Under the pieces are notes generated by a model that was not told where the DNA came from, did not search any database, and saw only the letters and a program-made list of their open reading frames with translations. The position numbers and the translations under genes are program-made. A DNA stretch of 64,000 nt, taken from assembly GCA_009379825.1 (NCBI GenBank), contig WHTA01000019.1, positions 1 to 64,000 on the forward strand, given 5' to 3'. The stretch is from Streptosporangiales bacterium (GTDB lineage Bacteria; Actinomycetota; Actinomycetes; Streptosporangiales; WHST01). This document shows positions 1 through 64,000 of the stretch, in pieces (the stretch's first letter is position 1; every line of letters begins with the position of its first letter).

Positions 1-351
1 CGCGGCGTGCCGCTGGTGGTGGTGCACACCTGGACGGCGCCCGCTTCGGTGCGTCCCGGGGAGATGCTGCCACTCGTCTACGACCCGGAGGTGGTGCAGC
101 AGACCGTGCGCAGCGAGCTCACCGAGCAGCTCGGTCTCTGGCGCGACAAGCACCCAGGCGTCGACGTCCGGATGCACGTCGAGCACTCCAGGTCGGCGCC
201 CGCGTTGCTGCACCAGGCCGAGCGGGCGGAGCTGGTCGTCGTCGGCTCCCGTGGCCGCGGCGGTTTCCGCGGGCTGCTGCTCGGCTCGGTCAGCCAGGCG
301 CTGGTGCACCATGCGCCGTGCCCGGTCGCCGTGATCAGGGAACGGCCCTAG
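1..351 (+). CDS. Universal stress protein (UspA family), 5' truncated by window edge
   Basis: The C-terminal part of a UspA-fold nucleotide-binding stress protein. The frame is open from base 1 and the first GTG at 7 falls inside a beta strand (PLVVVHTW), so the gene starts outside the window. The ATP-binding signature G-x2-G-x9-G-S is present near the end (VVGSRGRGGFRGLLLGSVSQ), followed by the usual C-terminal strand CPVAVIR. Such proteins act in the cytoplasm under energy or redox stress. A DevS-like sensor kinase lies nearby on the opposite strand, a neighbourhood often seen in actinobacterial dormancy regulons. That functional link is inference. Confidence 0.85.
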   Translation, partial: RGVPLVVVHTWTAPASVRPGEMLPLVYDPEVVQQTVRSELTEQLGLWRDKHPGVDVRMHVEHSRSAPALLHQAERAELVVVGSRGRGGFRGLLLGSVSQALVHHAPCPVAVIRERP

Positions 352-484
352 TTCCCGAAGGACCTTGGTCCTCGCCACGTGATGACCATCGACACTGTGC
401 CGGAGTTTGCACGCAACGTTGAATGTGGAGTGTACCGGGGCCGGGCGGCTAGGGGGCCGTGCCGCCGGCCCTGTGACTCGGGGC

Positions 485-520
485 GTGGGTGGCCGCCGGC
501 AGCAGCCGGCGGCCACCCAC
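485..520. terminator. Strong hairpin, likely bidirectional terminator
   Basis: A perfect 16-bp stem (485-500 with 505-520) closes a 4-nt AGCA loop. It lies 11 bases past the stop of the minus-strand histidine kinase and about 130 bases past the stress-protein stop. There is no U-tract, as is common for actinobacterial intrinsic terminators. The rest of 352-484 shows no gene. Confidence 0.7.
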
Positions 521-530
521 GGAGTTTGGC

Positions 531-2378
<1,848 letters not shown>

Positions 2379-3494
2379 TCAGACGAGCAACTCGGCGACC
2401 GTTATCGACTCGTAGCCGTGCGCCTCGGCCACCGAGGCGTTCGTCAACGCGCCCTCGAACGTACTCAGGCCCGCGGCCAGCACCGGGTCGTCACGCAGTG
2501 CCGCACGCCAACCACGATTCGCTAGCTCCACGCAGTACGGCAACGTCACGTTCGTCAGTGCGTACGTCGACGTGTGCGGCACCGCGCCCGGCATGTTCGC
2601 GACGCAGTAGAAGACCGAGTCGTGCACCTGGTACGTCGGGTCGGTGTGCGTCGTCGGGCGCGAGTCCTCGAAGCAGCCGCCCTGGTCGATGGAGATATCC
2701 ACCAGCACCGAGCCCGGCTTCATCCTGCTGACCAGCTCGTTGCTCACCAGGGTCGGCGCCTTCGCCCCCGGGATCAGCACCGCGCCGATCACCAGGTCGG
2801 CGCCGAGGACGGCGCGCTCGAGCTCGAAGCTGTTCGACGTCACCGTCTGGACCTGCCCGCGGTACCTGGCGTCCACCTCACGCAGCTTCGCCACGTTGCG
2901 GTCGAGCACCTCCACGTCGGCCTGCATCCCCACCGCGATGGTGGCGGCGTTCTGACCCGACACGCCCGCACCGATGATCACGACCTTGGCGGCATGTACG
3001 CCTGGCACGCCCCCGAGCAGCGCACCGCGGCCACCGCTGAACTTCATCAGGTGGTACGCGCCCACCTGGGTCGCGAGCCGGCCCGCCACCTCGGACATCG
3101 GCGCGAGCAACGGCAGCGACCCGTCGGGCAGCTGCACCGTCTCGTACGCGATGGAAGTGGTACCGGCGGCGAGCAGCGCGTCGGTGCACTCCCGCGACGC
3201 CGCAAGATGCAGGTAGGTGAACAGCAGCTGGTCCTTGCGCAGCCGGTCGTACTCGATCGCGACCGGCTCCTTCACCTTGAGCACCAGCTCGGCGGCGTCC
3301 CATACGTCGTCGGCGGTGGCGAGGATCCGCGCTCCGGCGGCCTGGTACTCCGCGTCGGAGATCGAGGACCCCAGGCCGGCGCCGGGCTGGACGAACACCT
3401 GGTGCCCGTGCCCGGTCAGCTCCTGCACGCCCGCCGGCGTGATGGCGACGCGGTACTCGTGGTCCTTCACCTCAGTGGGCACACCGACCTGCAC
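2379..3494 (-). CDS. ald: Alanine dehydrogenase
   Basis: NAD-dependent L-alanine dehydrogenase (alanine + NAD + H2O to pyruvate + NH4 + NADH), 371 aa, the usual family length. The N-terminus [19 protein letters not shown] contains the conserved substrate-binding Arg and Lys region. A Rossmann motif [11 protein letters not shown] lies near residue 175 and [21 protein letters not shown] near 270. An upstream in-frame start would add 12 atypical residues. GTG 3494 is chosen because a GGGAGG site sits 5 nt before it and the protein then begins exactly like other Ald proteins. It is divergent from an Lrp/AsnC gene with an inverted repeat between them, the classic arrangement for alanine-responsive control. 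Confidence 0.95.
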
Positions 3495-3520
3495 AGTTTC
3501 CTCCCGGAGCAAGATCAATC

Positions 3521-3549
3521 TCCCTTGCATGATGAATCATTGCAAGGGA
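3521..3549. promoter_or_regulatory. Lrp-type operator between ald and the Lrp/AsnC gene
   Basis: An inverted repeat with perfect 9-bp arms, TCCCTTGCA-N11-TGCAAGGGA. The 11-bp centre TGATGAATCAT is AT-rich in an otherwise GC-rich region. It lies 16 bp upstream of the ald ribosome site and 31 bp upstream of the regulator's promoter element. The position suggests binding by the adjacent Lrp/AsnC protein; this is inference. Confidence 0.6.
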
Positions 3550-3579
3550 ATGCGCTAGTGTCCTGACGAAGATTCGAGC

Positions 3580-3592
3580 TAGACTCGCGTAT
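3580..3592 (+). promoter_or_regulatory. -10 element for a leaderless transcript (Lrp gene)
   Basis: TAGACT (3580-3585) is followed by exactly 7 nt and then ATG at 3593, with no purine-rich ribosome site. That is the geometry expected if transcription begins at the A of the start codon. The same TAnnnT + 7 nt + start pattern recurs at 21674, 42825 and 61125 (minus strand). Confidence 0.5.
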
Positions 3593-4111
3593 ATGACAGA
3601 TAGTTCGAGTGGATCTGCGCCGCACGCCAACCGGCCGAAGAATATTCATCCGGCCGCCGACCGTCTCGACGACATCGACCACCGGATACTCAAGCACCTC
3701 GCCAGGGACGCGAGGATCCCCAACAACACCCTCGCCGAGCACGTCGGCATCGCACCGTCGACCTGCCTCGGCCGGGTCCGGGCGCTCCGCGAGCGAGGGG
3801 TGATCCGCGGGTACCACGCCGACATCGACCCGGTCGCGCTCGGCCGCCCGATCCAGGCGATGATCGCCGTCCGCCTGCAGGCGCACGCGCGCGGCCACAT
3901 CAGCCAGTTCGCCGCACGCGTCGCCGCGCTCCCCGACGTACTGAACGTCTTCTTCCTCGCCGGCCCGATGGACTTCTACATCCACCTCGCCGCCGCCACG
4001 ACGCACGACCTACGCGACTTCGTCGTCATCAACCTCAGCGGCGACCCGGACGTCGCCAACACCGAGACGAACCTGATCTTCGAGCACATCCGGTCGACAC
4101 ACCACCAGTAG
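3593..4111 (+). CDS. Lrp/AsnC-family transcriptional regulator
   Basis: A 172-aa feast/famine regulator. The N-terminal winged helix-turn-helix (about residues 27-75) reads LDDIDHRILKHLARDARIPNNTLAEHVGIAPSTCLGRVRAL. It is followed by the RAM ligand-binding domain (YHADIDPVALGRPIQAMIAV onwards). It probably binds alanine or another amino acid and regulates the divergent ald gene through the repeat at 3521-3549. It appears to be translated from a leaderless mRNA. A GC hairpin follows the gene. Confidence 0.9.
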   Translation: MTDSSSGSAPHANRPKNIHPAADRLDDIDHRILKHLARDARIPNNTLAEHVGIAPSTCLGRVRALRERGVIRGYHADIDPVALGRPIQAMIAVRLQAHARGHISQFAARVAALPDVLNVFFLAGPMDFYIHLAAATTHDLRDFVVINLSGDPDVANTETNLIFEHIRSTHHQ

Positions 4112-4194
4112 CGCACTACGTCCGGCGTGGCAGCTGGCTACGTCCACGAGCCGACGAGGGCCACCCAGGCATGCGCGGAACACCGTAGCCCAGG

Positions 4195-4216
4195 TGCCGT
4201 CCGCAGGCGGACGGCA
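4195..4216 (+). terminator. Hairpin after the Lrp gene
   Basis: A perfect 10-bp stem TGCCGTCCGC / GCGGACGGCA with a 2-nt spacer, about 80 bp past the regulator's stop and 60 bp before the next gene. There is no U-tract. The remaining 4112-4275 shows no gene. Confidence 0.5.
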
Positions 4217-4275
4217 GCAGCGCCGAATCCAGCGACTCTGAGTCGAGCAACGACAACTCGACTGGAGCGCACACC

Positions 4276-4779
4276 ATGAGTACGAACGACACCATCATCA
4301 GCAAGCCGCGAGCCCCCCGGCTCAGCCACCCGGTCGTGGACCGGATGCTGCACCGGGCGACCGAGCTGTTGGCTGCGCACAGCATCGACATCCTCAGGAT
4401 CAGCCTCGGCGTGGTCTTCCTGGCGTTCGGCGCACTCAAGTTCATCCCAGGCGCGAGCCCCGCCGAGGAGCTCGTCGTCCGGACCCTGCAGACGATGTCG
4501 TTCGACCTGGTGTCCGCACAGGCGGCGATGATCATCACCGCGGTGATGGAGTGCTTCATCGGCGTCACGATGATCACCGGCAAGCTGGTGAAGGTCGGGC
4601 TGCTGACCCTGGGCGCGGCGTTCGTCGGGATCATGTCACCGCTGGTGCTGTTCTTCGGCGACCTGTTCCCCGGCGCACCCACCCTGGAAGCGCAGTACGT
4701 CTTCAAGGACATCGTGCTGATCGCCGCCGGCCTCGTGGTCGCGGCGCGCGCACTGGGCGCAAAGCTGGTCACCAGGTGA
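4276..4779 (+). CDS. DoxX-like / DUF417-type integral membrane protein
   Basis: A 167-aa protein with a hydrophilic N-terminus of about 35 residues and four predicted membrane helices (near 45-65, 85-105, 112-130, 145-160). Motifs include LRISLGVVFLAFGALKFIPG and, at the end, the DIVLIAAGLVVAARALGAKL helix, as in DoxX/YkgB-like proteins. The molecular function of this group is poorly defined (redox or respiratory-chain associated in some members). It sits upstream of a histidine kinase and response regulator on the same strand, separated from them by a strong hairpin. Co-regulation is possible but not shown. Confidence 0.75.
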   Translation: MSTNDTIISKPRAPRLSHPVVDRMLHRATELLAAHSIDILRISLGVVFLAFGALKFIPGASPAEELVVRTLQTMSFDLVSAQAAMIITAVMECFIGVTMITGKLVKVGLLTLGAAFVGIMSPLVLFFGDLFPGAPTLEAQYVFKDIVLIAAGLVVAARALGAKLVTR

Positions 4780-4824
4780 CCGAGGCCCCGCGGTACGTCG
4801 ACGGACGTACACCGGGTGCCGCCT

Positions 4825-4855
4825 CCGGGCGGACGCGAGCACCGCGTCCGCCCGG
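4825..4855 (+). terminator. Strong hairpin between DoxX-like gene and kinase gene
   Basis: A perfect 13-bp stem CCGGGCGGACGCG / CGCGTCCGCCCGG with a 5-nt loop. It lies 46 bp after the upstream stop and 55 bp before the kinase ATG, so it may end transcription of the DoxX-like gene or attenuate read-through into the two-component operon. Confidence 0.6.
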
Positions 4856-4910
4856 CATGCTTGGGTGGTTGGCTACGTCGTGGGCGACCCGGAACGGCAG
4901 GTGGGGATCG

Positions 4911-6044
4911 ATGAGAGTGCCAAGGCCACGCACCGGCGACATCGTGCTCGCCGCCGCGGTCACGCTCCTCGCCCTGGTGAGCACCCACTTCACCGACATC
5001 GCCTCGCCGGCCGACCGGCCGGTCGACGCACTCGCGTACGCGCTCGCCGCGACGAGCGGCGTGCTGCTGGTCTTCCGCCGGACCTGGCCGCTGCCCGTCA
5101 TGGCCGCGACCATCCTGCTGACGTCCACGTACCTCACCCTCGGCTACCCCTACGCGTTCATCATGCTGACCGGGGCCATCACCGTGTACACGGTGGCCAG
5201 GCAGCTGCCGCTGTCCCGTTCGGTGCCGGCCTCGCTGGCCGCCCTGCCCGTGCTGCTCGTCCACGTGCTCGTGCACGAGGGCGCGGCGCCCGGCTTGCTG
5301 TCGCTCGCCCCGGGCTCGGCGTGGATCGCGGTGCCGTTCGCCGCCGGCGTCGCCGTGCGGTTCAACCGGGAGTCGGCGGCACGTGACCGCGCCGAGCAGA
5401 TCCGTGAGCACGTCTACGACGAGCGGCTGCGGGTCGCACAGGAGGTGCACGACGTGGTCGGCCACGGCCTCGCCGCCATCAAGATGCAGGCCGATGTCGG
5501 GCTGCACCTGCTGGCGAAGAAGCCGGAGCAGGCCGAGCAGGCGCTCACCACCATCAGCAGGACGAGTGCGGAGGCGCTCGAGGAGCTGCGGGCGACGCTC
5601 GCCGTGGTGCGGCAGTCGGACGCCGAGCAGGACCGCACCCCGAGTCCCGGCCTCGACCGGCTCGACGAGCTGACCCAGCGGATGGGCACAGCCGGCCTGG
5701 ACGTACACCTGGAGAAGACCGGGCAGCCGCGGAAGCTGTCGGCCGCGGTCGACCTCGCCGGCTACCGCGTAGTGCAGGAAGCGCTGACCAACGTGCTCAG
5801 ACACAGCGGCGCCAAGGTTGCGTCGGTACGCGTCGAGTACGACACTGACGCGGTGATCATCGCGGTCGCGAACCCGCTCACCGACCGGCCGGCCGAACCC
5901 GCCGACGCCAACGGCCGACGGGGGCTCGGCATCACGGGGATGCGGCAGCGGGTGACGGCGCTCGGCGGCGAGTTCTCCGCCGGCGCCACGGCAACCGGCG
6001 GGTTCGAGGTGCACGCCACCATCCCGACGGGAGAACACCCATGA
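4911..6044 (+). CDS. NarL/DesK-type sensor histidine kinase
   Basis: Membrane histidine kinase, 377 aa. About five N-terminal hydrophobic segments (residues 10-150) form the sensor. A HisKA_3 region has the phospho-acceptor His in VAQEVHDVVGHGLAAIKMQ (about residue 180), and HATPase_c follows with YRVVQEALTNVLRHSGA (N box) and GRRGLGITGMRQRVTALGG (G box). The ATG at 4911 follows a purine-rich GGTGGGGATCG. The stop overlaps the next gene by 4 nt, so kinase and regulator are translationally coupled. The signal sensed is unknown. Confidence 0.88.
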   Translation: MRVPRPRTGDIVLAAAVTLLALVSTHFTDIASPADRPVDALAYALAATSGVLLVFRRTWPLPVMAATILLTSTYLTLGYPYAFIMLTGAITVYTVARQLPLSRSVPASLAALPVLLVHVLVHEGAAPGLLSLAPGSAWIAVPFAAGVAVRFNRESAARDRAEQIREHVYDERLRVAQEVHDVVGHGLAAIKMQADVGLHLLAKKPEQAEQALTTISRTSAEALEELRATLAVVRQSDAEQDRTPSPGLDRLDELTQRMGTAGLDVHLEKTGQPRKLSAAVDLAGYRVVQEALTNVLRHSGAKVASVRVEYDTDAVIIAVANPLTDRPAEPADANGRRGLGITGMRQRVTALGGEFSAGATATGGFEVHATIPTGEHP

Positions 6045-6694
6045 TCAAGGTGCTGGTCGTCGACGACCAGGATGTCGTGCGACTCGGCCTGCGCACCCTG
6101 ATCGAGAGCGAGGACGGCCTGGAGTTCGCCGGCGAGGCGGTCGACGGGCTGGACGCCGTCGAGGCGGTCAGGTCGCACCGGCCGGACGTCGTGCTGATGG
6201 ACATCCGGATGCCGGGCGTGGACGGGCTCGAGGCCACCAGACGGATCACGACCGACACCGCGCTCGGCGACACGAAGATCATCGTGCTCACCACGTTCGA
6301 ACGCGACGAGTACGTGTTCGAGGCGCTGCGGCACGGCGCGAGCGGGTTCCTGCTCAAGGACACCAAGCCCGCCGAGCTGCTGCACGCGATCCACCTGGTG
6401 GCCGAGGGCGGCGCCCTGCTGTCCCCGTCGATCACCCGGAAGGTCATCAGCGAGTTCACCACCCGCTCCAGCCGCCCGGCGAAGCCGCACCCGCAGCTGG
6501 GCACGCTGACCGAGCGGGAGCTGGAGATCGTCGCGCTGGTCGGCGAGGGGCTGAACAACCACGAGATCGCCGAACGGCTCGTGGTCAGTCCGGCCACCGC
6601 GCGCACCCACGTCAGCCGCGCGATGGTGAAGCTCGGCGCACGCGATCGCGCCCAGCTCGTCGTCTTCGCCTACCAGTCCGGGCTCACCGAGTAG
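6041..6694 (+). CDS. LuxR/NarL-family response regulator
   Basis: A 217-aa two-component regulator. The receiver domain (1-120) has acidic residues in VVDDQD, phospho-acceptor Asp in DVVLMDIRMPG (about residue 54), Thr in VLTTF and Lys in FLLKDTKP. The C-terminal GerE-type HTH (about 150-210) reads LTERELEIVALVGEGLNNHEIAERLVVSPATARTHVSRAM. It starts with an ATGA overlap with the partner kinase. Targets are unknown; the DoxX-like gene upstream is an obvious candidate. Confidence 0.92.
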   Translation: MIKVLVVDDQDVVRLGLRTLIESEDGLEFAGEAVDGLDAVEAVRSHRPDVVLMDIRMPGVDGLEATRRITTDTALGDTKIIVLTTFERDEYVFEALRHGASGFLLKDTKPAELLHAIHLVAEGGALLSPSITRKVISEFTTRSSRPAKPHPQLGTLTERELEIVALVGEGLNNHEIAERLVVSPATARTHVSRAMVKLGARDRAQLVVFAYQSGLTE

Positions 6695-6757
6695 CTCTCC
6701 GCAGTTTCGCGTGGCAGATGTCACGCGGGGTGTTCTTCGCGGCGCGAGTTGTGTAAT

Positions 6758-6776
6758 TTAGCTTAGGCTAACCTAA
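6758..6776 (+). promoter_or_regulatory. Iron box (DmdR/IdeR operator) of the des operon
   Basis: TTAGCTTAGGCTAACCTAA is an 18/19 match to the palindromic actinobacterial iron box TTAGGTTAGGCTAACCTAA. It lies 25 bp before the desA start, overlapping an AT-rich stretch (TAATTT) that could be the -10 region. Fe(II)-loaded DmdR/IdeR would repress the siderophore operon here. The regulator gene itself is not in this window, unless the DtxR-type gene at 21687 serves. Confidence 0.9.
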
Positions 6777-6801
6777 GCACAACTTGGTAGGAGGCCAGGT
6801 C

Positions 6802-8319
6802 TTGACGCTGCCGGACATCCCGTTCGACATCCCCACGTCGCCTGAACCACCACCGCTCGAGCACAGCAGGCACCTGCTGGCCACGGACACCGTCGACGAC
6901 TACCGGCGTACGGTGATCCGCGGCATCGAGTACGTCGCCGACCACCTCGCCGCGGTCGACCGGCCGACGACCGGCGCCACGCCGGGCGACCTGGAACCGG
7001 TGATCGCCGGCATCGACCTGGACCGACCGATCCGCGACCTGACCCAGGCACTCGACGAGCTGCACCGCATCTACCTGCGCGACGCGGTGTACTTCCACCA
7101 CCCGCGCTATCTCGGCCACCTGAACTGCCCCATCACCATCCCCGCACTGCTCGGCGAGGCGATCCTGTCCTCGGTCAACTCGTCGCTGGACACCTGGGAC
7201 CAGAGCGCCGGCGCCACCCTCATCGAACGCCGGCTGGTCGACTGGACGGCGCAGCGCGTCGGCCTCGGCTGCCGGGCGGACGGCGTGTTCACCAGCGGGG
7301 GCACCCAGTCCAACCTGCAGGCGCTGCTGATCGCCAGGAACGAGGCCCGCCACCGGCTCGGCGAAGGTGCGGCGACCGCCGACCGGCTGCGCATCTTCGC
7401 CTCCACCGCGAGCCACTTCAGCATCGTCAAGGCCGCAGCACTGCTCGGGCTCGACGAGAGCGCGGTGGTGGCCGTGCCGTGCGACGCCGACCGGCGCATG
7501 CGCAGCGTCGCGCTCGCCGCCGAGCTGGACGCGTGTCGCGCGGCCGGGTTGGTGCCGATGGCCGTCGTCGCCACTGCCGGCACCACCGACTACGGCAGCA
7601 TCGACCCACTTCCCGAGATCGCGGAGATCTGCGCGGCAGCCCAGGTGTGGCTGCACGTCGATGCCGCGTACGGGTGCGGATTGCTGGTGTCGCGGCGGCG
7701 CGAGCTGCTCCGCGGCGTGGAACGGGCCGACTCGGTGACCGTCGACTACCACAAGTCGTTCTTCCAGCCGGTCAGCTCGAGCGCGGTGCTCGTACGCGAC
7801 CGCGCCACGCTGCGGCACGTGACGCACCACGCGGACTACCTCAACCCGGCAGAGAGCGCGGCCAATAGCATACCGAACCAGGTGGACAAGAGCCTGCAGA
7901 CCACCAGGCGCTTCGACGCGCTGAAACTGTGGCTCACGTTGCGGATCGTCGGCGCGGAAGGCATCGGCGAGATGTTCGACGGCGTGGTCGACCTCGCCGA
8001 GCGGACCTGGCAGCTGCTCGCCGCCGACCCGCGCTTCGAGGTGGTCACCCGGCCGCAGCTGAGCACGCTTGTCTTCCGGTATGTCGCCGCGGGGGTCAGT
8101 GCCAGCCGCTGCGACGAGCTCAACCAGCACATCAGGAACGCGCTGTTCGCCAGTGGTGAGGCAGTCATCGCCGGCACCAGGGTCGGCGACCGCCAGTACC
8201 TGAAGTTCACGCTGCTCAACCCGCGCACCACGCCGGACGAGATCGCCGACGTACTCGACCGGATCGCCGACGTCGCCGAGGTCTTCCTCACCGACACCGA
8301 CGAGCGCCAAGCCAGCTGA
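6802..8319 (+). CDS. desA: Lysine decarboxylase of desferrioxamine synthesis
   Basis: PLP-dependent group II decarboxylase, 505 aa, converting L-lysine to cadaverine, the first step of desferrioxamine assembly. PLP-domain features are visible: [27 protein letters not shown] (Asp pairing with the pyridine nitrogen) and the Schiff-base Lys in [12 protein letters not shown]. The TTG at 6802 is chosen because a TAGGAGG ribosome site sits 7 nt upstream (6788-6794). An earlier in-frame TTG at 6784 would overlap that site. It is the first gene of a four-gene operon directly behind the iron box. Confidence 0.93.
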
Positions 8320-8339
8320 CCTACCGGACGGGAAACCCC

Positions 8340-9659
8340 ATGCCCACCACCCGTGACTTCATCGGCATCGGACTCGGACCGTTCAACCTCGGTCTCGCCT
8401 GCCTCACCGAGCCGATCGCCGAGCTCGACGGAGTCTTCCTCGACCGCAAGCCGGAGTTCGACTGGCATCCGGGCATGCTGCTCGAGACCAGCACGCTCCA
8501 GACCCCGTTCATGGCAGACCTGGTGACGTTGGCCGACCCCACGTCGCCGTTCTCGTTCCTGAACTACCTCAAGCAGTGCGGCCGCATCTACTCGTTCTAC
8601 ATCAGGGAGAGCTTCTTCCCGCTACGAACGGAGTACAACGACTACTGCCGCTGGGCGGCAGGACAGCTCAGCACACTGCGCTTCGGCCGGCACGTCGACA
8701 CGGTCGAGTACGACGCGGCCGAGGGCTGCTACCGCGTGCACGCGATCGAGACGTCGACCGGCGAGCGGGAGATCTACCAGGCACGGCGACTCGTGCTGGG
8801 TACGGGCACGCCGCCGTACGTTCCCGAGCCGTGCCGCGGCCTGCCGGCCGACGCCGTACACAGCTCCGGCTACCTCGACGTCAAACCCTCGCTGCAGGCA
8901 CGCGACAGCATCGTCGTGGTGGGCAGCGGACAGAGCGCCGCGGAGATCTACTACGACCTGCTGCAGGACATCGACGCCCACGAATACGAGCTGACCTGGC
9001 TGACCCGGTCGGCCAGGTTCTTCCCGCTCGAGTACACCAAGCTGACCCTGGAGATGACCTCACCCGAGTACACCGACTACTTCCACGCCCTGCCCGCCAG
9101 CACTCGCGACCACCTGGTGGCGTCGCAGAACGGGCTCTACAAGGGCATCGACAGCTCCCTGATCAACGACATCTTCGACCTGCTCTACACGAAGAACCTG
9201 CGCGGCGCATGCCGTACCCGGTTGCTGACCAACACGGAGGTCACCGGTGCAGCATTCGACGAGACCCGCCAGCGCTACGAACTCGAGGCGCGCAACGTCG
9301 AACAGCAACGCGACTTCAGCGTCACGACGGCCGGGCTGGTCCTCGCGACCGGTTACCGCTACCAGCCGCCGAAGTTCCTTGCGCCGGTCGCGGAGCGACT
9401 CCGTTGGGACGCCAGGGGCCGGTTCGACGTGCGGCGCAACTACAGCGTGGACGTCACCGGCCGCGAGGTCTTCGTGCAGAACGCCGAGCTGCACACCCAC
9501 GGTTTCGTCGCGCCTGACCTCGGCATGGCCGCGTACCGCAACTCGTACATCATCCGTGAGCTGCTCGGCCGCGACCACTACCCCATCGAGGAGTCCATCG
9601 CATTCCAGGAGTTCGGTGCGCCGGCACCCACGCGACACGTAGCGGAGGCATCCCTGTGA
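8340..9659 (+). CDS. desB: Cadaverine/lysine N6-monooxygenase
   Basis: FAD- and NADPH-dependent N-hydroxylating monooxygenase (439 aa) of the IucD/PvdA/SidA group; in this pathway it makes N-hydroxycadaverine. The FAD motif [12 protein letters not shown] is at the N-terminus (about residues 7-18), followed by the family [22 protein letters not shown] segment. The NADPH motif [16 protein letters not shown] lies near 195 and the C-terminal ATGYRYQPP near 340. It is 20 nt downstream of desA, and its stop overlaps the GTG of the next gene. Confidence 0.95.
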
Positions 9660-10237
9660 CCGACCCCGTCTTCACCCGTACCGACCCCGCGCTGGGCAGC
9701 TTCGCCCTGCGCCAGGTGGACCCGGCGACCGACGCGACACTGCTGCATGGCTGGGTCACGCACCAGAAGGCCAGGTTCTGGCTGATGCAGGGCTGGACCG
9801 TGCACGAGGTCGCGCAGCAGTACCGCGCCATCGCAGACGCCCCCACCCACGAGGCGTTCCTCGGCCACCTCGACGACCGGCCGTGCTTCCTCGTCGAGCG
9901 GTACGACCCGAGCCATGACCCGATCGGCGAGACGTACCCGGTGCAGCCGGGCGACGTCGGTATGCACTTCCTCACCGCGCCGACCGACAACCCGATACCG
10001 GGGTTCACCCGTGCGGTCATCACGACCGTCGTCGAGATGTTCTTCGCCGACCCGACCGCGGAACGCATCGTCGTAGAACCCGACGTCGGCAACGAGGCGG
10101 TCCAAGCACTCAACGCGGCCGTCGGCTTCCGGGTGGAGAAGACCGTCACGCTCCCGGAGAAGCAGGCACTGCTGAGTACCTGCACCCGGACCGACTTCCA
10201 CGAAGCGACCAAGGCAAGGGGTGCCGCACTATCGTGA
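9656..10237 (+). CDS. desC: N-hydroxycadaverine acyltransferase (GNAT-type)
   Basis: A 193-aa acyl-CoA transferase of the siderophore GNAT family (RhbD/IucB type), expected to succinylate or acetylate N-hydroxycadaverine. Family features include the long [19 protein letters not shown] segment and a C-terminal [21 protein letters not shown] acyl-CoA fold. The GTG start at 9656 overlaps the desB stop by 4 nt and the stop overlaps desD by 4 nt, so the last three genes are translationally coupled. Confidence 0.9.
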
Positions 10238-12024
10238 GCCACACCATCGACCCGCGAGAAGCTGTCGCCCATCTCACCGAGGAGCACTGGGGCGTCGCCA
10301 ACCGGCTGCTGGTACGCAAGGCGCTGGCGGAGTTCTCCCACGAGCGGCTGCTCGCCCCCGTGCCGCAAGGCGACGACAGGTACGTGCTCGTCAGCGACGA
10401 CCGCGCTGTGGAGTACTCGTTCACGGCGTCGGTCCTCAGTCTCGACCACTGGCAGATCGACCAGGACAGCATCACCCGCAGCGCCTCGGGCAGCCCGCTG
10501 CCGTTGGACGTCCTCGACTTCGTCGTGGAGTTCCGCGAGACCCTCAACCTCGGCGACGAGCTGTTGCCCGTCTACCTGGAGGAGCTCAGCAGCACCCTCG
10601 CCGGCCGCGCGTATCACCTCGCGACGAAGCCACCGACCGCGGAAGAGCTGGCCGCAGCCGACTTCCAGGCCATCGAGTCCTCGATGTCAGAAGGACACCC
10701 GTGCTTCGTCGCGAACAACGCGCGGCTGGGCTTCGACATCGCCGAGTACCACTCGTACGCGCCAGAGACCGGCGCCCCCGTCCGGTTGATCTGGCTCGCG
10801 ACCAGACACACGAAGACCACCGTTACGCTGTCCGCCGAGCTGACGTACGAGGAGCTGGTGACCAGTGAGCTGGACGCAGACACCCGGCGGCGGTTCGACC
10901 GCACGCTGACGGACCTCGGGCTCGATCCCGACGAGTACCGCCTGGTACCCGTGCACCCGTGGCAGTGGTGGAACAAGCTCGCCGTGACCTACGCGGCCGA
11001 CATCGCGCGCAGGCACATCGTCTGTCTCGGCCACGGCGACGACGAGCACCGGGCGCAGCAGTCGGTACGTACCTTCTTCAACGCCAGCGACCCCACCCGG
11101 CACTACGTCAAGACGGCGCTCTCCGTGCTGAACATGGGCTTCATGCGCGGCCTTTCCGCGGCCTACATGCAGGCCACCCCCGCGATCAACGACTGGGTGG
11201 GCTCCCTCGTCCACAACGACCCGCTCCTGCGGACCGCCGGCTTCGACGTGCTCAAGGAGGTCGCGGCCGTCGGCTACCACAGCGAGCACTACGAGGCGGC
11301 AGCCAAACCGGGCTCGCCCTACCTGAAGATGTTCGCCGGTCTGTGGCGGGAGAGCCCGGTGCCGAAGCTACGGCCGGGTGAGCACCTGGCGACCATGGCC
11401 GCACTGCTGCACACCGACGAGACCGGCCGCTCGGTCGCAGGCGCATTCATCGCCGACTCCGGGCTCTCCCCGCACGAGTGGGTCCGTCGTTACCTCGACG
11501 CGTACCTCACTCCCCTCGTGCACTGCTTCTACGCCTATGGGCTGGTGTTCATACCACACGGCGAGAACGTCATCCTCGTGCTCGACGAGCGCAACGTCCC
11601 GTTGCGGGTCTTCGTCAAGGACATCGCGGAAGAGATCGGGGTCTGCGACCCGGACATCCCGCTGCCGCCCGAGGCCGAGCGCGTACGGGTGGAGATGGCC
11701 GACGAGCTGCGCACGCTGTCGATCTTCACCGACGTCGTGGACTGCTTCCTGCGCTTCCTCAACGCCACGCTCAGCTCCGACGACACCCTGCCGCTGGACG
11801 ACCTGTGGCACATCGCCGCCGACTGCATCCGCGACTACCAGCGGTCGATGCCGCAGCTGGCGGACAGGTTCGCCAAGTACGACCTCTTCGCCGAGGAGTT
11901 CCCGCTGTGCTGCCTCAACCGGCTGCAGCTCAGGGACAACCAGCAGATGCTCGACCTACAGGACCCGGTGAACTCACTCGAGCTCGTCGGCACGCTCAGG
12001 AACCCGCTCTCGGGCCACGGCTGA
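10234..12024 (+). CDS. desD: Desferrioxamine NIS synthetase (IucA/IucC family)
   Basis: A 596-aa ATP-dependent NRPS-independent siderophore synthetase that condenses N-hydroxy-N-succinyl-cadaverine units into desferrioxamines. IucA/IucC motifs are present: the nucleotide-binding SEGHPCFVANNARLGF region (HPxxKxR-like, here with N-N-R), HPWQWWNKL, SVRTFFNASDPTRHYVKTALSVLNMGFMRGLS and the C-terminal FhuF-like IPHGENVILVLDERNVPLRVFVKDI. It is the last gene of desABCD. Its final 51 bases are overlapped convergently by the minus-strand cysteine hydrolase. No desE/desF uptake genes are adjacent. Confidence 0.94.
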   Translation: MSHTIDPREAVAHLTEEHWGVANRLLVRKALAEFSHERLLAPVPQGDDRYVLVSDDRAVEYSFTASVLSLDHWQIDQDSITRSASGSPLPLDVLDFVVEFRETLNLGDELLPVYLEELSSTLAGRAYHLATKPPTAEELAAADFQAIESSMSEGHPCFVANNARLGFDIAEYHSYAPETGAPVRLIWLATRHTKTTVTLSAELTYEELVTSELDADTRRRFDRTLTDLGLDPDEYRLVPVHPWQWWNKLAVTYAADIARRHIVCLGHGDDEHRAQQSVRTFFNASDPTRHYVKTALSVLNMGFMRGLSAAYMQATPAINDWVGSLVHNDPLLRTAGFDVLKEVAAVGYHSEHYEAAAKPGSPYLKMFAGLWRESPVPKLRPGEHLATMAALLHTDETGRSVAGAFIADSGLSPHEWVRRYLDAYLTPLVHCFYAYGLVFIPHGENVILVLDERNVPLRVFVKDIAEEIGVCDPDIPLPPEAERVRVEMADELRTLSIFTDVVDCFLRFLNATLSSDDTLPLDDLWHIAADCIRDYQRSMPQLADRFAKYDLFAEEFPLCCLNRLQLRDNQQMLDLQDPVNSLELVGTLRNPLSGHG

Positions 12025-12705
12025 CGGCGTCGTCGCCCACGTCAGCGCCTCGCCGCTGCCGACCACGTCGCCGTACTTCAGGTCGATGTCGAAGAGGTTG
12101 GCCGCATGCGCGAACGCCGACCTGTCGAAGCACGCGTCCTCTACGACGGCGACCCGGAAGTTGTGCGACGCGGCGTCCACCGCCGTCGCCCGTACGCACC
12201 CGGACGTCGTCGCGCCGGCCAGTACGAGTGTGTCGACACCCGTACGGACGAGATACGACACCAGCGGTGTGCCGAAGAACGCGCTCGCCTTCGGCTTGGC
12301 CAACACGTACTCGTCGTCGCGTGGCACCAACTCGGGCGGGAACGGCGCCTCGTGTACCCGCCGCGCAAGCCCGGCGTCGCTCGTGCGCTTGATCGAACCG
12401 CCGCAGAACGCCTTGTCCGTCGGGTCGCCGCGCGTGAACACCACAGGAACGGCGTCCGCGCGCATGGTCTCGACGAGATCCACGATCACCGGCAGGCGGG
12501 CCCATCCCATCTCCCCGCACCCCATCACCGACGGCGGGTCGGCGCTGCCCGGGCGAGGACCGAGGAACGACATGACGACGTCGACGATCACCCGGCAAGG
12601 ACGCAGGCCGGCTCCCTGACGCGCGCCGAAACCGGCGGCCGCCAGGTCTTCCAGCTCCGCGGTCGGTACGTACGTCTCCCACGGTCGCCGGCATCGCTCG
12701 GTCAC
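11974..12705 (-). CDS. Cysteine hydrolase, isochorismatase / N-carbamoylsarcosine amidase type
   Basis: A 243-aa isochorismatase-fold hydrolase. The catalytic triad is visible: Asp in RVIVDVVMSFLG (about residue 31), Lys in VLAKPKASAF and Cys in GATTSGCVRATAVDAAS. The Cys triad indicates an amidase or N-carbamoyl hydrolase rather than true isochorismatase, and the TTSGCVRATAVDA stretch resembles N-carbamoylsarcosine or maleamate amidases. GTG 12705 overlaps the tctB stop by 4 nt, so it is translated with the transporter. With the divergent flavoenzyme at 16083, a path from an N-carbamoyl compound to an amino acid to oxidative deamination is plausible (inference). Confidence 0.8.
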   Translation of the reverse strand: MTERCRRPWETYVPTAELEDLAAAGFGARQGAGLRPCRVIVDVVMSFLGPRPGSADPPSVMGCGEMGWARLPVIVDLVETMRADAVPVVFTRGDPTDKAFCGGSIKRTSDAGLARRVHEAPFPPELVPRDDEYVLAKPKASAFFGTPLVSYLVRTGVDTLVLAGATTSGCVRATAVDAASHNFRVAVVEDACFDRSAFAHAANLFDIDLKYGDVVGSGEALTWATTPSAVARERVPERADELE

Positions 12706-13229
12706 CCGTACCCCAGCAGCTGGTAGAAGACGAGGTAGTTGAGCGCAGACATGACGATGGTGATACCCGCCGCCACCTTCAACGGCACCCGTACCCAGAG
12801 GAAGAACGCAACCAGGAACACGGGCGTCATGATCGCGTAGCCGAGGAAGTACATGCCGAGCCCGAGAGCCAGCAGCCAGAGCAGCACGAGCCACGGACTC
12901 AGCACCCGCTGCCGCGCACCCGCCTGCTGCTCAGCTTCACCGTCCGCTGATGCGGAGCCGGCAGGCGCGACCTTGATGTAGTCGCGCTCGACGAACCCCA
13001 GCCGGCGGCGCAGTGAAGGGACGAGGGTGAGTACGAGATCCAGCACCAGCAGCCCGATGGTCACAGGCAGCGTGACGATGGGGAACCTTCGCGCTCCGCC
13101 GAACAGCTGTGTCGTCTCGTACAGCAGGTACGACAGGAACACGATGAGGACGACGTCGACGACCACCGCGCCCGTGAGCCACCGCGGCCGATTGGCCGCC
13201 ACCGTCGCCAGCCGTTCCGGTGCGTTCAC
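12702..13229 (-). CDS. tctB: Tripartite tricarboxylate transporter small membrane subunit TctB
   Basis: A 175-aa membrane protein with four hydrophobic helices split by a charged loop of about 45 residues (around 78-120), matching TctB/DUF1468. It forms the membrane part of a tripartite carboxylate importer with the large subunit encoded directly upstream. The GTG at 13229 overlaps the tctA stop (GTGA), with GGGAG in the tctA 3' end as ribosome site. It is coupled in turn to the cysteine hydrolase by another GTGA overlap. Confidence 0.85.
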   Translation of the reverse strand: MNAPERLATVAANRPRWLTGAVVVDVVLIVFLSYLLYETTQLFGGARRFPIVTLPVTIGLLVLDLVLTLVPSLRRRLGFVERDYIKVAPAGSASADGEAEQQAGARQRVLSPWLVLLWLLALGLGMYFLGYAIMTPVFLVAFFLWVRVPLKVAAGITIVMSALNYLVFYQLLGYG

Positions 13230-14743
13230 GACGACACCTTCTCCCGCGACTGCGGTCCGCGCTTCTTCGCCAACCGCTCCCGGATGAGGGGAACCACGAA
13301 GAGCAGCACGCCGACCGCCAGGATCGCCAGGCTGAACGGGCGCGTGAAGAACGCGCCGAGGCCCATGGTGAGTGCCGTCTGGCCGAACGCCTGCTCGACC
13401 ATCCGGCCGAGGATGAGGCCGATCACCACGGGCACCAGGCTGAAGCCGTACTTCTTCAACACGAAGCCCAGCACGCCGGCCAGCGTCGCGACGAGGATGT
13501 CGCCGCTGCGCTGACCGATGCTGTAGGCACCCACCATGCTGATCACAAAGATCACCGGCGCGACGTAGACGCCGGGCATCCGCGCGACCGGCGCCAGCAC
13601 CCGGCTCAACAACAACCCGATGACCGACGTCAGGATGTTCGAGATCAACAGACCGAAGATGATGAGGAACACGACGTCCAGGTGGTCGGTCAGCATCTCT
13701 CTGCCCGGTGCGATGCCGTGCACGAGGAACGCGCCGAGAACCACCGCCCATACCGCGCTGCCCGGCAGTCCCAGCGCGATGGTGGGCAACAGTGCGCCGC
13801 CGTCCTTGGCGTCGATGGCAGCCTCCGACGCCAGCACGCCGCGCGGGTCGCCGGTGCCGAACTTCTCGCCGTCCTTCGCGCTCTGCTTGGCCGCCGCGTA
13901 CGACATGAACCCGGCGATCGAACCGCCGACACCCGGAATGATGCCGCAGATCGTGCCGATCACGCTGCTCTGCAACAGGATGCGCGGATATCGGAGGCAC
14001 AGCCCGACACCCTTGCGTATCTGCGCCCAGTGCGCCCTAGCGCCGAGCTTGCGCTCTTCCGGCGGCCGGTTGGGTTCGAGCAGCAGCGACATGGCCTCGC
14101 TCAACGCGAACAGCCCGATCAGCACCGCTACGAAGTCCAGGCCGTCCTCGAGGAACAGGATGTCGAAGGTGAACCTGGTCTCGCCGGTGAGCAGGTCGCG
14201 GCCGACGAACGACAGCAGGAAACCGAGACCGCCTGCGACGAGCCCCTTGATGAGCGAGCCCCGCGAGATCAACGCGATGATGAACAACCCGACCACGGCG
14301 ACCATGAAGGTCTCGGGGTACGAGAACTGCAGGATCAGCTGGCGGCTGAGCGGCAGCACGCTCACGAACACCGCGAGCCCGAAGATGGCACCGAGTGCCG
14401 AGGCGGTGGCCGACACCGACAGCGCAGTCGAGGCCTCGCCCTTCTTCGCCAACGGATAGCCGTCGAGCAGGGTGGACGCGTTCGCCGACTCACCCGGCGT
14501 GTTGATGAGGATCGCCGTGATCGAACCGGCGAACGCCGTACCACCGATCATCGACGCCATCAGCAGGAACGCCTGTTCCGGCGCCCACGCGTAGGTCAGC
14601 GGGATGACCAACGCGATGCCGGCTGCGGCACCCAGGCCGGGCATCGCCCCGACCACGAGGCCGAGGACCGTCCCGAGGAGCGGGATCAAGATGTTCGGCC
14701 ACGACAGCAGCGTCTCGAGAGCGCTCTGGATGGCCTCGATCAT
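13226..14743 (-). CDS. tctA: Tripartite tricarboxylate transporter large membrane subunit TctA
   Basis: A permease of about 505 aa with roughly 12 membrane segments. Signature motifs include PLLGTVLGLVVGAMPGLGAAAG near the N-terminus, NTPGESANASTLLDGYPLAKKGEAS and PGVGGSIAGFMSYAAAKQ. It couples solute uptake to ion flow with TctB and a periplasmic-type binding protein. The start is ambiguous: ATG 14743, TTG 14746 and GTG 14755 are in frame, and a GAGGAG lies just upstream. It is the second gene of tctC-tctA-tctB-hydrolase. Confidence 0.92.
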   Translation of the reverse strand: MIEAIQSALETLLSWPNILIPLLGTVLGLVVGAMPGLGAAAGIALVIPLTYAWAPEQAFLLMASMIGGTAFAGSITAILINTPGESANASTLLDGYPLAKKGEASTALSVSATASALGAIFGLAVFVSVLPLSRQLILQFSYPETFMVAVVGLFIIALISRGSLIKGLVAGGLGFLLSFVGRDLLTGETRFTFDILFLEDGLDFVAVLIGLFALSEAMSLLLEPNRPPEERKLGARAHWAQIRKGVGLCLRYPRILLQSSVIGTICGIIPGVGGSIAGFMSYAAAKQSAKDGEKFGTGDPRGVLASEAAIDAKDGGALLPTIALGLPGSAVWAVVLGAFLVHGIAPGREMLTDHLDVVFLIIFGLLISNILTSVIGLLLSRVLAPVARMPGVYVAPVIFVISMVGAYSIGQRSGDILVATLAGVLGFVLKKYGFSLVPVVIGLILGRMVEQAFGQTALTMGLGAFFTRPFSLAILAVGVLLFVVPLIRERLAKKRGPQSREKVSS

Positions 14744-14777
14744 CAACGATCCCACTCCTCGCCGATCACCCGCTTCC

Positions 14778-15812
14778 TCAGCGGGTGAGGTACTTCCGAT
14801 AGGTGTCCGCGTGCTGCTTGTAGAAGGAGACCGACTGCTTGATGAGCTTCCGCTGCTGCGCCGGAGTGCCCGGTTGGACGATCCTGCCCTTCTCCCCGAA
14901 CGCAGCGAACTCGTCGCTGTTCAACGCGCCCTGCACGGCCTTGGTCAGCTTCTTCTGCACACAGGAGGGAAGATCCGGCGGCGCGACGAAGATCAGGTCG
15001 GTGGTGAGCTTACCGGCGAGGTCACCGAGCCCGACGTCCTCCGCCATCGGCGTGTCACCGAGCATGTCCAGCGGTTCCGAGCCGAACTGCGCGAGCGCCC
15101 GTACCTCGCCTGCGTCGACCGCTTCTGCGATCGAGTCACCGGAGAAGACCGTGAAGTCGGTGTCGCCCCGTACGAGCGACGTGATCGCCTCCGAGCTCCC
15201 TTCGTGCGGCACCGAGGTGAGCTTGATACCCGCCTGCTCGGAAGCGATGAGACCGTTGATGAAGTTGGGGCTGGTCAACCCGGCGTTCGCGAACTTCAGC
15301 TTCTTCTTCTTCTTACCGGCCTCGACCAGGTCGTCGAAGGTCTTGATGTCGGACTTGGTGGACACCGCGAACGTGCTCGGCCGGTTGTTGACCAGGCCGA
15401 GATGGGTGTACTTCGGCAGGTCGTAGTCCACTTCCTGGACTACCTGCAGCGCCGCGAGACCGTTGGGCTCGGTGATGTGGATCGTGTAGCCATCGGGATC
15501 GGCCCCGTAGACCTGGCTGGCCGCCACCCGGCCACCGGCGCCGTCCTCGTTCTTCACCACGATGTTCGTGCCGAGCCGCTTCTTCAGCAGCGGTGCGAGG
15601 AACCGGCCGTACTCGTCGTAGCCGCCACCCGGAGAGCGGCCGATGACCAGCTCGACCTCCTTCTCCGGGTACTTCTCGCACTCTTCCTTGCTCATCTCCG
15701 ACGACGCCCCACCGCCACCACCGCAGCCGGCCGTCGTGAGTACGAGAGCCGACAACGCGAGGCCGACCCCGAGGGCGTGCCCCAAACGCGTAACCCCGTT
15801 CCGATACGACAT
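14778..15812 (-). CDS. tctC: Tripartite tricarboxylate transporter substrate-binding lipoprotein TctC
   Basis: Extracytoplasmic binding protein, 344 aa. The signal peptide ends in a lipobox (LTTAGCGGGG, Cys about residue 29), followed by the Bug/TctC fold: VELVIGRSPGGGYDEYGRFLAPLL, GADPDGYTIHITEPNG, FANAGLTSPNFINGLI and VPHEGSSEAITSLVRGDTDF. The ATG at 15812 has GAGGAAGG a few bases upstream. Family members bind carboxylates; the exact ligand is unknown, but the amide hydrolase and flavoenzyme encoded alongside suggest an amino-acid-like acid or N-carbamoyl derivative. Confidence 0.9.
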   Translation of the reverse strand: MSYRNGVTRLGHALGVGLALSALVLTTAGCGGGGGASSEMSKEECEKYPEKEVELVIGRSPGGGYDEYGRFLAPLLKKRLGTNIVVKNEDGAGGRVAASQVYGADPDGYTIHITEPNGLAALQVVQEVDYDLPKYTHLGLVNNRPSTFAVSTKSDIKTFDDLVEAGKKKKKLKFANAGLTSPNFINGLIASEQAGIKLTSVPHEGSSEAITSLVRGDTDFTVFSGDSIAEAVDAGEVRALAQFGSEPLDMLGDTPMAEDVGLGDLAGKLTTDLIFVAPPDLPSCVQKKLTKAVQGALNSDEFAAFGEKGRIVQPGTPAQQRKLIKQSVSFYKQHADTYRKYLTR

Positions 15813-15866
15813 GTCGATACCTTCCTCACTGCACTGTGATCGGGGATAGCTGCGCCACGGGCAGCC

Positions 15867-15938
15867 AAGTGTCGACACCTAGCGTGCGGATCGGATAGTA
15901 CGTGTTACTTAGGTCAACTAACAAGGGTGTCGACACTT
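15867..15938. promoter_or_regulatory. Paired inverted operator sites in the tctC/DAO divergent region
   Basis: AAGTGTCGACACC (15867-15879) is repeated as its exact reverse complement GGTGTCGACACTT (15926-15938), 46 bp apart. Each half contains the palindrome GTGTCGACAC. The intergenic region 15813-16082 separates tctC from the flavoenzyme gene and otherwise holds no gene. The spacing would suit a regulator that loops or co-operatively binds both promoters. No regulator gene is adjacent, so the binding protein is unknown. Confidence 0.6.
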
Positions 15939-16082
15939 CGTTGTACCACCCCGCGGCGGCCGACCATGTCGACCAGGCAGGGCCTTGTACGCACCACCGA
16001 CAGTGACCGCCGCGCGTGCCCGTGTCCCTGCCACCTGATGAGGTGGGAACGGCAACTGTCACCAACGGGAGACGAGGTACCC

Positions 16083-17195
16083 ATGTCCACTCGTGTGGTC
16101 GTCATCGGTGCCGGCGTAGTCGGTTCCGCTCTCGCCGCTGAGCTCGGTCGCCTCGGCGCTGGCGTCACCTTGATCGACTCGGGCCGGCCGGCTGGCGGCA
16201 CGTCGAACGCGACGTTCTCGTGGACGAACGCCAACTCGAAGGAGCCACGCGAGTACCACGACCTCAACGTCGGCGGCATGCTCGCGCACCGCAGGCTCGC
16301 CGCCGAGCTGCCCGCCGCGAGCTGGTACCACGCCGGCGGCAACCTGGAGTGGACGGACACCGCGGCAGGCGAGGCCGCGCTGCACGCCAAGGTCGACCGG
16401 CTGCGCCGCTATCACTATCCCGTCGCCCTGCTCGACCGGGCACAGGCCCTGACGCTCGAACCGTCGCTCGCGGCGGACCAACTCTCTGACGACGGCATCG
16501 CGTACTACCCGGAAGAGGGATGGATCGAGCCGACCCGGCTGGTCGGCACCCTGCTCGACCTGGCACGTGCGCGTGGCGCCCGGGTGGTGACCAACGACGC
16601 GGTGACGGGCTGCACGTTCGACGGCGCCGCGGTGGCCGGGGTGACTACAGCGTCCGGGGCGTCGTTCGCGGCCGACCAGGTGGTCGACTGTGCCGGGCCG
16701 GAGGCGGCCGCCGTCGCGGCGCTCGCCGGCCTCGAACTGCCGATGCGCAACACCCAGGGCGTGCTGACGTACGTCGAGCCGGTCGCCGTGGCCGTGGGGC
16801 GCGTGATCCACGGTCCGCGCGTGCAGCTGCGTCCCGACGGTGGTGGACGCCTGCTGCTCCACAGCGAGGCGGCGGACGGTGCTGCCCGCCAGCGGCCGGA
16901 CGGTGGCTGGGACGTCGCACCCGGGACGGCGGAACGGCTCCTCGCCGACGCGGCCGAGCTCTACCCCGCGATCGACGGAGCCGCGGTGGAGTCGGTTCGG
17001 GTTGGGACCCGTCCCATGCCCGCGGACGGGCTGCCCGTGCTCGGCAGGTCGGCGGGCATCGAGAACTTCCACTTCGCCGTCACGCACAGCGCCGCGACCC
17101 TCTGCCTACGGATCGCCGAGCTGCTCGGCCCGGAGATAGTGGGCGGCGCAGCCAGCCCGGAGCTCGCCCCGTTCCGGCACGACCGCCTGGGATAA
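16083..17195 (+). CDS. FAD-dependent amino-acid/amine oxidoreductase (DAO family)
   Basis: A 370-aa DAO-fold flavoenzyme. The N-terminal Rossmann motif VIGAGVVGSALAAELGRLGAGVTLID (residues 6-31) binds FAD, and the C-terminus has the usual GTRPMPADGLPVLGRSAGIENFHFAVTHSAAT. It resembles glycine/sarcosine/D-amino-acid oxidases or dehydrogenases; the electron acceptor cannot be told. ATG 16083 follows GGGAGACGAGG. It is divergent from the tct-hydrolase operon across a shared inverted repeat, suggesting one catabolic unit: import, amide hydrolysis, then oxidation of the released amino acid. Confidence 0.85.
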   Translation: MSTRVVVIGAGVVGSALAAELGRLGAGVTLIDSGRPAGGTSNATFSWTNANSKEPREYHDLNVGGMLAHRRLAAELPAASWYHAGGNLEWTDTAAGEAALHAKVDRLRRYHYPVALLDRAQALTLEPSLAADQLSDDGIAYYPEEGWIEPTRLVGTLLDLARARGARVVTNDAVTGCTFDGAAVAGVTTASGASFAADQVVDCAGPEAAAVAALAGLELPMRNTQGVLTYVEPVAVAVGRVIHGPRVQLRPDGGGRLLLHSEAADGAARQRPDGGWDVAPGTAERLLADAAELYPAIDGAAVESVRVGTRPMPADGLPVLGRSAGIENFHFAVTHSAATLCLRIAELLGPEIVGGAASPELAPFRHDRLG

Positions 17196-17262
17196 ATCGG
17201 TGGCGGGCGGTTCCGTGGTGTGTTGTACTCACTCGTCGTCCGTAGCTAACCGAGGAGAGGCA

Positions 17263-17373
17263 ATGCGGCGAGCGTTCATGTCCATTCCGCGACCCACAGA
17301 CACCTACGTCGAGGACATGACGCTCCATGCACACGCTCAACTTGGGGATCCTGGCGCATGTAAACGCCGGTAA
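17263..17373 (+). CDS. Possible leader ORF (36 aa) overlapping the TetM-like gene
   Basis: An ATG at 17263 sits behind a strong GGAGAGG site (17254-17260) and opens a 36-codon frame ending at TAA 17371-17373, 47 bases inside the downstream GTPase gene in a different frame. The main gene's own ribosome site (GAGGA, 11 nt before its ATG) is much weaker. The arrangement could make translation of the resistance gene depend on ribosomes at the leader, as in tet(M)-type attenuation. The peptide resembles nothing I recognise. Confidence 0.4.
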   Translation: MRRAFMSIPRPTDTYVEDMTLHAHAQLGDPGACKRR

Positions 17374-19324
17374 GACCAGCCTCACGGAACGCCTGCTGTT
17401 CACGGCAGGCGTCATCGACGAGATCGGCAGCGTCGACGACGGTAGCACCCAGACCGACTCGCTCGACCTGGAACGGCAGCGCGGCATCACCATCAAGTCC
17501 GCCGTCGTGTCGTTCGACATCGGCGGCCGCACCATCAACCTGATCGACACCCCCGGGCATCCCGACTTCGTCGCCGAGGTGGGACGGGTGCTGACCGTGC
17601 TCGACGCGGCCGTGCTCGTCGTCTCGGCCGTGGAAGGCGTACAGGCCCAGACCAGGGTGCTGATGCGTGCACTGCGGCGGTTGCGGGTGCCGACGCTGAT
17701 CTTCGTGAACAAGATCGACCGCACGGGCGCCCGGCCGGCCGACGTGCTAACCGACATGGCCGACCGGCTCACGCCCGCGGTCGTTGCCATGGGGACGACC
17801 AGCGGGGCGGGCACGAAGGACGCACGCTTCCGGCCGTATGCCGGCGCCGAGAGCGACCACACGGCAGCGCTGCTCGAATTGCTCGTCGACAACGACGACG
17901 AGCTGCTCGCCGCATATCTCGCCGACGACAGCTCGCTGCCTCCTCCGCGCCTGCGTGACGAGCTGGTGCGGCAGACGGTGCGCGCATGCGTGCACCCGGT
18001 GTTCGCCGGGTCGGCGATCACGGGAGCAGGTGTCGACGAGTTGGTCTCCGGTCTCCGCACTCTGCTGCCGCCGACCGCAGGCGAGCCCGACGGGCCGGTC
18101 GCAGGCACCGTGTTCAAGATCGACCGCGGGCCCGCCGACGAGCGGATCGCGTACGTACGCATGACGTCCGGCACGCTGCGGCTGCGCGACCGGGTGCGGC
18201 TCGGCGACCAGGAGCCGAGGGTCACGGGGATCCGTGTGTTCGCCCGCGGTTCGCATCGGTGGAGCACGACGCTGACCGCCGGGCAGATCGGCACGGTCAC
18301 CGGTCTCGACACGGTCCGCATCGGTGACCACGTCGGCACCGCGGACGCGGCCGGCACGGAGCACTTCTTCGGCCCGCCGAGCCTGGAGACGGTCATCAGT
18401 CCGCGCGACCCGGCGGAGCGCCGGGTGCTGCACGCCGCGCTCACCCGGCTCGCCGAGCAGGACCCGCTGATCGACGTGCGGCAGGACGACACCAGGCGGG
18501 AGATCTCCGTCCCGCTCTACGGCGAGGTGCTGAAGCAGGTCATCGAGGCGACGCTGGCCGACGACTTCGGCATCGCCGTCAACTTCCGCGAGACGACCAC
18601 GCTGTGCATCGAACGCCCGGTCGGTACCAGCTCGGCCGTCGAGGCCATCGGCACGGACAGCAACCCGTTCCTCGCGACCGTCGGGCTACGGGTCGAGCCG
18701 GCCGCACTCGACACCGGTGTACGGTTCGAGCTCGCGGTTGAGCTCGGTTCGCTGCCGTACGCGTTCGTCCGGGCGGTCGAGGAGACGGTGCACGACACGC
18801 TCACCCAGGGCCTGCACGGCTGGCAGGTCACCGACTGCACGGTGACCATGACGCACTCCGGCTACTGGGCGCGGCAGAGCCACGCGCACGGCGTCTTCGA
18901 CAAGAGCATGTCGAGCACGGCCGGCGACTTCCGCAACCTCACCCCGCTGGTCCTGATGAGTGCCCTCGCCCGCGCCGGCACCCACGTCTGCGAGCCGATA
19001 CATGCCTTCCGGCTCGAGGTCCCTGCCGACACCCCCGCCGCGGCACTGCGCACCCTCGCGGCGATGCGTGCCGTCCCGCGCCGGCAGGAGATCCGCGGGT
19101 CGCTGTGCACGGTCGAGGGTGACATCCCCGCCGCACGGGTGAGCCAGCTGCAGCAGCAGCTGCCGTCCGCCAGCCGCGGCGAGGGTGTGCTCGAGTGCAC
19201 CTTCGACCACTACGCGCCTGTCACCGACGAGGTGCCGTGCCGTCCGCGCACCGACCACAACCCGCTCGACCGCAAGGAGTACCTGCTGCGGGTCGCACGG
19301 CTGCAGCGCGCAACCCAGAAGTGA
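17327..19324 (+). CDS. TetM/OtrA-like ribosomal protection GTPase
   Basis: A 665-aa translational GTPase of the EF-G/TetM group, which dislodges tetracyclines from the ribosome in characterised members. G motifs: G1 AHVNAGKTSLTE (the usual Asp is Asn here), G2 region RGITIKSAVVSF, G3 DTPGHPDF, G4 NKID. EF-G-like domains II-V follow, with the Tet-type VTMTHSGYW near residue 505. The gene could protect against tetracyclines or act as a housekeeping paralogue; the substrate range cannot be told. A short ORF with a good ribosome site overlaps its start. It is not flanked by antibiotic biosynthesis genes. Confidence 0.87.
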   Translation: MHTLNLGILAHVNAGKTSLTERLLFTAGVIDEIGSVDDGSTQTDSLDLERQRGITIKSAVVSFDIGGRTINLIDTPGHPDFVAEVGRVLTVLDAAVLVVSAVEGVQAQTRVLMRALRRLRVPTLIFVNKIDRTGARPADVLTDMADRLTPAVVAMGTTSGAGTKDARFRPYAGAESDHTAALLELLVDNDDELLAAYLADDSSLPPPRLRDELVRQTVRACVHPVFAGSAITGAGVDELVSGLRTLLPPTAGEPDGPVAGTVFKIDRGPADERIAYVRMTSGTLRLRDRVRLGDQEPRVTGIRVFARGSHRWSTTLTAGQIGTVTGLDTVRIGDHVGTADAAGTEHFFGPPSLETVISPRDPAERRVLHAALTRLAEQDPLIDVRQDDTRREISVPLYGEVLKQVIEATLADDFGIAVNFRETTTLCIERPVGTSSAVEAIGTDSNPFLATVGLRVEPAALDTGVRFELAVELGSLPYAFVRAVEETVHDTLTQGLHGWQVTDCTVTMTHSGYWARQSHAHGVFDKSMSSTAGDFRNLTPLVLMSALARAGTHVCEPIHAFRLEVPADTPAAALRTLAAMRAVPRRQEIRGSLCTVEGDIPAARVSQLQQQLPSASRGEGVLECTFDHYAPVTDEVPCRPRTDHNPLDRKEYLLRVARLQRATQK

Positions 19325-19334
19325 GCGCCGTCCC

Positions 19335-20387
19335 TCAGGGGTCGTCGAGGTGGTAGCGGATGGTCCCGTCGTCGTCGGTACGTACGCACCGCCCGCGCAG
19401 CTCCAGCACGTCGAGGTGGGCGGCGGTCTCGCAAACGGCGAGCATCCGGTTGCCGGCATCCAGGTCGTCGAAGCGGCGGTTCCGCCGGGTCCAGCCGAGC
19501 TCCTGCGCCACCTGGAACGCCGTACAGGGCTTGCCGTCCAGCAGTGCCACGCACGCGTCCAGCCGCTCCTCGTGGTGCGCGAGCAGCTCGCCGACCCTGG
19601 CGTGCACGCTGGACCGCACCGGGCCGTGCGCCGGCAACATCATCGAGTCCGGCAGGCCGCGCATGAGCGCCAGCGACTCGAGGTAGTCGCGCAGGGGCAG
19701 CGCACCGCCCTGGTTCTCGAAGCCGATCGACGGCGTGATGTGCGGCAGCACGTGGTCGCCGGTGAAGACCGTCTCGTGGCTCGGCACCACGTACGTCAGG
19801 TGCCCCTGGGTGTGGCCGGGCGTGTGCAGTGCCCGCAGCCCCAGGCCACCGACCCGGAACTCGCGGCCGCTGGTAACCCACTCGTCCGGTAGCTCCCACA
19901 GGGTGGGATCGGTGCTGGGGCCGGACGACGCGGAACGCAGCTCGGCGACGAGATCCTCGCCGCCGTGCCGGCTCAGCCGGGCGAGATGTCCCTCGCCGTT
20001 CAGGTGCAGCCCGTTATTGAGGTTCTCGAGCGAGGGCCGCTCCCCCTCGCCGAGCCGCAGCACGCACCCGCTCTCCCGGCGCAGCGCCACGCCCTGCGTG
20101 TAGTGGTCGCGGTGGACGTGCGTCACGAGGATGGACCGCACGTCGGCCACCGAGTACGACAGCTCGGCGAGTGCGTCGCCGAGCTGCGCGCGGGACACAT
20201 CCAACGCCCAGCCGGCGTCGACAAGCGTCAGCCCGTCGTCACCTTCGAGTACGTAGACGTTGACGGCACGCAACCCGTCCTGCGGCAGCGGCAACGGCAC
20301 GCGGTAGAGGCCCGGCATGACGTCGTACACACCGGGTTCTTCCCACCGGTGTCGCTCGTCGTCGTCGATGCGCTCCCGCTGCCTCAT
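19335..20387 (-). CDS. MBL-fold metallo-hydrolase with C-terminal winged-helix segment
   Basis: A 350-aa metallo-beta-lactamase-fold hydrolase. The metal-binding motif is THVHRDHYTQG (about residue 92), with further ligands in LHTPGHTQGHL and VFTGDHVLP. The last 70 residues (ERLDACVALLDGKPCTAFQVAQELGW...) resemble the LACTB2-like C-terminal helical domain. The ATG at 20387 overlaps the stop of the upstream hydroxy-acid oxidase (ATGA), so the two act together. The substrate is unknown; a thioester or lactone downstream of the oxidase is one guess. Confidence 0.85.
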   Translation of the reverse strand: MRQRERIDDDERHRWEEPGVYDVMPGLYRVPLPLPQDGLRAVNVYVLEGDDGLTLVDAGWALDVSRAQLGDALAELSYSVADVRSILVTHVHRDHYTQGVALRRESGCVLRLGEGERPSLENLNNGLHLNGEGHLARLSRHGGEDLVAELRSASSGPSTDPTLWELPDEWVTSGREFRVGGLGLRALHTPGHTQGHLTYVVPSHETVFTGDHVLPHITPSIGFENQGGALPLRDYLESLALMRGLPDSMMLPAHGPVRSSVHARVGELLAHHEERLDACVALLDGKPCTAFQVAQELGWTRRNRRFDDLDAGNRMLAVCETAAHLDVLELRGRCVRTDDDGTIRYHLDDP

Positions 20388-21613
20388 CGACCGACCTGCG
20401 TCCGCGCACTGACCAGGTCGCTGTTCAGCTCCGCCACCGTGCGCACTCCCAGCAGCTGCATCGTCCGCATCAGCTCGCGGTGCAGGATCTCGATCACCCG
20501 CGAGACCCCCGGTCCCCCGCCAGCCATCAGCCCGTACAGGTACCCACGGCCGACGAACGCCGCGTCCGCCCCGAGTCCGACCGCGGCAGCGATGTCCGAG
20601 CCACGGCGGACACCCCCGTCGAGGAACAGCGTGGTGTCGTCGCCGACGGCCTCGCGCACGTGCGGCAGCAGGTCGAGCGGTGCCGGTGCCCGGTCGAGCT
20701 GCCGGCCGCCGTGGTTCGACACGATGATGCCGTCGACGCCGATGCTCGCCAGCTGCTTCGCGTCGCTGACGTCCTGCACGCCCTTCACCAGGATCTTGCC
20801 GTCCCACACACTGCGGATCCACTCGAGGTCGGCGAACGTGACGCTGGGGTCGAACAACGTGTTGATGATGCCGGCGAGGTTGTCCGCGGACCCGCCGGCG
20901 GTGGCGAACCGCAGCGGCTCACTGGTGATGAAGTCGAACCACCACGCCGGACGGGTGACGGCCTGCATCGCACTGCGCCAGCGCAGCGTCGGCGGGATGG
21001 TCATCCCGTGCCGCACGTCGCGCAGCCGGGAGCCGAGCACCGGCACGTCCACGGTGACGACGAGGACGTCCATCCCCGCTTCCTTCGCACGCTGCAGCGT
21101 CTCCGTGCTCTGCGCGCGGTCGCGGACGACGTAGAGCTGGAACCAGTTCCAGCCGTCGGGCGCGGCCGCCGCCACCTCGTCTGCCGGCGTGGTGCCCATC
21201 GTCGACAGCGTGTACGGGACCCGCGCCGCCTCCGCGGCGCGTGCGACGGCCGGCTCCCCCTCCCGGTGCGAGATACGGGTGAAGCCGGTGGGTGCGAGCA
21301 CCAGCGGCATGCCGACGCTGCGGCCGAAGATCTTGGTCGCTGTCGACACCGTGCTTACGTCCCGCAGGATGCGGGGGTGAAAGGTCACCTCGTCGAACGC
21401 CTCGGTGGCGGCGCGCAGCGACTGCTCGCCGTCCGCGGCGCCGTCGACGAAGTCGAAGACCATCCGGGGTGCGCGCCGGCGGGCGAGCTCCCGCACGTCA
21501 GCGACGTCCGCGGCACCGCGCAACCGTGCTTGCGTGGACGGCAACGTGGGGCGCGGCGGCAGCATACGCCGCAGCTCGTGCCAGCGGGGTCGCCGTCGCT
21601 TCATGCCAGCCAT
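20384..21613 (-). CDS. FMN-dependent alpha-hydroxy-acid oxidase/dehydrogenase
   Basis: A 409-aa (beta/alpha)8 flavoenzyme of the LldD / glycolate-oxidase family. Hallmarks: FDFVDGAADGEQSLRAATEAFDEV, PLVLAPTGFTRISHREGEPAVA, WFQLYVVRD, the catalytic His and substrate Arg in IIVSNHGGRQLD, then DGGVRRGSDIAAAVGLGADAAFVGR. It oxidises L-lactate-like 2-hydroxy acids to 2-keto acids. ATG 21613 is preferred; ATG 21604 and upstream GTG codons are alternatives. It is operonic with the MBL hydrolase and divergent from the DtxR-type gene. Confidence 0.88.
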   Translation of the reverse strand: MAGMKRRRPRWHELRRMLPPRPTLPSTQARLRGAADVADVRELARRRAPRMVFDFVDGAADGEQSLRAATEAFDEVTFHPRILRDVSTVSTATKIFGRSVGMPLVLAPTGFTRISHREGEPAVARAAEAARVPYTLSTMGTTPADEVAAAAPDGWNWFQLYVVRDRAQSTETLQRAKEAGMDVLVVTVDVPVLGSRLRDVRHGMTIPPTLRWRSAMQAVTRPAWWFDFITSEPLRFATAGGSADNLAGIINTLFDPSVTFADLEWIRSVWDGKILVKGVQDVSDAKQLASIGVDGIIVSNHGGRQLDRAPAPLDLLPHVREAVGDDTTLFLDGGVRRGSDIAAAVGLGADAAFVGRGYLYGLMAGGGPGVSRVIEILHRELMRTMQLLGVRTVAELNSDLVSARTQVGR

Positions 21614-21665
21614 CCGGTCATCGTAACTTCGGGCCACCGCCCCAGCAGTGACGCCCGGCACACCG

Positions 21666-21684
21666 GCCGAAGCTAGGCTTTGGC
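21666..21684. promoter_or_regulatory. Leaderless promoter and imperfect palindrome before the DtxR-type gene
   Basis: TAGGCT (21674-21679) is followed by exactly 7 nt and ATG 21687, the leaderless geometry also seen at 3580. The element sits inside an imperfect palindrome GCCGAAGC-TAG-GCTTTGGC with 8-bp arms and one mismatch, which could be an autoregulatory site. The match to any known DtxR/MntR box is poor, so assignment is tentative. Confidence 0.4.
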
Positions 21685-21686
21685 GT

Positions 21687-22370
21687 ATGGGCGTGTCCGA
21701 ACTGTCGTCGAGCGCACAGAACTACCTGAAGACCATCTGGAACCTGCAGGAGTGGTCAGACTCACCGGTGACGGCATCGGTGATCGCGGACAGGATGGGA
21801 CTGCGCCTGTCCACGGTGTCCGACGGGGTGCGCAAGCTGACCAGCCAGGGCCTGGTGGCGCATGCGCCGTACGGCACCATCGACCTGACCGACGCCGGCC
21901 GCTCGCACGCCATGGCGATGGTCCGCCGGCACCGCCTGATCGAGACGTTCCTCGTGCAGGTGCTCGAGTACCGGTGGGACGAGGTGCACGACGAGGCCGA
22001 GACCCTCGAGCACGCAGTGTCGGACCTGATGATCGACCGGATCGACCGGCTGCTGCAGTATCCGCCGCGGGACCCGCACGGCGACCCGATCCCCTCCGCG
22101 GAGGGCGCGGTGACCGCGCCCCGCGCAGCACCGTTGTCGTCGGGCATGGCCGGCAGCCGGGTCGTGGTGCAGCGCATCTCCGACGCCGATCCGGCCATGC
22201 TGCAGTACTTCGCCACCCAGGGCATCGTGCTGGACGCGCAGCTGGACGTCATGGAGAGCGAGCCGTACTCCGGCACGGTCGTCGTCCGGGTGGCAGGGAA
22301 GGACACGTCGACCAGCCTCGGCGGCGCGGCCGCGTCCGCCATCTGGGTGTCGCCACCCGCTACGTCGTGA
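21687..22370 (+). CDS. mntR: DtxR/MntR-family metal-dependent regulator
   Basis: A 227-aa metalloregulator. The N-terminal winged HTH (1-70) reads SSSAQNYLKTIWNLQEW...VTASVIADRMGLRLSTVSDGVRKL. The metal-binding and dimerisation domain holds the His/Glu/Asp cluster RRHRLIETFLVQVLEYRWDEVHDEAETLEH, and a C-terminal FeoA-like SH3 domain starts near 150. It lies convergent (11-nt overlap) with an ABC importer whose binding protein has Mn-type ligands, so MntR is more likely than an iron regulator, though a role at the des iron box cannot be excluded. Probably leaderless. Confidence 0.82.
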   Translation: MGVSELSSSAQNYLKTIWNLQEWSDSPVTASVIADRMGLRLSTVSDGVRKLTSQGLVAHAPYGTIDLTDAGRSHAMAMVRRHRLIETFLVQVLEYRWDEVHDEAETLEHAVSDLMIDRIDRLLQYPPRDPHGDPIPSAEGAVTAPRAAPLSSGMAGSRVVVQRISDADPAMLQYFATQGIVLDAQLDVMESEPYSGTVVVRVAGKDTSTSLGGAAASAIWVSPPATS

Positions 22371-23238
22371 CCGTCGCCTTCCGCCGCCGACCACCCGTGA
22401 GCCGGCTGCTCACCAGCCCGCGGCGCGGGCCGAAGAGGTAGACGAAGGCGAACACCACCCCCTGCGTGAGCACAATGGTCGCGCCCGGTGCAGTGTCTGC
22501 GTGGTAGCTGGCGTACGTGCCGACCGTGGTCGCGGCTGCTGAGATCGCCGGCGCGACCACCAGCATCCGGCCGAACCTGTCGGTGAGTAGGTAGGCCGTC
22601 ACGCCGGGGATGATCAACATCGCCACGACGAGCACCACCCCGATGATCTGCAGGGCGACCACCGACGTGACGGCGAGCAGGCCGAGCAGTGCGGCGCCGA
22701 GCACCCGTGGGTTCAGCCCGATGGCGTGCGCGTGCGTGGGGTCGAAGGCGTAGAGCGTGAAGTCGCGTCGCTTCACCAGCAGCACGCCGAGCGCAGCCGC
22801 GCCGAGCACCACGATCTGCACCAGCGCCCCCGTGTCGACACCGAGCAGGTTGCCGAAGATGATGTGGTTCAGGTCGGTCTGGCTCGGCGTCACGGAGACC
22901 AGCACGAGCCCGAGGGCGAACAGCGTCGTGAACACCAGCCCGATCGCGGCGTCCTCCTTCACCCTGCTGGTTCCACGAACCACGCCGATGAGCGCGACGG
23001 CGAGGAACCCGAACAGTACCGCGCCGACCGCGAACGGGGCGCCGACGATGTACGCGAGCACGACACCGGGCAGCACCGCGTGCGAGACCGCGTCACCCAT
23101 CAGCGACCAGCCGATCAGCACCAGCCAGCACGAGAGCACCGCACACACCACCGCGGCGACCAGGGCCGCGGCGAACGCCCGGAGCATGAAGCCCTGCGTC
23201 AACGGCTCGACGAGCAGCAGGTAGAGGTAGTCGGCCAT
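22360..23238 (-). CDS. Manganese/zinc ABC transporter permease
   Basis: A 292-aa ABC-3 family permease with about eight membrane helices. Motifs include SCWLVLIGWSLMGDAVSHAVLPGVVLAYIVG and RDFTLYAFDPTHAHAIGLNPR, typical of ZnuB/MntB/SitC proteins. ATG 23238 lies 9 nt after the ATPase stop. The C-terminus overlaps the convergent regulator gene by 11 nt. It is the third gene of the binding protein - ATPase - permease operon. Confidence 0.9.
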   Translation of the reverse strand: MADYLYLLLVEPLTQGFMLRAFAAALVAAVVCAVLSCWLVLIGWSLMGDAVSHAVLPGVVLAYIVGAPFAVGAVLFGFLAVALIGVVRGTSRVKEDAAIGLVFTTLFALGLVLVSVTPSQTDLNHIIFGNLLGVDTGALVQIVVLGAAALGVLLVKRRDFTLYAFDPTHAHAIGLNPRVLGAALLGLLAVTSVVALQIIGVVLVVAMLIIPGVTAYLLTDRFGRMLVVAPAISAAATTVGTYASYHADTAPGATIVLTQGVVFAFVYLFGPRRGLVSSRLTGGRRRKATVTT

Positions 23239-23246
23239 GGCGTCCG

Positions 23247-23981
23247 CTACCCACTCGCCGACACGTCGACGCCGAACGCCAGGGCCAGGCTCTCCGGGCG
23301 GAGCACCTCGCTCGGCTCGCCGTGCATGAGCACCCGCTGCATGAGCAGCACCGCCTCGTCGGCCAGCTCGGGCACCGCGTGCAGGTCGTGCGTCGCGACG
23401 AACACCGTCGCGCCGCCGGCAGCGAGCTCGCGGAGCAACCGCACGATGGTCGCCTCGGACCGCTTGTCCACGCCGGCGAACGGCTCGTCGAGCAGCAGCA
23501 GGCTCGCCCCCTGAGCGATGCCGCGCGCCACGAACGCCCGCTTCTTCTGCCCGTCGGAGAGCTGACCGATCTGGCGGTCCGCGTACTCGGTCAGCTCCAC
23601 CCGCGCCAGCGCGTCGTCGACGGCCGCGCGGTCGGCTGCCCTGGCCCGGCGGGTCGGGCCCATCAGGCCGTACCTGCCCATCGTCACGACGTCGCGCACC
23701 GACAGCGGGAACGCCCAGTCGACGTCCTCGCTCTGCGGCACGTAGCCCGCGACGCCCGCCTTCCGCGCCCTCGCCGGTGGTTCGCCGGCGATCTCGACGT
23801 ATCCGCGGTCGAGCTTGACGGCGCCCATGATGGCCTTGAACAGGGTGGACTTGCCCGACCCGTTCATCCCGAGCAGCCCGCACACCCGTCCGGCGGTGAG
23901 CTCGAGCGAGGCACCGTCGAGCGCACGGACCTCACCGTAGTGCACGACGACGTCGTGCACGCGCAGCGCAGGCGCACTCAT
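23247..23981 (-). CDS. Manganese/zinc ABC transporter ATPase
   Basis: A 244-aa ABC ATPase. Walker A GMNGSGKST, Q-loop GYVPQSEDVDWAFPLSV (the VDW-FP stretch is typical of ZnuC/MntA-like proteins), signature LSDGQKKRAFVARGIA (Asp in place of the second Gly of LSGGQ), Walker B LLLLDEPFAGVD and H-loop THDLH. The ATG overlaps the binding-protein stop by 4 nt. Confidence 0.92.
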   Translation of the reverse strand: MSAPALRVHDVVVHYGEVRALDGASLELTAGRVCGLLGMNGSGKSTLFKAIMGAVKLDRGYVEIAGEPPARARKAGVAGYVPQSEDVDWAFPLSVRDVVTMGRYGLMGPTRRARAADRAAVDDALARVELTEYADRQIGQLSDGQKKRAFVARGIAQGASLLLLDEPFAGVDKRSEATIVRLLRELAAGGATVFVATHDLHAVPELADEAVLLMQRVLMHGEPSEVLRPESLALAFGVDVSASG

Positions 23982-24913
23982 CCGCCTGCTCCCCTCAGAC
24001 CGTCGACGATCGTCGACGCGTCGTGCCTGATCAGGTCGAGGTACGTCGGCACCGGCCCGTCCTTCCCGGACAGCGAGTCGACGTACAGCGTGCCGCCGAA
24101 GCGGGCGCCAGTGGCGCCCACCACCTGGCGCATCGGCTTGTCCGACACCGTCGACTCGCAGAACACCGCCGGCACGTCCTTCGTGCTGACGAACCCGATC
24201 ACCCCGGTGATCTGCTTCGGCGTGGCCTGCTGCTCCGCGTTGACCGGCCAGATGTACCTCTCCGTCAGCCCGGCGTCCCTGGCCAGGTACGAGAACGCGC
24301 CCTCACACGTGACAAGCGCCCGCTTGCCCGCCGGCAGCTCGTCGAGGTCGGCGACCAACCGGTCCTGCACCCGCTGGAGCCGCTTCTCGTACGCCTTGCC
24401 GTTGGCCCGGTAGTCGGCGGCATGGTCGGGGTCTAGCTCGCTGAACGCGTCCACCATGTTGTCCACGTAGGTCCGTACGTTCAGCGGCGACATCCACGCG
24501 TGCGGGTTCGGCCGGCCCGCGTAGGCGTCCTCCGCGATGTCGATGGCGTCCACGCCCTTGCTGACCACGACGTGCTCGACGTCCAGGTTGGCCACGAACT
24601 TGGCGAACCACGCCTCCAGGTTCAGCCCGTTGTCGAGGATCAGGTCGGCCCTTGAGGCCCGCTTCAGGTCGCCAGGCGTCGGCTCGTAGCCGTGGATCTC
24701 CGCGCCGACCTTGGTCAGCGACTCCACCCGCAGGTGGTCACCGGCGACGTTGCGTGCGATGTCCGCCAGCACGGTGAACGTGGTGAGCACCACCTTGCCG
24801 TCGGCGAGCTCGCTGCGCGGGATGCACCCCGCCGTGCCGACGGCCATGACCAGCGCGAGGAGCCAGGCGACGGGGGCACGGGCACGCGGCAGCGCGTTCC
24901 CTCGTACGTCCAA
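23978..24913 (-). CDS. Manganese-type ABC substrate-binding lipoprotein (cluster A-I)
   Basis: A 311-aa metal-binding lipoprotein of the PsaA/MntC/ZnuA family with lipobox VGTAGC (Cys about residue 30). Expected ligands are all present: His in GAEIHGYEPTPGD, His in PNPHAWMSPLNV, Glu in VTCEGAFSYLARDAG and Asp in YVDSLS. Glu at the third position and the lack of a His-rich loop favour Mn(II) over Zn(II); this is from family knowledge. The TTG start at 24913 has GAGGAGG 5 nt upstream. It leads the operon, with a palindrome over its putative -10. Confidence 0.88.
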   Translation of the reverse strand: MDVRGNALPRARAPVAWLLALVMAVGTAGCIPRSELADGKVVLTTFTVLADIARNVAGDHLRVESLTKVGAEIHGYEPTPGDLKRASRADLILDNGLNLEAWFAKFVANLDVEHVVVSKGVDAIDIAEDAYAGRPNPHAWMSPLNVRTYVDNMVDAFSELDPDHAADYRANGKAYEKRLQRVQDRLVADLDELPAGKRALVTCEGAFSYLARDAGLTERYIWPVNAEQQATPKQITGVIGFVSTKDVPAVFCESTVSDKPMRQVVGATGARFGGTLYVDSLSGKDGPVPTYLDLIRHDASTIVDGLRGAGG

Positions 24914-24965
24914 ACGGTCCTCCTCGCCGGCACGACCACCACCGGCGCTGGCAAAAGTTCGTCTG

Positions 24966-24982
24966 GACGTAGTTTATACGTC
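24966..24982. promoter_or_regulatory. Palindromic operator over the Mn-importer promoter
   Basis: GACGTA-GTTTA-TACGTC is a perfect palindrome with 6-bp arms and a 5-bp centre. On the minus strand it contains TATAAA (24979-24974), an unusually good -10 for this DNA, about 60 bp upstream of the binding-protein start. It overlaps the last codons of the upstream GltS gene. It is a good candidate MntR box, but no published consensus is claimed. Confidence 0.5.
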
Positions 24983-26344
24983 GACATGACGAAGTCCATG
25001 CCTGTTCCAGAAGCCGAGCAGCCGCGCCACGAGCAGCAGCACGAGGAAGAGGCCGACGGAGACCGCCCCGGTGACCAGCGGGCCGCGGCTCACCGCGACG
25101 ATCGGCACCAGCGTGGTGATCAAACCGCCGCCGATGAACGGGCTGAGGAACGGCGCCCGCAGCGCGTACGCCTTGCCTGCGACGGTGTTCAGCCCAGGGT
25201 CGAACGTGCGCAGCAGCATCAGGCCGACCGACGACACACCCGTCAGGCTGCCGAAGTTCACGATCGCCTGCTCGAACCAGTCCTGCTCGAAGAGCCGCGG
25301 CCCGGCGAGGAAGAAGAAACCGACCGACAGGCCGGCCGCGAGCACCATGAGGATGGCCAGCGCCGCGGCGTTGTCGACCACCACCGGCAGCTCGATCGAC
25401 GCGACCGCAGAGACGATCAGCAGGTCGAGGGCGAGGCCCTGGATGGTGCGCAGGCTCGCCGTGTCGACGGTGTCGCGCAGCGGGGTCCTGCCGATGACCA
25501 GCTGCACCAGGCCGCCGCCGAGCATGGCCAGCGGGAACAACGGCATGCCGGCCACGACCTGGTCCACGAAGTACTGGAGCACCCACCCGATGAGGATCGC
25601 GACCGCGACGAGGGCGGCGTGGAACGCGAGCGAGTCGATCAGGTCCTTGTTGAAGCTCGTCCGACCGATCGGCGTCCGTCGCTGTTCCGGCAGGACGTCA
25701 CTGCTGCGGTCGTCGTACTCCGCCTCGCCCGCGGTGGCCTTGCTGGCGTACCCGCGGCGGATCCCCCAGTTCACCAGCGCCATGCCCGCGGTGATGCCGA
25801 AGATGAGCCCGACGGTGGCGGAGGTCAGCCCGAGCGAGCCGCCGGCCGACCAGCCGCGCGACTCGTACACCTCGGCCATCGCACCCGCGGTGCCGTGGCC
25901 GCCCGGCCAACCGGTCTCGACCAGGCTGCCGAACATGCCGTCGACGTTCCACAGTGGCGTGAGCACCAGCGCAGAGACGATCAGCGGCACCCCGATCAGC
26001 AGGAACGAGCCCATGTAGCCGAAGAGCAGCTGCGGCACGATGAGCCGGTACGTCTCCCGCAGCCGCGGCAGCCGCACCCCCATCAGCATCGGCGCGAACA
26101 CGATCGTCGCGAGCATCTCCGGCAGCGCCGCCCACGTCGCCACCATCGACTCCGGGAAGAGACCGAAGCCGTACGGCCCGAGCGCGAGACCGATCACACC
26201 GCCGAGCAGCGCGGCCGGCAGGAACAGCTTGCGCAGCGGGCGGATCCCGACCCGCAGCAGGACACCGGCGAAGACGAGGATGCCGAGCACGACGACGGCG
26301 AACAGCAGGGTCTCTAGGTTGTCGACGGTCTCTGTCGGGAACAT
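24974..26344 (-). CDS. Sodium/glutamate symporter-like permease (GltS family)
   Basis: A 456-aa integral membrane protein with about 11-12 hydrophobic segments in two halves joined by a charged loop of about 40 residues (around 235-280). The family signature GGHGTAGAMAEVYESRGW lies near residue 147 and the second-half SLTGVSSVGLMLLRTFDPG near 385. GltS proteins import glutamate with sodium; the substrate here may differ. ATG 26344 has GAGGAG 7 nt upstream. It follows an FAD amine oxidase gene by 22 nt, so the pair probably takes up and oxidises an amino acid. Confidence 0.82.
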   Translation of the reverse strand: MFPTETVDNLETLLFAVVVLGILVFAGVLLRVGIRPLRKLFLPAALLGGVIGLALGPYGFGLFPESMVATWAALPEMLATIVFAPMLMGVRLPRLRETYRLIVPQLLFGYMGSFLLIGVPLIVSALVLTPLWNVDGMFGSLVETGWPGGHGTAGAMAEVYESRGWSAGGSLGLTSATVGLIFGITAGMALVNWGIRRGYASKATAGEAEYDDRSSDVLPEQRRTPIGRTSFNKDLIDSLAFHAALVAVAILIGWVLQYFVDQVVAGMPLFPLAMLGGGLVQLVIGRTPLRDTVDTASLRTIQGLALDLLIVSAVASIELPVVVDNAAALAILMVLAAGLSVGFFFLAGPRLFEQDWFEQAIVNFGSLTGVSSVGLMLLRTFDPGLNTVAGKAYALRAPFLSPFIGGGLITTLVPIVAVSRGPLVTGAVSVGLFLVLLLVARLLGFWNRHGLRHVDV

Positions 26345-26366
26345 GGCGACTCCTCGCTTGCAGCCG

Positions 26367-27500
26367 TTACGGACTGCCGAATCGGCCGTACCTGAAGGGG
26401 ACGAGCGCACTCGGCTTGACCTGCTCGGTGAGCCAGTCGGCCAGCAGCGACGCCACCGCAGGCGCGATGGCGAAGCCGTGCCCGGACCAGCCGGTGCCCA
26501 CCACGACGTTGCGTACGGACGGCAGGGCGTCGATGACCGGGATCTCGTCCACGCAGCACGACTCGGCGCGGCTCACGTCCACCTCGCCGACAGTTGCCTT
26601 CGCCAGTGCGGGATAGACCGACCTGGCCTCGGCGAGGTTGCGGTCGACGTGCTCCTGGATCGGCTCGCCGCGCCCGGTGTCGGGGTTCCACCGGCCGCGC
26701 CACCCGCCTGAGATCATCACCTCGTCGCCGTGCGGCTTCATGGACAGCACCCGGTGGTCGTGCCCGACCAGGTGCCGGCACGGCTGGACGTCCGCCCGCG
26801 CGGTGAGCACCTGCGGGAACAGGTGCCACACCGGCAGCTGGTCGCCGAACCCCGCGACCAGCTCGCCGACCCCCGCGTTGTTCAGCAGCAGCACTGCCTC
26901 GCCGACCTCGATCCGGTCGCCGTCCTCCACGACGACGGCCGTCACCTCGTTACCGGACCTGACCAGCTCGCGCACCCGGGTGTGCTCCCTGATCACCGCG
27001 CCGGCCTGCCTCGCGGCGGCGGCGAACGCGCGGGTGGTCGCCGTGTGGTCGGCGGCGCCGTCGAGCGGGCACCACAACGCCCCCTGCATCGCGTCCGTGA
27101 CGTCCGGCTCGTACTCCTTCAGGTGCGCCCGGTCGAGGACCTCGGTGGGGATGCCGAGCGCGCGCTGCCGCCAGGCCACCGCCTCCAGGCTGACCAGGCC
27201 GCCCCGGGTGCCGGTGACCTCCTGCTCGACCAGGTTCAGCCCACCGAACCGCTCGTAGCCGAGGTCCGCGCCCAGGTCGTCGGCGAGCCGCTGCCAGATG
27301 GGATAGGCCATCGCCATCAGCGGCAGCTCCGCCCCCGCCCGCCGGTTCGCGCGCACGCCGCGCCGGCCGAGCCCACCGGACGCGCCTGAGGCGATCTCGT
27401 CCGCCTCAAGCACGACGACGTCCGCCCCGCGTCGTGCCAGGTGCCACGCCGTCGCGCACCCGTACACTCCAGCACCGACGATCACGAACCGGAACTGCAC
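26367..27500 (-). CDS. FAD-dependent amine oxidase (DAO / sarcosine oxidase beta-like)
   Basis: A 377-aa DAO-family flavoenzyme. It has an N-terminal FAD motif FVIVGAGVYGCATAWHLARRGADVVVLEAD, the segment GASGGLGRRGVRANRRA and a C-terminal VGTGWSGHGFAIAPAVASLLADWL. Similar proteins oxidise sarcosine, glycine betaine breakdown products or D-amino acids. GTG 27500 is chosen for its GGAGG site 7 nt upstream. Upstream in-frame codons would run into the palindromic operators. It is divergent from an RpiR regulator and followed by a GltS-like symporter. Confidence 0.85.
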   Translation of the reverse strand: MQFRFVIVGAGVYGCATAWHLARRGADVVVLEADEIASGASGGLGRRGVRANRRAGAELPLMAMAYPIWQRLADDLGADLGYERFGGLNLVEQEVTGTRGGLVSLEAVAWRQRALGIPTEVLDRAHLKEYEPDVTDAMQGALWCPLDGAADHTATTRAFAAAARQAGAVIREHTRVRELVRSGNEVTAVVVEDGDRIEVGEAVLLLNNAGVGELVAGFGDQLPVWHLFPQVLTARADVQPCRHLVGHDHRVLSMKPHGDEVMISGGWRGRWNPDTGRGEPIQEHVDRNLAEARSVYPALAKATVGEVDVSRAESCCVDEIPVIDALPSVRNVVVGTGWSGHGFAIAPAVASLLADWLTEQVKPSALVPFRYGRFGSP

Positions 27501-27541
27501 GCGCGTCCTCCATTGTGCGATGGATGAGCGCGACTGTAGTT

Positions 27542-27581
27542 TGAATTTCATACAGAAGACAAGATTGAAGTGGAAACTTCA
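27542..27581. promoter_or_regulatory. Two TGAA...TTCA operator sites between oxidase and RpiR gene
   Basis: TGAATTTCA (27542-27550) and TGAAGT-GGAA-ACTTCA (27566-27581) are both palindromes sharing TGAA/TTCA arms, a motif type bound by RpiR/MurR regulators. The second overlaps the RpiR start codons. The first lies about 42 bp upstream of the oxidase start. Control of both divergent genes by the RpiR protein is inferred. Confidence 0.55.
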
Positions 27582-28457
27582 TCGATGAGTGAGGACTTCT
27601 CCGCTCAGGTGGCCGCCGCCGCGGGCCGGCTGTCACCCCAGGAGCGCACGGTCGCGGAGTTCCTGCTGGACCGGCCGCACGACGCGGTGACGGCGTCCAC
27701 CGCGGAGATCGCCGCCGCCACCGGCACAAGCGACGCCACCGTCGTCCGTACCGCGAGGAAGCTCGGCTACTCCGGGCTGCGCGAGCTCAAGCGGGCGCTG
27801 ATGGCGAAGGTCACCAACCCGCGCGACCCGGCCGCCGTGCTCGAACACCGGCTGGCGCGCGCCGACACCGGGCTCGGCCCGGTGCTCGACCAGATGCTCA
27901 CCGACGCCACGACCCTGCTGGCGCAGCTGCCCGAGGAGCTGGACGAGACCTCGTGGCGGCGTGCCGTCGACCTGCTCGACACCGCGCAGACGATCTGGGT
28001 CTACGGCATCGGCCCGGCCGGCCTGATCGCCGAGTACCACGTGCTCGAGCTGTCCCGGATCCGCCGGCGCGCGCACGCGATCACGCAGACCGGCCTACGG
28101 CTCGCCGACCCCCTGCTCGGCATCGGCGCGGCGGACGTCGTCGTCATCTACGCGCCGCTGCGCCACTTCCACGAGATCGACGTGGCAGTCGCCCAGGCGC
28201 GCCGGGTGGGCGCGTCCGTCGTACTAGTGACGCAGACCCTGGGCCCGGAGATGCAGGACCGCGTGGACGTCGTGCTGAACGTACCGCAAGCCGCAGCAAC
28301 CACGGTCAGCGAGAACTTCGTCGACATCCTGCTCGCCCACGCCCTCACCTTCGAGCTAGCCAAGCGCGACCGAGTCAGCGCCGTAGCAGCACGCCAAGCC
28401 CTGACCCAGCTCCGCACGGAAATCGTCGCCGGCACCACCCTCGACACCGACGAGTGA
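27570..28457 (+). CDS. RpiR/MurR-family transcriptional regulator
   Basis: About 290-295 aa. The N-terminal HTH_6 domain reads LSPQERTVAEFLLDRPHDAVTASTAEIAAATGTSDATVVRTARKLGYSGLRELKRAL. The C-terminal SIS domain (about 120-260) contains WVYGIGPAGLIAEYHVLELSRIRRRAHAI. SIS domains usually bind sugar phosphates, but several actinobacterial members control amino-acid or amine oxidation, which fits the divergent oxidase-symporter operon. GTG 27570 and ATG 27585 are both possible starts; neither has a strong ribosome site. Confidence 0.87.
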   Translation: METSSMSEDFSAQVAAAAGRLSPQERTVAEFLLDRPHDAVTASTAEIAAATGTSDATVVRTARKLGYSGLRELKRALMAKVTNPRDPAAVLEHRLARADTGLGPVLDQMLTDATTLLAQLPEELDETSWRRAVDLLDTAQTIWVYGIGPAGLIAEYHVLELSRIRRRAHAITQTGLRLADPLLGIGAADVVVIYAPLRHFHEIDVAVAQARRVGASVVLVTQTLGPEMQDRVDVVLNVPQAAATTVSENFVDILLAHALTFELAKRDRVSAVAARQALTQLRTEIVAGTTLDTDE

Positions 28458-28508
28458 CTCGGCCGGACGGGTCGGAGCCCGCCCGGCCGGCCTCGTCGAA
28501 GCGGACGG

Positions 28509-29636
28509 TCACCCCTCGGCGGTGCGATGCTCGCGAGCCTCCCGCCGCACCTTCCGCACGTCGAAGTCGTTGTACTGCGCCGCCAGGCTGTAGTCGACCA
28601 GGTCGACCTTCTTCAGGTCGATGCCCTCCTCGATGATGCCGTACTTGGCGAAGGCGTCGACGGTGTCCTGGACCTCGGCGATGTCCTGCTTGCCGTAGCC
28701 ACCGGTACTCGCCTTGCCACCGGTGAGCTCCAGCCGTCGCTCCAGGATCCGCACCGACTGGTCCTTGGCCACCTTCTTCGACACGCCCACCGGACGCGAC
28801 TCGGGGAACTTCTCGAAATGGATGCCGATGCCCGCCTCCGGGTTGGTCTCCGAGAAGACCATCGCCTTGAAGAATGCGCGGGCCAGCTTCGCGACCTGTT
28901 TCGGCTGCTCCTCCAACGTGTCGGCGTGGACGACGAGAGTCGACGTACCCGTCACGTCGTTCAGCGGAGACGGCAGGACCCGCATCTTCGTCTTGAGCAG
29001 GTCACCGATCACCAGGTTCGGCGAGTCCCAGCCGCCGTACGCGTCGATCTTGCCGGTGCGCAACGCCTCCGCGGCCTGCGCACCGAGTCCGACGGGGAGG
29101 AACTCCACGGCGCGCTCCGGGTCGAGACCTGCCTGCTTCACCACACCCTTGGTGTAGAGGAAGCTGCCAGAGGTGAAGCTGGGAACACCGATCGTCTTCC
29201 CCTTCAGGTCCGCGGGCTTGCGTACGGAGCTCTTCCCCGGCACCGCGATCTCGAAGATGTTGCCGTTGGTCATGCCGATGATCCGAATGTTGGGATCCCT
29301 GTGGTACGCGGCGATCGTCGACGCGAGCGACGCGTACGTCATGAACGCGTTGCCCGTGACCACGCCCTTCACCGCCGAGGTAGCGCCGTCCACCGCCTGG
29401 ATCTTCACGTCGAGCCCTTCGTCGGCGAAGTACCCGGCGGCGAGTGGCACCGAGGTGTACGACGCGGACGCCGCGGTCAGCGCCTTGTCGGGACCGACGA
29501 ACGTGATGGGCTGCGACTTCCCGTCCGACGCCTCCGACCCGCCGCTTCCGCAGCCAGACGCTGTCGCCGCGAGTACCACCACCGCACACGCGGCGCCCAA
29601 TGCCTGCAAGGTCTTGCGGGGCCTTATCCGGAGCAT
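28509..29636 (-). CDS. SsuA/NMT1-like ABC substrate-binding lipoprotein
   Basis: A 375-aa binding protein with a signal peptide and lipobox TASGC (Cys about residue 29). The SsuA/THI5/TauA fold is recognisable: YTSVPLAAGYFADEGLDVKIQAVDG, ADLKGKTIGVPSFTSGSFLYTKGV and RTGKIDAYGGWDSPNLVIGDL. Ligands in this class include sulfonates, taurine, nitrate, pyrimidine precursors and aromatic acids; none can be assigned. It is the first of three ABC genes reading leftwards and is probably the last gene of the operon that starts at 34873. Confidence 0.88.
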   Translation of the reverse strand: MLRIRPRKTLQALGAACAVVVLAATASGCGSGGSEASDGKSQPITFVGPDKALTAASASYTSVPLAAGYFADEGLDVKIQAVDGATSAVKGVVTGNAFMTYASLASTIAAYHRDPNIRIIGMTNGNIFEIAVPGKSSVRKPADLKGKTIGVPSFTSGSFLYTKGVVKQAGLDPERAVEFLPVGLGAQAAEALRTGKIDAYGGWDSPNLVIGDLLKTKMRVLPSPLNDVTGTSTLVVHADTLEEQPKQVAKLARAFFKAMVFSETNPEAGIGIHFEKFPESRPVGVSKKVAKDQSVRILERRLELTGGKASTGGYGKQDIAEVQDTVDAFAKYGIIEEGIDLKKVDLVDYSLAAQYNDFDVRKVRREAREHRTAEG

Positions 29637-29670
29637 GGGTTGCCCTCCTTCATCAGGTGATGCTCTTCGA

Positions 29671-30510
29671 TCACCGGTTACGTCGAAACGCGCGCTCCAG
29701 CACGGTGAGCGCGCCGTACATCAACAGCCCGAACGCCGCGAGCACGATCAACATCGCGTACGTCGCCGCGGTATCTCCGGTGTCCGCGTAGAGCTTGATC
29801 GCGTAACCGACACCCACCCGGGCAGCCACGAACTCCCCGACGATCGCTCCGATCAGCGCCAGCACCGCGGCGCTGTTGAGCGCGGGAAAGATGAATGCCA
29901 GGGCGTTGGGGATCCGCAGGTAGCGGAGCTCCTGCTACTTGCTCGCGCGCATGGACCGGAACAGGTCGATCTCGTCGTCACTGATCTCCGTCAGCCCGGC
30001 GATCGTGTTGACCAGGATCGGGAAGAACGCGAGCAGTACGGCGAGCACCGCCTTCGGGGCGAGCCCGTACCCGAACGCCGCAACGACCAGCGGCGCGACG
30101 GCGACCTTCGGAAAGGTCTGTGACGCCACGATGTAGGGATAGATCGCCCTGCGGATCACAGGCGAGAGAGCGAACAGCGAACCGATGACCACCGCGGCCA
30201 CCAGGGAGATCGCGAAGCCCAGCAGTGTCTCGGTGGCGGTCGCCCAGAGGTGCGGCCAGAGCTGTCCCGACGTGACGCTCTCGACGAGTGCCGCAACCAC
30301 GTCGACCGGTGCGGCCAGGATGAACCCGGAAACGATGCCGAAGCGGGTAAGCAGGTCCCAGGTCACCAGGATCAACGCGAGGAATGCCGCGGACAACAGC
30401 GGTGCGGCTCCCGCCCGCAGGCGACGGTTTCTGGTCAGGCTCGGGGTCTCCCCGGTCTCCGCGATGCCGGCGATGCTGCTCGAGCGGTCGGCAAGCTTCG
30501 TGTCAGCCAT
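29671..30510 (-). pseudogene. SsuC-like ABC permease interrupted by an in-frame amber codon
   Basis: A permease of about 279 codons. The first 191 residues contain the ABC_tran membrane motif (VASQTFPKVAVAPLVVAAFGYGLAPK, then the EAA-like LTEISDDEIDLFRSMRASK), then TAG at 29935-29937. The same frame continues at once with QELRYLRIPNALAFIFPALNSAAVLALIGAIVGEF to a normal C-terminus at 29671. The family has Trp at the interrupted position (SKWQELR), so a single TGG to TAG change explains it. ATG 30510 overlaps the ATPase stop by 8 nt. No frameshift is present. True nonsense mutation or sequencing error remains open. Confidence 0.85.
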
Positions 30511-31330
30511 TGTCGCCGTCCTCCTCGAGCCGCCGTGCGGCATCGAGCGATCTGCGCACGGTGCGCACCGTTTCGTAGAAGGCCTCGTCCGTACGCAGAG
30601 CGGCGCTCCTCGGGCGAGGCAACTCGACGGGGATCGACTCCCAGATCCGGCCGGGTCGCGGCTGCATCACCACCACCCGGTCGGACAGGAGCACGGCCTC
30701 GGTGATGTTGTGCGTGACGAACACGACCGTCTTCGGCTCCGCCTGCCAGATACGCAACAGCTCGTCGTTCAGCTCCTCACGGGTGAACTCGTCCAACGCG
30801 CTGAACGGCACGTCCATCAGCAGGACGGACGGCTTGCTCACGAGCGCCCGCGCGATGGCGACGCGCTGCTCCATCCCGCCGGACAGCTCCTTGGGATAGT
30901 GCCGCTCGAAACCGTCCAGGTGCACCAACTTCAGCAGGTCCATGGCGTACGCGCGTACGTCCTTGCCCAGCTGGCGACGGATCGCCATCGGCAGCAGCAC
31001 GTTGTCGAGCGCCGTACGCCATCGCAGCAGTGTGGGTTTCTGGAACGCCAGGCTCACTTCCTCGCGGGGCCGATCGACGCGAGCCGCCCCTACGGTGATG
31101 GTTCCCGCCTCAGGAGCGACCAGGCCGGCGATGACCTTGAGCAAGGTGGATTTCCCGCATCCACTCGGGCCGATGAGCGACACGAACTCGCCGCTCGGGA
31201 TGTCCAGCGACACCCTGGAGAGCGCGTGCACAGCCCGGCCTTTCGCGCGGAAGGTGTGCGACACATCGTCGACGACGATCGGCTCCTGCGCCGTGGCAGG
31301 AGGCCTGTCGTCCAGCTCGGTCGTAGCCAG
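30503..31330 (-). CDS. SsuB-like ABC ATPase, start unclear and catalytic Glu replaced
   Basis: About 275 aa. Walker A GPSGCGKSTLL, Q-loop LAFQKPTLLRWRTALDNV, signature LSGGMEQRVAIARAL and H-loop VTHNITEA are intact. Walker B reads VLLMDVPFSALD: the catalytic Glu of DEP is Val (codon at 30809-30811), which should abolish hydrolysis. No ATG, GTG or TTG lies at the expected start; the natural N-terminus (ATTELDDRPPATAQ...) is preceded only by CTG 31330, and the first in-frame GTG (31264) is inside the first strand. Its 5' end runs directly into the dipeptidase-like gene in another frame. Confidence 0.7.
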   Translation of the reverse strand: MATTELDDRPPATAQEPIVVDDVSHTFRAKGRAVHALSRVSLDIPSGEFVSLIGPSGCGKSTLLKVIAGLVAPEAGTITVGAARVDRPREEVSLAFQKPTLLRWRTALDNVLLPMAIRRQLGKDVRAYAMDLLKLVHLDGFERHYPKELSGGMEQRVAIARALVSKPSVLLMDVPFSALDEFTREELNDELLRIWQAEPKTVVFVTHNITEAVLLSDRVVVMQPRPGRIWESIPVELPRPRSAALRTDEAFYETVRTVRRSLDAARRLEEDGDNG

Positions 31331-32259
31331 TTCCCGCCCATCACCGCTTCGACGTCTGGTTCGGCGAATCCCCGCCGAACCAGCGCCTCCTTGATGTTCG
31401 GGAAGTCGGCGGCGCTGGCGAGCCAGTCCAGTGGCGGTTGCTTTCCTGGACGCTCCGGTGTGCCGGCACCGTACTGCGTGCGGCGGGTCCAGCGTCCCTT
31501 GCGCATCCACTCCAGCTCGACCTGTCCTGTCTTCGTGCTCAGGTCGGTGCCGATCCCGACGTGCTCGACGCCGAGGATCTCGACTGCGCGTTCCACCAAC
31601 TCGGCCCACTTGTCCGGGGACTCGCCCCATGGGCCAGTGATGTTCCGGTACGCCGCCAGACCCAGCACGCCGCCGCGCTCTGCGAGCGCCTTCAGCAGGT
31701 CGTCTCCCTTGTTCCTGGGATGTGCGAACACCGAAGCAGGATTGGCATGTGTGACGGCCACCGGTTGGGCCGAGTGTTCGATCGCGTCCAGGCCTGTCCG
31801 CTCCCCTACGTGGGACAGGTCGACCAGCATACCGACGCGGTTCATCTCGTCGACCAGCTCGCGCCCGAACCGCGACAGCCCCGAGTCCGCCGGTTCGTAG
31901 CAGGAACCGCCGTACGTGTTCTGGTTGTTGTAGGTCAGCTGACAGACCCGCATCCCCATGTGCCAGAACAGCTCGACGAAACGCAGGCGCTCGTTGAACG
32001 GCGTCGAGTTCTGTGCGCCGAGCAGGATGGCGGTCTTCCCTGCCGCGTGGATGCGCTCGATGTCCGCAGCGGTGACGGCGATCTCCACCAGGTCCTCGTT
32101 GTCGCGTTCCAGGTCACGCCACCGGGCGATGTTCTCCATCGTCTCGAGTGCGTCCTCCCAGAAGGCGAGGGTCGCCGTGACGCATCCGACGCCACCGGTG
32201 CGCAGGTCGAGAAGGACCTCTCGGTCGTTGCTGCATTCGAGGCCGTCCACGAAAAGCAT
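31090..32259 (-). CDS. M19 dipeptidase-like protein with altered metal site
   Basis: Recognisable peptidase M19 (membrane dipeptidase) fold over residues 1-313. It starts MLFVDGLECSN where canonical enzymes have DGHND, so the first two zinc ligands are missing. The bridging Glu region is LLGAQNS and the catalytic His region LTYNNQN. Only VDLSHVG and VTHANPAS keep ligand His residues. Homology ends at VMGGNWLR (31321), close to the normal C-terminus. The remaining 76 codons to the stop at 31090 are out-of-frame read-through of the ATPase gene, so the 3' end is probably damaged. ATG 32259 has AGGGAGAGGAAG upstream. Confidence 0.75.
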   Translation of the reverse strand: MLFVDGLECSNDREVLLDLRTGGVGCVTATLAFWEDALETMENIARWRDLERDNEDLVEIAVTAADIERIHAAGKTAILLGAQNSTPFNERLRFVELFWHMGMRVCQLTYNNQNTYGGSCYEPADSGLSRFGRELVDEMNRVGMLVDLSHVGERTGLDAIEHSAQPVAVTHANPASVFAHPRNKGDDLLKALAERGGVLGLAAYRNITGPWGESPDKWAELVERAVEILGVEHVGIGTDLSTKTGQVELEWMRKGRWTRRTQYGAGTPERPGKQPPLDWLASAADFPNIKEALVRRGFAEPDVEAVMGGNWLRPSWTTGLLPRRRSRSSSTMCRTPSARKAGLCTRSPGCRWTSRAASSCRSSARVDAGNPPCSRSSPAWSLLRREPSP

Positions 32260-32273
32260 TCCGCTTCCTCTCC

Positions 32274-32996
32274 CTACACTCGTGTCTCGTCGAACCCAGG
32301 TGCTGTGCGGCCCTGGTAGAGGTCCTTGTCGACGACCTCGTCGGTGTCGCCGAAGACGCGCCCCGCTTCGTCGATCAACGTCGCGCCCGCGTGCCGCCGG
32401 GACACCGGATCGTCCGGCGACAGCACCAGGTTCGACTTCCGGTACAGCCGCCACCACAGCTCTTCGTCGACGCCGATGCCCGTGGGCGCCGACTCGTACG
32501 GCACGAGGTCCTCCGGTGCGAGCTGCCCACAGGGGCGTACCTTCACCACGCACTCCCCCGACTCCGATGTGACCTCGACCGTCGGGTCACCGGCGCCCAA
32601 TGACGCGCTCAGACCACCGAGGAACGCCGCGCTTCGCACCTCCCGTACGCGCAGCTCGTGCTCACCGACCACACCGACGGTGCGCACCAGGTCGAGCAGT
32701 GCCGGCAGCACGAGCAGCGCGTGCTGGGCGACACAGTCCACGCTCGTCACCGAGCAGCCTGACTCCGTCACCACGAGTTCGCCCGGCCGGGCAGCCGTAC
32801 CGGCATCCAGTCCGGTCACCAACTCGGCCAACGCGTCGAGACCCGCCGACTCGCACGCGAGCACGGCGTCCCGGATCGGCGGCACCGCCCCGAGTGGCAA
32901 CCCCTGCAACAGCAGCAGGCGATCTACCACCAGCCGGCATTCTCTCGGCGACACCCGCAACACGCCGGTCGGCGGCTCGCTCGCAGCTCTCCTCAC
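32274..32996 (-). CDS. Unknown conserved-looking protein (240 aa)
   Basis: No family is recognised with confidence. The GTG at 32996 overlaps the stop of the upstream 626-aa gene (GTGA), so the two are translationally coupled. The protein has no signal peptide or membrane helix. Its N-terminal third (VLRVSPRECRLVVDRLLLLQGLPLGAVPPIRDAVLACESAGLDAL) is helical, and the rest is mixed, acidic, with SGCSVTSVDCVAQHALLVLPALLDL. DUF3726 proteins look superficially similar, which is a suggestion only. It ends 15 nt before the M19-like gene. Codon usage matches its neighbours. Confidence 0.65.
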   Translation of the reverse strand: MRRAASEPPTGVLRVSPRECRLVVDRLLLLQGLPLGAVPPIRDAVLACESAGLDALAELVTGLDAGTAARPGELVVTESGCSVTSVDCVAQHALLVLPALLDLVRTVGVVGEHELRVREVRSAAFLGGLSASLGAGDPTVEVTSESGECVVKVRPCGQLAPEDLVPYESAPTGIGVDEELWWRLYRKSNLVLSPDDPVSRRHAGATLIDEAGRVFGDTDEVVDKDLYQGRTAPGFDETRV

Positions 32997-34873
32997 GAGC
33001 CCACCGCCGAGAGCGTCGAGTTCCCGGCGACGCCCGCCGGTCGCGTCGGCCAGAACCAGTCCTGGTGTGGACCTCTCCCTGCCGTCAGGTCGCTCCTGCT
33101 CGGAGCACCGTGGAACAGCAGTCCGCGCAGGTTGCGGTTGAGGAAGTCGCACGTCTTGTCCAACCCGTAGAAGGCGACGTTGACGAGCCGGATGATCTCT
33201 GCGGGCCGGAAGTGCTCGCTGCGCATGTACATCGCCGGCGAGTGGTAGTCGACCCCTCGGAGGTGCTGTATTCGTTGCACCCATGCGCGGTGTTGGGGGT
33301 GCCGCAGCAGGAAGAACCCGACCGGTGCGTCCTGTTCGGCGCCACGCAGGTCACGGTCGAGCCGCGGCAACAGCTCGGGTAGGTCGACGGCGAAGTCCAC
33401 GGTGCCGTCGGGAACCTCATCGCGCGGTCCGCGCCTGGGTTCCTCTGCGTTCCTCGACTTGTACCAGACGTAGCGATCGTCGCCAGTGGTCTCTGCCTCG
33501 GAGTGCAGCGCCCAGGCGTACTCGGCGTGCAGCAGGTCGCGGAACTCGGCGACGGTCATCCGCGGGTCCGCCTGAGGCACACTCTCGACGATCTGCCGGT
33601 CCAGCAGCTCGTCCGCAACCGTCGGCACCAACTCCACCAGGAGTGCATGGAGCGTCTCCGCCGTCTCCATCCCTGCCGTCGCATCGACCTGGTCGGCGAG
33701 GTAGGCGAGCGGCAGCTCGCGGGGCCTGCCGTCCATCGTGCCGTGTGCCCTGAACTCCACCAACCGGTGTCTGGCCTGGTGCGCGAGCTCGCTCGCGACC
33801 TGCGTGCCGCTGGCGAAGATCTGGTAGACGGTCTGGTCCTCGGCACGGAAGGTGATCGCCCGGTCGAGCAGGTCCATCAACCGACCGGTCTGCGGCGAGT
33901 CAGGCGACAACGGCAGGCTCTTCGCGTGGGCGAGTGCCAGCTCGCGCAGCTCGATCCAGCGCGCGACGATCTGCGGGTGCCAGTTGACCCAGAGCACGAG
34001 GCCCAGCCCGGAACCGTTCCCCAGCCCCACGTAGCGCCTGAGCTGCGGGTCGAACGGCACCGCCGCCCGGCTCCGGGTCTGGGCCAGGTGCTCGGCCAGG
34101 TCCAGGCTGAACTCCCGCATCAGGTAGGCGGCGAGCAGCTGCGCCTGGTACGGCTGCCGCAGCGGATGTTCTGCCCCGTACGACCGGAACGGCCTGGTGC
34201 CGAAGGTGCCGTTCGCGTCCAGGCCGGTGTTCCGCATCAGGTAACCGATTCGGGCGAGCTCGGCGAGGTCCGACTGACGGCCGGCGGCGAGCGCAGGCAC
34301 GGCGGCGTCGAACGCCCGCAGGCTCCGGTTGGCCCGGCACCAGACAAGCGTGTTGCTCGGTGCGCGGCCGGCATACAGCTTCGGCAGCTCCTCGCGGGTA
34401 CGGCCGGCGGCGAGCGCAGGCACGGCGGCGTCGAACGCCCACAGGCTCCGGTTGGCCCGGCACCAGACAAGCGTGTTGCTCGGTGCGCGGCCGGCATACA
34501 GCTTCGGCAGCTCCTCGCGGGTACGGCCGACGTCGTCTTCGTCGACCGGCGCCTCGACGAGTGCACCCATCATGTCCCAGCTCTGGCCGATGATCCGCGG
34601 TGAACGGCCCTTCGGGTCCGGCTCGTTGGAGAAGACCAGGAACTCGAACTCCAGCTGACCGGTCGACACCCGGAACCGTGCCTCGCCGCGTCCCGCGCCA
34701 TCCAGGTCCCACGCGACGACCCGCACCTGCCAGCCGTCACGGGTCATCCGGTTGACCAACGCCCGCGACGCCGAGAGTCGCGTCGGCTGAAGCGCCGCCA
34801 GCCGAGCTGGTTGCATGACCACGGCGGGGGGCCGTAGGGGAACCGCGGTGGCGACGGACTCTGCTGGCAGCAT
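32993..34873 (-). CDS. Unknown 626-aa protein, first gene of the M19/ABC operon
   Basis: A large soluble-looking protein of unrecognised family. There are no membrane segments, and many Trp/Arg/Tyr residues. Notable stretches are WDLDGAGRGEARFRVSTGQLEFEFLVFSNE near 55, IGYLMRNTGLDANGTFG near 215, GLGNGSGLGLVLWVNWHPQIVARWIELRELAL near 280, and a C-terminal LRGVDYHSPAMYMRSEHFRPAEIIRLVNVAFYGL. Residues about 118-199 are a tandem duplication at the DNA level. ATG 34873 has GAGGAG 4 nt upstream. It is divergent from a LysR regulator across a perfect 7-5-7 palindrome and heads the genes running down to the ABC importer. Confidence 0.7.
   Translation of the reverse strand: MLPAESVATAVPLRPPAVVMQPARLAALQPTRLSASRALVNRMTRDGWQVRVVAWDLDGAGRGEARFRVSTGQLEFEFLVFSNEPDPKGRSPRIIGQSWDMMGALVEAPVDEDDVGRTREELPKLYAGRAPSNTLVWCRANRSLWAFDAAVPALAAGRTREELPKLYAGRAPSNTLVWCRANRSLRAFDAAVPALAAGRQSDLAELARIGYLMRNTGLDANGTFGTRPFRSYGAEHPLRQPYQAQLLAAYLMREFSLDLAEHLAQTRSRAAVPFDPQLRRYVGLGNGSGLGLVLWVNWHPQIVARWIELRELALAHAKSLPLSPDSPQTGRLMDLLDRAITFRAEDQTVYQIFASGTQVASELAHQARHRLVEFRAHGTMDGRPRELPLAYLADQVDATAGMETAETLHALLVELVPTVADELLDRQIVESVPQADPRMTVAEFRDLLHAEYAWALHSEAETTGDDRYVWYKSRNAEEPRRGPRDEVPDGTVDFAVDLPELLPRLDRDLRGAEQDAPVGFFLLRHPQHRAWVQRIQHLRGVDYHSPAMYMRSEHFRPAEIIRLVNVAFYGLDKTCDFLNRNLRGLLFHGAPSRSDLTAGRGPHQDWFWPTRPAGVAGNSTLSAVGS
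34277..34522. repeat. Near-perfect 123-bp tandem duplication inside the 626-aa gene
   Basis: 34277-34399 is repeated as 34400-34522 with one mismatch (G at 34318, A at 34441; Arg versus Trp). The unit is a multiple of three and preserves the frame, giving two copies of a 41-residue block beginning GRTREELPKLYAGR. The near identity at silent positions shows it is recent, or an assembly artefact. Confidence 0.92.
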
Positions 34874-34957
34874 CGAGCTCCTCTCGGTTCGCTGGTTGCG
34901 TGCGACAAGTACAGCCGGGGCGGTGTGATCTGTCCAAGACCAGTTCTCTTGCCACCG

Positions 34958-34976
34958 TGATACGCGTTCCGTATCA
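34958..34976. promoter_or_regulatory. LysR-type operator
   Basis: TGATACG-CGTTC-CGTATCA is a perfect palindrome (7-bp arms, 5-bp centre) containing the T-N11-A core ATAC-N7-GTAT of LysR-type sites. It ends 8 bp before the LysR ATG and lies 85 bp from the divergent operon start, the usual autoregulatory position. Confidence 0.65.
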
Positions 34977-34984
34977 TTGCTGCG

Positions 34985-35866
34985 ATGGAGCTGCGTCGTC
35001 TGCGCTACTTCGTCGCGGTCGCCGAGGAGCTCAGCTTCACCCGGGCGGCAGCGCGGCTGCACATCGCGCAGCCCCCGCTCAGCGAACAGATCAAGCGGCT
35101 CGAGCGTGAGCTGGGGGTGCAGCTGTTCGAGCGAAGCCGCCACTTCGTCCGCATGACCGCTGCCGGTGAGGCACTCCTCACCGAAGCGAAGAACCTGCTC
35201 CTACAAGCCGACCGGACCAGGGAGATCGCGCAGGCGGCACACCGGGGCGAGCATGGCCACCTCGCCATCGGTTGTGTGCCTTCGGGGTTCGCCAACGTCC
35301 TGCAGCCCGTCGTCCGACGCTTCGGCAAGCGCTATCCCGCCGTCTCCCTGTCGTTGCGCGAGCTCATTGGCGAGGCTCAGCTGCGCGAGATCGACGCCCA
35401 ACGCCTCGATCTCGGCTTCGTCCGTAACCTGCCGCGCGATGCCGGGTACTGCTCGATCAGCGTCTTGCAGGAGCCGTTCGTCGCGGTGCTGCCCGACGAC
35501 GACGTGCTCGCCACGCAGGAACGCATACACCTCGCCGACCTCTCCGACCGCTCGTTCATGTTCGTCGGCCGGCGGGCAGGAGCCCAGTACTTCGACACGC
35601 TCCTACGGGCCTGCCGCGAGGCCGGCTTCGTGCCGAACGTCATCCAGGAGTGCGACAGCGTGACCACCGAGCTCGGCATGGTCGCCTGTGGCCTCGGCGT
35701 CGCACTGGTTCCGGAGTCCATCAGCCAGCTGGGGGTGCCCGGTGTGGTGTACCGACCCTTGGACCGTTCGGGAGTTCAGCTCGGCCTCTACGCCATCTGG
35801 CCGGAGAATCGCTCCTCGACGACCAGGGACAGGTTCCTCGAGCTGCTCGAGCCGGGTCAGAGGTAG
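34985..35866 (+). CDS. LysR-family transcriptional regulator
   Basis: A 293-aa regulator. The N-terminal HTH reads MELRRLRYFVAVAEELSFTRAAARLHIAQPPLSEQIKRLERELGVQLFERS. The LysR substrate-binding domain runs from about 90 to the end (GHLAIGCVPSGFANVLQPVVRRF). It resembles BenM/CatM-type activators of aromatic or organic-acid catabolism. It is divergent from the 626-aa/240-aa/M19-like/ABC operon, which it very likely controls through the palindrome at 34958. The ligand is unknown. Confidence 0.9.
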   Translation: MELRRLRYFVAVAEELSFTRAAARLHIAQPPLSEQIKRLERELGVQLFERSRHFVRMTAAGEALLTEAKNLLLQADRTREIAQAAHRGEHGHLAIGCVPSGFANVLQPVVRRFGKRYPAVSLSLRELIGEAQLREIDAQRLDLGFVRNLPRDAGYCSISVLQEPFVAVLPDDDVLATQERIHLADLSDRSFMFVGRRAGAQYFDTLLRACREAGFVPNVIQECDSVTTELGMVACGLGVALVPESISQLGVPGVVYRPLDRSGVQLGLYAIWPENRSSTTRDRFLELLEPGQR

Positions 35867-35904
35867 CGGGCGCGAGTGTGCGGCTACACAGCCAGCCGGC
35901 GGGT

Positions 35905-36694
35905 TCAGCCGAGGCGCAGCAGGTTCGCGAAACCTAGGCTCGTGGTGAGACCGCCGTCGAGGAGCAGATCGGCTCCGGTCATCGACGCGGCGTCCTCGCT
36001 CAGCAGCCAGCGGACGGCCGCGGCGATCTCGCCCGGCTCGATCATCCGGCCCTGCGGCAGGCCGTCGAGCAGCTCGGCGCGGGCCCGCTCGGCGGCGACG
36101 CCACCGCGACGCGACAGCTCCCCCACCAGCCCGGTCTCGGTCATCTGCGTGGACACCCAGCCCGGGCTGATGCTGTTGACGGTGACGGCGTCCGCCGCGA
36201 GCTCCGCCGACCAGACCTGGGTTGAGGTTGCACAACGCCGCCTTCGACGCACTGTAGGCGCTGTACGTGGGGACGCCGACCCGCGCCGTCATCGAGCAGA
36301 TGTTCACCACCCGACCCCGGCCGGCGGCCGCCAGCATGCCGCGCAGGTGCTTGACGGACAGCATGGCGCCGGTGACGTTGACGTCGAACACCTGCCGCCA
36401 CCGGTCGAGGTCGAGATCCTCGACCGGCGCCTTGTAGATGATGCCGGCGACGTTCACGAGCGCGTCGACACGACCGGTCTCCTCGGCCAGCCGACGCGCC
36501 TGCGCCGCCACGGCGTCCTCGTCGGTCACGTCCACCTGTCGCCCGTGCACATCCGTGCATGCGTCGGCGGGGGCTTCGGTGTCGAAGCCGTACGTCGTCC
36601 AGCCGGCGGCGGCGAGCGAGTCCGCGACGGTCTTCCCGATACCGCGGGACGACCCGGTGACTACTGCTACCGGCCGGTCGTATTGCGCCTGCAT
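35905..36694 (-). pseudogene. Short-chain dehydrogenase, frameshifted
   Basis: A classical SDR of about 262 residues split between two frames. The first part has the cofactor motif TGSSRGIGKTVADSLAAAGW, NVAG (residues about 85-88) and the catalytic Ser and YSAYSASK (Tyr-x3-Lys). Frame is lost after SKAALCNLN near 36222, where CTCAACCCAGG would read normally as CTCACCCAGG (one extra base). The other frame resumes TQVWSAELAADAVTVNSISPGWVSTQM to the normal end GADLLLDGG. ATG 36694 starts 11 nt after the upstream transporter. It is the last gene of the GntR/kinase operon. Confidence 0.82.
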
Positions 36695-36705
36695 GCCCGC
36701 CACCC

Positions 36706-38027
36706 CTAGTTCGCCCGCAACGGCTGCCCGGCCGTCTCGGTCGTGCGCCATGCGGCGATCAGCGAGAGCACCGCGCCACCCATCAGGTACCAGGCCGGCG
36801 ACAGCTCGTTGCTGGTCTGTTCGACCAGCCAGGTCGCGATGAACGGCGCAGTACCGCCGAACGCCGCGATGGCGATGTTGTAGCCGACCGACGCTGAGCT
36901 GTACCGCACCCGGGTCGGGAACATCTCCACCATCATGGCGAAAGGTGCGCTGCCGAACGTGCCGAACAGGACGCCGAGGATCACCTGGCCGAGCAGCGCG
37001 TTGGCGAGACCGCCGCTGGACATCAACATGAACACCGGGTACGCGAGCACCAGGTAGCCGACACACGCGGCGATCGTGACCTTCCGCCGGCCGATCCGGT
37101 CCGACAGGTGCGACGCGAACGGCAGCACGGCGATCGCCGTGACGAGCGCAGCACACGTGACGAGGAACGCCTCCCCCGCCTCGACCTTGTTCTTCGACAG
37201 CAGGAAGTTCGGCACGTACGCGAGGATCGTGTAGTACGCGATGGCGTGCGTCGTCGCCAGGCCGAGGCAACGGCCGATACCACCGATGTTGCCCCGGATG
37301 GCCTCCCGCAACGGCGCGCCCGACACCTCACCCTCGCTCGCGATGGCACGGAACTCGGGCGTCTCCTCCAGCCGCAACCGCACGTACAGACCGGCGAGGC
37401 CGAGCGGGCCTGCGATGAGGAACGGGATACGCCAGCCCCACGCCTGCATGGCGTCCTGCCCGAAGCCGTACGTCATGGCGGTGACCACCACGGAGCCGAG
37501 CAGTGCACCGGCGAACGCGGAGATGTTCTGGAACCCCACGATGAACCGCGCCGCGCATTGGGCGCATACTCGGCGAGCAGCGACGTCGAGCCTGCCACCT
37601 CACCGCCTGCACTGAACCCCTGGATCAGCCGCAGCAACAGCAGCAGGATCGGCGCACCGATGCTGATGGTGGCGTAGCTGGGCAACAGGCCAACGAGGAA
37701 CGTCGCCGCGCTGATCAACAGGACGACCGTCGACAGCGTCGAGCGACGGCCGATCCGGTCGCCGAGCGAGCCGAAGAACAGACCGCCGAGCGGCCGGATG
37801 GCGAACGCTACGGCGAACACCGCGAACGCCGAGAGCAGCGACGCGGTGTCGTCCTTGCTGGGGAAGAAGATGACGCCGATGGTGGCCGCGCGGTAGCCGT
37901 ACATCGAGTAGTCGAACCACTCGACGGCGTTGCCGATACCACCCCCGAGGATCACCTTTCGCAGCCCGCGCGGACCGGTCGACGTGGTACTGCTTCCGCT
38001 TGCTGTCGAGTGTGCGCCAGTGGACAC
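36706..38027 (-). pseudogene. MFS metabolite:H+ symporter (MHS family), frameshifted
   Basis: A 12-TM transporter split at about 37545. The N-terminal half (38027 leftwards) carries [32 protein letters not shown] and [28 protein letters not shown]. The other frame then continues [36 protein letters not shown] and a normal C-terminus. One missing base in CGCGGTTCATCGTGGGG restores RGFIVGFQN. MHS members import compatible solutes, aromatic or dicarboxylic acids. It is the presumed transporter of the polyol or sugar-acid operon. Confidence 0.83.
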
Positions 38028-38073
38028 TGTCAGACTCCTTGGGGACGGTACGGCATGGCAAGATCCGCGTCCT

Positions 38074-39093
38074 TCAGAGCGGGTGCCGGATGAGTACTTT
38101 CATGTCGGAACGTCCCCCGTACAGGTGCCGGTAACCGGCGTCGATCGCGTCTTCCACCGTGACCTCGCGGGTGATCAGGTCGGCGGCGGGCAGCGAACCT
38201 GCGGCGAGCAGGTCGATCGCGTCACGGACGTCGGCCGGGGTGTAGACCCGTGCACCGACGAGCGTCTGCTCCCGCAGCGTGACGGTGGGCAGCGGCACCC
38301 GCGGCGCCTCGTGGAAGAGCCCACCGACGAGCACCGTTCCACGTACCCGGGTCACCTCGGGAGCGACGGCGATCCCCGCCGGGTGTCCGGACACCTCGAA
38401 CGTCGCGTCGAAACCTTCCCCGCCAGCGCGCTCCGCGACGTACGTAGTGAGTGCGTCGTCGTCACCTGTCGGGTCGACGACGTCGAGACCGAGCCCGCGC
38501 AGCAACCGTGCGCGATCCTCGTGCGGTTCGAACACGATGACGTCGGCGATACCGCGTGCCCGGCACACCGACGCGACGAGTGCGCCGATCGGTCCACCAC
38601 CGACGACGGCGACCTTCTCGCCCTCGGCGACCCCGGCCCGACGGACCATGTGCACTGCCACCGCGGCAGGTTCCGTGATCGCGAACGTACGCAGGTCGGC
38701 GTCCGCCGGCAGCGGGTGCAACCGGTCGACCGGCACCGTGACCCTGGCAGCAGCGCCGCCGTCCACGTCGACGCCGATCAACCGCAGCCGCCGGCAGACG
38801 TGGCGGCAACCGTTGCGGCACGCCCAGCAGTCGCCGCATTCCAGCAGTGGCTCCACGGCGACCGGCGCGCCTGCGGGTAGCTCCGCGGTCGCGGCGGCGA
38901 GACGACCGACGAACTCGTGGCCGAGCACGACCGGCGGCTGCACCCGCGTCATGCCGCCGTGCCACACCAACAGGTCGGTGCCGCAGATGCCGGTGTACGC
39001 CACGTCGACGACGACCTCGCGCTCACCCGCGACCGGCTCGGGCACGTCGCGCAGCTCGAGCTCACCTGGCGCGGTGTAGACGACGGCCCTCAT
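38074..39093 (-). CDS. Zinc-dependent medium-chain alcohol/polyol dehydrogenase
   Basis: A 339-aa MDR enzyme. Catalytic-zinc ligands Cys in GICGTD and His-Glu in VVLGHEFVG; structural zinc Cys cluster [15 protein letters not shown] (residues about 87-101); Rossmann motif [21 protein letters not shown] near 170. It resembles threonine/sorbitol/2,3-butanediol dehydrogenases that oxidise secondary alcohols with NAD(P). ATG 39093 overlaps the stop of the FAD-enzyme gene (ATGA) and has GGGAG upstream. Confidence 0.88.
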
Positions 39094-40556
39094 CGCTGCG
39101 CTCCCTGAACCGCGACCCGCGGTGCCCCGAAGCCGAGCTTGCCCGGGTTCATCAGCCCGAGCGGGTCGATGGCACCACGGATGTCGAGCAGCGTGTCGAA
39201 GGCCGGGCCGTGCTGTGCACGCATGAACCTGGCCAGCTTCTCGCCGACGCCGTGGTGGTCGTTCATCACCGCGTCGAGGTTCACCCGGATGCAGGTGTCC
39301 CACAGCCGGTCGTGCAGGTCAAGCGCCGCGTCCGGGTCTGCCGGTGGCTCGTCGACGTAGAAGCGGTCGTAGATCATGCCGCCCCACGGGTACCAGTGCG
39401 AGAAGTGCGCGGTGTAGCGCACGCCCACGGACGCGAACTCGGACTCGACGGCGTGCTTCTTCGCCCGGTACAGCGCGGGCAGCTTGTCGAACGTGCAGCA
39501 CGCGTCACTCGTGCCGAACAACAGCGGCGGACGCGGCGCGCGTTCCTCGCTGTGCACCTCGTACTTGCCGTCCCACCACGCCTTTGCCGCCGCCCCGCCG
39601 ATGTCCTTGCCGCCGGCGCCGGTGCAGATCTCCGTGATCGCCTGCTGCTCAACGTCCACCAGCGCCGGCTCGCCGTCGCAGACGACCACGAGCAGCACGC
39701 CGTCGACGCCGTGGTCCACCACCTTGTTCAGGAACGCGCTACCGGCCTCGTCGTACAGCCGCATCGCGGCGGGACGCCAGCGCGCGGTGACGAGCGTGCG
39801 GGCGGCGGCGAGGCCGTCGTCGACGGTGGGGAACACGAAGCTGAGGAACGCGCGCCGGGTCGGTATCGGGTCCAGCCGCATGGTCGCGCCGGTGATCACC
39901 CCGTGGGTGCCCTCGGAACCCACGAGCAGCTGCAGCAGCCCGGGGCCCACCGCGTGGTTCGGCGTCGCCGGCGTACGTACCAGCCGGCCGGGCGGCAGCA
40001 CCGCCTCGACGGCGAGCACCTGGTCCTCCGCCTTGCCGTACTTGGTGGAGACCACCCCAGAGCCGCGCGCGGCGAGGTAGCCGCCGAAGGTCGCGCCGCG
40101 GTACAGGCTGCCCGGGTAGTGCGCCAGCGTCAGGTCGTGGCGGCCGGCCGCCTCCTCGACCGCCTGGCCGGTGGCGCCGGCGTCCGCCTCGACGGTCAGG
40201 CTGGTCGTGTCCACCGCGCGGATCCTGGACATCCGCCCGAGGTCGAGCGCGATGCCGCCGTAGGGCGCGAACGTGCCACCCTGGCTGCCGGTGCCGCCGC
40301 CTCGGGGCACCACGGGCACGCCGCGGTCGTACGCGATACGGACGATGTCCGCGACCTGCTCCGGGGTGTCCGGGCGCACAACCACGTCCGCGGCCGGCAG
40401 CTCGAGCTCGCGCATGCGGTGGTACATGGCCACCCACGAGCAGTCCTCCGCCTGTGCCTGCAGCTGCTCGGCGTCGGTGCTGACGTGCTCGCTGCCGACC
40501 ACCGTCGCCAGCTCGTGCCGCAGCGTCCGCTGCAGGTATCGGCCGCGCGCGCTCAT
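39090..40556 (-). CDS. FAD-linked oxidase (FAD_binding_4; GlcD / alkyl-DHAP synthase-like)
   Basis: A 488-aa flavoenzyme with a PP-loop FAD domain (VVRPDTPEQVADIVRIAYDRGVPVVPRGGGTGSQGG, then GSLYRGATFGGYLAARGSG) and a C-terminal oxidase domain ending GAIDPLGLMNPGKLGFG. Family members oxidise 2-hydroxy acids, or act on DHAP-type phosphorylated substrates. Linked by ATGA overlaps to an FGGY kinase upstream and an alcohol dehydrogenase downstream, it may oxidise a phosphorylated polyol made by the kinase (inference). Confidence 0.87.
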   Translation of the reverse strand: MSARGRYLQRTLRHELATVVGSEHVSTDAEQLQAQAEDCSWVAMYHRMRELELPAADVVVRPDTPEQVADIVRIAYDRGVPVVPRGGGTGSQGGTFAPYGGIALDLGRMSRIRAVDTTSLTVEADAGATGQAVEEAAGRHDLTLAHYPGSLYRGATFGGYLAARGSGVVSTKYGKAEDQVLAVEAVLPPGRLVRTPATPNHAVGPGLLQLLVGSEGTHGVITGATMRLDPIPTRRAFLSFVFPTVDDGLAAARTLVTARWRPAAMRLYDEAGSAFLNKVVDHGVDGVLLVVVCDGEPALVDVEQQAITEICTGAGGKDIGGAAAKAWWDGKYEVHSEERAPRPPLLFGTSDACCTFDKLPALYRAKKHAVESEFASVGVRYTAHFSHWYPWGGMIYDRFYVDEPPADPDAALDLHDRLWDTCIRVNLDAVMNDHHGVGEKLARFMRAQHGPAFDTLLDIRGAIDPLGLMNPGKLGFGAPRVAVQGAQR

Positions 40557-42037
40557 GCGTACCTCTCTTCCTCGCCGAAGCTGATGCCCTTCAACCGGGC
40601 CTGGATGGGCGCGAGTGCGGTGCGGGCGTCCCGGTAGACGTCGAGCAGTTCGCGGTAGCCCTTGTGTCTGGCGGCGTCCGGCTCGTGGTGTGCGACCGGT
40701 GGCGGCGCGGCCATCGGCTCCCCCGCGCCCGCGCCGGCGAGGAGTGCGACCCCTGCGGACGCGTCGGGCAGCGCCGGGTAGGTCAGCGGTATGCCGAGCG
40801 CGTCCGCGGTGATCTGCCGCCACAGCGCGCTACGCGCTCCGCCGCCGATGATCTGCGCGCGCGCCAGCTCGTGACCGGCGTCGGTGAGCACCTCGAGGCA
40901 GTCGGTGAGGGAGAGCGCCACGCCTTCGAGCACCGCGCGGGTCAACGCGCCGCGGTCGGTGGTGGCGCTGATGCCGAGGAACGTCGCGCGCAGGTCGGCG
41001 TCCCAGCACGGTGCCCGCTCGCCGAGCAGGTACGGGTGGAACACCACCGCTCCCGGCGGTGCCCCGGCCGCCTCCGCGGTGGCCGCCTCGGGGTCGGACA
41101 GCTCGACCAGCTGCCGCCACCAGTCGAACGAGCTGACCGCCGAGTTCGTCGCCACCGCGTGGTAGCTCAGCCCTGCCACCGGGTGGGTGTAGGTGAGCAG
41201 GCCAGGTCCCGGCGTCGGCCGGTCGGTCACGACGTTCACGTTGCCCGCCGTGGCGATCTTCACCACGGCGATCCCTGGCGCGTTCGCTCCCGCGGCGTAC
41301 GCCTCCGCGGCCGTGTCGGAGCAGCCCGCGATCACCGGCGTGCCTGCGGGGATGCCGCTGAGCCGCGCCCCGTCCGCACCGACCACGCCGGTGGGCGCCA
41401 CCGGGTCGAACACCGGCGGCAGCTGGTCCGGCCGCAGTCCGGCGAGCGCCACGAGGGTGTCGTCCCAGCGCCGGCGCGCCACGTCCCAGAGCAGGCTGCC
41501 CTCGGCCTCGATCCAGTCCGTGGCGATCTCACCGGTGAGCCGCAGCCGTACGTAGTCCTTCGCGAACACCACCGTGCGGGTACGTTCCAGGGCGCTCGGC
41601 TCGTGCTCCGCCAGCCAGGCGAGGTGCGCGAGCGTCCAGGTGGCGGAGACGCCGTTGCGGGTGCTGGCCAGGATGTGGTCGGCGTGCGACGTGTCCAGTG
41701 TCGCAGCGACGGCGGCCGACCGCCCGTCGGTCAGCATGATGCTCGGCCGCACCGGCCGCAGGTCGGCGTCCAGCAGCACGCCGTGGTGGGTGGCCGAGCT
41801 CAGCCCCACGGCGGTCACCCGGCCCGGCTCGACGTCGGCCCACAATGCCTGGCAGGCCGCGGCCGCCGCGTCCACCCACGCGTCCGGGTCCTGCTCCACC
41901 CACCCGGGACGCGGGTGCGACACAGGACACGGCCGGGACGCGCTCGCGAGCACCTCGCCGTCCGCCGTCACGGCGGTCGCCTTGACGGCGCTCTGCCCGA
42001 GGTCGATACCGAGGAGCAGCACGGGACGCCTTACCAC
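40553..42037 (-). CDS. FGGY-family carbohydrate/polyol kinase (xylulokinase-like)
   Basis: A 494-aa ATP-dependent kinase with two actin-like domains: LLGIDLGQSAVKATAVTADGEVLAS (phosphate 1), GWVEQDPDAWVDAA, the catalytic-region Asp in VIAGCSDTAAEAYAAG, and the FGGY C-terminal signature IIGGGARSALWRQITADALGIPL. It phosphorylates a sugar or polyol; the closest visual match is xylulokinase. GTG 42037 overlaps the GntR stop by 7 nt; GTG 42022 is the alternative. It is the second gene of the GntR-led operon. Confidence 0.88.
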   Translation of the reverse strand: MVRRPVLLLGIDLGQSAVKATAVTADGEVLASASRPCPVSHPRPGWVEQDPDAWVDAAAAACQALWADVEPGRVTAVGLSSATHHGVLLDADLRPVRPSIMLTDGRSAAVAATLDTSHADHILASTRNGVSATWTLAHLAWLAEHEPSALERTRTVVFAKDYVRLRLTGEIATDWIEAEGSLLWDVARRRWDDTLVALAGLRPDQLPPVFDPVAPTGVVGADGARLSGIPAGTPVIAGCSDTAAEAYAAGANAPGIAVVKIATAGNVNVVTDRPTPGPGLLTYTHPVAGLSYHAVATNSAVSSFDWWRQLVELSDPEAATAEAAGAPPGAVVFHPYLLGERAPCWDADLRATFLGISATTDRGALTRAVLEGVALSLTDCLEVLTDAGHELARAQIIGGGARSALWRQITADALGIPLTYPALPDASAGVALLAGAGAGEPMAAPPPVAHHEPDAARHKGYRELLDVYRDARTALAPIQARLKGISFGEEERYA

Positions 42038-42719
42038 GAGCCCAGCAGTGGGCTGGCCGCCTCGAACACCGCGAGCAGGCTGCTGCGCATGTGCGCGACG
42101 TGCTCGCCGACCACCGCGGCGGCGGCGTCCGGGTTACCCGCAGCGATCGCCTTCGCCATCTCCGTGTGCTCGGTGCTGCACTTGGCCAGTCGCTTCTGCC
42201 GGTCGGACGACGGCACCCAGAACCGGTGCAACCGCGCGCGGGTCTCGTTGCTCACGTCGGACGCCCACGGGTTGTCCGCGAGGTCGTGGATCACCGCGTG
42301 GTACGCCGAGTCGAGCTCGCGCCAGGCGTCCAGGTCGTGCGTCTTGGCGGCCTTCACCAGCTGCTTGGCCAGCTCGACCAGCCGCTGGCCGGCGTCGCCT
42401 TCCCTGCCGCGCTCCGCGGCCCGCGAGAACAGGTAGCTGTCGACGACGGCGAGCAGGTCACACAGCTGACCGACGTCACCCGGCGAGAGCTGCGCGATCT
42501 GCAGGCCACCGCCGCTGGCCGCCTCGAGCAACCGGTCCTCGCGCAACCGGTGCAGCGCCTGCCTGACCGGTGTGCGGCTGGCGTTGAGCCGCGCGGCCAG
42601 GTGTTCTCCGTGACCCGCTCGCCGGGCCTCAGCGACAGGTCGAGTATCTCCCTGCGCAGCTGCTCGTACACCCGGTCGGCAACCGCTCCTGTTGCCGACT
42701 GTGCCACCCGGTCCGCCAT
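42031..42719 (-). pseudogene. GntR-family (FCD) regulator, frameshifted
   Basis: A FadR-type regulator of about 230 residues. ATG 42719 follows CAGGAGGTGCG. The HTH begins VADRVYEQLRREILDLSLRPGERVTEN, then loses frame near 42607. The next frame gives AARLNASRTPVRQALHRLREDRLLEAASGGGLQIAQLS, followed by an FCD domain with metal-site residues (YHAVIHDLADN, EHTEMAKAIAAGN, EHVAHM). ACGGAGAACACC with one G restored (GGAGGAACACCTG) heals the reading. It is positioned to regulate its own operon. Confidence 0.82.
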
Positions 42720-42751
42720 CGCACCTCCTGTGTCCCGTCATGGATACATAG

Positions 42752-42770
42752 TGGTATACAGGCCTGTCAA
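42752..42770 (-). promoter_or_regulatory. GntR-operon promoter with candidate operator
   Basis: On the minus strand a consensus -35 TTGACA (42770-42765) is followed by TGTATACCA, close to the FadR/FCD-type motif TNGTNNACNA (plus strand TGGTATACAG, 42752-42761), then an AT-rich TATGTATCC that could hold the -10. An operator between -35 and -10 fits repression by the GntR protein encoded 33 bp downstream. Confidence 0.5.
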
Positions 42771-42824
42771 CGGGTCGTGTCTGCTCGTCGCGAACCTCCC
42801 ATGACGCCCCGCCTCCCGGATGCT

Positions 42825-42837
42825 TAGAGTCGCATGC
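42825..42837 (+). promoter_or_regulatory. -10 element for a leaderless MBL transcript
   Basis: TAGAGT (42825-42830) plus exactly 7 nt precedes ATG 42838, with no ribosome site. This is the same geometry as at 3580 and 21674. Confidence 0.5.
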
Positions 42838-43536
42838 ATGGAGGTCGTCGAGCTGCGCCGGGAACTGCACCTGGTCACCCTGTCGTTCGGACAGGTCTAC
42901 CTATGGCACGACGACGGCGGACTCACGCTGATCGACGCCGGTCCCGCAGCCGCGGCCGGGGAGATCGCGGACGCCATCGCCGAGATCGGCCTGGAGAAGA
43001 CCGACCTGAAGCGGGTCGTCCTCACCCACCACCACGAGGATCACGTCGGTTCCGCCGCCGAGATCAGCACCTGGGGACAGGTGACGGTGATGGCCCACAT
43101 GCACGACGCCCCGGTGATCCGGGGTGACCTGTCCGCGCCCCCGCCCAACCTCACCCACGCGCCGGAGTGGGAACGGGACATCTGGGACGCCAAACCCGAC
43201 CTGCCGCCGGCGCCGCCGGTGCGGGTCGACCGCGAGCTCTACGACGGCGACGTCCTGAACTTCGGCGGCGGCGCACGGGTGATCTCGGTGCCTGGACACA
43301 CCGAGGGCAGCATCGCCCTGCACCTGCGGGCGGCGCGGGTGCTGTTCACCGGCGACGCCGCGGCGAACGTCGACGGCAAGCCACTGCCCGGCGTGTTCAA
43401 CGTCAACCGCGCCCGGACGCTGTCGTCGTTCCGACGGCTTGCGGAGCTCGACGTCGAAACCGCCTGCTTCGGCCACGGCGACCCGATTCTCGAAGCGGCC
43501 GGTACCGCGCTCCGCGAGACCGCGGCAACGCTCTAG
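42838..43536 (+). CDS. MBL-fold metallo-hydrolase
   Basis: A 232-aa glyoxalase-II-like metallo-beta-lactamase-fold protein. Metal motif LTHHHEDHVG (residues about 63-72), second-shell GHTEGSIALHL near 157, FTGDAA near 175 and terminal FGHGDPI near 220. It is a compact single-domain enzyme; the substrate is unknown. ATG 42838 fits a leaderless transcript. It is divergent from the GntR operon, and its stop overlaps the convergent membrane-protein stop by 4 nt. Confidence 0.88.
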   Translation: MEVVELRRELHLVTLSFGQVYLWHDDGGLTLIDAGPAAAAGEIADAIAEIGLEKTDLKRVVLTHHHEDHVGSAAEISTWGQVTVMAHMHDAPVIRGDLSAPPPNLTHAPEWERDIWDAKPDLPPAPPVRVDRELYDGDVLNFGGGARVISVPGHTEGSIALHLRAARVLFTGDAAANVDGKPLPGVFNVNRARTLSSFRRLAELDVETACFGHGDPILEAAGTALRETAATL

Positions 43537-43943
43537 GCCGTACGGCGCACCGGCCAGCCGCGCATCGCCGCGCGGACGGCGAGGAACCCGCCGACCAGCA
43601 CCCAGATCGCGCCGATGGTGCCGTCCTCCAGGTTGCCCCGCGGGCCGCCCGGGTGGGCAGCCAGCGAGACGAGGAACGCGATGACGAACGTGGCGATGTA
43701 GCTCATCAACGCCACCAGCACCCCGACCGCGATCCGCGCGACGACGTGCAGCCGGACCGCACCGCCCACGTAGAGGCCGAGGCCGACCACGCCGATGAGG
43801 AAGCCGTAACCACCGACCTGGAACTCGGGCATGTACTGGTCGGCGCCGAAGTAGACGACGACCTGCGCGACGAGCGCGGCGCCACCCGCTACGGCACAGA
43901 CCGCACAGATCGCCAACAACACCCTGCTCACCACTGTGCCCAC
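43533..43943 (-). CDS. Small integral membrane protein, unknown function
   Basis: 136 aa, about four hydrophobic helices (RVLLAICAVCAVAGGAALVAQVVVYF; GGYGFLIGVVGLGLYVGGAV; IAVGVLVALMSYIATFVIAFLVSL; GAIWVLVGGFLAVRAAM). GTG 43943 has GAGGAG 4 nt upstream, so it is preferred over the farther TTG 43976. No family is recognised. It overlaps the MBL gene tail-to-tail. Confidence 0.65.
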   Translation of the reverse strand: MGTVVSRVLLAICAVCAVAGGAALVAQVVVYFGADQYMPEFQVGGYGFLIGVVGLGLYVGGAVRLHVVARIAVGVLVALMSYIATFVIAFLVSLAAHPGGPRGNLEDGTIGAIWVLVGGFLAVRAAMRGWPVRRTA

Positions 43944-44081
43944 GGCGCTCCTCGGGTCCGCGAAAGAGTTCAACAAGAGTAGCGTCCCCTGTCGGTGTGC
44001 GCCCGCGGTTCGCGCCGCGGGTTATCGTGGACACCTGTAGCTGTGGAGCAGTCCGCACCCGACCGCGAGGTGAGCGAAGAC

Positions 44082-44147
44082 ATGACCGGCGGGCGAGGCT
44101 GCCGGCTCCACCCGGTGCGGAACCGCATCGGTGGGTTGCTCGCGTAA
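44082..44147 (+). CDS. Possible 21-aa leader peptide of the MFS gene
   Basis: The ATG at 44082 lies 7 nt after a strong GAGGTGA site and opens a 22-codon frame (MTGGRGCRLHPVRNRIGGLLA). Its TAA stop (44145-44147) is two bases before the GTG of the MFS gene, which has no ribosome site of its own. Ribosomes finishing the leader could restart on the transporter. Regulatory function is inferred. Confidence 0.45.
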   Translation: MTGGRGCRLHPVRNRIGGLLA

Positions 44148-44149
44148 CC

Positions 44150-45334
44150 GTGCGAAGGTCGACGACAACCAACCTGTGGCTGATGCTGGTCGTCAGCATG
44201 GCGGCGCAGATCACCGCCACCGTGTTCCTCAACGTGGTGCCGTTCTTCATCCCCCACCTCCACCTCACGCTCGACATGAGCCTCGCGCAGGCGGGGTTGC
44301 TCGCGTCCGCGCCAATAGTCGGTAATCTGCTCACCCTCTTCGCGTGGGGTGTGATCGTCGACCGCATCGGTGAGCGGCTGTCCATCACCATCGGCCTCGG
44401 CATCCTCGCCGTGGCGTCCGCGACTGCCGGCTTCGCCTCGTCGTTCGTGGCGATGGGCGTCTTCCTGCTCCTCGGCGGCATGGGCGGCGGCAGCATCAAC
44501 TCCGCGAGCGGCCGGCTGATCGTCGGCTGGTTCCCGCCGCACCGCCGCGGTACGGCCATGGGGATCCGCCAGGCCTCGCAGCCGGTCGGCGTCGGCATCA
44601 CGGCCGCGATCGTCCCCAGCCTGGTCGACAGCTACGGCGTACGCCCCACCCTGCTGCTGATCGGCGGGATGTGCTTCGCCGCTACCGTCCTCACCGCGCT
44701 GCTCGTGGTGGACCCGCCCCGGCCGAGCCGCGCAGAGTCGGAGGAGCTCGGCTACCTGGCCAACCCGTACCGCCGCGACAGCCGGCTCTTGCGCATCCAC
44801 AGCGCATCCATCCTGCTCGTAGTGCCGCAGTTCACGATCTGGACGTTCACGCTCGTGTGGCTCGTGGACGCCAAGGAGTGGTCGATCGGCGCGGCCAGTG
44901 CCCTCGTCGCCGTGGTCCAGCTGCTCGGAGCGTTCGGCCGGGTCGGGGCCGGCGTCTGGTCCGACCGGGTACGCAGCCGCCTCGGGCCGATGCGGATCAT
45001 CGCCGCAGTGACGTGCGTGTCGATGCTCGCGCTCGCGCTGCTCGAGGACTCGGTGCTGGCCATCGCGCTTGCCGTCGTCGCGTCGGTGGTCACGGTCTCG
45101 CCGAACGCGCTCGCCTTCACCTCGGTCGCCGAGATCGCCGGCCCGTCGTGGTCCGGTCGCGCGATGGGCACCCACAACACCGGCCAGCTGCTCGTGGCGT
45201 CGGCCGTCGCGCCGCTCGTCGGCGCCGCCGTCACCGAGTACGGCTACGCGCTCGCCTTCGCCGCCGTCGCCATCTTCCCGCTGCTCGCCGTACCGCTCGT
45301 CCCGGTACGGCGGAAACCCACCGGCGGCGGTTGA
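44150..45334 (+). CDS. MFS transporter
   Basis: A 394-aa 12-helix major facilitator protein. The loop 2-3 motif is GVIVDRIGERLSITIGLG. The helix 4-5 region is GGMGGGSINSASGRLIVGWFPPHRRGTAMGIRQASQPVGVGI, in the style of OFA/NNP-like transporters. The loop 8-9 motif is GRVGAGVWSDRVRSRLG. The substrate is unknown. GTG 44150 is the only plausible start. It is preceded by a leader ORF and followed within 45 nt by a methyltransferase gene. Confidence 0.85.
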   Translation: MRRSTTTNLWLMLVVSMAAQITATVFLNVVPFFIPHLHLTLDMSLAQAGLLASAPIVGNLLTLFAWGVIVDRIGERLSITIGLGILAVASATAGFASSFVAMGVFLLLGGMGGGSINSASGRLIVGWFPPHRRGTAMGIRQASQPVGVGITAAIVPSLVDSYGVRPTLLLIGGMCFAATVLTALLVVDPPRPSRAESEELGYLANPYRRDSRLLRIHSASILLVVPQFTIWTFTLVWLVDAKEWSIGAASALVAVVQLLGAFGRVGAGVWSDRVRSRLGPMRIIAAVTCVSMLALALLEDSVLAIALAVVASVVTVSPNALAFTSVAEIAGPSWSGRAMGTHNTGQLLVASAVAPLVGAAVTEYGYALAFAAVAIFPLLAVPLVPVRRKPTGGG

Positions 45335-45378
45335 CCCGCGACGCGATCCGGGATTTGGTGGCCACCAGGGAGCGCCCG

Positions 45379-46383
45379 ATGGGTCTGGTGGAGAAGATCG
45401 CCCCGCGCGGTAGCCGGCGGCGGAGCTGGGCTGCCCGGCTGAAGCACCGGCTGTGCCCCGGCCGGCCGCCGACATCGGTGGGTGCGGAACGCAGGACGCT
45501 CAGGGCCAGCTGGGCCGGCGGCGATCCCGCGGCACTGGACACGTACCTGGTCAGCGGCTTCCAGAACCCCCAGATCAATGCGCAGAGCATCCTCACCCGG
45601 CACCACCTGATCGGCGAGCTCTTCGGCGACGAGCACGCGCAGCTGATGCGCGAGGAGCTCGAGCACTGTGTCCGGGCGACCAAGGCGCTGCGCCGGCGGG
45701 CCCGTGAGCTCGGGGTGCGGATGGGGACGTCGAGCGACGCCGCGAGGCGCGCGCGGGTGCTCGAGGTCACCGCCGTGATCGCCGACTGGCAGGACCACTA
45801 CGAGAAGCGGTGGGCGGAGGCGCTGCGGCACCGGTCGGCCGGACCCCTGCGGGTGCTCGAGTTCGCCTGCGGCTCGGCGAACGACTACCGCTACTTCGAC
45901 AGCTACGGCCTCGCCAGGTTCCTCGACTACACCGGCGTCGACCTCAGCGAGGCGAACGTCGCCAACGCGCGCCGCCGGTTCCCCGACGTAGACTTCGAGG
46001 TGCAGGACGTCCTCGCCCTGCCGTACGAGAACGGCAGCTATGACTACGTACTGGCCTTCGACCTGTTCGAGCACCTGTCGCCGGCGGCGATCGAGCAGGC
46101 GGTGCGGGAGGCGCGCCGGCTCGCGCGGGTGGGACTCGTGGTCAGCTTCTTCCACATGGCCGACCAGCCCGAACACGTCGTGCAGCCGGTGCGCCGGTAC
46201 TTCTGGAACCTGCTCAGCGCGCCGCGGATGCGCGACCTGCTCGCCGTCGGCTTCGACTCGGTCGAGGTGATCAAGATCAGGGACCTGTTCCGCACCGGGT
46301 TCGGCTACGGGTACTCGTACAACAGGAACGCCTGGACCATGATCGCGCTCTCCGATCGACGACACACCACGGCCCGAGTTTGA
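45379..46383 (+). CDS. Class I SAM-dependent methyltransferase
   Basis: A 334-aa protein with a helical, Arg-rich N-terminal extension (about 150 residues), then a Rossmann methyltransferase domain: motif I VLEFACGSANDY, acidic residue in YTGVDLSEANV, motif II VQDVLALPYENGSYDYVLAFDLFEHL. ATG 45379 has GGGAG 6 nt upstream. It resembles sugar/glycan or small-molecule O-methyltransferases; the substrate is unknown. A second methyltransferase gene follows. Confidence 0.82.
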   Translation: MGLVEKIAPRGSRRRSWAARLKHRLCPGRPPTSVGAERRTLRASWAGGDPAALDTYLVSGFQNPQINAQSILTRHHLIGELFGDEHAQLMREELEHCVRATKALRRRARELGVRMGTSSDAARRARVLEVTAVIADWQDHYEKRWAEALRHRSAGPLRVLEFACGSANDYRYFDSYGLARFLDYTGVDLSEANVANARRRFPDVDFEVQDVLALPYENGSYDYVLAFDLFEHLSPAAIEQAVREARRLARVGLVVSFFHMADQPEHVVQPVRRYFWNLLSAPRMRDLLAVGFDSVEVIKIRDLFRTGFGYGYSYNRNAWTMIALSDRRHTTARV

Positions 46384-46437
46384 CTGAGTAAACCGGGCCA
46401 ACTTAGCCTAAACCCTTCCGGAGAGGCAGGTCGAGCC

Positions 46438-46560
46438 ATGCGCCGTCGCATCTCGACAACAGCGCACCTGGCCTGCTCAGAACCACTCTTCGCGACATCC
46501 GCACAGTACGACCGACCCACCTGTAAGGCCGACATTCCTATTTCCTTTCAAGGGGTGTGA
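46438..46560 (+). CDS. Possible 40-aa small protein or leader
   Basis: ATG 46438 behind GAGAGG opens a 41-codon frame (MRRRISTTAHLACSE at the start) ending in TGA at 46558-46560, 6 nt before the TTG of the next methyltransferase. The end of this ORF carries that gene's AAGGGGTG ribosome site. Base composition is less GC-rich than the neighbours, which weakens the case. It could be a translated leader. Confidence 0.3.
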   Translation: MRRRISTTAHLACSEPLFATSAQYDRPTCKADIPISFQGV

Positions 46561-46566
46561 CCACCG

Positions 46567-47343
46567 TTGACAACCATCGAACAGCGGATCGAGGAGCTCA
46601 GGCCGGAGCGCGACTACGGGCGAGAGTTCACCGCTGAGGAGATCGCCAAGGGCAAGCACCGCCGCTACGTCGGCGGGTACTGGGACTCGGTGGGGAAGCT
46701 CCAGCTCGACTTCCTCCGCGACCAGGGCCTGCGGCCCGACCATCGGTTCCTCGACGTCGGCTGCGGCAGCTTCCGCGCCGGCCGCCACCTCGTCGAGTAT
46801 CTCCAACCGGGCAACTACTACGGCATCGACATCAACCCGAACATCGTCCAGGCGGGCTACGACCACGAGCTCGACGACGACCAACGCGCACGCCTGCCGG
46901 TCGAGAACCTCCGCATCACCAACCGGTTCGACGCCGACTTCGGTGTCGGCTTCTACATGGCCATCGCGCAGTCCGTCTTCACCCACATCCCGTTGAACAA
47001 CATTCGGCTCTGCCTCTACCGGATCGCCAAGGTCATGCGTCCAGGCGGGGTGTTCTACACCACGTTCTACGAGCAACGGCCCGACGTGCCCCTGGACAAG
47101 GTCAAGGGGCACATGCAGACCGACGCCAACACCTTCTGGTACTACCGCGCCGACCTCCGTTGGGCGGCCTCGTTCAGTCCCTGGAAGCTCACCTACATCG
47201 GCAAATGGGGGCACCCACGCGGCCAGCGGATGCTCAAGTTCACCCGCGTCCAGAACCCCCCGATCAACCGCACCGCCACCGGCGTCGCGTACCGCACCGC
47301 GCGACGCGCGGTCGGAAAGTACCGCGCGATCAGGTCGCGCTGA
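46567..47343 (+). CDS. SAM-dependent methyltransferase
   Basis: A 258-aa class I methyltransferase. Motif I FLDVGCGSFRAGRHLVEYL (residues about 60-78), motif II YYGIDINPNIVQAGYD, then AIAQSVFTHIPLNNIRLCLYRIAKVMRPGGVFYTTFYE. The C-terminus is basic (TARRAVGKYRAIRSR). The TTG start at 46567 is supported by AAGGGGTG upstream. A strong terminator follows, ending the MFS-methyltransferase-methyltransferase group. The substrate is unknown. Confidence 0.82.
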   Translation: MTTIEQRIEELRPERDYGREFTAEEIAKGKHRRYVGGYWDSVGKLQLDFLRDQGLRPDHRFLDVGCGSFRAGRHLVEYLQPGNYYGIDINPNIVQAGYDHELDDDQRARLPVENLRITNRFDADFGVGFYMAIAQSVFTHIPLNNIRLCLYRIAKVMRPGGVFYTTFYEQRPDVPLDKVKGHMQTDANTFWYYRADLRWAASFSPWKLTYIGKWGHPRGQRMLKFTRVQNPPINRTATGVAYRTARRAVGKYRAIRSR

Positions 47344-47355
47344 CGAACGATCACC

Positions 47356-47388
47356 GGCCGGGCTCCTGGGTCACCCGGGAGCCCGGCC
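47356..47388 (+). terminator. Strong intrinsic-type hairpin after methyltransferase genes
   Basis: A 16-bp stem (47356-47371 with 47373-47388) with a single G-T mismatch and a minimal loop, 13 bp past the methyltransferase stop. There is no U-tract. The rest of 47344-47509 shows no gene. Confidence 0.75.
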
Positions 47389-47509
47389 GCAGTCAGGTCG
47401 AGTCGGCGTACGGGTGTTCGACCGTGCCGAAGCAGTGCTAGAAAGGTAGTTCCGAAGCGTTTCCTACTCGATCGCCGAACACTGGTCCACGGTCGGAGGT
47501 GATCCACAG

Positions 47510-47974
47510 GTGACGGACGAGCACAAGCTGTACCTCGCCCGGCAACACCGTGCGGGCCACACGGTGGTAACCGCGATCGGCGCCATCACGCTGCAGACCG
47601 TCATGCGCGTCCGAAGCATGCTGTTGGAGGCGCTAGCGCGGCACGGCCCGCGCCTGATCCTCGACATCAGCGGCGTCGACCACCTCGACCCCGTCGGCGC
47701 GGACGCGTTACGCCGCACCGGCGAACGCGCCAAACTCCTCGGCGGCCAGCTCCAGCTGGTCGGTCCAAGCCCCGAGCTGACCAGCCAGCTCCGCACCCAC
47801 GGCCTGACGTGGCAGCTGGCCATCCACAACACACTCACCGGCGCACTGGCCACGGCCAGAGAACGCGACGGCGAGGCCACCGCCCCGGACTGGCTCGACC
47901 AACTACAACCCACCATCGACGACCCGACCCACGACCACCCCCACAGAGACGTCCGGTTCAGCCGCGGAGTCTGA
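47510..47974 (+). CDS. STAS-domain protein (anti-sigma factor antagonist-like)
   Basis: 154 aa; a STAS domain over residues 1-105 and a disordered acidic/His-rich tail. Fold motifs: TVVTAIGAITLQTVMRVRSML and LILDISGVDHLDPVGADALRRTG. Canonical antagonists have D-S-S/T-G with a phosphorylatable Ser; here the segment is D-P-V-G, so partner switching by Ser phosphorylation is unlikely. GTG 47510 follows CGGAGGTGATCC. The 3' end overlaps the convergent pirin gene by 17 nt. Confidence 0.8.
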   Translation: MTDEHKLYLARQHRAGHTVVTAIGAITLQTVMRVRSMLLEALARHGPRLILDISGVDHLDPVGADALRRTGERAKLLGGQLQLVGPSPELTSQLRTHGLTWQLAIHNTLTGALATARERDGEATAPDWLDQLQPTIDDPTHDHPHRDVRFSRGV

Positions 47975-48977
47975 GTCGGGTGTTGGGGAGGTCGGGGGCG
48001 GGCAGAGTCTCCTGCCAGGCTTTGGGGAAGCGGCCGTACCGGCCTGGGGCGCTGCGTGCACTGTGGGTGCGTTCTTGCTCCCACTCTTCGCGGAAGGTGA
48101 CGATCTCCTCGTGGCTGCGGCCGATGAAGTTCCACCACATCACCAGCTGCTCGCCCAGCGGCTCGCCGCCGAGCAGCAGCACGCGCGCCGCTGCGCCGGC
48201 GGACGCCTCGATGGTGAGCTGTCGGGCGCCGGCGTAGACCAGCTGTCCCTGGCTAGCCGACACACCCGCGGTGGTCACCACACCGGAGTCGACGAGCACC
48301 CCGTGCTCGAACGCCGGGTCGACGTCCAGCCGCAGCGTGCGGCCGGCGGCGACGGTGACGTCGGCGCCCAGCAACGGCGAGTAGGTGCGGACCGGTGAGG
48401 TGTGCCCGAGCAGACTGCCGAGGAACACCAGCACGCGAGCGCCTTCGGGCTCGAGCACCGGCGGTAGGTAGCTCTCGAAACCCGCGTCCACGAACCGGTC
48501 GCGCTCCGGCAGGGCCACCCACAGCTGCGCGCCGTGCAGCACTGAGGTGTCCGGGGTCGAGTACTCCGAGTGCGCGATGCCGGAACCCGCGGTCATCAGG
48601 TTCAGCTCACCAGGGCGGACGTACGCGTGCGCGCCGGTCGTGTCGCTATGCTCGACCTCGCCGCTGAACAACCAGGAGACGGTCTGCAGCCCGGTGTGCG
48701 GGTGCCCGGCCACCCGCATGCCGCCGGTGGCTGCGACGTCGTCCGGCCCGTAGTGGTCGACGAAGCACCACGCCCCGATCAGCGACTGCGCCCGCTGCGG
48801 CAGCGTGCGGCGTACGGTCATCGCCCGCGGGTCGCCGAGCGGCAGCGTGCGGCGTACGGTCATCGCCCGCGGGCCGCCGAGCGGCACCTCGCGCGCATCG
48901 AGCACGCGCCCGCGCTCCAGCTCGGCCTCGGCACCGGTGCAGGCCAGCTCGGCAGGTGCGGTCTCCAGGTTGCTCAT
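47958..48977 (-). CDS. Pirin-family bicupin protein
   Basis: A 339-aa pirin. Metal ligands of the N-terminal cupin are visible: HPHTG and GIAHSEYS (His, His, His, Glu). The central LPERDRFVDAGFESYLPPV and C-terminal cupin precede the C-terminal GGEPLGEQLVMWWNFIGRSHEEIVTFREEW. Pirins act as quercetinase-like enzymes or redox-sensing cofactors. Near the N-terminus a 14-residue block (LGGPRAMTVRRTLP) is present twice through a 42-bp DNA duplication, just before the RxLPQR segment that is normally single. ATG 48977 has GAGGGGG upstream. Confidence 0.88.
   Translation of the reverse strand: MSNLETAPAELACTGAEAELERGRVLDAREVPLGGPRAMTVRRTLPLGDPRAMTVRRTLPQRAQSLIGAWCFVDHYGPDDVAATGGMRVAGHPHTGLQTVSWLFSGEVEHSDTTGAHAYVRPGELNLMTAGSGIAHSEYSTPDTSVLHGAQLWVALPERDRFVDAGFESYLPPVLEPEGARVLVFLGSLLGHTSPVRTYSPLLGADVTVAAGRTLRLDVDPAFEHGVLVDSGVVTTAGVSASQGQLVYAGARQLTIEASAGAAARVLLLGGEPLGEQLVMWWNFIGRSHEEIVTFREEWEQERTHSARSAPGRYGRFPKAWQETLPAPDLPNTRLRLRG
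48799..48882. repeat. 42-bp tandem duplication in the pirin gene
   Basis: 48799-48840 and 48841-48882 are identical except for one T/C difference near the end. The unit is in frame and adds 14 residues to the N-terminal part of the pirin. Like the 123-bp duplication at 34277, it is very young or artefactual. Confidence 0.9.
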
Positions 48978-49135
48978 CACGCCCCCTCGACAACTCGCCG
49001 CCGTTCCCGGCCAGCGTAGCCGGCGGCGCATGCCGTCACCGGGAGTGACGCGATCCGCAACACGGCAGCCGGCGGCCGCGAAACGGCTGGCTTCCGGCCT
49101 CGAGCGGCCCGATCATGGCCCGGGAGGCGCACGCC

Positions 49136-49819
49136 ATGACTTCTTCCAACCCTCGGCCCAGCGGGCCCGAACTGCTGTGCCGGGCGGTGCTGGCGATCGC
49201 GATCGTCGGCGGGCCGCTCGGCTACCTCGTCGGGGCGGCGCTCCACCCGCCCGTCCAGGAGATCGGCGAGGGTGGCCTGACCGTCGCCGCCAACGCTGGC
49301 GCGCATCCGGTCACGAACGGCGTCCACCTGGTGGCGTACGTCGTCGCCTCGTTCCTGCTGCCGATCGGCGCCGTCGGGCTCGGTTACCTGGCCTACCGCA
49401 GGACGCCGTGGCTCGCCACGGTCAGCGGGCTGCTCGGTGTCATGGGCTGGCTGCCCTTCGCCGCCCTGATCGCCCTGGACGACCTGGCGAGAACGATGGC
49501 CCAGCTCCCGGACAGCGGGCAGTACGCCGACCTGTACTCGAGGTTCGAGACCAGCGCGGTGATGACGTTCTTCCTCCTCACCTACGTGTTCGGTCACCTG
49601 GTCGCCTACGTACTCTTCGGCATCGCGCTGCTGCGGGCCCGCGCCGTCGCGCGGTGGGCGTGCTGGGCACTGATCGCCAGCAGCCCGGTGACCATGGCGG
49701 GGTTCGTCCTACCCGGGCGCCCCGTCGAGACGGTCGGGATCGCCGGTCTCGTACTGCTCCTGCTCGGCTGCCTCCCCGCAGCGCGAGCCATGCTCGCCCG
49801 GACGCCGGGTAGGGCATAG
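49136..49819 (+). CDS. Integral membrane protein, unknown function
   Basis: 227 aa with about five or six membrane helices (residues near 18-38, 60-85, 92-112, 140-165, 172-190, 195-212). No family is recognised. ATG 49136 is preferred over ATG 49115 because GGGAGG lies 9 nt before it. Its stop overlaps the start of the next small gene, so both are probably co-transcribed. Confidence 0.7.
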   Translation: MTSSNPRPSGPELLCRAVLAIAIVGGPLGYLVGAALHPPVQEIGEGGLTVAANAGAHPVTNGVHLVAYVVASFLLPIGAVGLGYLAYRRTPWLATVSGLLGVMGWLPFAALIALDDLARTMAQLPDSGQYADLYSRFETSAVMTFFLLTYVFGHLVAYVLFGIALLRARAVARWACWALIASSPVTMAGFVLPGRPVETVGIAGLVLLLLGCLPAARAMLARTPGRA

Positions 49820-50172
49820 TGAGTGGCGTGGACGACATCGCCGTGACCAACGTCGGCAGGCACCACCGCTACGAGAGCACCGTCGGATGTGCGCCCGCCG
49901 GCTTCACCGAGTACCTCGACCGCGACGGGCAGCGGATCTTTTACCACACCGAGACCGACGAGGCGTTCGCCGGACGCGGGCTCGCCGGCACCCTGGTGAC
50001 GCGGGCGCTCGCGGACACCCGCGACAACGGCATGCGCATCGTGGCACTCTGCCCGTTCGTGGCCGGCTACGTGCGGAAGCATCACGACTTCGACGACAGC
50101 ATCGACCCGGTCACCGCGGCGATCATCAGCGCCGTGGAGGAGGTGGTGCAAGACGGCGACCCGGCCGGCTGA
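49819..50172 (+). CDS. Small GNAT-fold N-acetyltransferase (YjdJ/Acetyltransf_CG type)
   Basis: A 117-aa mini-GNAT. RYESTVGCAPAGFTEYLDRDGQRIFYHTETDEAFAGRGLAGTLVTRALADTRDNGMRIVALCPFVAGYVRKH includes the acetyl-CoA loop (GRGLAGTL) and the CPFVAGYVRKH signature of this subfamily. GTG 49819 overlaps the upstream stop; GTG 49828 is an alternative. The acceptor substrate is unknown. Confidence 0.85.
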   Translation: MSGVDDIAVTNVGRHHRYESTVGCAPAGFTEYLDRDGQRIFYHTETDEAFAGRGLAGTLVTRALADTRDNGMRIVALCPFVAGYVRKHHDFDDSIDPVTAAIISAVEEVVQDGDPAG

Positions 50173-50174
50173 CC

Positions 50175-50950
50175 TCAGCCGTGCAGGCTCGCACGCGTCT
50201 CGGCGAGCCCGTTGCGCAACGCCTCCCGGTAGATCCACAGGTCGCCGCCGTACGCGATGATGCGGCAGCCACGGTCGAGCAGCATAGTGGCCTCCTGCGT
50301 GCTCCCGGCCAGGAACCCGGCGGCCTTGCCGTTCCGCTTCGCCGCGCCGACCACCTTGTCGAGCGCACCGAGGTAGTCCGGGTGGTCGAACTGCCCGGGG
50401 ATGCCCATGCTGTTGGTGAGGTCGGAGTGGCCGACCCACAGCACGTCGACACCGTCGACGGCCGCGATCTCGTCCACGGCGTCCAGCCCGGCCACGGTCT
50501 CGATCTGCGGCATGAGCACGATGTCGGCGTTGAAGTCGCGCATGTAGTCCACGGCGCCGCCGGTCGCGTAGTCGTCGTGGCCCACGCCGAACGCGGCACC
50601 GCGTACGCCCACCGGCGGGTACTTCGCCCACCCGACGATCTCGCTGGCGCTCTCCGCGCTCTCCACCATGGGGATCATCAGCCCGGTCGCGCCCGCGGCC
50701 AGTGCGCGTGAGACGTACGAACGCTGCGCCAGCGGGACCCGGACGAACGCCTCGGCCGCGGTGGGACGCGTGGTGGCCACCACGCCGGCGACGGTCTCCC
50801 AGCCCCAGCCGGTGTGCTCGTGTCGTAGATGACGAACTCCGCGCCGGCGCTCGCGGCGAGCCGCCCGATGCCCAGCGTCGCGAACTCCAACACGAACGTG
50901 CCGAGTACGACGTCACCTCGGCCCAACGCCTGCTTCACGGTGCCGCGCAT
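50175..50950 (-). pseudogene. HpcH/HpaI-family aldolase, frameshifted
   Basis: A 2-keto-3-deoxy-acid / 4-hydroxy-2-oxoheptanedioate aldolase of about 258 residues. ATG 50950 follows GGGAGG. The first frame gives TVKQALGRGDVVLGTFVLEFATLGIGRLAASAGAEFVIYDT; near 50820 the frame breaks. The other frame continues VATTRPTAAEAFVRVP, GLMIPMVESAESA, MPQIETVAGLDAVDEIAAVDGVDVLWVGHSDLTNSMG to the end. ACACGAGCACACC with one G restored (ACGGAGCACACC) gives the expected YDTEHTGWGWE. Metal-site Glu and Asp are retained. Confidence 0.82.
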
Positions 50951-51052
50951 CGTACCTCCCTGTCGTCGACGAGAACGCGCCGGCGGCAGCGGCCGCAACG
51001 TACACCGCGCCGGGCAACCTGCCGTCAATCTACGAGCCGGCCGGAAACGCGG

Positions 51053-52285
51053 TCAACCGGTTGACCGCGCCACCAGCGGGTTGCCTTCTGGCGGGCCGCC
51101 CGCACCCGAACCGTCGCGGGGAGCCAGCCACATCACGAACGTGCTGCCCTCGCCCACCGCGGAGAACAGCCGTACGTGGCCGCCGTGTGCCTCCACGATC
51201 TGCCGCACGATGGCCAGCCCGAGCCCCGTACGCCGGCTGCCTGAGTCGCCGTCGGCGGAGCGCCAGAAGCGGTCGAAGACCTGCAGCTGGTCGGCGTCCG
51301 GGATCCCAGGCCCGGCGTCGCTCACGGCCGCCCACAACCAGGTTCCGTTACGGCCGGCCGCGACGGTGAGCGTGGTGTGCGTGGGCGTCAGCCGCACGGC
51401 GTTGGAGAGCAGGTTGCCGACCGCCCTGCGCAGCGCGTCGTGGTCACCGATGGTCAGCAGGCCGCCCTGGATGGCTCTGGCGATGGTCAGGCCGCGCTCG
51501 GCCGCGAGCGGTTCGTACTCGTCGGCCGCCTCGTGCACGACCTTGCCCAGGTCGACGTCGGTGTCGTGGAAGGCATTGCCCGACCGGCGCGCGGTGGCGA
51601 GCAGGTCGTCGACGAGCTGCGTCATCCGCGTCGTCGCACGGTCGACGACAAGGGCGGCACGCCGCCGCTCGTCGTCCGTGGCGTCCGGAGCGGTCAGCAC
51701 CGCGTCGACGTTGGCGCGGATGATCGACAGCGGTGTACGCAGCTCGTGCGACGCGTCGTCGACGAACTGCCGCTCGGCACGGAACGCTCGGTCGATGCGG
51801 TCGAGCATGGAGTCGACCGTGTCGCCGAGGTAGCGCAGCTCGTCCCGGGGCCCGCCGAGCTTGATCCGCCTGGACAGGTCGGTCGCCTGGATGTCCTCGG
51901 CCGTACGGGCGATCGCCCGTACGGGGCGCAGCGCACGACCGGAGAGCATCCAGCCGATACCGAGGCTCGCGACGAAGAGGCCGCCGAGCATGCCGAGCGA
52001 GTACGTACGCAGGTTCTGCATGGTCTGGTAGTTCACGGCCTGCTCGACCTGTTGCACCTTCACCACGTCGACCTGACCCACCACCTGCTCGCTGCCGCTG
52101 GAGTCGCGCAGCACCTTCTCGGCACGGTAGGTCTTGGTGATCGGCTGCGCCTCCGTGCTACGCGAGACCGCCAGGTAGATGCCGCCGAGCACGAGCGCGG
52201 CCAGCGCGAACAGCAGCGTCGAGTACATCACCGTCAGCCGGAACCTGATCGAGTAGACGAAGTCCGGCACCCGGAGCCTGGTCAT
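51053..52285 (-). CDS. HAMP-domain sensor histidine kinase (OmpR partner)
   Basis: A 410-aa membrane kinase. TM1 about 15-40, an extracytoplasmic segment to about 95, TM2 about 100-120, then HAMP (RALRPVRAIARTAEDIQATDLSRRI). HisKA has His in DDASHELRTPLSIIRANVD (about residue 179); HATPase_c has N box ALRRAVGNLLSNAVRLT and G boxes SDAGPGIP and TGLGLAIVRQIV. ATG 52285 overlaps the regulator stop by one base (TGATG), so the pair is coupled. Confidence 0.92.
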   Translation of the reverse strand: MTRLRVPDFVYSIRFRLTVMYSTLLFALAALVLGGIYLAVSRSTEAQPITKTYRAEKVLRDSSGSEQVVGQVDVVKVQQVEQAVNYQTMQNLRTYSLGMLGGLFVASLGIGWMLSGRALRPVRAIARTAEDIQATDLSRRIKLGGPRDELRYLGDTVDSMLDRIDRAFRAERQFVDDASHELRTPLSIIRANVDAVLTAPDATDDERRRAALVVDRATTRMTQLVDDLLATARRSGNAFHDTDVDLGKVVHEAADEYEPLAAERGLTIARAIQGGLLTIGDHDALRRAVGNLLSNAVRLTPTHTTLTVAAGRNGTWLWAAVSDAGPGIPDADQLQVFDRFWRSADGDSGSRRTGLGLAIVRQIVEAHGGHVRLFSAVGEGSTFVMWLAPRDGSGAGGPPEGNPLVARSTG

Positions 52286-52964
52286 CAGCCGTCCTCCTTC
52301 AGGCGGTAGCCGCGTCCCACGACCGTCTCGATCGGCGACGCCCCGTCGCGGGTGAGCTTGCGCCGCAGCGTGCCGACCGTTACCCGCACGGGTTGGTGAA
52401 CGGGTCGGCGTTCTCGTCCCACACGTGCTCGAGCAGCTGCTCAGCCGAGACCACGTGCCCCGGCCTGCCCATCAGGTACTGCAGCACGCCGAACTCCTTC
52501 GGCGTCAGGTCGACGTGCCGGCCGTTGCGCCGCACCTCGTGCCTGGCGGTGTCCAACCGGAGTGCGCCGACGGTCCACACCGCGCTGACGTTGTCCAGGT
52601 CGCGTCGCAGCAGGGCCCGCACCCGGGCGAGCAGCTCGGCGAACGCGAACGGCTTGGCGAGATAGTCGTCGGCGCCCTCGTCCAGCCCGCGGACCCGGTC
52701 GGTGAGCCCGTCGCGTGCGGTGAGCATGAGGATGCGGACGTCGGCGGGTGTCATACCGTCGAGCTCGCCGCCGCGGATGGCCCGGCAGATCTGGAAGCCG
52801 TCACCACCTGGCAGGCTGAGATCGAGCAGCAGCAGGTCGTACGCGTTGCCGTAGAGCTTCTCGGACGCGACCCGTGCGTCCAGCGCCGTGTCGACGGCGT
52901 ACCCGGCCCGTACGAGGCCGACCCGTACCGCCTCGACCAGGTCTTCCTCGTCTTCCACCACGAG
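52285..52964 (-). pseudogene. OmpR-family response regulator, frameshifted near both ends
   Basis: Receiver domain with VVEDEEDL, phospho-Asp in DLLLLDLSLPGGDG, Thr in LMLTARDG and Lys in DDYLAKPFAF, then winged HTH VWTVGALRLDTARHEVRRNGRHVDLTPKEFGVLQYLMGRPGHVVSAEQLLEHVWDE. It stops at NADPFTNPCG, but one added G (CCGGTGCGG for CCGTGCGG near 52387) restores VRVTVGTLRRKLTRDGASPIETVVGRGYRLKEDG and a stop touching the kinase start. The N-terminus also lacks a normal start in frame: GTG-CGC just upstream is off by one base. Confidence 0.8.
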
Positions 52965-52987
52965 AATCCGCGCACCTGTGCAGCGCC

Positions 52988-53520
52988 TCAGTTGGTCCGG
53001 ATGATCCGCCGTGCCTCGTCGACCGCCTCGTCGACGGGGATGGCGAACCCGATGCCGATGGATCCGCCGCCACCGCCACGGCTGAGCGTGGCGATCGCCG
53101 TGTTCACCCCGATCACCTCGCCACGCGCGTTGACCAGCGGCCCGCCGGAGTTACCCGGGTTGATCGACGCGTCGGTCTGCAGCGCCTGCCGTCGCTCCCC
53201 CTGGCCGAGCCGTACGTCGCGGTCGAGTGCGCTGACGATGCCGCCGGTGACCGTGCCGGCGAGGCCGAGCGGCGAACCGACGGCCAGCACCGGGTCGCCG
53301 ACCCGCACGTCCCTGGACCGGCCGAGCGGCAGCGGCGACGGGCTGGCCGTCTCGTCGACGGCGAGAACCGCGACGTCCGCCGACGAGTCGGCGCCGACCA
53401 GCGTCGCGTCCAGCCGGCGGCGGTCCGCGAGCACGACGGTGATGTCGCTGCCTGCGGCCACCACATGCGCGTTGGTCAGCACGTGTCCGCGCTCGTCGAG
53501 CACGAACCCGGACCCGCACG
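52988..53520 (-). pseudogene. HtrA/trypsin-like serine protease, 5' truncated
   Basis: The protease catalytic domain has a complete triad: His in VLTNAHVV, Asp in SSADVAVLAV and Ser in INPGNSGGPLVN. It begins abruptly at CGSGFVLDERG; an in-frame stop lies just beyond at 53534-53536, so the N-terminal strand, membrane anchor and start are missing. There is no PDZ domain. It ends 24 nt before the response regulator. The missing part coincides with the truncated 5' end of an oppositely oriented gene fragment (53521), indicating a breakpoint. Confidence 0.8.
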
Positions 53521-53727
53521 CTCGCGCACCTGATCACCGGCCGCGAGACGGCCGAGACCGCGCTGCCCTGGGTACGTGGCGGCTCGCCGCGGTGGGAGCC
53601 CGAGCCGCTGCGGTGGCTCGGGGTGAACGCGGGTACCTGCGTGTTCGCCCTGGCCGACCGTACCGAGGCGGCAACCGGCCGGCCGTCGCCGTTGGCACGC
53701 AGGTTCTGGAGCCTGCTCGGTCACTGA
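53521..53727 (+). pseudogene. C-terminal fragment of an FAD-dependent oxidoreductase
   Basis: A 68-residue frame with no start: LAHLITGRETAETALPWVRGGSPRWEPEPLRWLGVNAG and onward to a stop at 53725-53727. The WEPEPLRWLGVNAG and ATGRPSPLARR stretches resemble the tail of DAO-type FAD oxidoreductases I know from actinobacteria. The 5' end abuts the truncated protease gene. It overlaps the next gene tail-to-tail by 7 nt. Confidence 0.6.
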
Positions 53728-54644
53728 ACGACGACGCGCAGGGCGTCCGGTGTGCTCGTGACGGTGACCGGGGTGCGGCCCCAGACCTCGCCGTCCACGT
53801 CGATGGGGAGCACCGGGTCGGTCACCAGGTGGACCTCGCGCGCCGTCAGGTACTGCCCGGCGACGAGGCGACGCCTGTCGCCGTGGAGCAGCTGGTCGAT
53901 CATGGCGGCCGAGACGTCCGAGCGCGAGCGTTCACCCAGCCGGTAGACCACGAGCTGGCGGTCGTCGACGCTGGCGTCGTGCGCGATCGCGAAGCCGGCG
54001 TGGAAGCGGCCGTTCGCGATGTTCAGCTGGTGGGTCGACAACGTCTGGCTGCCTTCTGGCGTCGTGACCGTGGCCAGGAACGCACGATGACGCGGAAGCG
54101 CGCACAGCGCGGTCAGGGCGTACGCCGGCCGGCCGAAGAACCGCTTCAGGGCATGCGGTGCACGATCCGCGACATCGACCGACAGACCGACACTGGTGAG
54201 GTTGGCGAACAGCCGCTCCCCCGACTCGCTGGTGACACGGCCGAGGTCCACGGCAGCCACCTTGGCCGCGGCCACCGTTCGCAGCGCCGCCCGCAGGTTG
54301 AGTGGTACGTCGAGCGACCGGGCGAAGTTGTTGGTGGTGCCCAGGGGCAGCACGCCGAGCGCGACGTCCTGGTGTGCCAGCTCGTGGGCCGCGGTGGACA
54401 AGGTGCCGTCACCGCCGCCGACGATCACCAGGTCGGGACGCATGGCCATGGCGCGGCCGAGCGCCGCCGGCAGGTGGCTGGGCTCGAGTACGGTCAGCTC
54501 CGCCAACGGCCGCACGCCCGCGCGGCGCAGCAGCGGAGCCACCTCGGCGGCCGCCCTGCGCGCATGGCGTGACGTGAGGTTGACGACGACCACGACCCGT
54601 GAGTGTCGGCGGATCGCCGTGCGGAGTTCATCCGTGGTACGCAT
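53721..54644 (-). CDS. Diacylglycerol kinase-family lipid kinase
   Basis: A 307-aa DAGK catalytic-domain protein (YegS/DgkB type). Nucleotide motif LVIVGGGDGTLSTAAHELAHQDVALGVLPLGTTNNFARSL (residues about 73-112), then GLGRV-like and VYRLGERSRSDVSAAM, with terminal DGEVWGRTPVTVTSTPDALRVVV. It phosphorylates diacylglycerol or a related lipid at the membrane. ATG 54644 is adopted. Confidence 0.9.
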   Translation of the reverse strand: MRTTDELRTAIRRHSRVVVVVNLTSRHARRAAAEVAPLLRRAGVRPLAELTVLEPSHLPAALGRAMAMRPDLVIVGGGDGTLSTAAHELAHQDVALGVLPLGTTNNFARSLDVPLNLRAALRTVAAAKVAAVDLGRVTSESGERLFANLTSVGLSVDVADRAPHALKRFFGRPAYALTALCALPRHRAFLATVTTPEGSQTLSTHQLNIANGRFHAGFAIAHDASVDDRQLVVYRLGERSRSDVSAAMIDQLLHGDRRRLVAGQYLTAREVHLVTDPVLPIDVDGEVWGRTPVTVTSTPDALRVVVQ

Positions 54645-54673
54645 CCCACCCGCATTCTCCCCGCGGCGGGCGG

Positions 54674-55135
54674 CTAACGGTGATCGAGCTCGGTCCGGTG
54701 CCTGTCGAGTACGGACGTGAGCAGCCGGATCAGCTGGAGCCGTTCGCGATTGGTGAGACCGACGAGCAGCGCGGCCTGGGCGCGGAAGAGCAGCCGGTCG
54801 AGCTGGTCGAGGCGCTGCCGCCCGGTGTCCGTCAACGTGATGCGGGTGCGCCGGCGGGCGGCGTCGTCCGCCGTACGCGTGACGTGGCCGGCCCTGGTGA
54901 GGATGTTCACCGTCGCGGCGACGTCGCCACCGTCCAGGCCCGTCGCCCGCGCCAGCTCCGACGGGGTGAGTGCGTCGACCTCGCGGAGTGCGGCGAGCAC
55001 GAGGTAGTGGTGTTCCCGTGCGTCCACGGCCGCCAGGCTGCGGTGCACGCAGTCCCTGGCGATCTCCGCCGTCTCGGCCACCAGCGAGGTGGGCAGCGAC
55101 GCCAGCTGCGACGGCAAGTGGTGGGTGCCCGCCAT
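54674..55135 (-). CDS. MarR-family transcriptional regulator
   Basis: A 153-aa winged-helix regulator. EHHYLVLAALREVDALTPSELARATGLDGGDVAATVNILTRAGHVTRTADDAARRRTRITLTDTGRQRLDQL contains the HTH and wing (DxRxR-like ARRRTRI). ATG 55135 is preferred to in-frame upstream codons. It precedes the lipid kinase gene on the same strand by 29 nt and may share its transcript. The ligand is unknown. Confidence 0.87.
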   Translation of the reverse strand: MAGTHHLPSQLASLPTSLVAETAEIARDCVHRSLAAVDAREHHYLVLAALREVDALTPSELARATGLDGGDVAATVNILTRAGHVTRTADDAARRRTRITLTDTGRQRLDQLDRLLFRAQAALLVGLTNRERLQLIRLLTSVLDRHRTELDHR

Positions 55136-55250
55136 GACAGGACCTCTCGGACGAGACGATCGCGAGCGTCGAGCATCACCGATGCGGCGCCGGACGTCGT
55201 TGTCCTGGCCGTACAAGCCGTTACGGCGGGATTGTCACGGCGCGACAGGC

Positions 55251-56786
55251 TCAGCGTGCGGGACGGTCTACGGCGAGGCTGACGAGCATGGCGAGGCGCT
55301 TCCTCGGGTCGTCCAGCTGGAGGTTGGCGACGTCGGTCATCTTCCGCATCCGGTAGCGGATGGTGTTGGGATGGACGTCCAGCAGCGCCGCGGCGAAGCC
55401 GAGGTCGCCCTGTGCCTCCAGCCAGGCGCGCAGCGTCGGCACGTACTGGGTCGCGTTCGCCGCGTCGTGCCTGGCGAGATCGGCGATCGGCCCGCGCGCA
55501 GGGGTGCGCCCGGTCGCGGCCGCAGTGCGCAACCGATGTAGCAGGATCTCGTCCCAGGACTCCTCGTAGCTGACCGGCTGTGCGTCCGGCATGGCGGCGT
55601 GCAGCGCCAGGCACTCGTCCGCCTCGCGCCTGCCGGCCGGCAGCTCGCCGGGATCCGCCGCGCCGCCGATGCCGGCGGCGACCGTGACGTCGCGGGGCAG
55701 GTTGCGGACCAGGTCCGCGACCCACTGCCGCGCGGCGGCGACGTCGTCGTCGCACGGCAGCACGGTGTAGACGGTGTTGCCGAACAGGGTGCTGCGCCCC
55801 GGCCGCGACCAGCCGAAGCCGGTGGTGGCGCGTTCGAACGCGAGCAGCGTCACCGCGTGGTGTTCGCTGCCGCGGTGTGCCTGCAACGCGATGACACGGA
55901 ACTGGCCGGGTGGCAGGCCGAGCCTGCCGATCACCACGGCAGCGTCCGACGTGCCCTCCAACAGCTGGCTGACCAACTCGGACTCGACCTGCCGCTCCAG
56001 GTCGGCGCTGACCCGCGAACGGAGGAGATGCAACGCGACGGTGTGCGCGCCGTTGGCGAGCGCCTGCGAACGCTCCGATGACAGGGGCGCGTCGCAGGTG
56101 ACCCAGACCGAGCCGAGGAGCTCCCGCCCGGCCCGTACGGCCACCACGGTCCGCCCGTGCAGGCCGTGCTCCTCCGAGGGCCGCACGAACAACGGCTCGT
56201 CGGACACCGTGAGATGGGTGAACACCCCGCGCTCCTCGAGGAGCGCGCGAAGCTCCGCCGGCATCCGCCTGGCGAGGATGGTCTCGAGACGTGCCGGGTC
56301 GACGTCCTGCTGCCCCGAGTAGGCCAGCACGTGCGACCGCTGGTCCTCGATGGTCACCGCGCCGCCCACGCCCGCTGCGACGGTGTCGGCAAGCGCGAAC
56401 AGGTCGATCGGGCCGCGACCCGACTCGGTCTCGCGGCCCTCGAAGACCAGGCCGTGCACGACCTCGGAGATCTGGCTCCAGGAGACGGCCGGGTCGACGA
56501 CCAGCAACGCGATCCCGCGCTCCCGCACCGCGGCGACGACGTCGGCACCTGGGTCCGCGTCGTCGCGGACGACGGCTACCACGGCGTGCGCGGCGGCGGC
56601 GAGGTCGAGTGCGGCGGACACCGAAGCCACGCCGACGGCGAGGAACGCGTCGCCGAGTGCCGGCGCGTCCTCCGTCGGGTCGTGCAGGACGACGCTGCGC
56701 AGCTCGATGTCGCGCGCACGGCCGGAACCGATCACTCGGGCGCCGTAGCCACCGAGCACGTTGATCAGCCGGTCCAGCTTGACCAT
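55251..56786 (-). CDS. PucR-family transcriptional regulator
   Basis: A 511-aa activator of the PucR/CdaR type: N-terminal purine-catabolism-like domain (1-130), GAF-like middle (130-270), GGDEF-like CdaR segment (280-420) and C-terminal HTH_30 GDLGFAAALLDVHPNTIRYRMRKMTDVANLQLDDPRKRLAM. ATG 56786 follows CAGGAGGGAGGGG. It is divergent from an FAD-dependent amino-acid dehydrogenase gene, which it probably controls. Confidence 0.9.
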   Translation of the reverse strand: MVKLDRLINVLGGYGARVIGSGRARDIELRSVVLHDPTEDAPALGDAFLAVGVASVSAALDLAAAAHAVVAVVRDDADPGADVVAAVRERGIALLVVDPAVSWSQISEVVHGLVFEGRETESGRGPIDLFALADTVAAGVGGAVTIEDQRSHVLAYSGQQDVDPARLETILARRMPAELRALLEERGVFTHLTVSDEPLFVRPSEEHGLHGRTVVAVRAGRELLGSVWVTCDAPLSSERSQALANGAHTVALHLLRSRVSADLERQVESELVSQLLEGTSDAAVVIGRLGLPPGQFRVIALQAHRGSEHHAVTLLAFERATTGFGWSRPGRSTLFGNTVYTVLPCDDDVAAARQWVADLVRNLPRDVTVAAGIGGAADPGELPAGRREADECLALHAAMPDAQPVSYEESWDEILLHRLRTAAATGRTPARGPIADLARHDAANATQYVPTLRAWLEAQGDLGFAAALLDVHPNTIRYRMRKMTDVANLQLDDPRKRLAMLVSLAVDRPAR

Positions 56787-56866
56787 CGCCCCTCCCTCCT
56801 GCGAGCACTGTACGCATCGCTCGATCCCGCTACCTGCCTCGGCCGGTGGACAAAACCGCGTGCCGG

Positions 56867-56887
56867 GATTGTTGCGTCCGGACAATC
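56867..56887. promoter_or_regulatory. Candidate PucR-regulated operator
   Basis: GATTGT-N9-ACAATC is a perfect 6-bp inverted repeat midway between the PucR gene and the divergent DAO gene, 67 bp before the latter's ATG. No consensus for this regulator is known to me. The rest of 56787-56953 shows no gene. Confidence 0.4.
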
Positions 56888-56953
56888 GGCCGGGCAGCTG
56901 TGTCGTGGAAGCTCGAAGCGAGTTGCGTCGGAAACGGCTGTGGGAGGAAGGTC

Positions 56954-58213
56954 ATGGACCTCGTGCACGCCGGCCGCGGCCCGCGTACCGCTGTCGTGGT
57001 GGGGGCCGGGGTGGTCGGGCTGTCGACCGCCTGGTTCCTGCAGCAGCACGGGCTCGAGGTCACGGTCGTGGACCGCCGGGAGGTGGCTGCGGGAGCGTCG
57101 TGGGGCAACGCGGGCTGGTTGTCGCCGGCGCTGGCGATCCCGCTGAACGAGCCGTCGGTCGTACGGTACGGACTGCGCGCCCTGTTCGACCGCGACGCAC
57201 CACTGCACATACCGGCGACGCTCGACATGGGCCGGTGGCGGTTCCTGACCAGGTTCGCGGCGAACTGCACCTGGCGCACCTGGGAGCGTGCGATGCGCGC
57301 CAACCTGCCGTTGAACACCAGCTGCCTGGACGCGTTCGACGAGCTGGTGGCCGGTGGTGTCGACGCGACCACGACCAGCGCGCCCGTCACTGCGGTCTTC
57401 ACCACGGCCGCGCACACCGCGCGCCTGCGCAGGGAGCTCGACCGGATGCAGGCGGCCGGCCAGCCGCTGCGTTACAGCGAACTGGCCGCAGGCGAGGTCA
57501 GGGATGCGGTCAAGCAGGCGTCCCGCGGCATCGGCGCCGGCGTGCGGATCGACGGCCAGCGCTACGTCGACCCGGGCGAGTTCGCCACGGCGCTGGGCAA
57601 GTCGGTGGGCGACCGCGGCGCATCGATCCGTACCGGCTTCGACGTCGTCGAGACGGTACGGCGGCGGCACCGGCTCGCGGTGCGGTCGAACGACGGCGAG
57701 TCGGTGAAAGCGGATGTGGTCGTCCTCGCCACGGGTGCGTGGCTCGGCCGTCTCGGCCGGCGCAGTGGCGTGCGGGTGCCGGTGCGGGCCGGTCGGGGTT
57801 ACTCGTTCACCGTCCCGACCGACGAACCCGTCTCGGGGCCGATCTACCTGCCGGACGTGCGGGTGGCGTGCACTCCGTACCGCGGTGCGCTGCGGGTCGC
57901 GGGCACCATGGAGTTCCGCGGCCCGGACGACCCGCTCGACGCCGCTCGGATCGACGCCATCGTCGCCTCGGTGCGGCCGTTCCTCGACGGCGTCCGCTGG
58001 GACGAGCGCACCGACGAGTGGGGCGGCCCGCGGCCGGTGACGCACGACGGACGGCCGCTGATCGGCGCCGCACACCCGCCCGGGCTCTACGTCGCTGCGG
58101 GGCACGGCATGTGGGGCCTCACCCAGGGACCCGTGACCGGCCGGCTGCTCGCCGAGCAGATCACGTCAGGCACCCGGCCGGCCGCCCTGCACGACTGCGA
58201 CCCACTGCGCTGA
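56954..58213 (+). CDS. D-amino-acid dehydrogenase-like FAD oxidoreductase (DadA type)
   Basis: A 419-aa DAO-family flavoenzyme. FAD motif VVVGAGVVGLSTAWFLQQHGLEVTVVDRREVAAGASWGNAGWLSPALAIPL (about residues 14-63) is typical of DadA; the C-terminus has RPVTHDGRPLIGAAHPPGLYVAAGHGMWGLTQGPVTGRLLAEQI. It oxidatively deaminates D-amino acids or secondary amines with a quinone-type acceptor. ATG 56954 follows GGGAGGAAG. It is the third complete DAO-type enzyme in the window. Confidence 0.87.
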   Translation: MDLVHAGRGPRTAVVVGAGVVGLSTAWFLQQHGLEVTVVDRREVAAGASWGNAGWLSPALAIPLNEPSVVRYGLRALFDRDAPLHIPATLDMGRWRFLTRFAANCTWRTWERAMRANLPLNTSCLDAFDELVAGGVDATTTSAPVTAVFTTAAHTARLRRELDRMQAAGQPLRYSELAAGEVRDAVKQASRGIGAGVRIDGQRYVDPGEFATALGKSVGDRGASIRTGFDVVETVRRRHRLAVRSNDGESVKADVVVLATGAWLGRLGRRSGVRVPVRAGRGYSFTVPTDEPVSGPIYLPDVRVACTPYRGALRVAGTMEFRGPDDPLDAARIDAIVASVRPFLDGVRWDERTDEWGGPRPVTHDGRPLIGAAHPPGLYVAAGHGMWGLTQGPVTGRLLAEQITSGTRPAALHDCDPLR

Positions 58214-58237
58214 CGCCGACGGAAGGAACCGACGACG

Positions 58238-58434
58238 ATGCACGACTACCAGCCTGCCGTGGAGCAGGACGACGACGAGCCGCTCGACCACGACGAGCGC
58301 GCCGAGCTGCACTGGCTGCGCGCGGAGAACAAGCTGCTGCGAACCGAGCGCGACATCCTGTCGCGCGTCGCCTCCGGCCTCGCCGAGGACACGAACGCGA
58401 GCCTTTCCGCCTCTGGACCTACCGCAGCAGCTGA
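58238..58434 (+). pseudogene. Small coiled-coil protein resembling IS3 OrfA tail, frameshifted
   Basis: ATG 58238 opens DERAELHWLRAENKLLRTERDILSRVASGLAED, a charged leucine-zipper-like helix as at the end of IS3-family OrfA transposase proteins. After about 50 codons GC-rich third positions move to another frame (HEREPFRLWTYRSS, stop at 58432-58434, 8 nt before the next ATG). One missing C near 58391 explains it. Whether this is an insertion-sequence remnant or a host gene of about 65 aa is uncertain. No terminal repeats were seen. Confidence 0.4.
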
Positions 58435-58442
58435 AGAGACCC

Positions 58443-58931
58443 ATGACGACGAGTGCACGCACCTGGCTGACCCGGCAGGCGTTCGAACAGCTCCACCGGG
58501 AGCTCGACCAGCTGCTCGGCCAACCCACCGCAGGCGCCGAGCCCAGCGGCACGACGGCCGGCGAGTTCGACCAGGAGCCGGTGATCAGCGCCGACCGCCG
58601 GGCGGCCCGCATCCGACAGATCGAGGACCTGCTCCAGCACGCCGTCGTCGACGAGACGCCACCCGACGACGGTGTCGCCGAACCGGGCATGGTGCTGACC
58701 ATCCGGTTCGACGACACGGCCGAGACGACGACGTTCCTGCTGAGTGTGCGCCACGCCAGCGAACCAACCGGCCTGGACGTGTACTCCCCCGAGTCGCCAC
58801 TGGGCGCGGCACTGTACGGCGCCACGGAGGGCGAACAACGGACCTACGCCGTCCCGAGCGGAGCGACCGTACGGGTGACGCTGCTCCGCGCCGTTCCGTA
58901 CGGTCACCATCGCGAGGCAGGCGGAACCTGA
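58443..58931 (+). CDS. GreA/GreB-family elongation factor-like protein
   Basis: A 162-aa protein with a shortened N-terminal helical segment (LTRQAFEQLHRELDQLL, then RIRQIEDLLQHAVV) and a clear GreA/GreB C-terminal domain: GMVLTIRFDDTAETTTFLLSV, DVYSPESPLGAALYGATEGEQRTYAVPSGATVRVTLLRAVPYG. The N-terminal coiled coil that reaches the polymerase active site is shorter than in GreA, so it may be a Gfh/Rnk-like RNA-polymerase-binding variant. ATG 58443 is in good context. Confidence 0.8.
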   Translation: MTTSARTWLTRQAFEQLHRELDQLLGQPTAGAEPSGTTAGEFDQEPVISADRRAARIRQIEDLLQHAVVDETPPDDGVAEPGMVLTIRFDDTAETTTFLLSVRHASEPTGLDVYSPESPLGAALYGATEGEQRTYAVPSGATVRVTLLRAVPYGHHREAGGT

Positions 58932-58941
58932 CCGGCGGGGG

Positions 58942-59307
58942 TTAGGCCGCCGGGTCCTCGTCCGGCTCGAAGGTCGTGCCGGGTGCGCCGAGGGCCGCCG
59001 CCCATGCGAGGGCCCGGTCGGCCTCCTCGTGGCGGGAGCCGCGCTGCAGGGTCCTGGCCAGCAACAGCGCCGCGTACGCGGCGCAGGCGTCCTCGGCGAG
59101 CAGTGCACGCGCCGTCGCCTCCGCGCGGCCAAGCTGCCCGGAGTGGAAGTAGGCGCGGGCCAGCAGCTCACGCGCACTGGCCAACCCGTGCCCCGCGGAC
59201 CCGTCCGCTGCGTCGGCGAGCAGCTCTTCCAGGACACGCGCGGCCGTCAGGTAGTCGCGGTGCTCGAACAGGCTCTGCGCCCACCGGAACCGCTCGTAGT
59301 ACCCCAC
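58942..59307 (-). CDS. Small tetratricopeptide-repeat protein
   Basis: 121 aa, almost all alpha-helical TPR-like repeats: FRWAQSLFEHRDYLTAARVLEELLADA, LASARELLARAYFHSGQLGRAEATARALLAEDA and AAYAALLLARTLQRGSRHEEADRALAWAAALG. No signal peptide. It is likely a protein-interaction module. It is tail-to-tail with the GreA-like gene (11-nt gap). The function is unknown. Confidence 0.8.
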   Translation of the reverse strand: MGYYERFRWAQSLFEHRDYLTAARVLEELLADAADGSAGHGLASARELLARAYFHSGQLGRAEATARALLAEDACAAYAALLLARTLQRGSRHEEADRALAWAAALGAPGTTFEPDEDPAA

Positions 59308-59377
59308 ATCGGCACCTCCCCTGGATAGCGATCGCTACCGTCAACAAGCTGGCGCTGGTTTCATTCCCGCGACGCCG

Positions 59378-60072
59378 TCAGGCGGACGGTCGGAAGGTGG
59401 CCACGACCGGACGGTGGTCGGAGACCGGTTCGTCGCGCCGCCGGCGAGGGTCGTCGCCGGTCGAGGTGGTGCCGATGTCGACGGTGCCGACCTCGTCGAC
59501 GGCGTCGACGAGCGCGCGGCTGACCAGCAGGTGGTCGATCAGCTCCCGCCGACCACGGTAGACCCGGGTGAACCGGTCCTCGGCCGGGATCAACGGCGCC
59601 AGGTTCCACAACCGCTGCCCGTCGCCCTTGTCCGGGCGGTCGAACCCGCCGCTACCGATCTCCGACCCCGGCGGACCGTGCAACAACTGCGTGGTCGTGA
59701 CGTACGAGCGGACGGCAGCTGCCTCGGCCGCGCGCCGGTGCAGCGCGTAGACCGCGTACCGCGCACGCTCACCCTCGTCCCGCGGCGTGAACCGGCCACC
59801 GGGGAAGCTCAACAGCTTGCTCTTCAGGTGGCAGGTGACCACGTCGACAGTCGTGCCCGCGACCGTCACACGTACCCGCAGCCCCGCACGGCCCAACGTG
59901 GTCAGCTCCGTGCCGTCGTCGTCGACGCGTACCGGCCCGAGCTCGCCGGGAAACTCGACGACCTGCTCGACCCGGGTCAACCGCCGCCGCGCCAGCACAC
60001 CGACCCGGATGCCACGGCCGTCCGGCTCGCGGCCAGGTTCTCCAGGTTCCAACTGCCGACGGTCACAGCCAC
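59378..60072 (-). pseudogene. Endonuclease/exonuclease/phosphatase-family protein with internal deletions
   Basis: The start GTG GCT GTG at 60072 gives AVTVGSWNLENLAAS, the canonical EEP N-terminus, but after about 17 codons it jumps out of frame to PDGRGIRVGVLARRRL, missing the region that carries the catalytic Q-E. Further on, AAAVRSYV runs straight into TTTQLLHGPPGSEIGSGGFDRPDKGD without the expected G-D-x-N-D block. RRELIDHLLVS and the terminal VSDHRPVVATF (catalytic His) remain. Loss of two catalytic segments means it is probably inactive. Confidence 0.7.
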
Positions 60073-60175
60073 TACGGCGCCCTCCCACGCACGATGCTCG
60101 TACCGGCAACGTAACGACCGCGCGAAGCACCCAGGGGCGTGTTCACCTGACCGCCGTGAGGCGTTGCGGATCCGT

Positions 60176-61117
60176 TCAGGCAGGCCGGTCGGCGCGGTGT
60201 TGGCGCGGTGTGACGCCGCGGGCCCGTTTGAACGCCACGCTCAGCGCGAAGGCGTTGGCGTAGCCGACCTTGCGCGCGACGGTGTCGACCGTTGCGTCGG
60301 TGTGCCGCAACAGGTCTGCGGCCAGTGTGATGCGCCAGCCGGTGAGGTAGGTCATCGGCGGTTCGCCGACCAACGCGGTGAACCTGCGGGCGAACGCGGC
60401 ACGGGAGCCGCCGACCTTCGTGGCCAGCGAGGCCACCGTCCACGGATGGGCGGGGTCGTCGTGGATCAGCCGCAGCGCCGGCCCCACCAGCGAGTCGCTC
60501 TGCGCGCGGTACCAACCAGGTGCCTCGGCGTCCGGGCGGGCGAACCACGCGCGCAGCGTCGCGATGAGGGTCAGGTCCAGCAGCCGGTCGAGCACCACCT
60601 GCTGGCCCGGTTCTTCCCTGCCCACCTCGACGGCCAGCAGGTCGAGCACCGGCAACTGGGCGTCTTCACGCGGCACGAGCACGACGGCCGGCAGCGCGGT
60701 CAGCAGCCGGCCGCCTACGTCGCCGGTGACCTGGTAGGTGCCGCTGGCCACCACGGCCGAGCCGTCCTGGCTGTGCCCGCTGGTGCGCGGCCCGAGCTGC
60801 AGGTCGGCGGTGACGTCGACACCGTCCATCGTGGTCAGCCGGTTGCCGGGGTGGACGATGAGCGACGGTGGCGTGTCCGGGCGGTCGCCGACGGTGTAGG
60901 GCTGCGGGCCCTTGATGATCGCCACGTCGCCGGTACGCATGAGGACGGGTTCCGCGTCGTCGTCCGGCACGATCCACGCGTGCCCGCGCAGCGACGTCGC
61001 GAGAGCGAGCATGGCGCCGTCGGCGATCCGCAGCGCCCACGGCGGTTCGAGGACGGCACGGCAGAACGCGGCCGAGCGGGCTCGGACGCCGTCCAGTAGA
61101 TCCGCGAGCGCGTCCAC
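60176..61117 (-). CDS. AraC-family transcriptional regulator with cupin sensor
   Basis: 313 aa: N-terminal cupin_6-type domain (1-200; RARSAAFCRAVLEPPWALRIADGAM, IIKGPQPYTV) and C-terminal double HTH (WTVASLATKVGGSRAAFARRFTALVGEPPMTYLTGWRITLAADLLRHTDATVDTVARKVGYANAFALSVAFKRARGVTPRQHR). GTG 61117 is preceded by TACACT and 7 nt, a leaderless arrangement. It is divergent from an NmrA-like oxidoreductase, a very common pairing in actinobacteria. Confidence 0.9.
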   Translation of the reverse strand: MDALADLLDGVRARSAAFCRAVLEPPWALRIADGAMLALATSLRGHAWIVPDDDAEPVLMRTGDVAIIKGPQPYTVGDRPDTPPSLIVHPGNRLTTMDGVDVTADLQLGPRTSGHSQDGSAVVASGTYQVTGDVGGRLLTALPAVVLVPREDAQLPVLDLLAVEVGREEPGQQVVLDRLLDLTLIATLRAWFARPDAEAPGWYRAQSDSLVGPALRLIHDDPAHPWTVASLATKVGGSRAAFARRFTALVGEPPMTYLTGWRITLAADLLRHTDATVDTVARKVGYANAFALSVAFKRARGVTPRQHRADRPA

Positions 61118-61130
61118 CCGATCGAGTGTA
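61118..61130 (-). promoter_or_regulatory. -10 element for a leaderless AraC transcript
   Basis: On the minus strand TACACT (61130-61125) is followed by 7 nt and GTG 61117. It is the fourth case of TAnnnT + 7 nt + start codon in this window. Confidence 0.45.
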
Positions 61131-61229
61131 GACGGACGGACATGAAAGCGAGCAGGACGAATATGGCCCGTCTCGCCGCCACCCGGTTCAGTGGAGGACA
61201 ACAGATCCTGCGACCGAGAGGACCACACC

Positions 61230-62090
61230 ATGTACGCGATCACCGGCGTCACCGGACATGCCGGCGGCGCGACCGCACAGGAGCTTCTCGCCACCGGCGA
61301 ACGGGTGCGGGCAGTGGTCCGCGATCCGGCGAAGGGCAACGACTGGTCACGCAACGGCGCCGACGTCGCCGTCGCCGACTTCACCGACCGGGCGGCACTC
61401 ACCCGCGCGCTGAGCGGCTCCCGCGGCGCGTTCGTCATGCTGCCGACCGTCCCGACGGGAGCCGATGCCGACCACCGCCGGCTGGCCGACTCGATCGCGG
61501 GCGCGGTGGGCGACAGTGGCGTGCCGCACGTGGTCGCGCTCTCGTCCATCGGGGCCGACCTGGCCGAAGGCACGGGGCCGATCCGTTGGCTGCACCACCT
61601 GGAGAACCGGCTCCGCGACACCGGTGCGGTGGTGACGGCGCTGCGGTCACCGCACTTCCAGGAGAAGGTCGAGACGGTGCTCGGCGCGGCCACCAACGCC
61701 GGCGTGTACCCCGTGTTCGCCGAGTCCGCCGACATCGAGACGCCGATGGTGGCGACCCGCGACATCGCAACCGCGGCCGCACGAGCGCTGCTCTCGCCGC
61801 CGTCCGCCAGCGAGATCGTCGACCTGGACGCACCGAGCTACACGGAGCGGCAGGTCGCCGAACGGCTCGCGGCCGTGCTCGGCAAGCCGCTCGACGTGGT
61901 GACGGTGCCGCGGGCGGACTGGGTGGGCGTCCTCGTCGACGCGGGCGCGCCGCCCGTACTCGCCGAGGAACTCGCCGCCCTGTACGCCGCGGAACACGAC
62001 GGCCTCCCCCAGCCGCGCGGCGACCGACGACACCTGTGCACCACGGGGATCGAGCACACCCTGCAGCAGGTCGTGCAGGTCGCCGCCTGA
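61230..62090 (+). CDS. NmrA-like NAD(P)H-binding atypical SDR
   Basis: A 286-aa atypical short-chain dehydrogenase / NmrA-family protein. Dinucleotide motif ITGVTGHAGGATAQELLATGERVRAVVRDP (residues 4-33), then VMLPTVPTGAD, VPHVVALSSIGAD and the NmrA C-terminal ATRDIATAAARALLSPP. Such proteins act as quinone or NAD(P)H sensors or reductases. ATG 61230 has GAGAGG 8 nt upstream. It is divergent from the AraC gene. Confidence 0.88.
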   Translation: MYAITGVTGHAGGATAQELLATGERVRAVVRDPAKGNDWSRNGADVAVADFTDRAALTRALSGSRGAFVMLPTVPTGADADHRRLADSIAGAVGDSGVPHVVALSSIGADLAEGTGPIRWLHHLENRLRDTGAVVTALRSPHFQEKVETVLGAATNAGVYPVFAESADIETPMVATRDIATAAARALLSPPSASEIVDLDAPSYTERQVAERLAAVLGKPLDVVTVPRADWVGVLVDAGAPPVLAEELAALYAAEHDGLPQPRGDRRHLCTTGIEHTLQQVVQVAA

Positions 62091-62227
62091 CAGGTGCATG
62101 GCACGGCCGGACCACGACGGAGCGCACGGCGCCTGGCCAGGGCCCGCAGGTGCCGCCGACGTGTGACTGCGCCGGCGCCGGGTAGGTGGCGTAGCGAACC
62201 GGCAACCGTTCGCGCAGGAGCGTCAGC

Positions 62228-64000
<1,773 letters not shown>

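Follow-up and report, generated by a model that had tools for sequence, protein, structure and literature searches.

A probable translational attenuator in an overlapping leader frame ahead of an Otr(A)-like ribosomal-protection gene

What does a 36-codon frame do when it begins just ahead of a putative resistance gene and ends inside it? The question is raised by contig WHTA01000019.1 of a Streptosporangiales bacterium (assembly GCA_009379825.1), of which positions 1 to 64,000 of the forward strand were analysed and are called the window here. An earlier note on this DNA had described a GGAGAGG ribosome site, an ATG at 17263 and a 36-aa frame that ends 47 bases within a GTPase gene, and these coordinates proved exact on re-reading. 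The element is likely, in our view, to attenuate translation of an Otr(A)-type ribosomal-protection gene, a reading in which we infer leader translation, stalling by a drug, induction and the identity of the drug. The features of leader and gene are as follows.

17252..17260, + strand: leader Shine-Dalgarno GAGGAGAGG, read from the sequence, with AGGAG or GGAG kept in orthologues; its GGAGAGG is 17254-17260
17263..17373, + strand: leader frame, 36 codons, out of frame with the GTPase gene, which it overlaps by 47 nt
17311..17315, + strand: GTPase Shine-Dalgarno GAGGA, 11 nt before the ATG and partly within the 3' arm of a hairpin
17327..19324, + strand: Otr(A)/TetM/TetO-like ribosomal-protection GTPase, 665 aa, from profile and structure-relative matches
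17327..17373, + strand: out-of-frame overlap of leader and GTPase, from sequence, translation and orthologue counts
17369..17373, + strand: GGT AA(G), with the leader's TAA stop made up of the T of the P-loop glycine codon and the AA that follows

The leader frame (uORF) runs on the + strand from ATG 17263 to TAA 17371-17373, and its translation is MRRAFMSIPRPTDTYVEDMTLHAHAQLGDPGACKRR, followed by the stop. A TGA at 17318-17320 interrupts the GTPase frame, which leaves ATG 17327 as its earliest possible start, and the N-terminus read from there aligns with that of TetO. The protein is an EF-G-like ribosomal-protection factor whose closest solved relatives are TetO and TetM; its EFG_III match, at 23.5 bits, is under the cut-off of 27, and EF-G-like domains were otherwise found. 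Otr(A) is the best curated model, at 714.9 bits against an NCBIfam cut-off of 900, and the tet_protect model gives 697.5 bits, below its NCBIfam cut-off of 775. By the NCBIfam cut-off rule the protein is thus a relative rather than Otr(A) itself, and tetracycline resistance is putative. Its G1 motif, HVNAGKT, has Asn (17363-17365) where nearly all relatives show Asp; Asn also occurs at locus L139.

A scan of named genomes gave 80 orthologues with 59-67% identity, of which 79 could be assessed (L057 is cut by a contig end). A short out-of-frame leader running into the GTPase was present in seventy-seven of these, nearly always with its own clear ribosome site, and was absent in two (L083 and L111). 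The seventy-seven, the window and two genomes of its genus make up a set of 80 leaders, and 69 of them are 36 codons long. A class-level search of 394 genomes returned 58 matches in 55 genomes, one of which is the window; all 57 others have a leader in some form, and in 55 it overlaps the gene. The leader of L151, read by eye, begins Met-Pro instead of Met-Arg, while L144 and L161 have a Met-Arg leader with divergent ends and an apparently extended GTPase. Some genomes in the named and class-level sets are identical or nearly so (e.g. L118 and L065), hence the sets overlap and are not independent. Codon counts were made on 131 loci (80 + 51), leaving out six class-level loci that automated detection missed (L139, L144, L146, L151, L158 and L161). 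The leader start lies 64 nt before the GTPase start in 106 of the 131. At L044, L069 and L107, extra N-terminal codons of the GTPase lengthen both frames and the overlap, with the 64-nt spacing unchanged. Conservation of the leader ATG and frame in orthologues had been named earlier as a check, and start, frame, spacing and stop are all kept. A covariance-model search for a second copy of the leader in the genome found only this site.

The stop goes with a bias in codon choice. The P-loop glycine codon that bears it is GGT in 115 of the 131 loci, compared with 673 of the 7212 other glycine codons of these genes (9.3%), and GGT is found in none of eighteen homologous P-loops from other translational GTPases of the window genome and two of its genus. 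The leaderless orthologues L083 and L111 have GGC and GGA at this position. All sixteen loci without GGT end their leaders at an alternative nearby stop, TGA or TAG, 38-62 nt downstream of the first codon in the aligned N-terminus. L136 and L138 make a natural experiment on the stop constraint: one extra base (leader start 65 nt before the GTPase) shifts the leader frame, and both have GGA rather than GGT. Further into the gene the leader frame meets a stop about every 190 codons, yet each of the 131 leaders terminates 38-104 nt past the GTPase start. Among the 106 leaders with 64-nt spacing, to which this count was restricted, none has an in-frame stop in the 64 nt before the GTPase start; in 500 column shuffles the number with one averaged 10.6 and was never below 4. 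Stop counts in the other two frames are near the shuffled level. By these sequence comparisons, selection acts on the leader frame, on its stop and on the fixed spacing. On this evidence the leader is very probably translated. A chance origin is excluded by the conservation of the leader (77/79 orthologues), its open frame (0/106) and its GGT (115/131).

A 47-nt overlap in a fixed frame relation could also arise if leader ribosomes made a programmed +1 frameshift and so produced a longer GTPase, or if a single frame had been broken in two by a sequencing error. We rejected this reading since 129 of the 131 loci preserve the relation, which speaks against an error; in addition, the GTPase start matches the TetO N-terminus and no slippery motif was noticed. 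Either version is extremely improbable.

The leader stop lies 38 or 47 nt past the GTPase start in 123 of the 131 loci, and this selected position is what would be expected if ribosomes ending at the P-loop stop moved back to a hidden GTPase start, giving low, leader-dependent expression. Termination-reinitiation accounts for the strong conservation of the stop, and the phage fr and MS2 gene pairs overlap by 38 and 50 nt, respectively, with a masked downstream site (PMC12548453, in excerpt). Against it, overlaps of 58-104 nt in 6/131 loci exceed the phage cases, and reinitiation requires neither the fixed 64-nt spacing nor a hairpin arm (described below) placed at the leader's first codons. 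One would also expect an early stop if it served solely to prevent leader ribosomes from continuing out of frame. We regard reinitiation as unlikely, but as the strongest rival to the attenuator, and the two may both operate.

The arm in question belongs to a hairpin with two parts:

17276..17283, + strand: 5' arm TCATGTCC, leader nt 14-21, in codons 5-7, with the extension GAGCG at 17270-17274
17313..17320, + strand: 3' arm GGACATGA, overlapping GAGGA, with the extension CGCTC at 17321-17325

The earlier note had called the GTPase's own ribosome site weak. In the window sequence the leader Shine-Dalgarno is strong and that of the GTPase weaker and distant, but GAGGA is kept in orthologues and is predicted to be hidden by the hairpin, and 'weak' alone does not describe it. 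In folds of the window RNA, TCATGTCC pairs with GGACATGA (z -2.4; 3 of 200 shuffles fold as well). The predicted cost of opening GAGGA is 9.2 kcal/mol, falling to 5.0 with a ribosome on the leader ATG and to about 0 with one at codon 10. Across the 106 loci, the mean cost of opening the GTPase Shine-Dalgarno is 7.7 kcal/mol, against 3.6 after shuffling of leader codons 2-16; the native cost exceeds the mean of its own shuffles in 101 loci, and a ribosome on the leader AUG brings the mean to 2.9 kcal/mol. Early occupancy of the leader is thus predicted by these models to free the GTPase site. At three of 80 loci (L072, L096 and L103) codon shuffling does not weaken the leader's fold. L103 is S. 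violaceoruber, which we take to be a close relative of S. coelicolor.

In the 80-row alignment, standard pairs fill 92.7% of the 640 cells of the eight-pair core, nine cells being changed on both sides, a count that leans towards this structure since it was chosen beforehand from single folds. The covariation score of the core helix was reached by none of 500 shuffles. The extension is weaker, with 85.5% paired over 11 pairs. Slid versions of the structure equal it in the number of pairs with two-sided changes, and RNAalifold predicted no consensus pair on the same alignment. Of 21 double changes that start from a pair on a tree of 101 loci, 15 preserve pairing, compared with 21 of 41 in six slid controls together; each slid version shows 1-7 such paired-to-paired changes. 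The remaining six double changes break pairing, as do 96 single changes, mostly in the extension and in the pair nt 14/58. Covariation support for the hairpin is moderate, not decisive. An Rfam search of 17000-17600 found no family at gathering score.

The most telling evidence for the hairpin comes from relatives with a different stem and the same layout. We examined nineteen divergent relatives, whose stem letters are wholly different (e.g. GACTCCTCG with CGAGGAGTC in L165) and in which the Shine-Dalgarno-like motif before the GTPase start is still the paired part. The native opening cost was above the codon-shuffled cost in 16 of the 17 computed; the other two of the nineteen had no Shine-Dalgarno motif for computing. 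Energetics are clearer than covariation. In these models, a hairpin with one arm in the leader hides the GTPase Shine-Dalgarno and is maintained.

These results bear on another arrangement, in which the leader is a decoy. Its strong site, set against the weaker and distant site of the GTPase, would draw ribosomes that occlude the GTPase start, which they would cross in 131/131 loci; a drug would lower initiation or elongation on the leader, and the hairpin would be secondary. The decoy leaves unexplained the conserved hairpin, the codon-shuffle results and the varied stems with the same target, and we hold it to be improbable.

A conserved arrest peptide is unsupported: third positions of codons 8-16 are not clearly more variable, and the middle codons show no clear peptide constraint. 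Arg does occupy leader codon 2 in 127 of the 131 loci. We do not claim this as proof of peptide selection; nt 2-5 can pair with the region of the GTPase start codon. For nt 2-5 with nt 66-69 (17264-17267 and 17328-17331 in the window), pairs are possible in 98, 77, 102 and 105 of 106 loci, and the TGC exceptions at codon 2 retain a G-U pair at nt 4. The CG that almost always follows the leader ATG may owe its conservation to this pairing, by which the two start codons would join at the hairpin's base.

The attenuator that we favour would work as follows. In unstressed cells, ribosomes would initiate at the strong leader site, translate across the GTPase start and terminate within the P-loop codons. 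Once they had passed, leader nt 10-21 would pair with nt 51-61 and cover the GAGGA of the GTPase. Tetracycline or another inhibitor of early elongation would hold a ribosome in the first leader codons, most simply at the AUG. Its front edge, at about nt 16-18, would melt the hairpin by covering the extension and half of the core stem. With GAGGA (nt 49-53) and the GTPase start then free, a second ribosome could make the protection factor. Tetracycline is described as arresting ribosomes on start codons, their front edge lying at +16 to +18 (PMC12121999; PMC4909307; both in excerpt), and such arrest on the toiL uORF as opening a hairpin and inducing E. coli topAI (PMC12121999, in excerpt). The modelled geometry of the window leader fits a start-codon sensor. 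The earlier note had proposed that the overlap couples ribosome stalling to synthesis of the protection factor. The coupling gains a physical basis from the conserved hairpin, which joins early leader codons to the GTPase Shine-Dalgarno, but it is probably the first few leader codons, and not the overlap, that sense the drug.

The same note had appealed to leader-peptide attenuation as known for ribosomal-protection genes, an idea that stands in outline, with the evidence favouring translational control. Transcription attenuation by an intrinsic terminator was rejected because no such terminator follows the leader, and no U run comes after the 3' arm. A scan of 17150-17450 gave a single terminator-like site, at 17203-17216, which lies upstream of where the transcript is predicted to start.

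Transcription itself probably adds a further layer of control, through a promoter of WblC/WhiB7 type, with these predicted elements in the window:

17192..17197, + strand: AT-rich box ATAAAT, WblC/WhiB7-type, 3 bp before the -35 element, a 4/6 match to GAAAWY
17201..17206, + strand: -35 element TGGCGG, which fits TKGMNN
17224..17229, + strand: -10 element TGTACT, 17 bp after the -35 element, departing from TANNNT at position 2

The WblC consensus is given as GAAAWY, 3 bp, TKGMNN, 16-19 bp and TANNNT, with the start 7-8 bp after the -10 element (PMC7157823, in excerpt), and the predicted transcript start in the window is about 17236-17237. The AT-box followed by 3 bp and TTG occurs in 107 of the 131 upstream regions, compared with 0.87 expected by shuffling, about 66 nt before the leader start. 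The window is one of the 24 loci without this exact arrangement and has a degenerate version of it. Its predicted promoter (17190-17206) overlaps the end and stop (17193-17195) of an upstream FAD-dependent oxidoreductase gene. The S. coelicolor tetM gene (SCO0783) is listed in the WblC regulon (PMC7157823, in excerpt), and together with the frequency of the promoter this would suit a plain WblC/WhiB7-controlled gene whose leader has been retained through descent alone and does nothing for regulation. The GGT choice and the replacement of lost stops need ongoing selection, however, and the leader persists in copies from Chloroflexota and rhizobia, including two Chloroflexota copies (L051 and L094) that have no AT-box match. 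We give this explanation very little credence. In L051 and L094, both from metagenome-assembled genomes, the -10 region reads TACACT, as if a WblC-type promoter had turned ordinary with the leader retained.

Attenuation of ermC relies on a drug-specific arrest peptide, and the tet(M) leader acts by transcription attenuation with a terminator. In contrast, the window's leader family shows no conserved peptide beyond codon 2 and the stem-coding codons, and the window leader has no terminator after it and overlaps its gene. What is shared with ermC-type attenuators is that leader stalling, presumed in the window, exposes a hidden Shine-Dalgarno of a ribosome-resistance gene (PMC10219788; PMC6685928; both in excerpt), and with tet(M) and tet(W) a short leader frame ahead of a ribosomal-protection gene, the tet(W) leader peptide being putative (PMC3350403, in excerpt). 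The pairing of uORF codons with a downstream Shine-Dalgarno is shared with toiL-topAI of E. coli, which controls a toxin-antitoxin operon with subsequent Rho-dependent termination, whereas the window has a ribosomal-protection GTPase, an overlapping uORF and a P-loop stop (PMC12121999, in excerpt). The leaders of Streptomyces ARE5 ABCF genes likewise precede actinobacterial resistance genes and combine a WblC layer with a uORF whose inhibition takes place at the start codon (as we presume for the window), but they have terminator/anti-terminator folds and uORFs of 3-9 codons in place of a hairpin hiding a Shine-Dalgarno and an overlapping 36-codon uORF (PMC12421871, in excerpt). The MS2/fr coat-lysis pairs resemble the window in a downstream start hidden by structure, with 38-50 nt of overlap; their upstream frame is a full structural gene, whereas in the window it is a leader of 36 codons, the first of which form the hairpin (PMC12548453, in excerpt). 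The type of attenuator is thus already known and the setting is new; what is unusual is that the leader overlaps the gene it would control and that its stop is fixed in the P-loop codons. A literature search, with most subscription papers and supplementary files outside its coverage, found no description of such a leader.

Otr(A)-type ribosomal-protection genes are widespread in soil actinomycetes. If the attenuator is real, they would carry an ancient built-in switch, in which leader, stop and catalytic loop share bases, on top of the WblC/WhiB7 response. It would offer a testable case of peptide-independent drug sensing through start-codon arrest, explain how the gene is carried into new hosts with inducibility retained, and be a further regulatory element to annotate before Otr(A)-type genes.

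The leader seems to stay with the gene when promoter and host change, because the Chloroflexota copies retain it and three of the four rhizobial plasmid copies that were read have a leader of the same plan. More speculatively, and with some doubt on our part, leader and gene could form a cassette that moved as a unit among Actinomycetota, Chloroflexota and Rhizobiaceae, with the leader kept under different promoters. It would then be a self-contained, family-wide tetracycline sensor that needs no arrest peptide, relying on start-codon parking, with the two starts tied in one hairpin and the stop in P-loop codons.

The rhizobial genes with a leader are Otr(A)-like and about 50% identical, and come from Agrobacterium salinitolerans pDG3-1d (L172), Rhizobium sp. 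T1473 (L173) and Ensifer canadensis pT173d (L174). Their leader begins Met-Arg-Arg, 58 nt upstream, and ends 53 or 77 nt inside the gene (locus position ~540-680). The fourth copy, from R. rhizogenes (L178), has lost it. Two PLSDB entries, NZ_LT559118.1 (11.85 Mb) and NZ_CP108785.1 (5.7 Mb), are listed as plasmids; at least NZ_LT559118.1 looks chromosomal.
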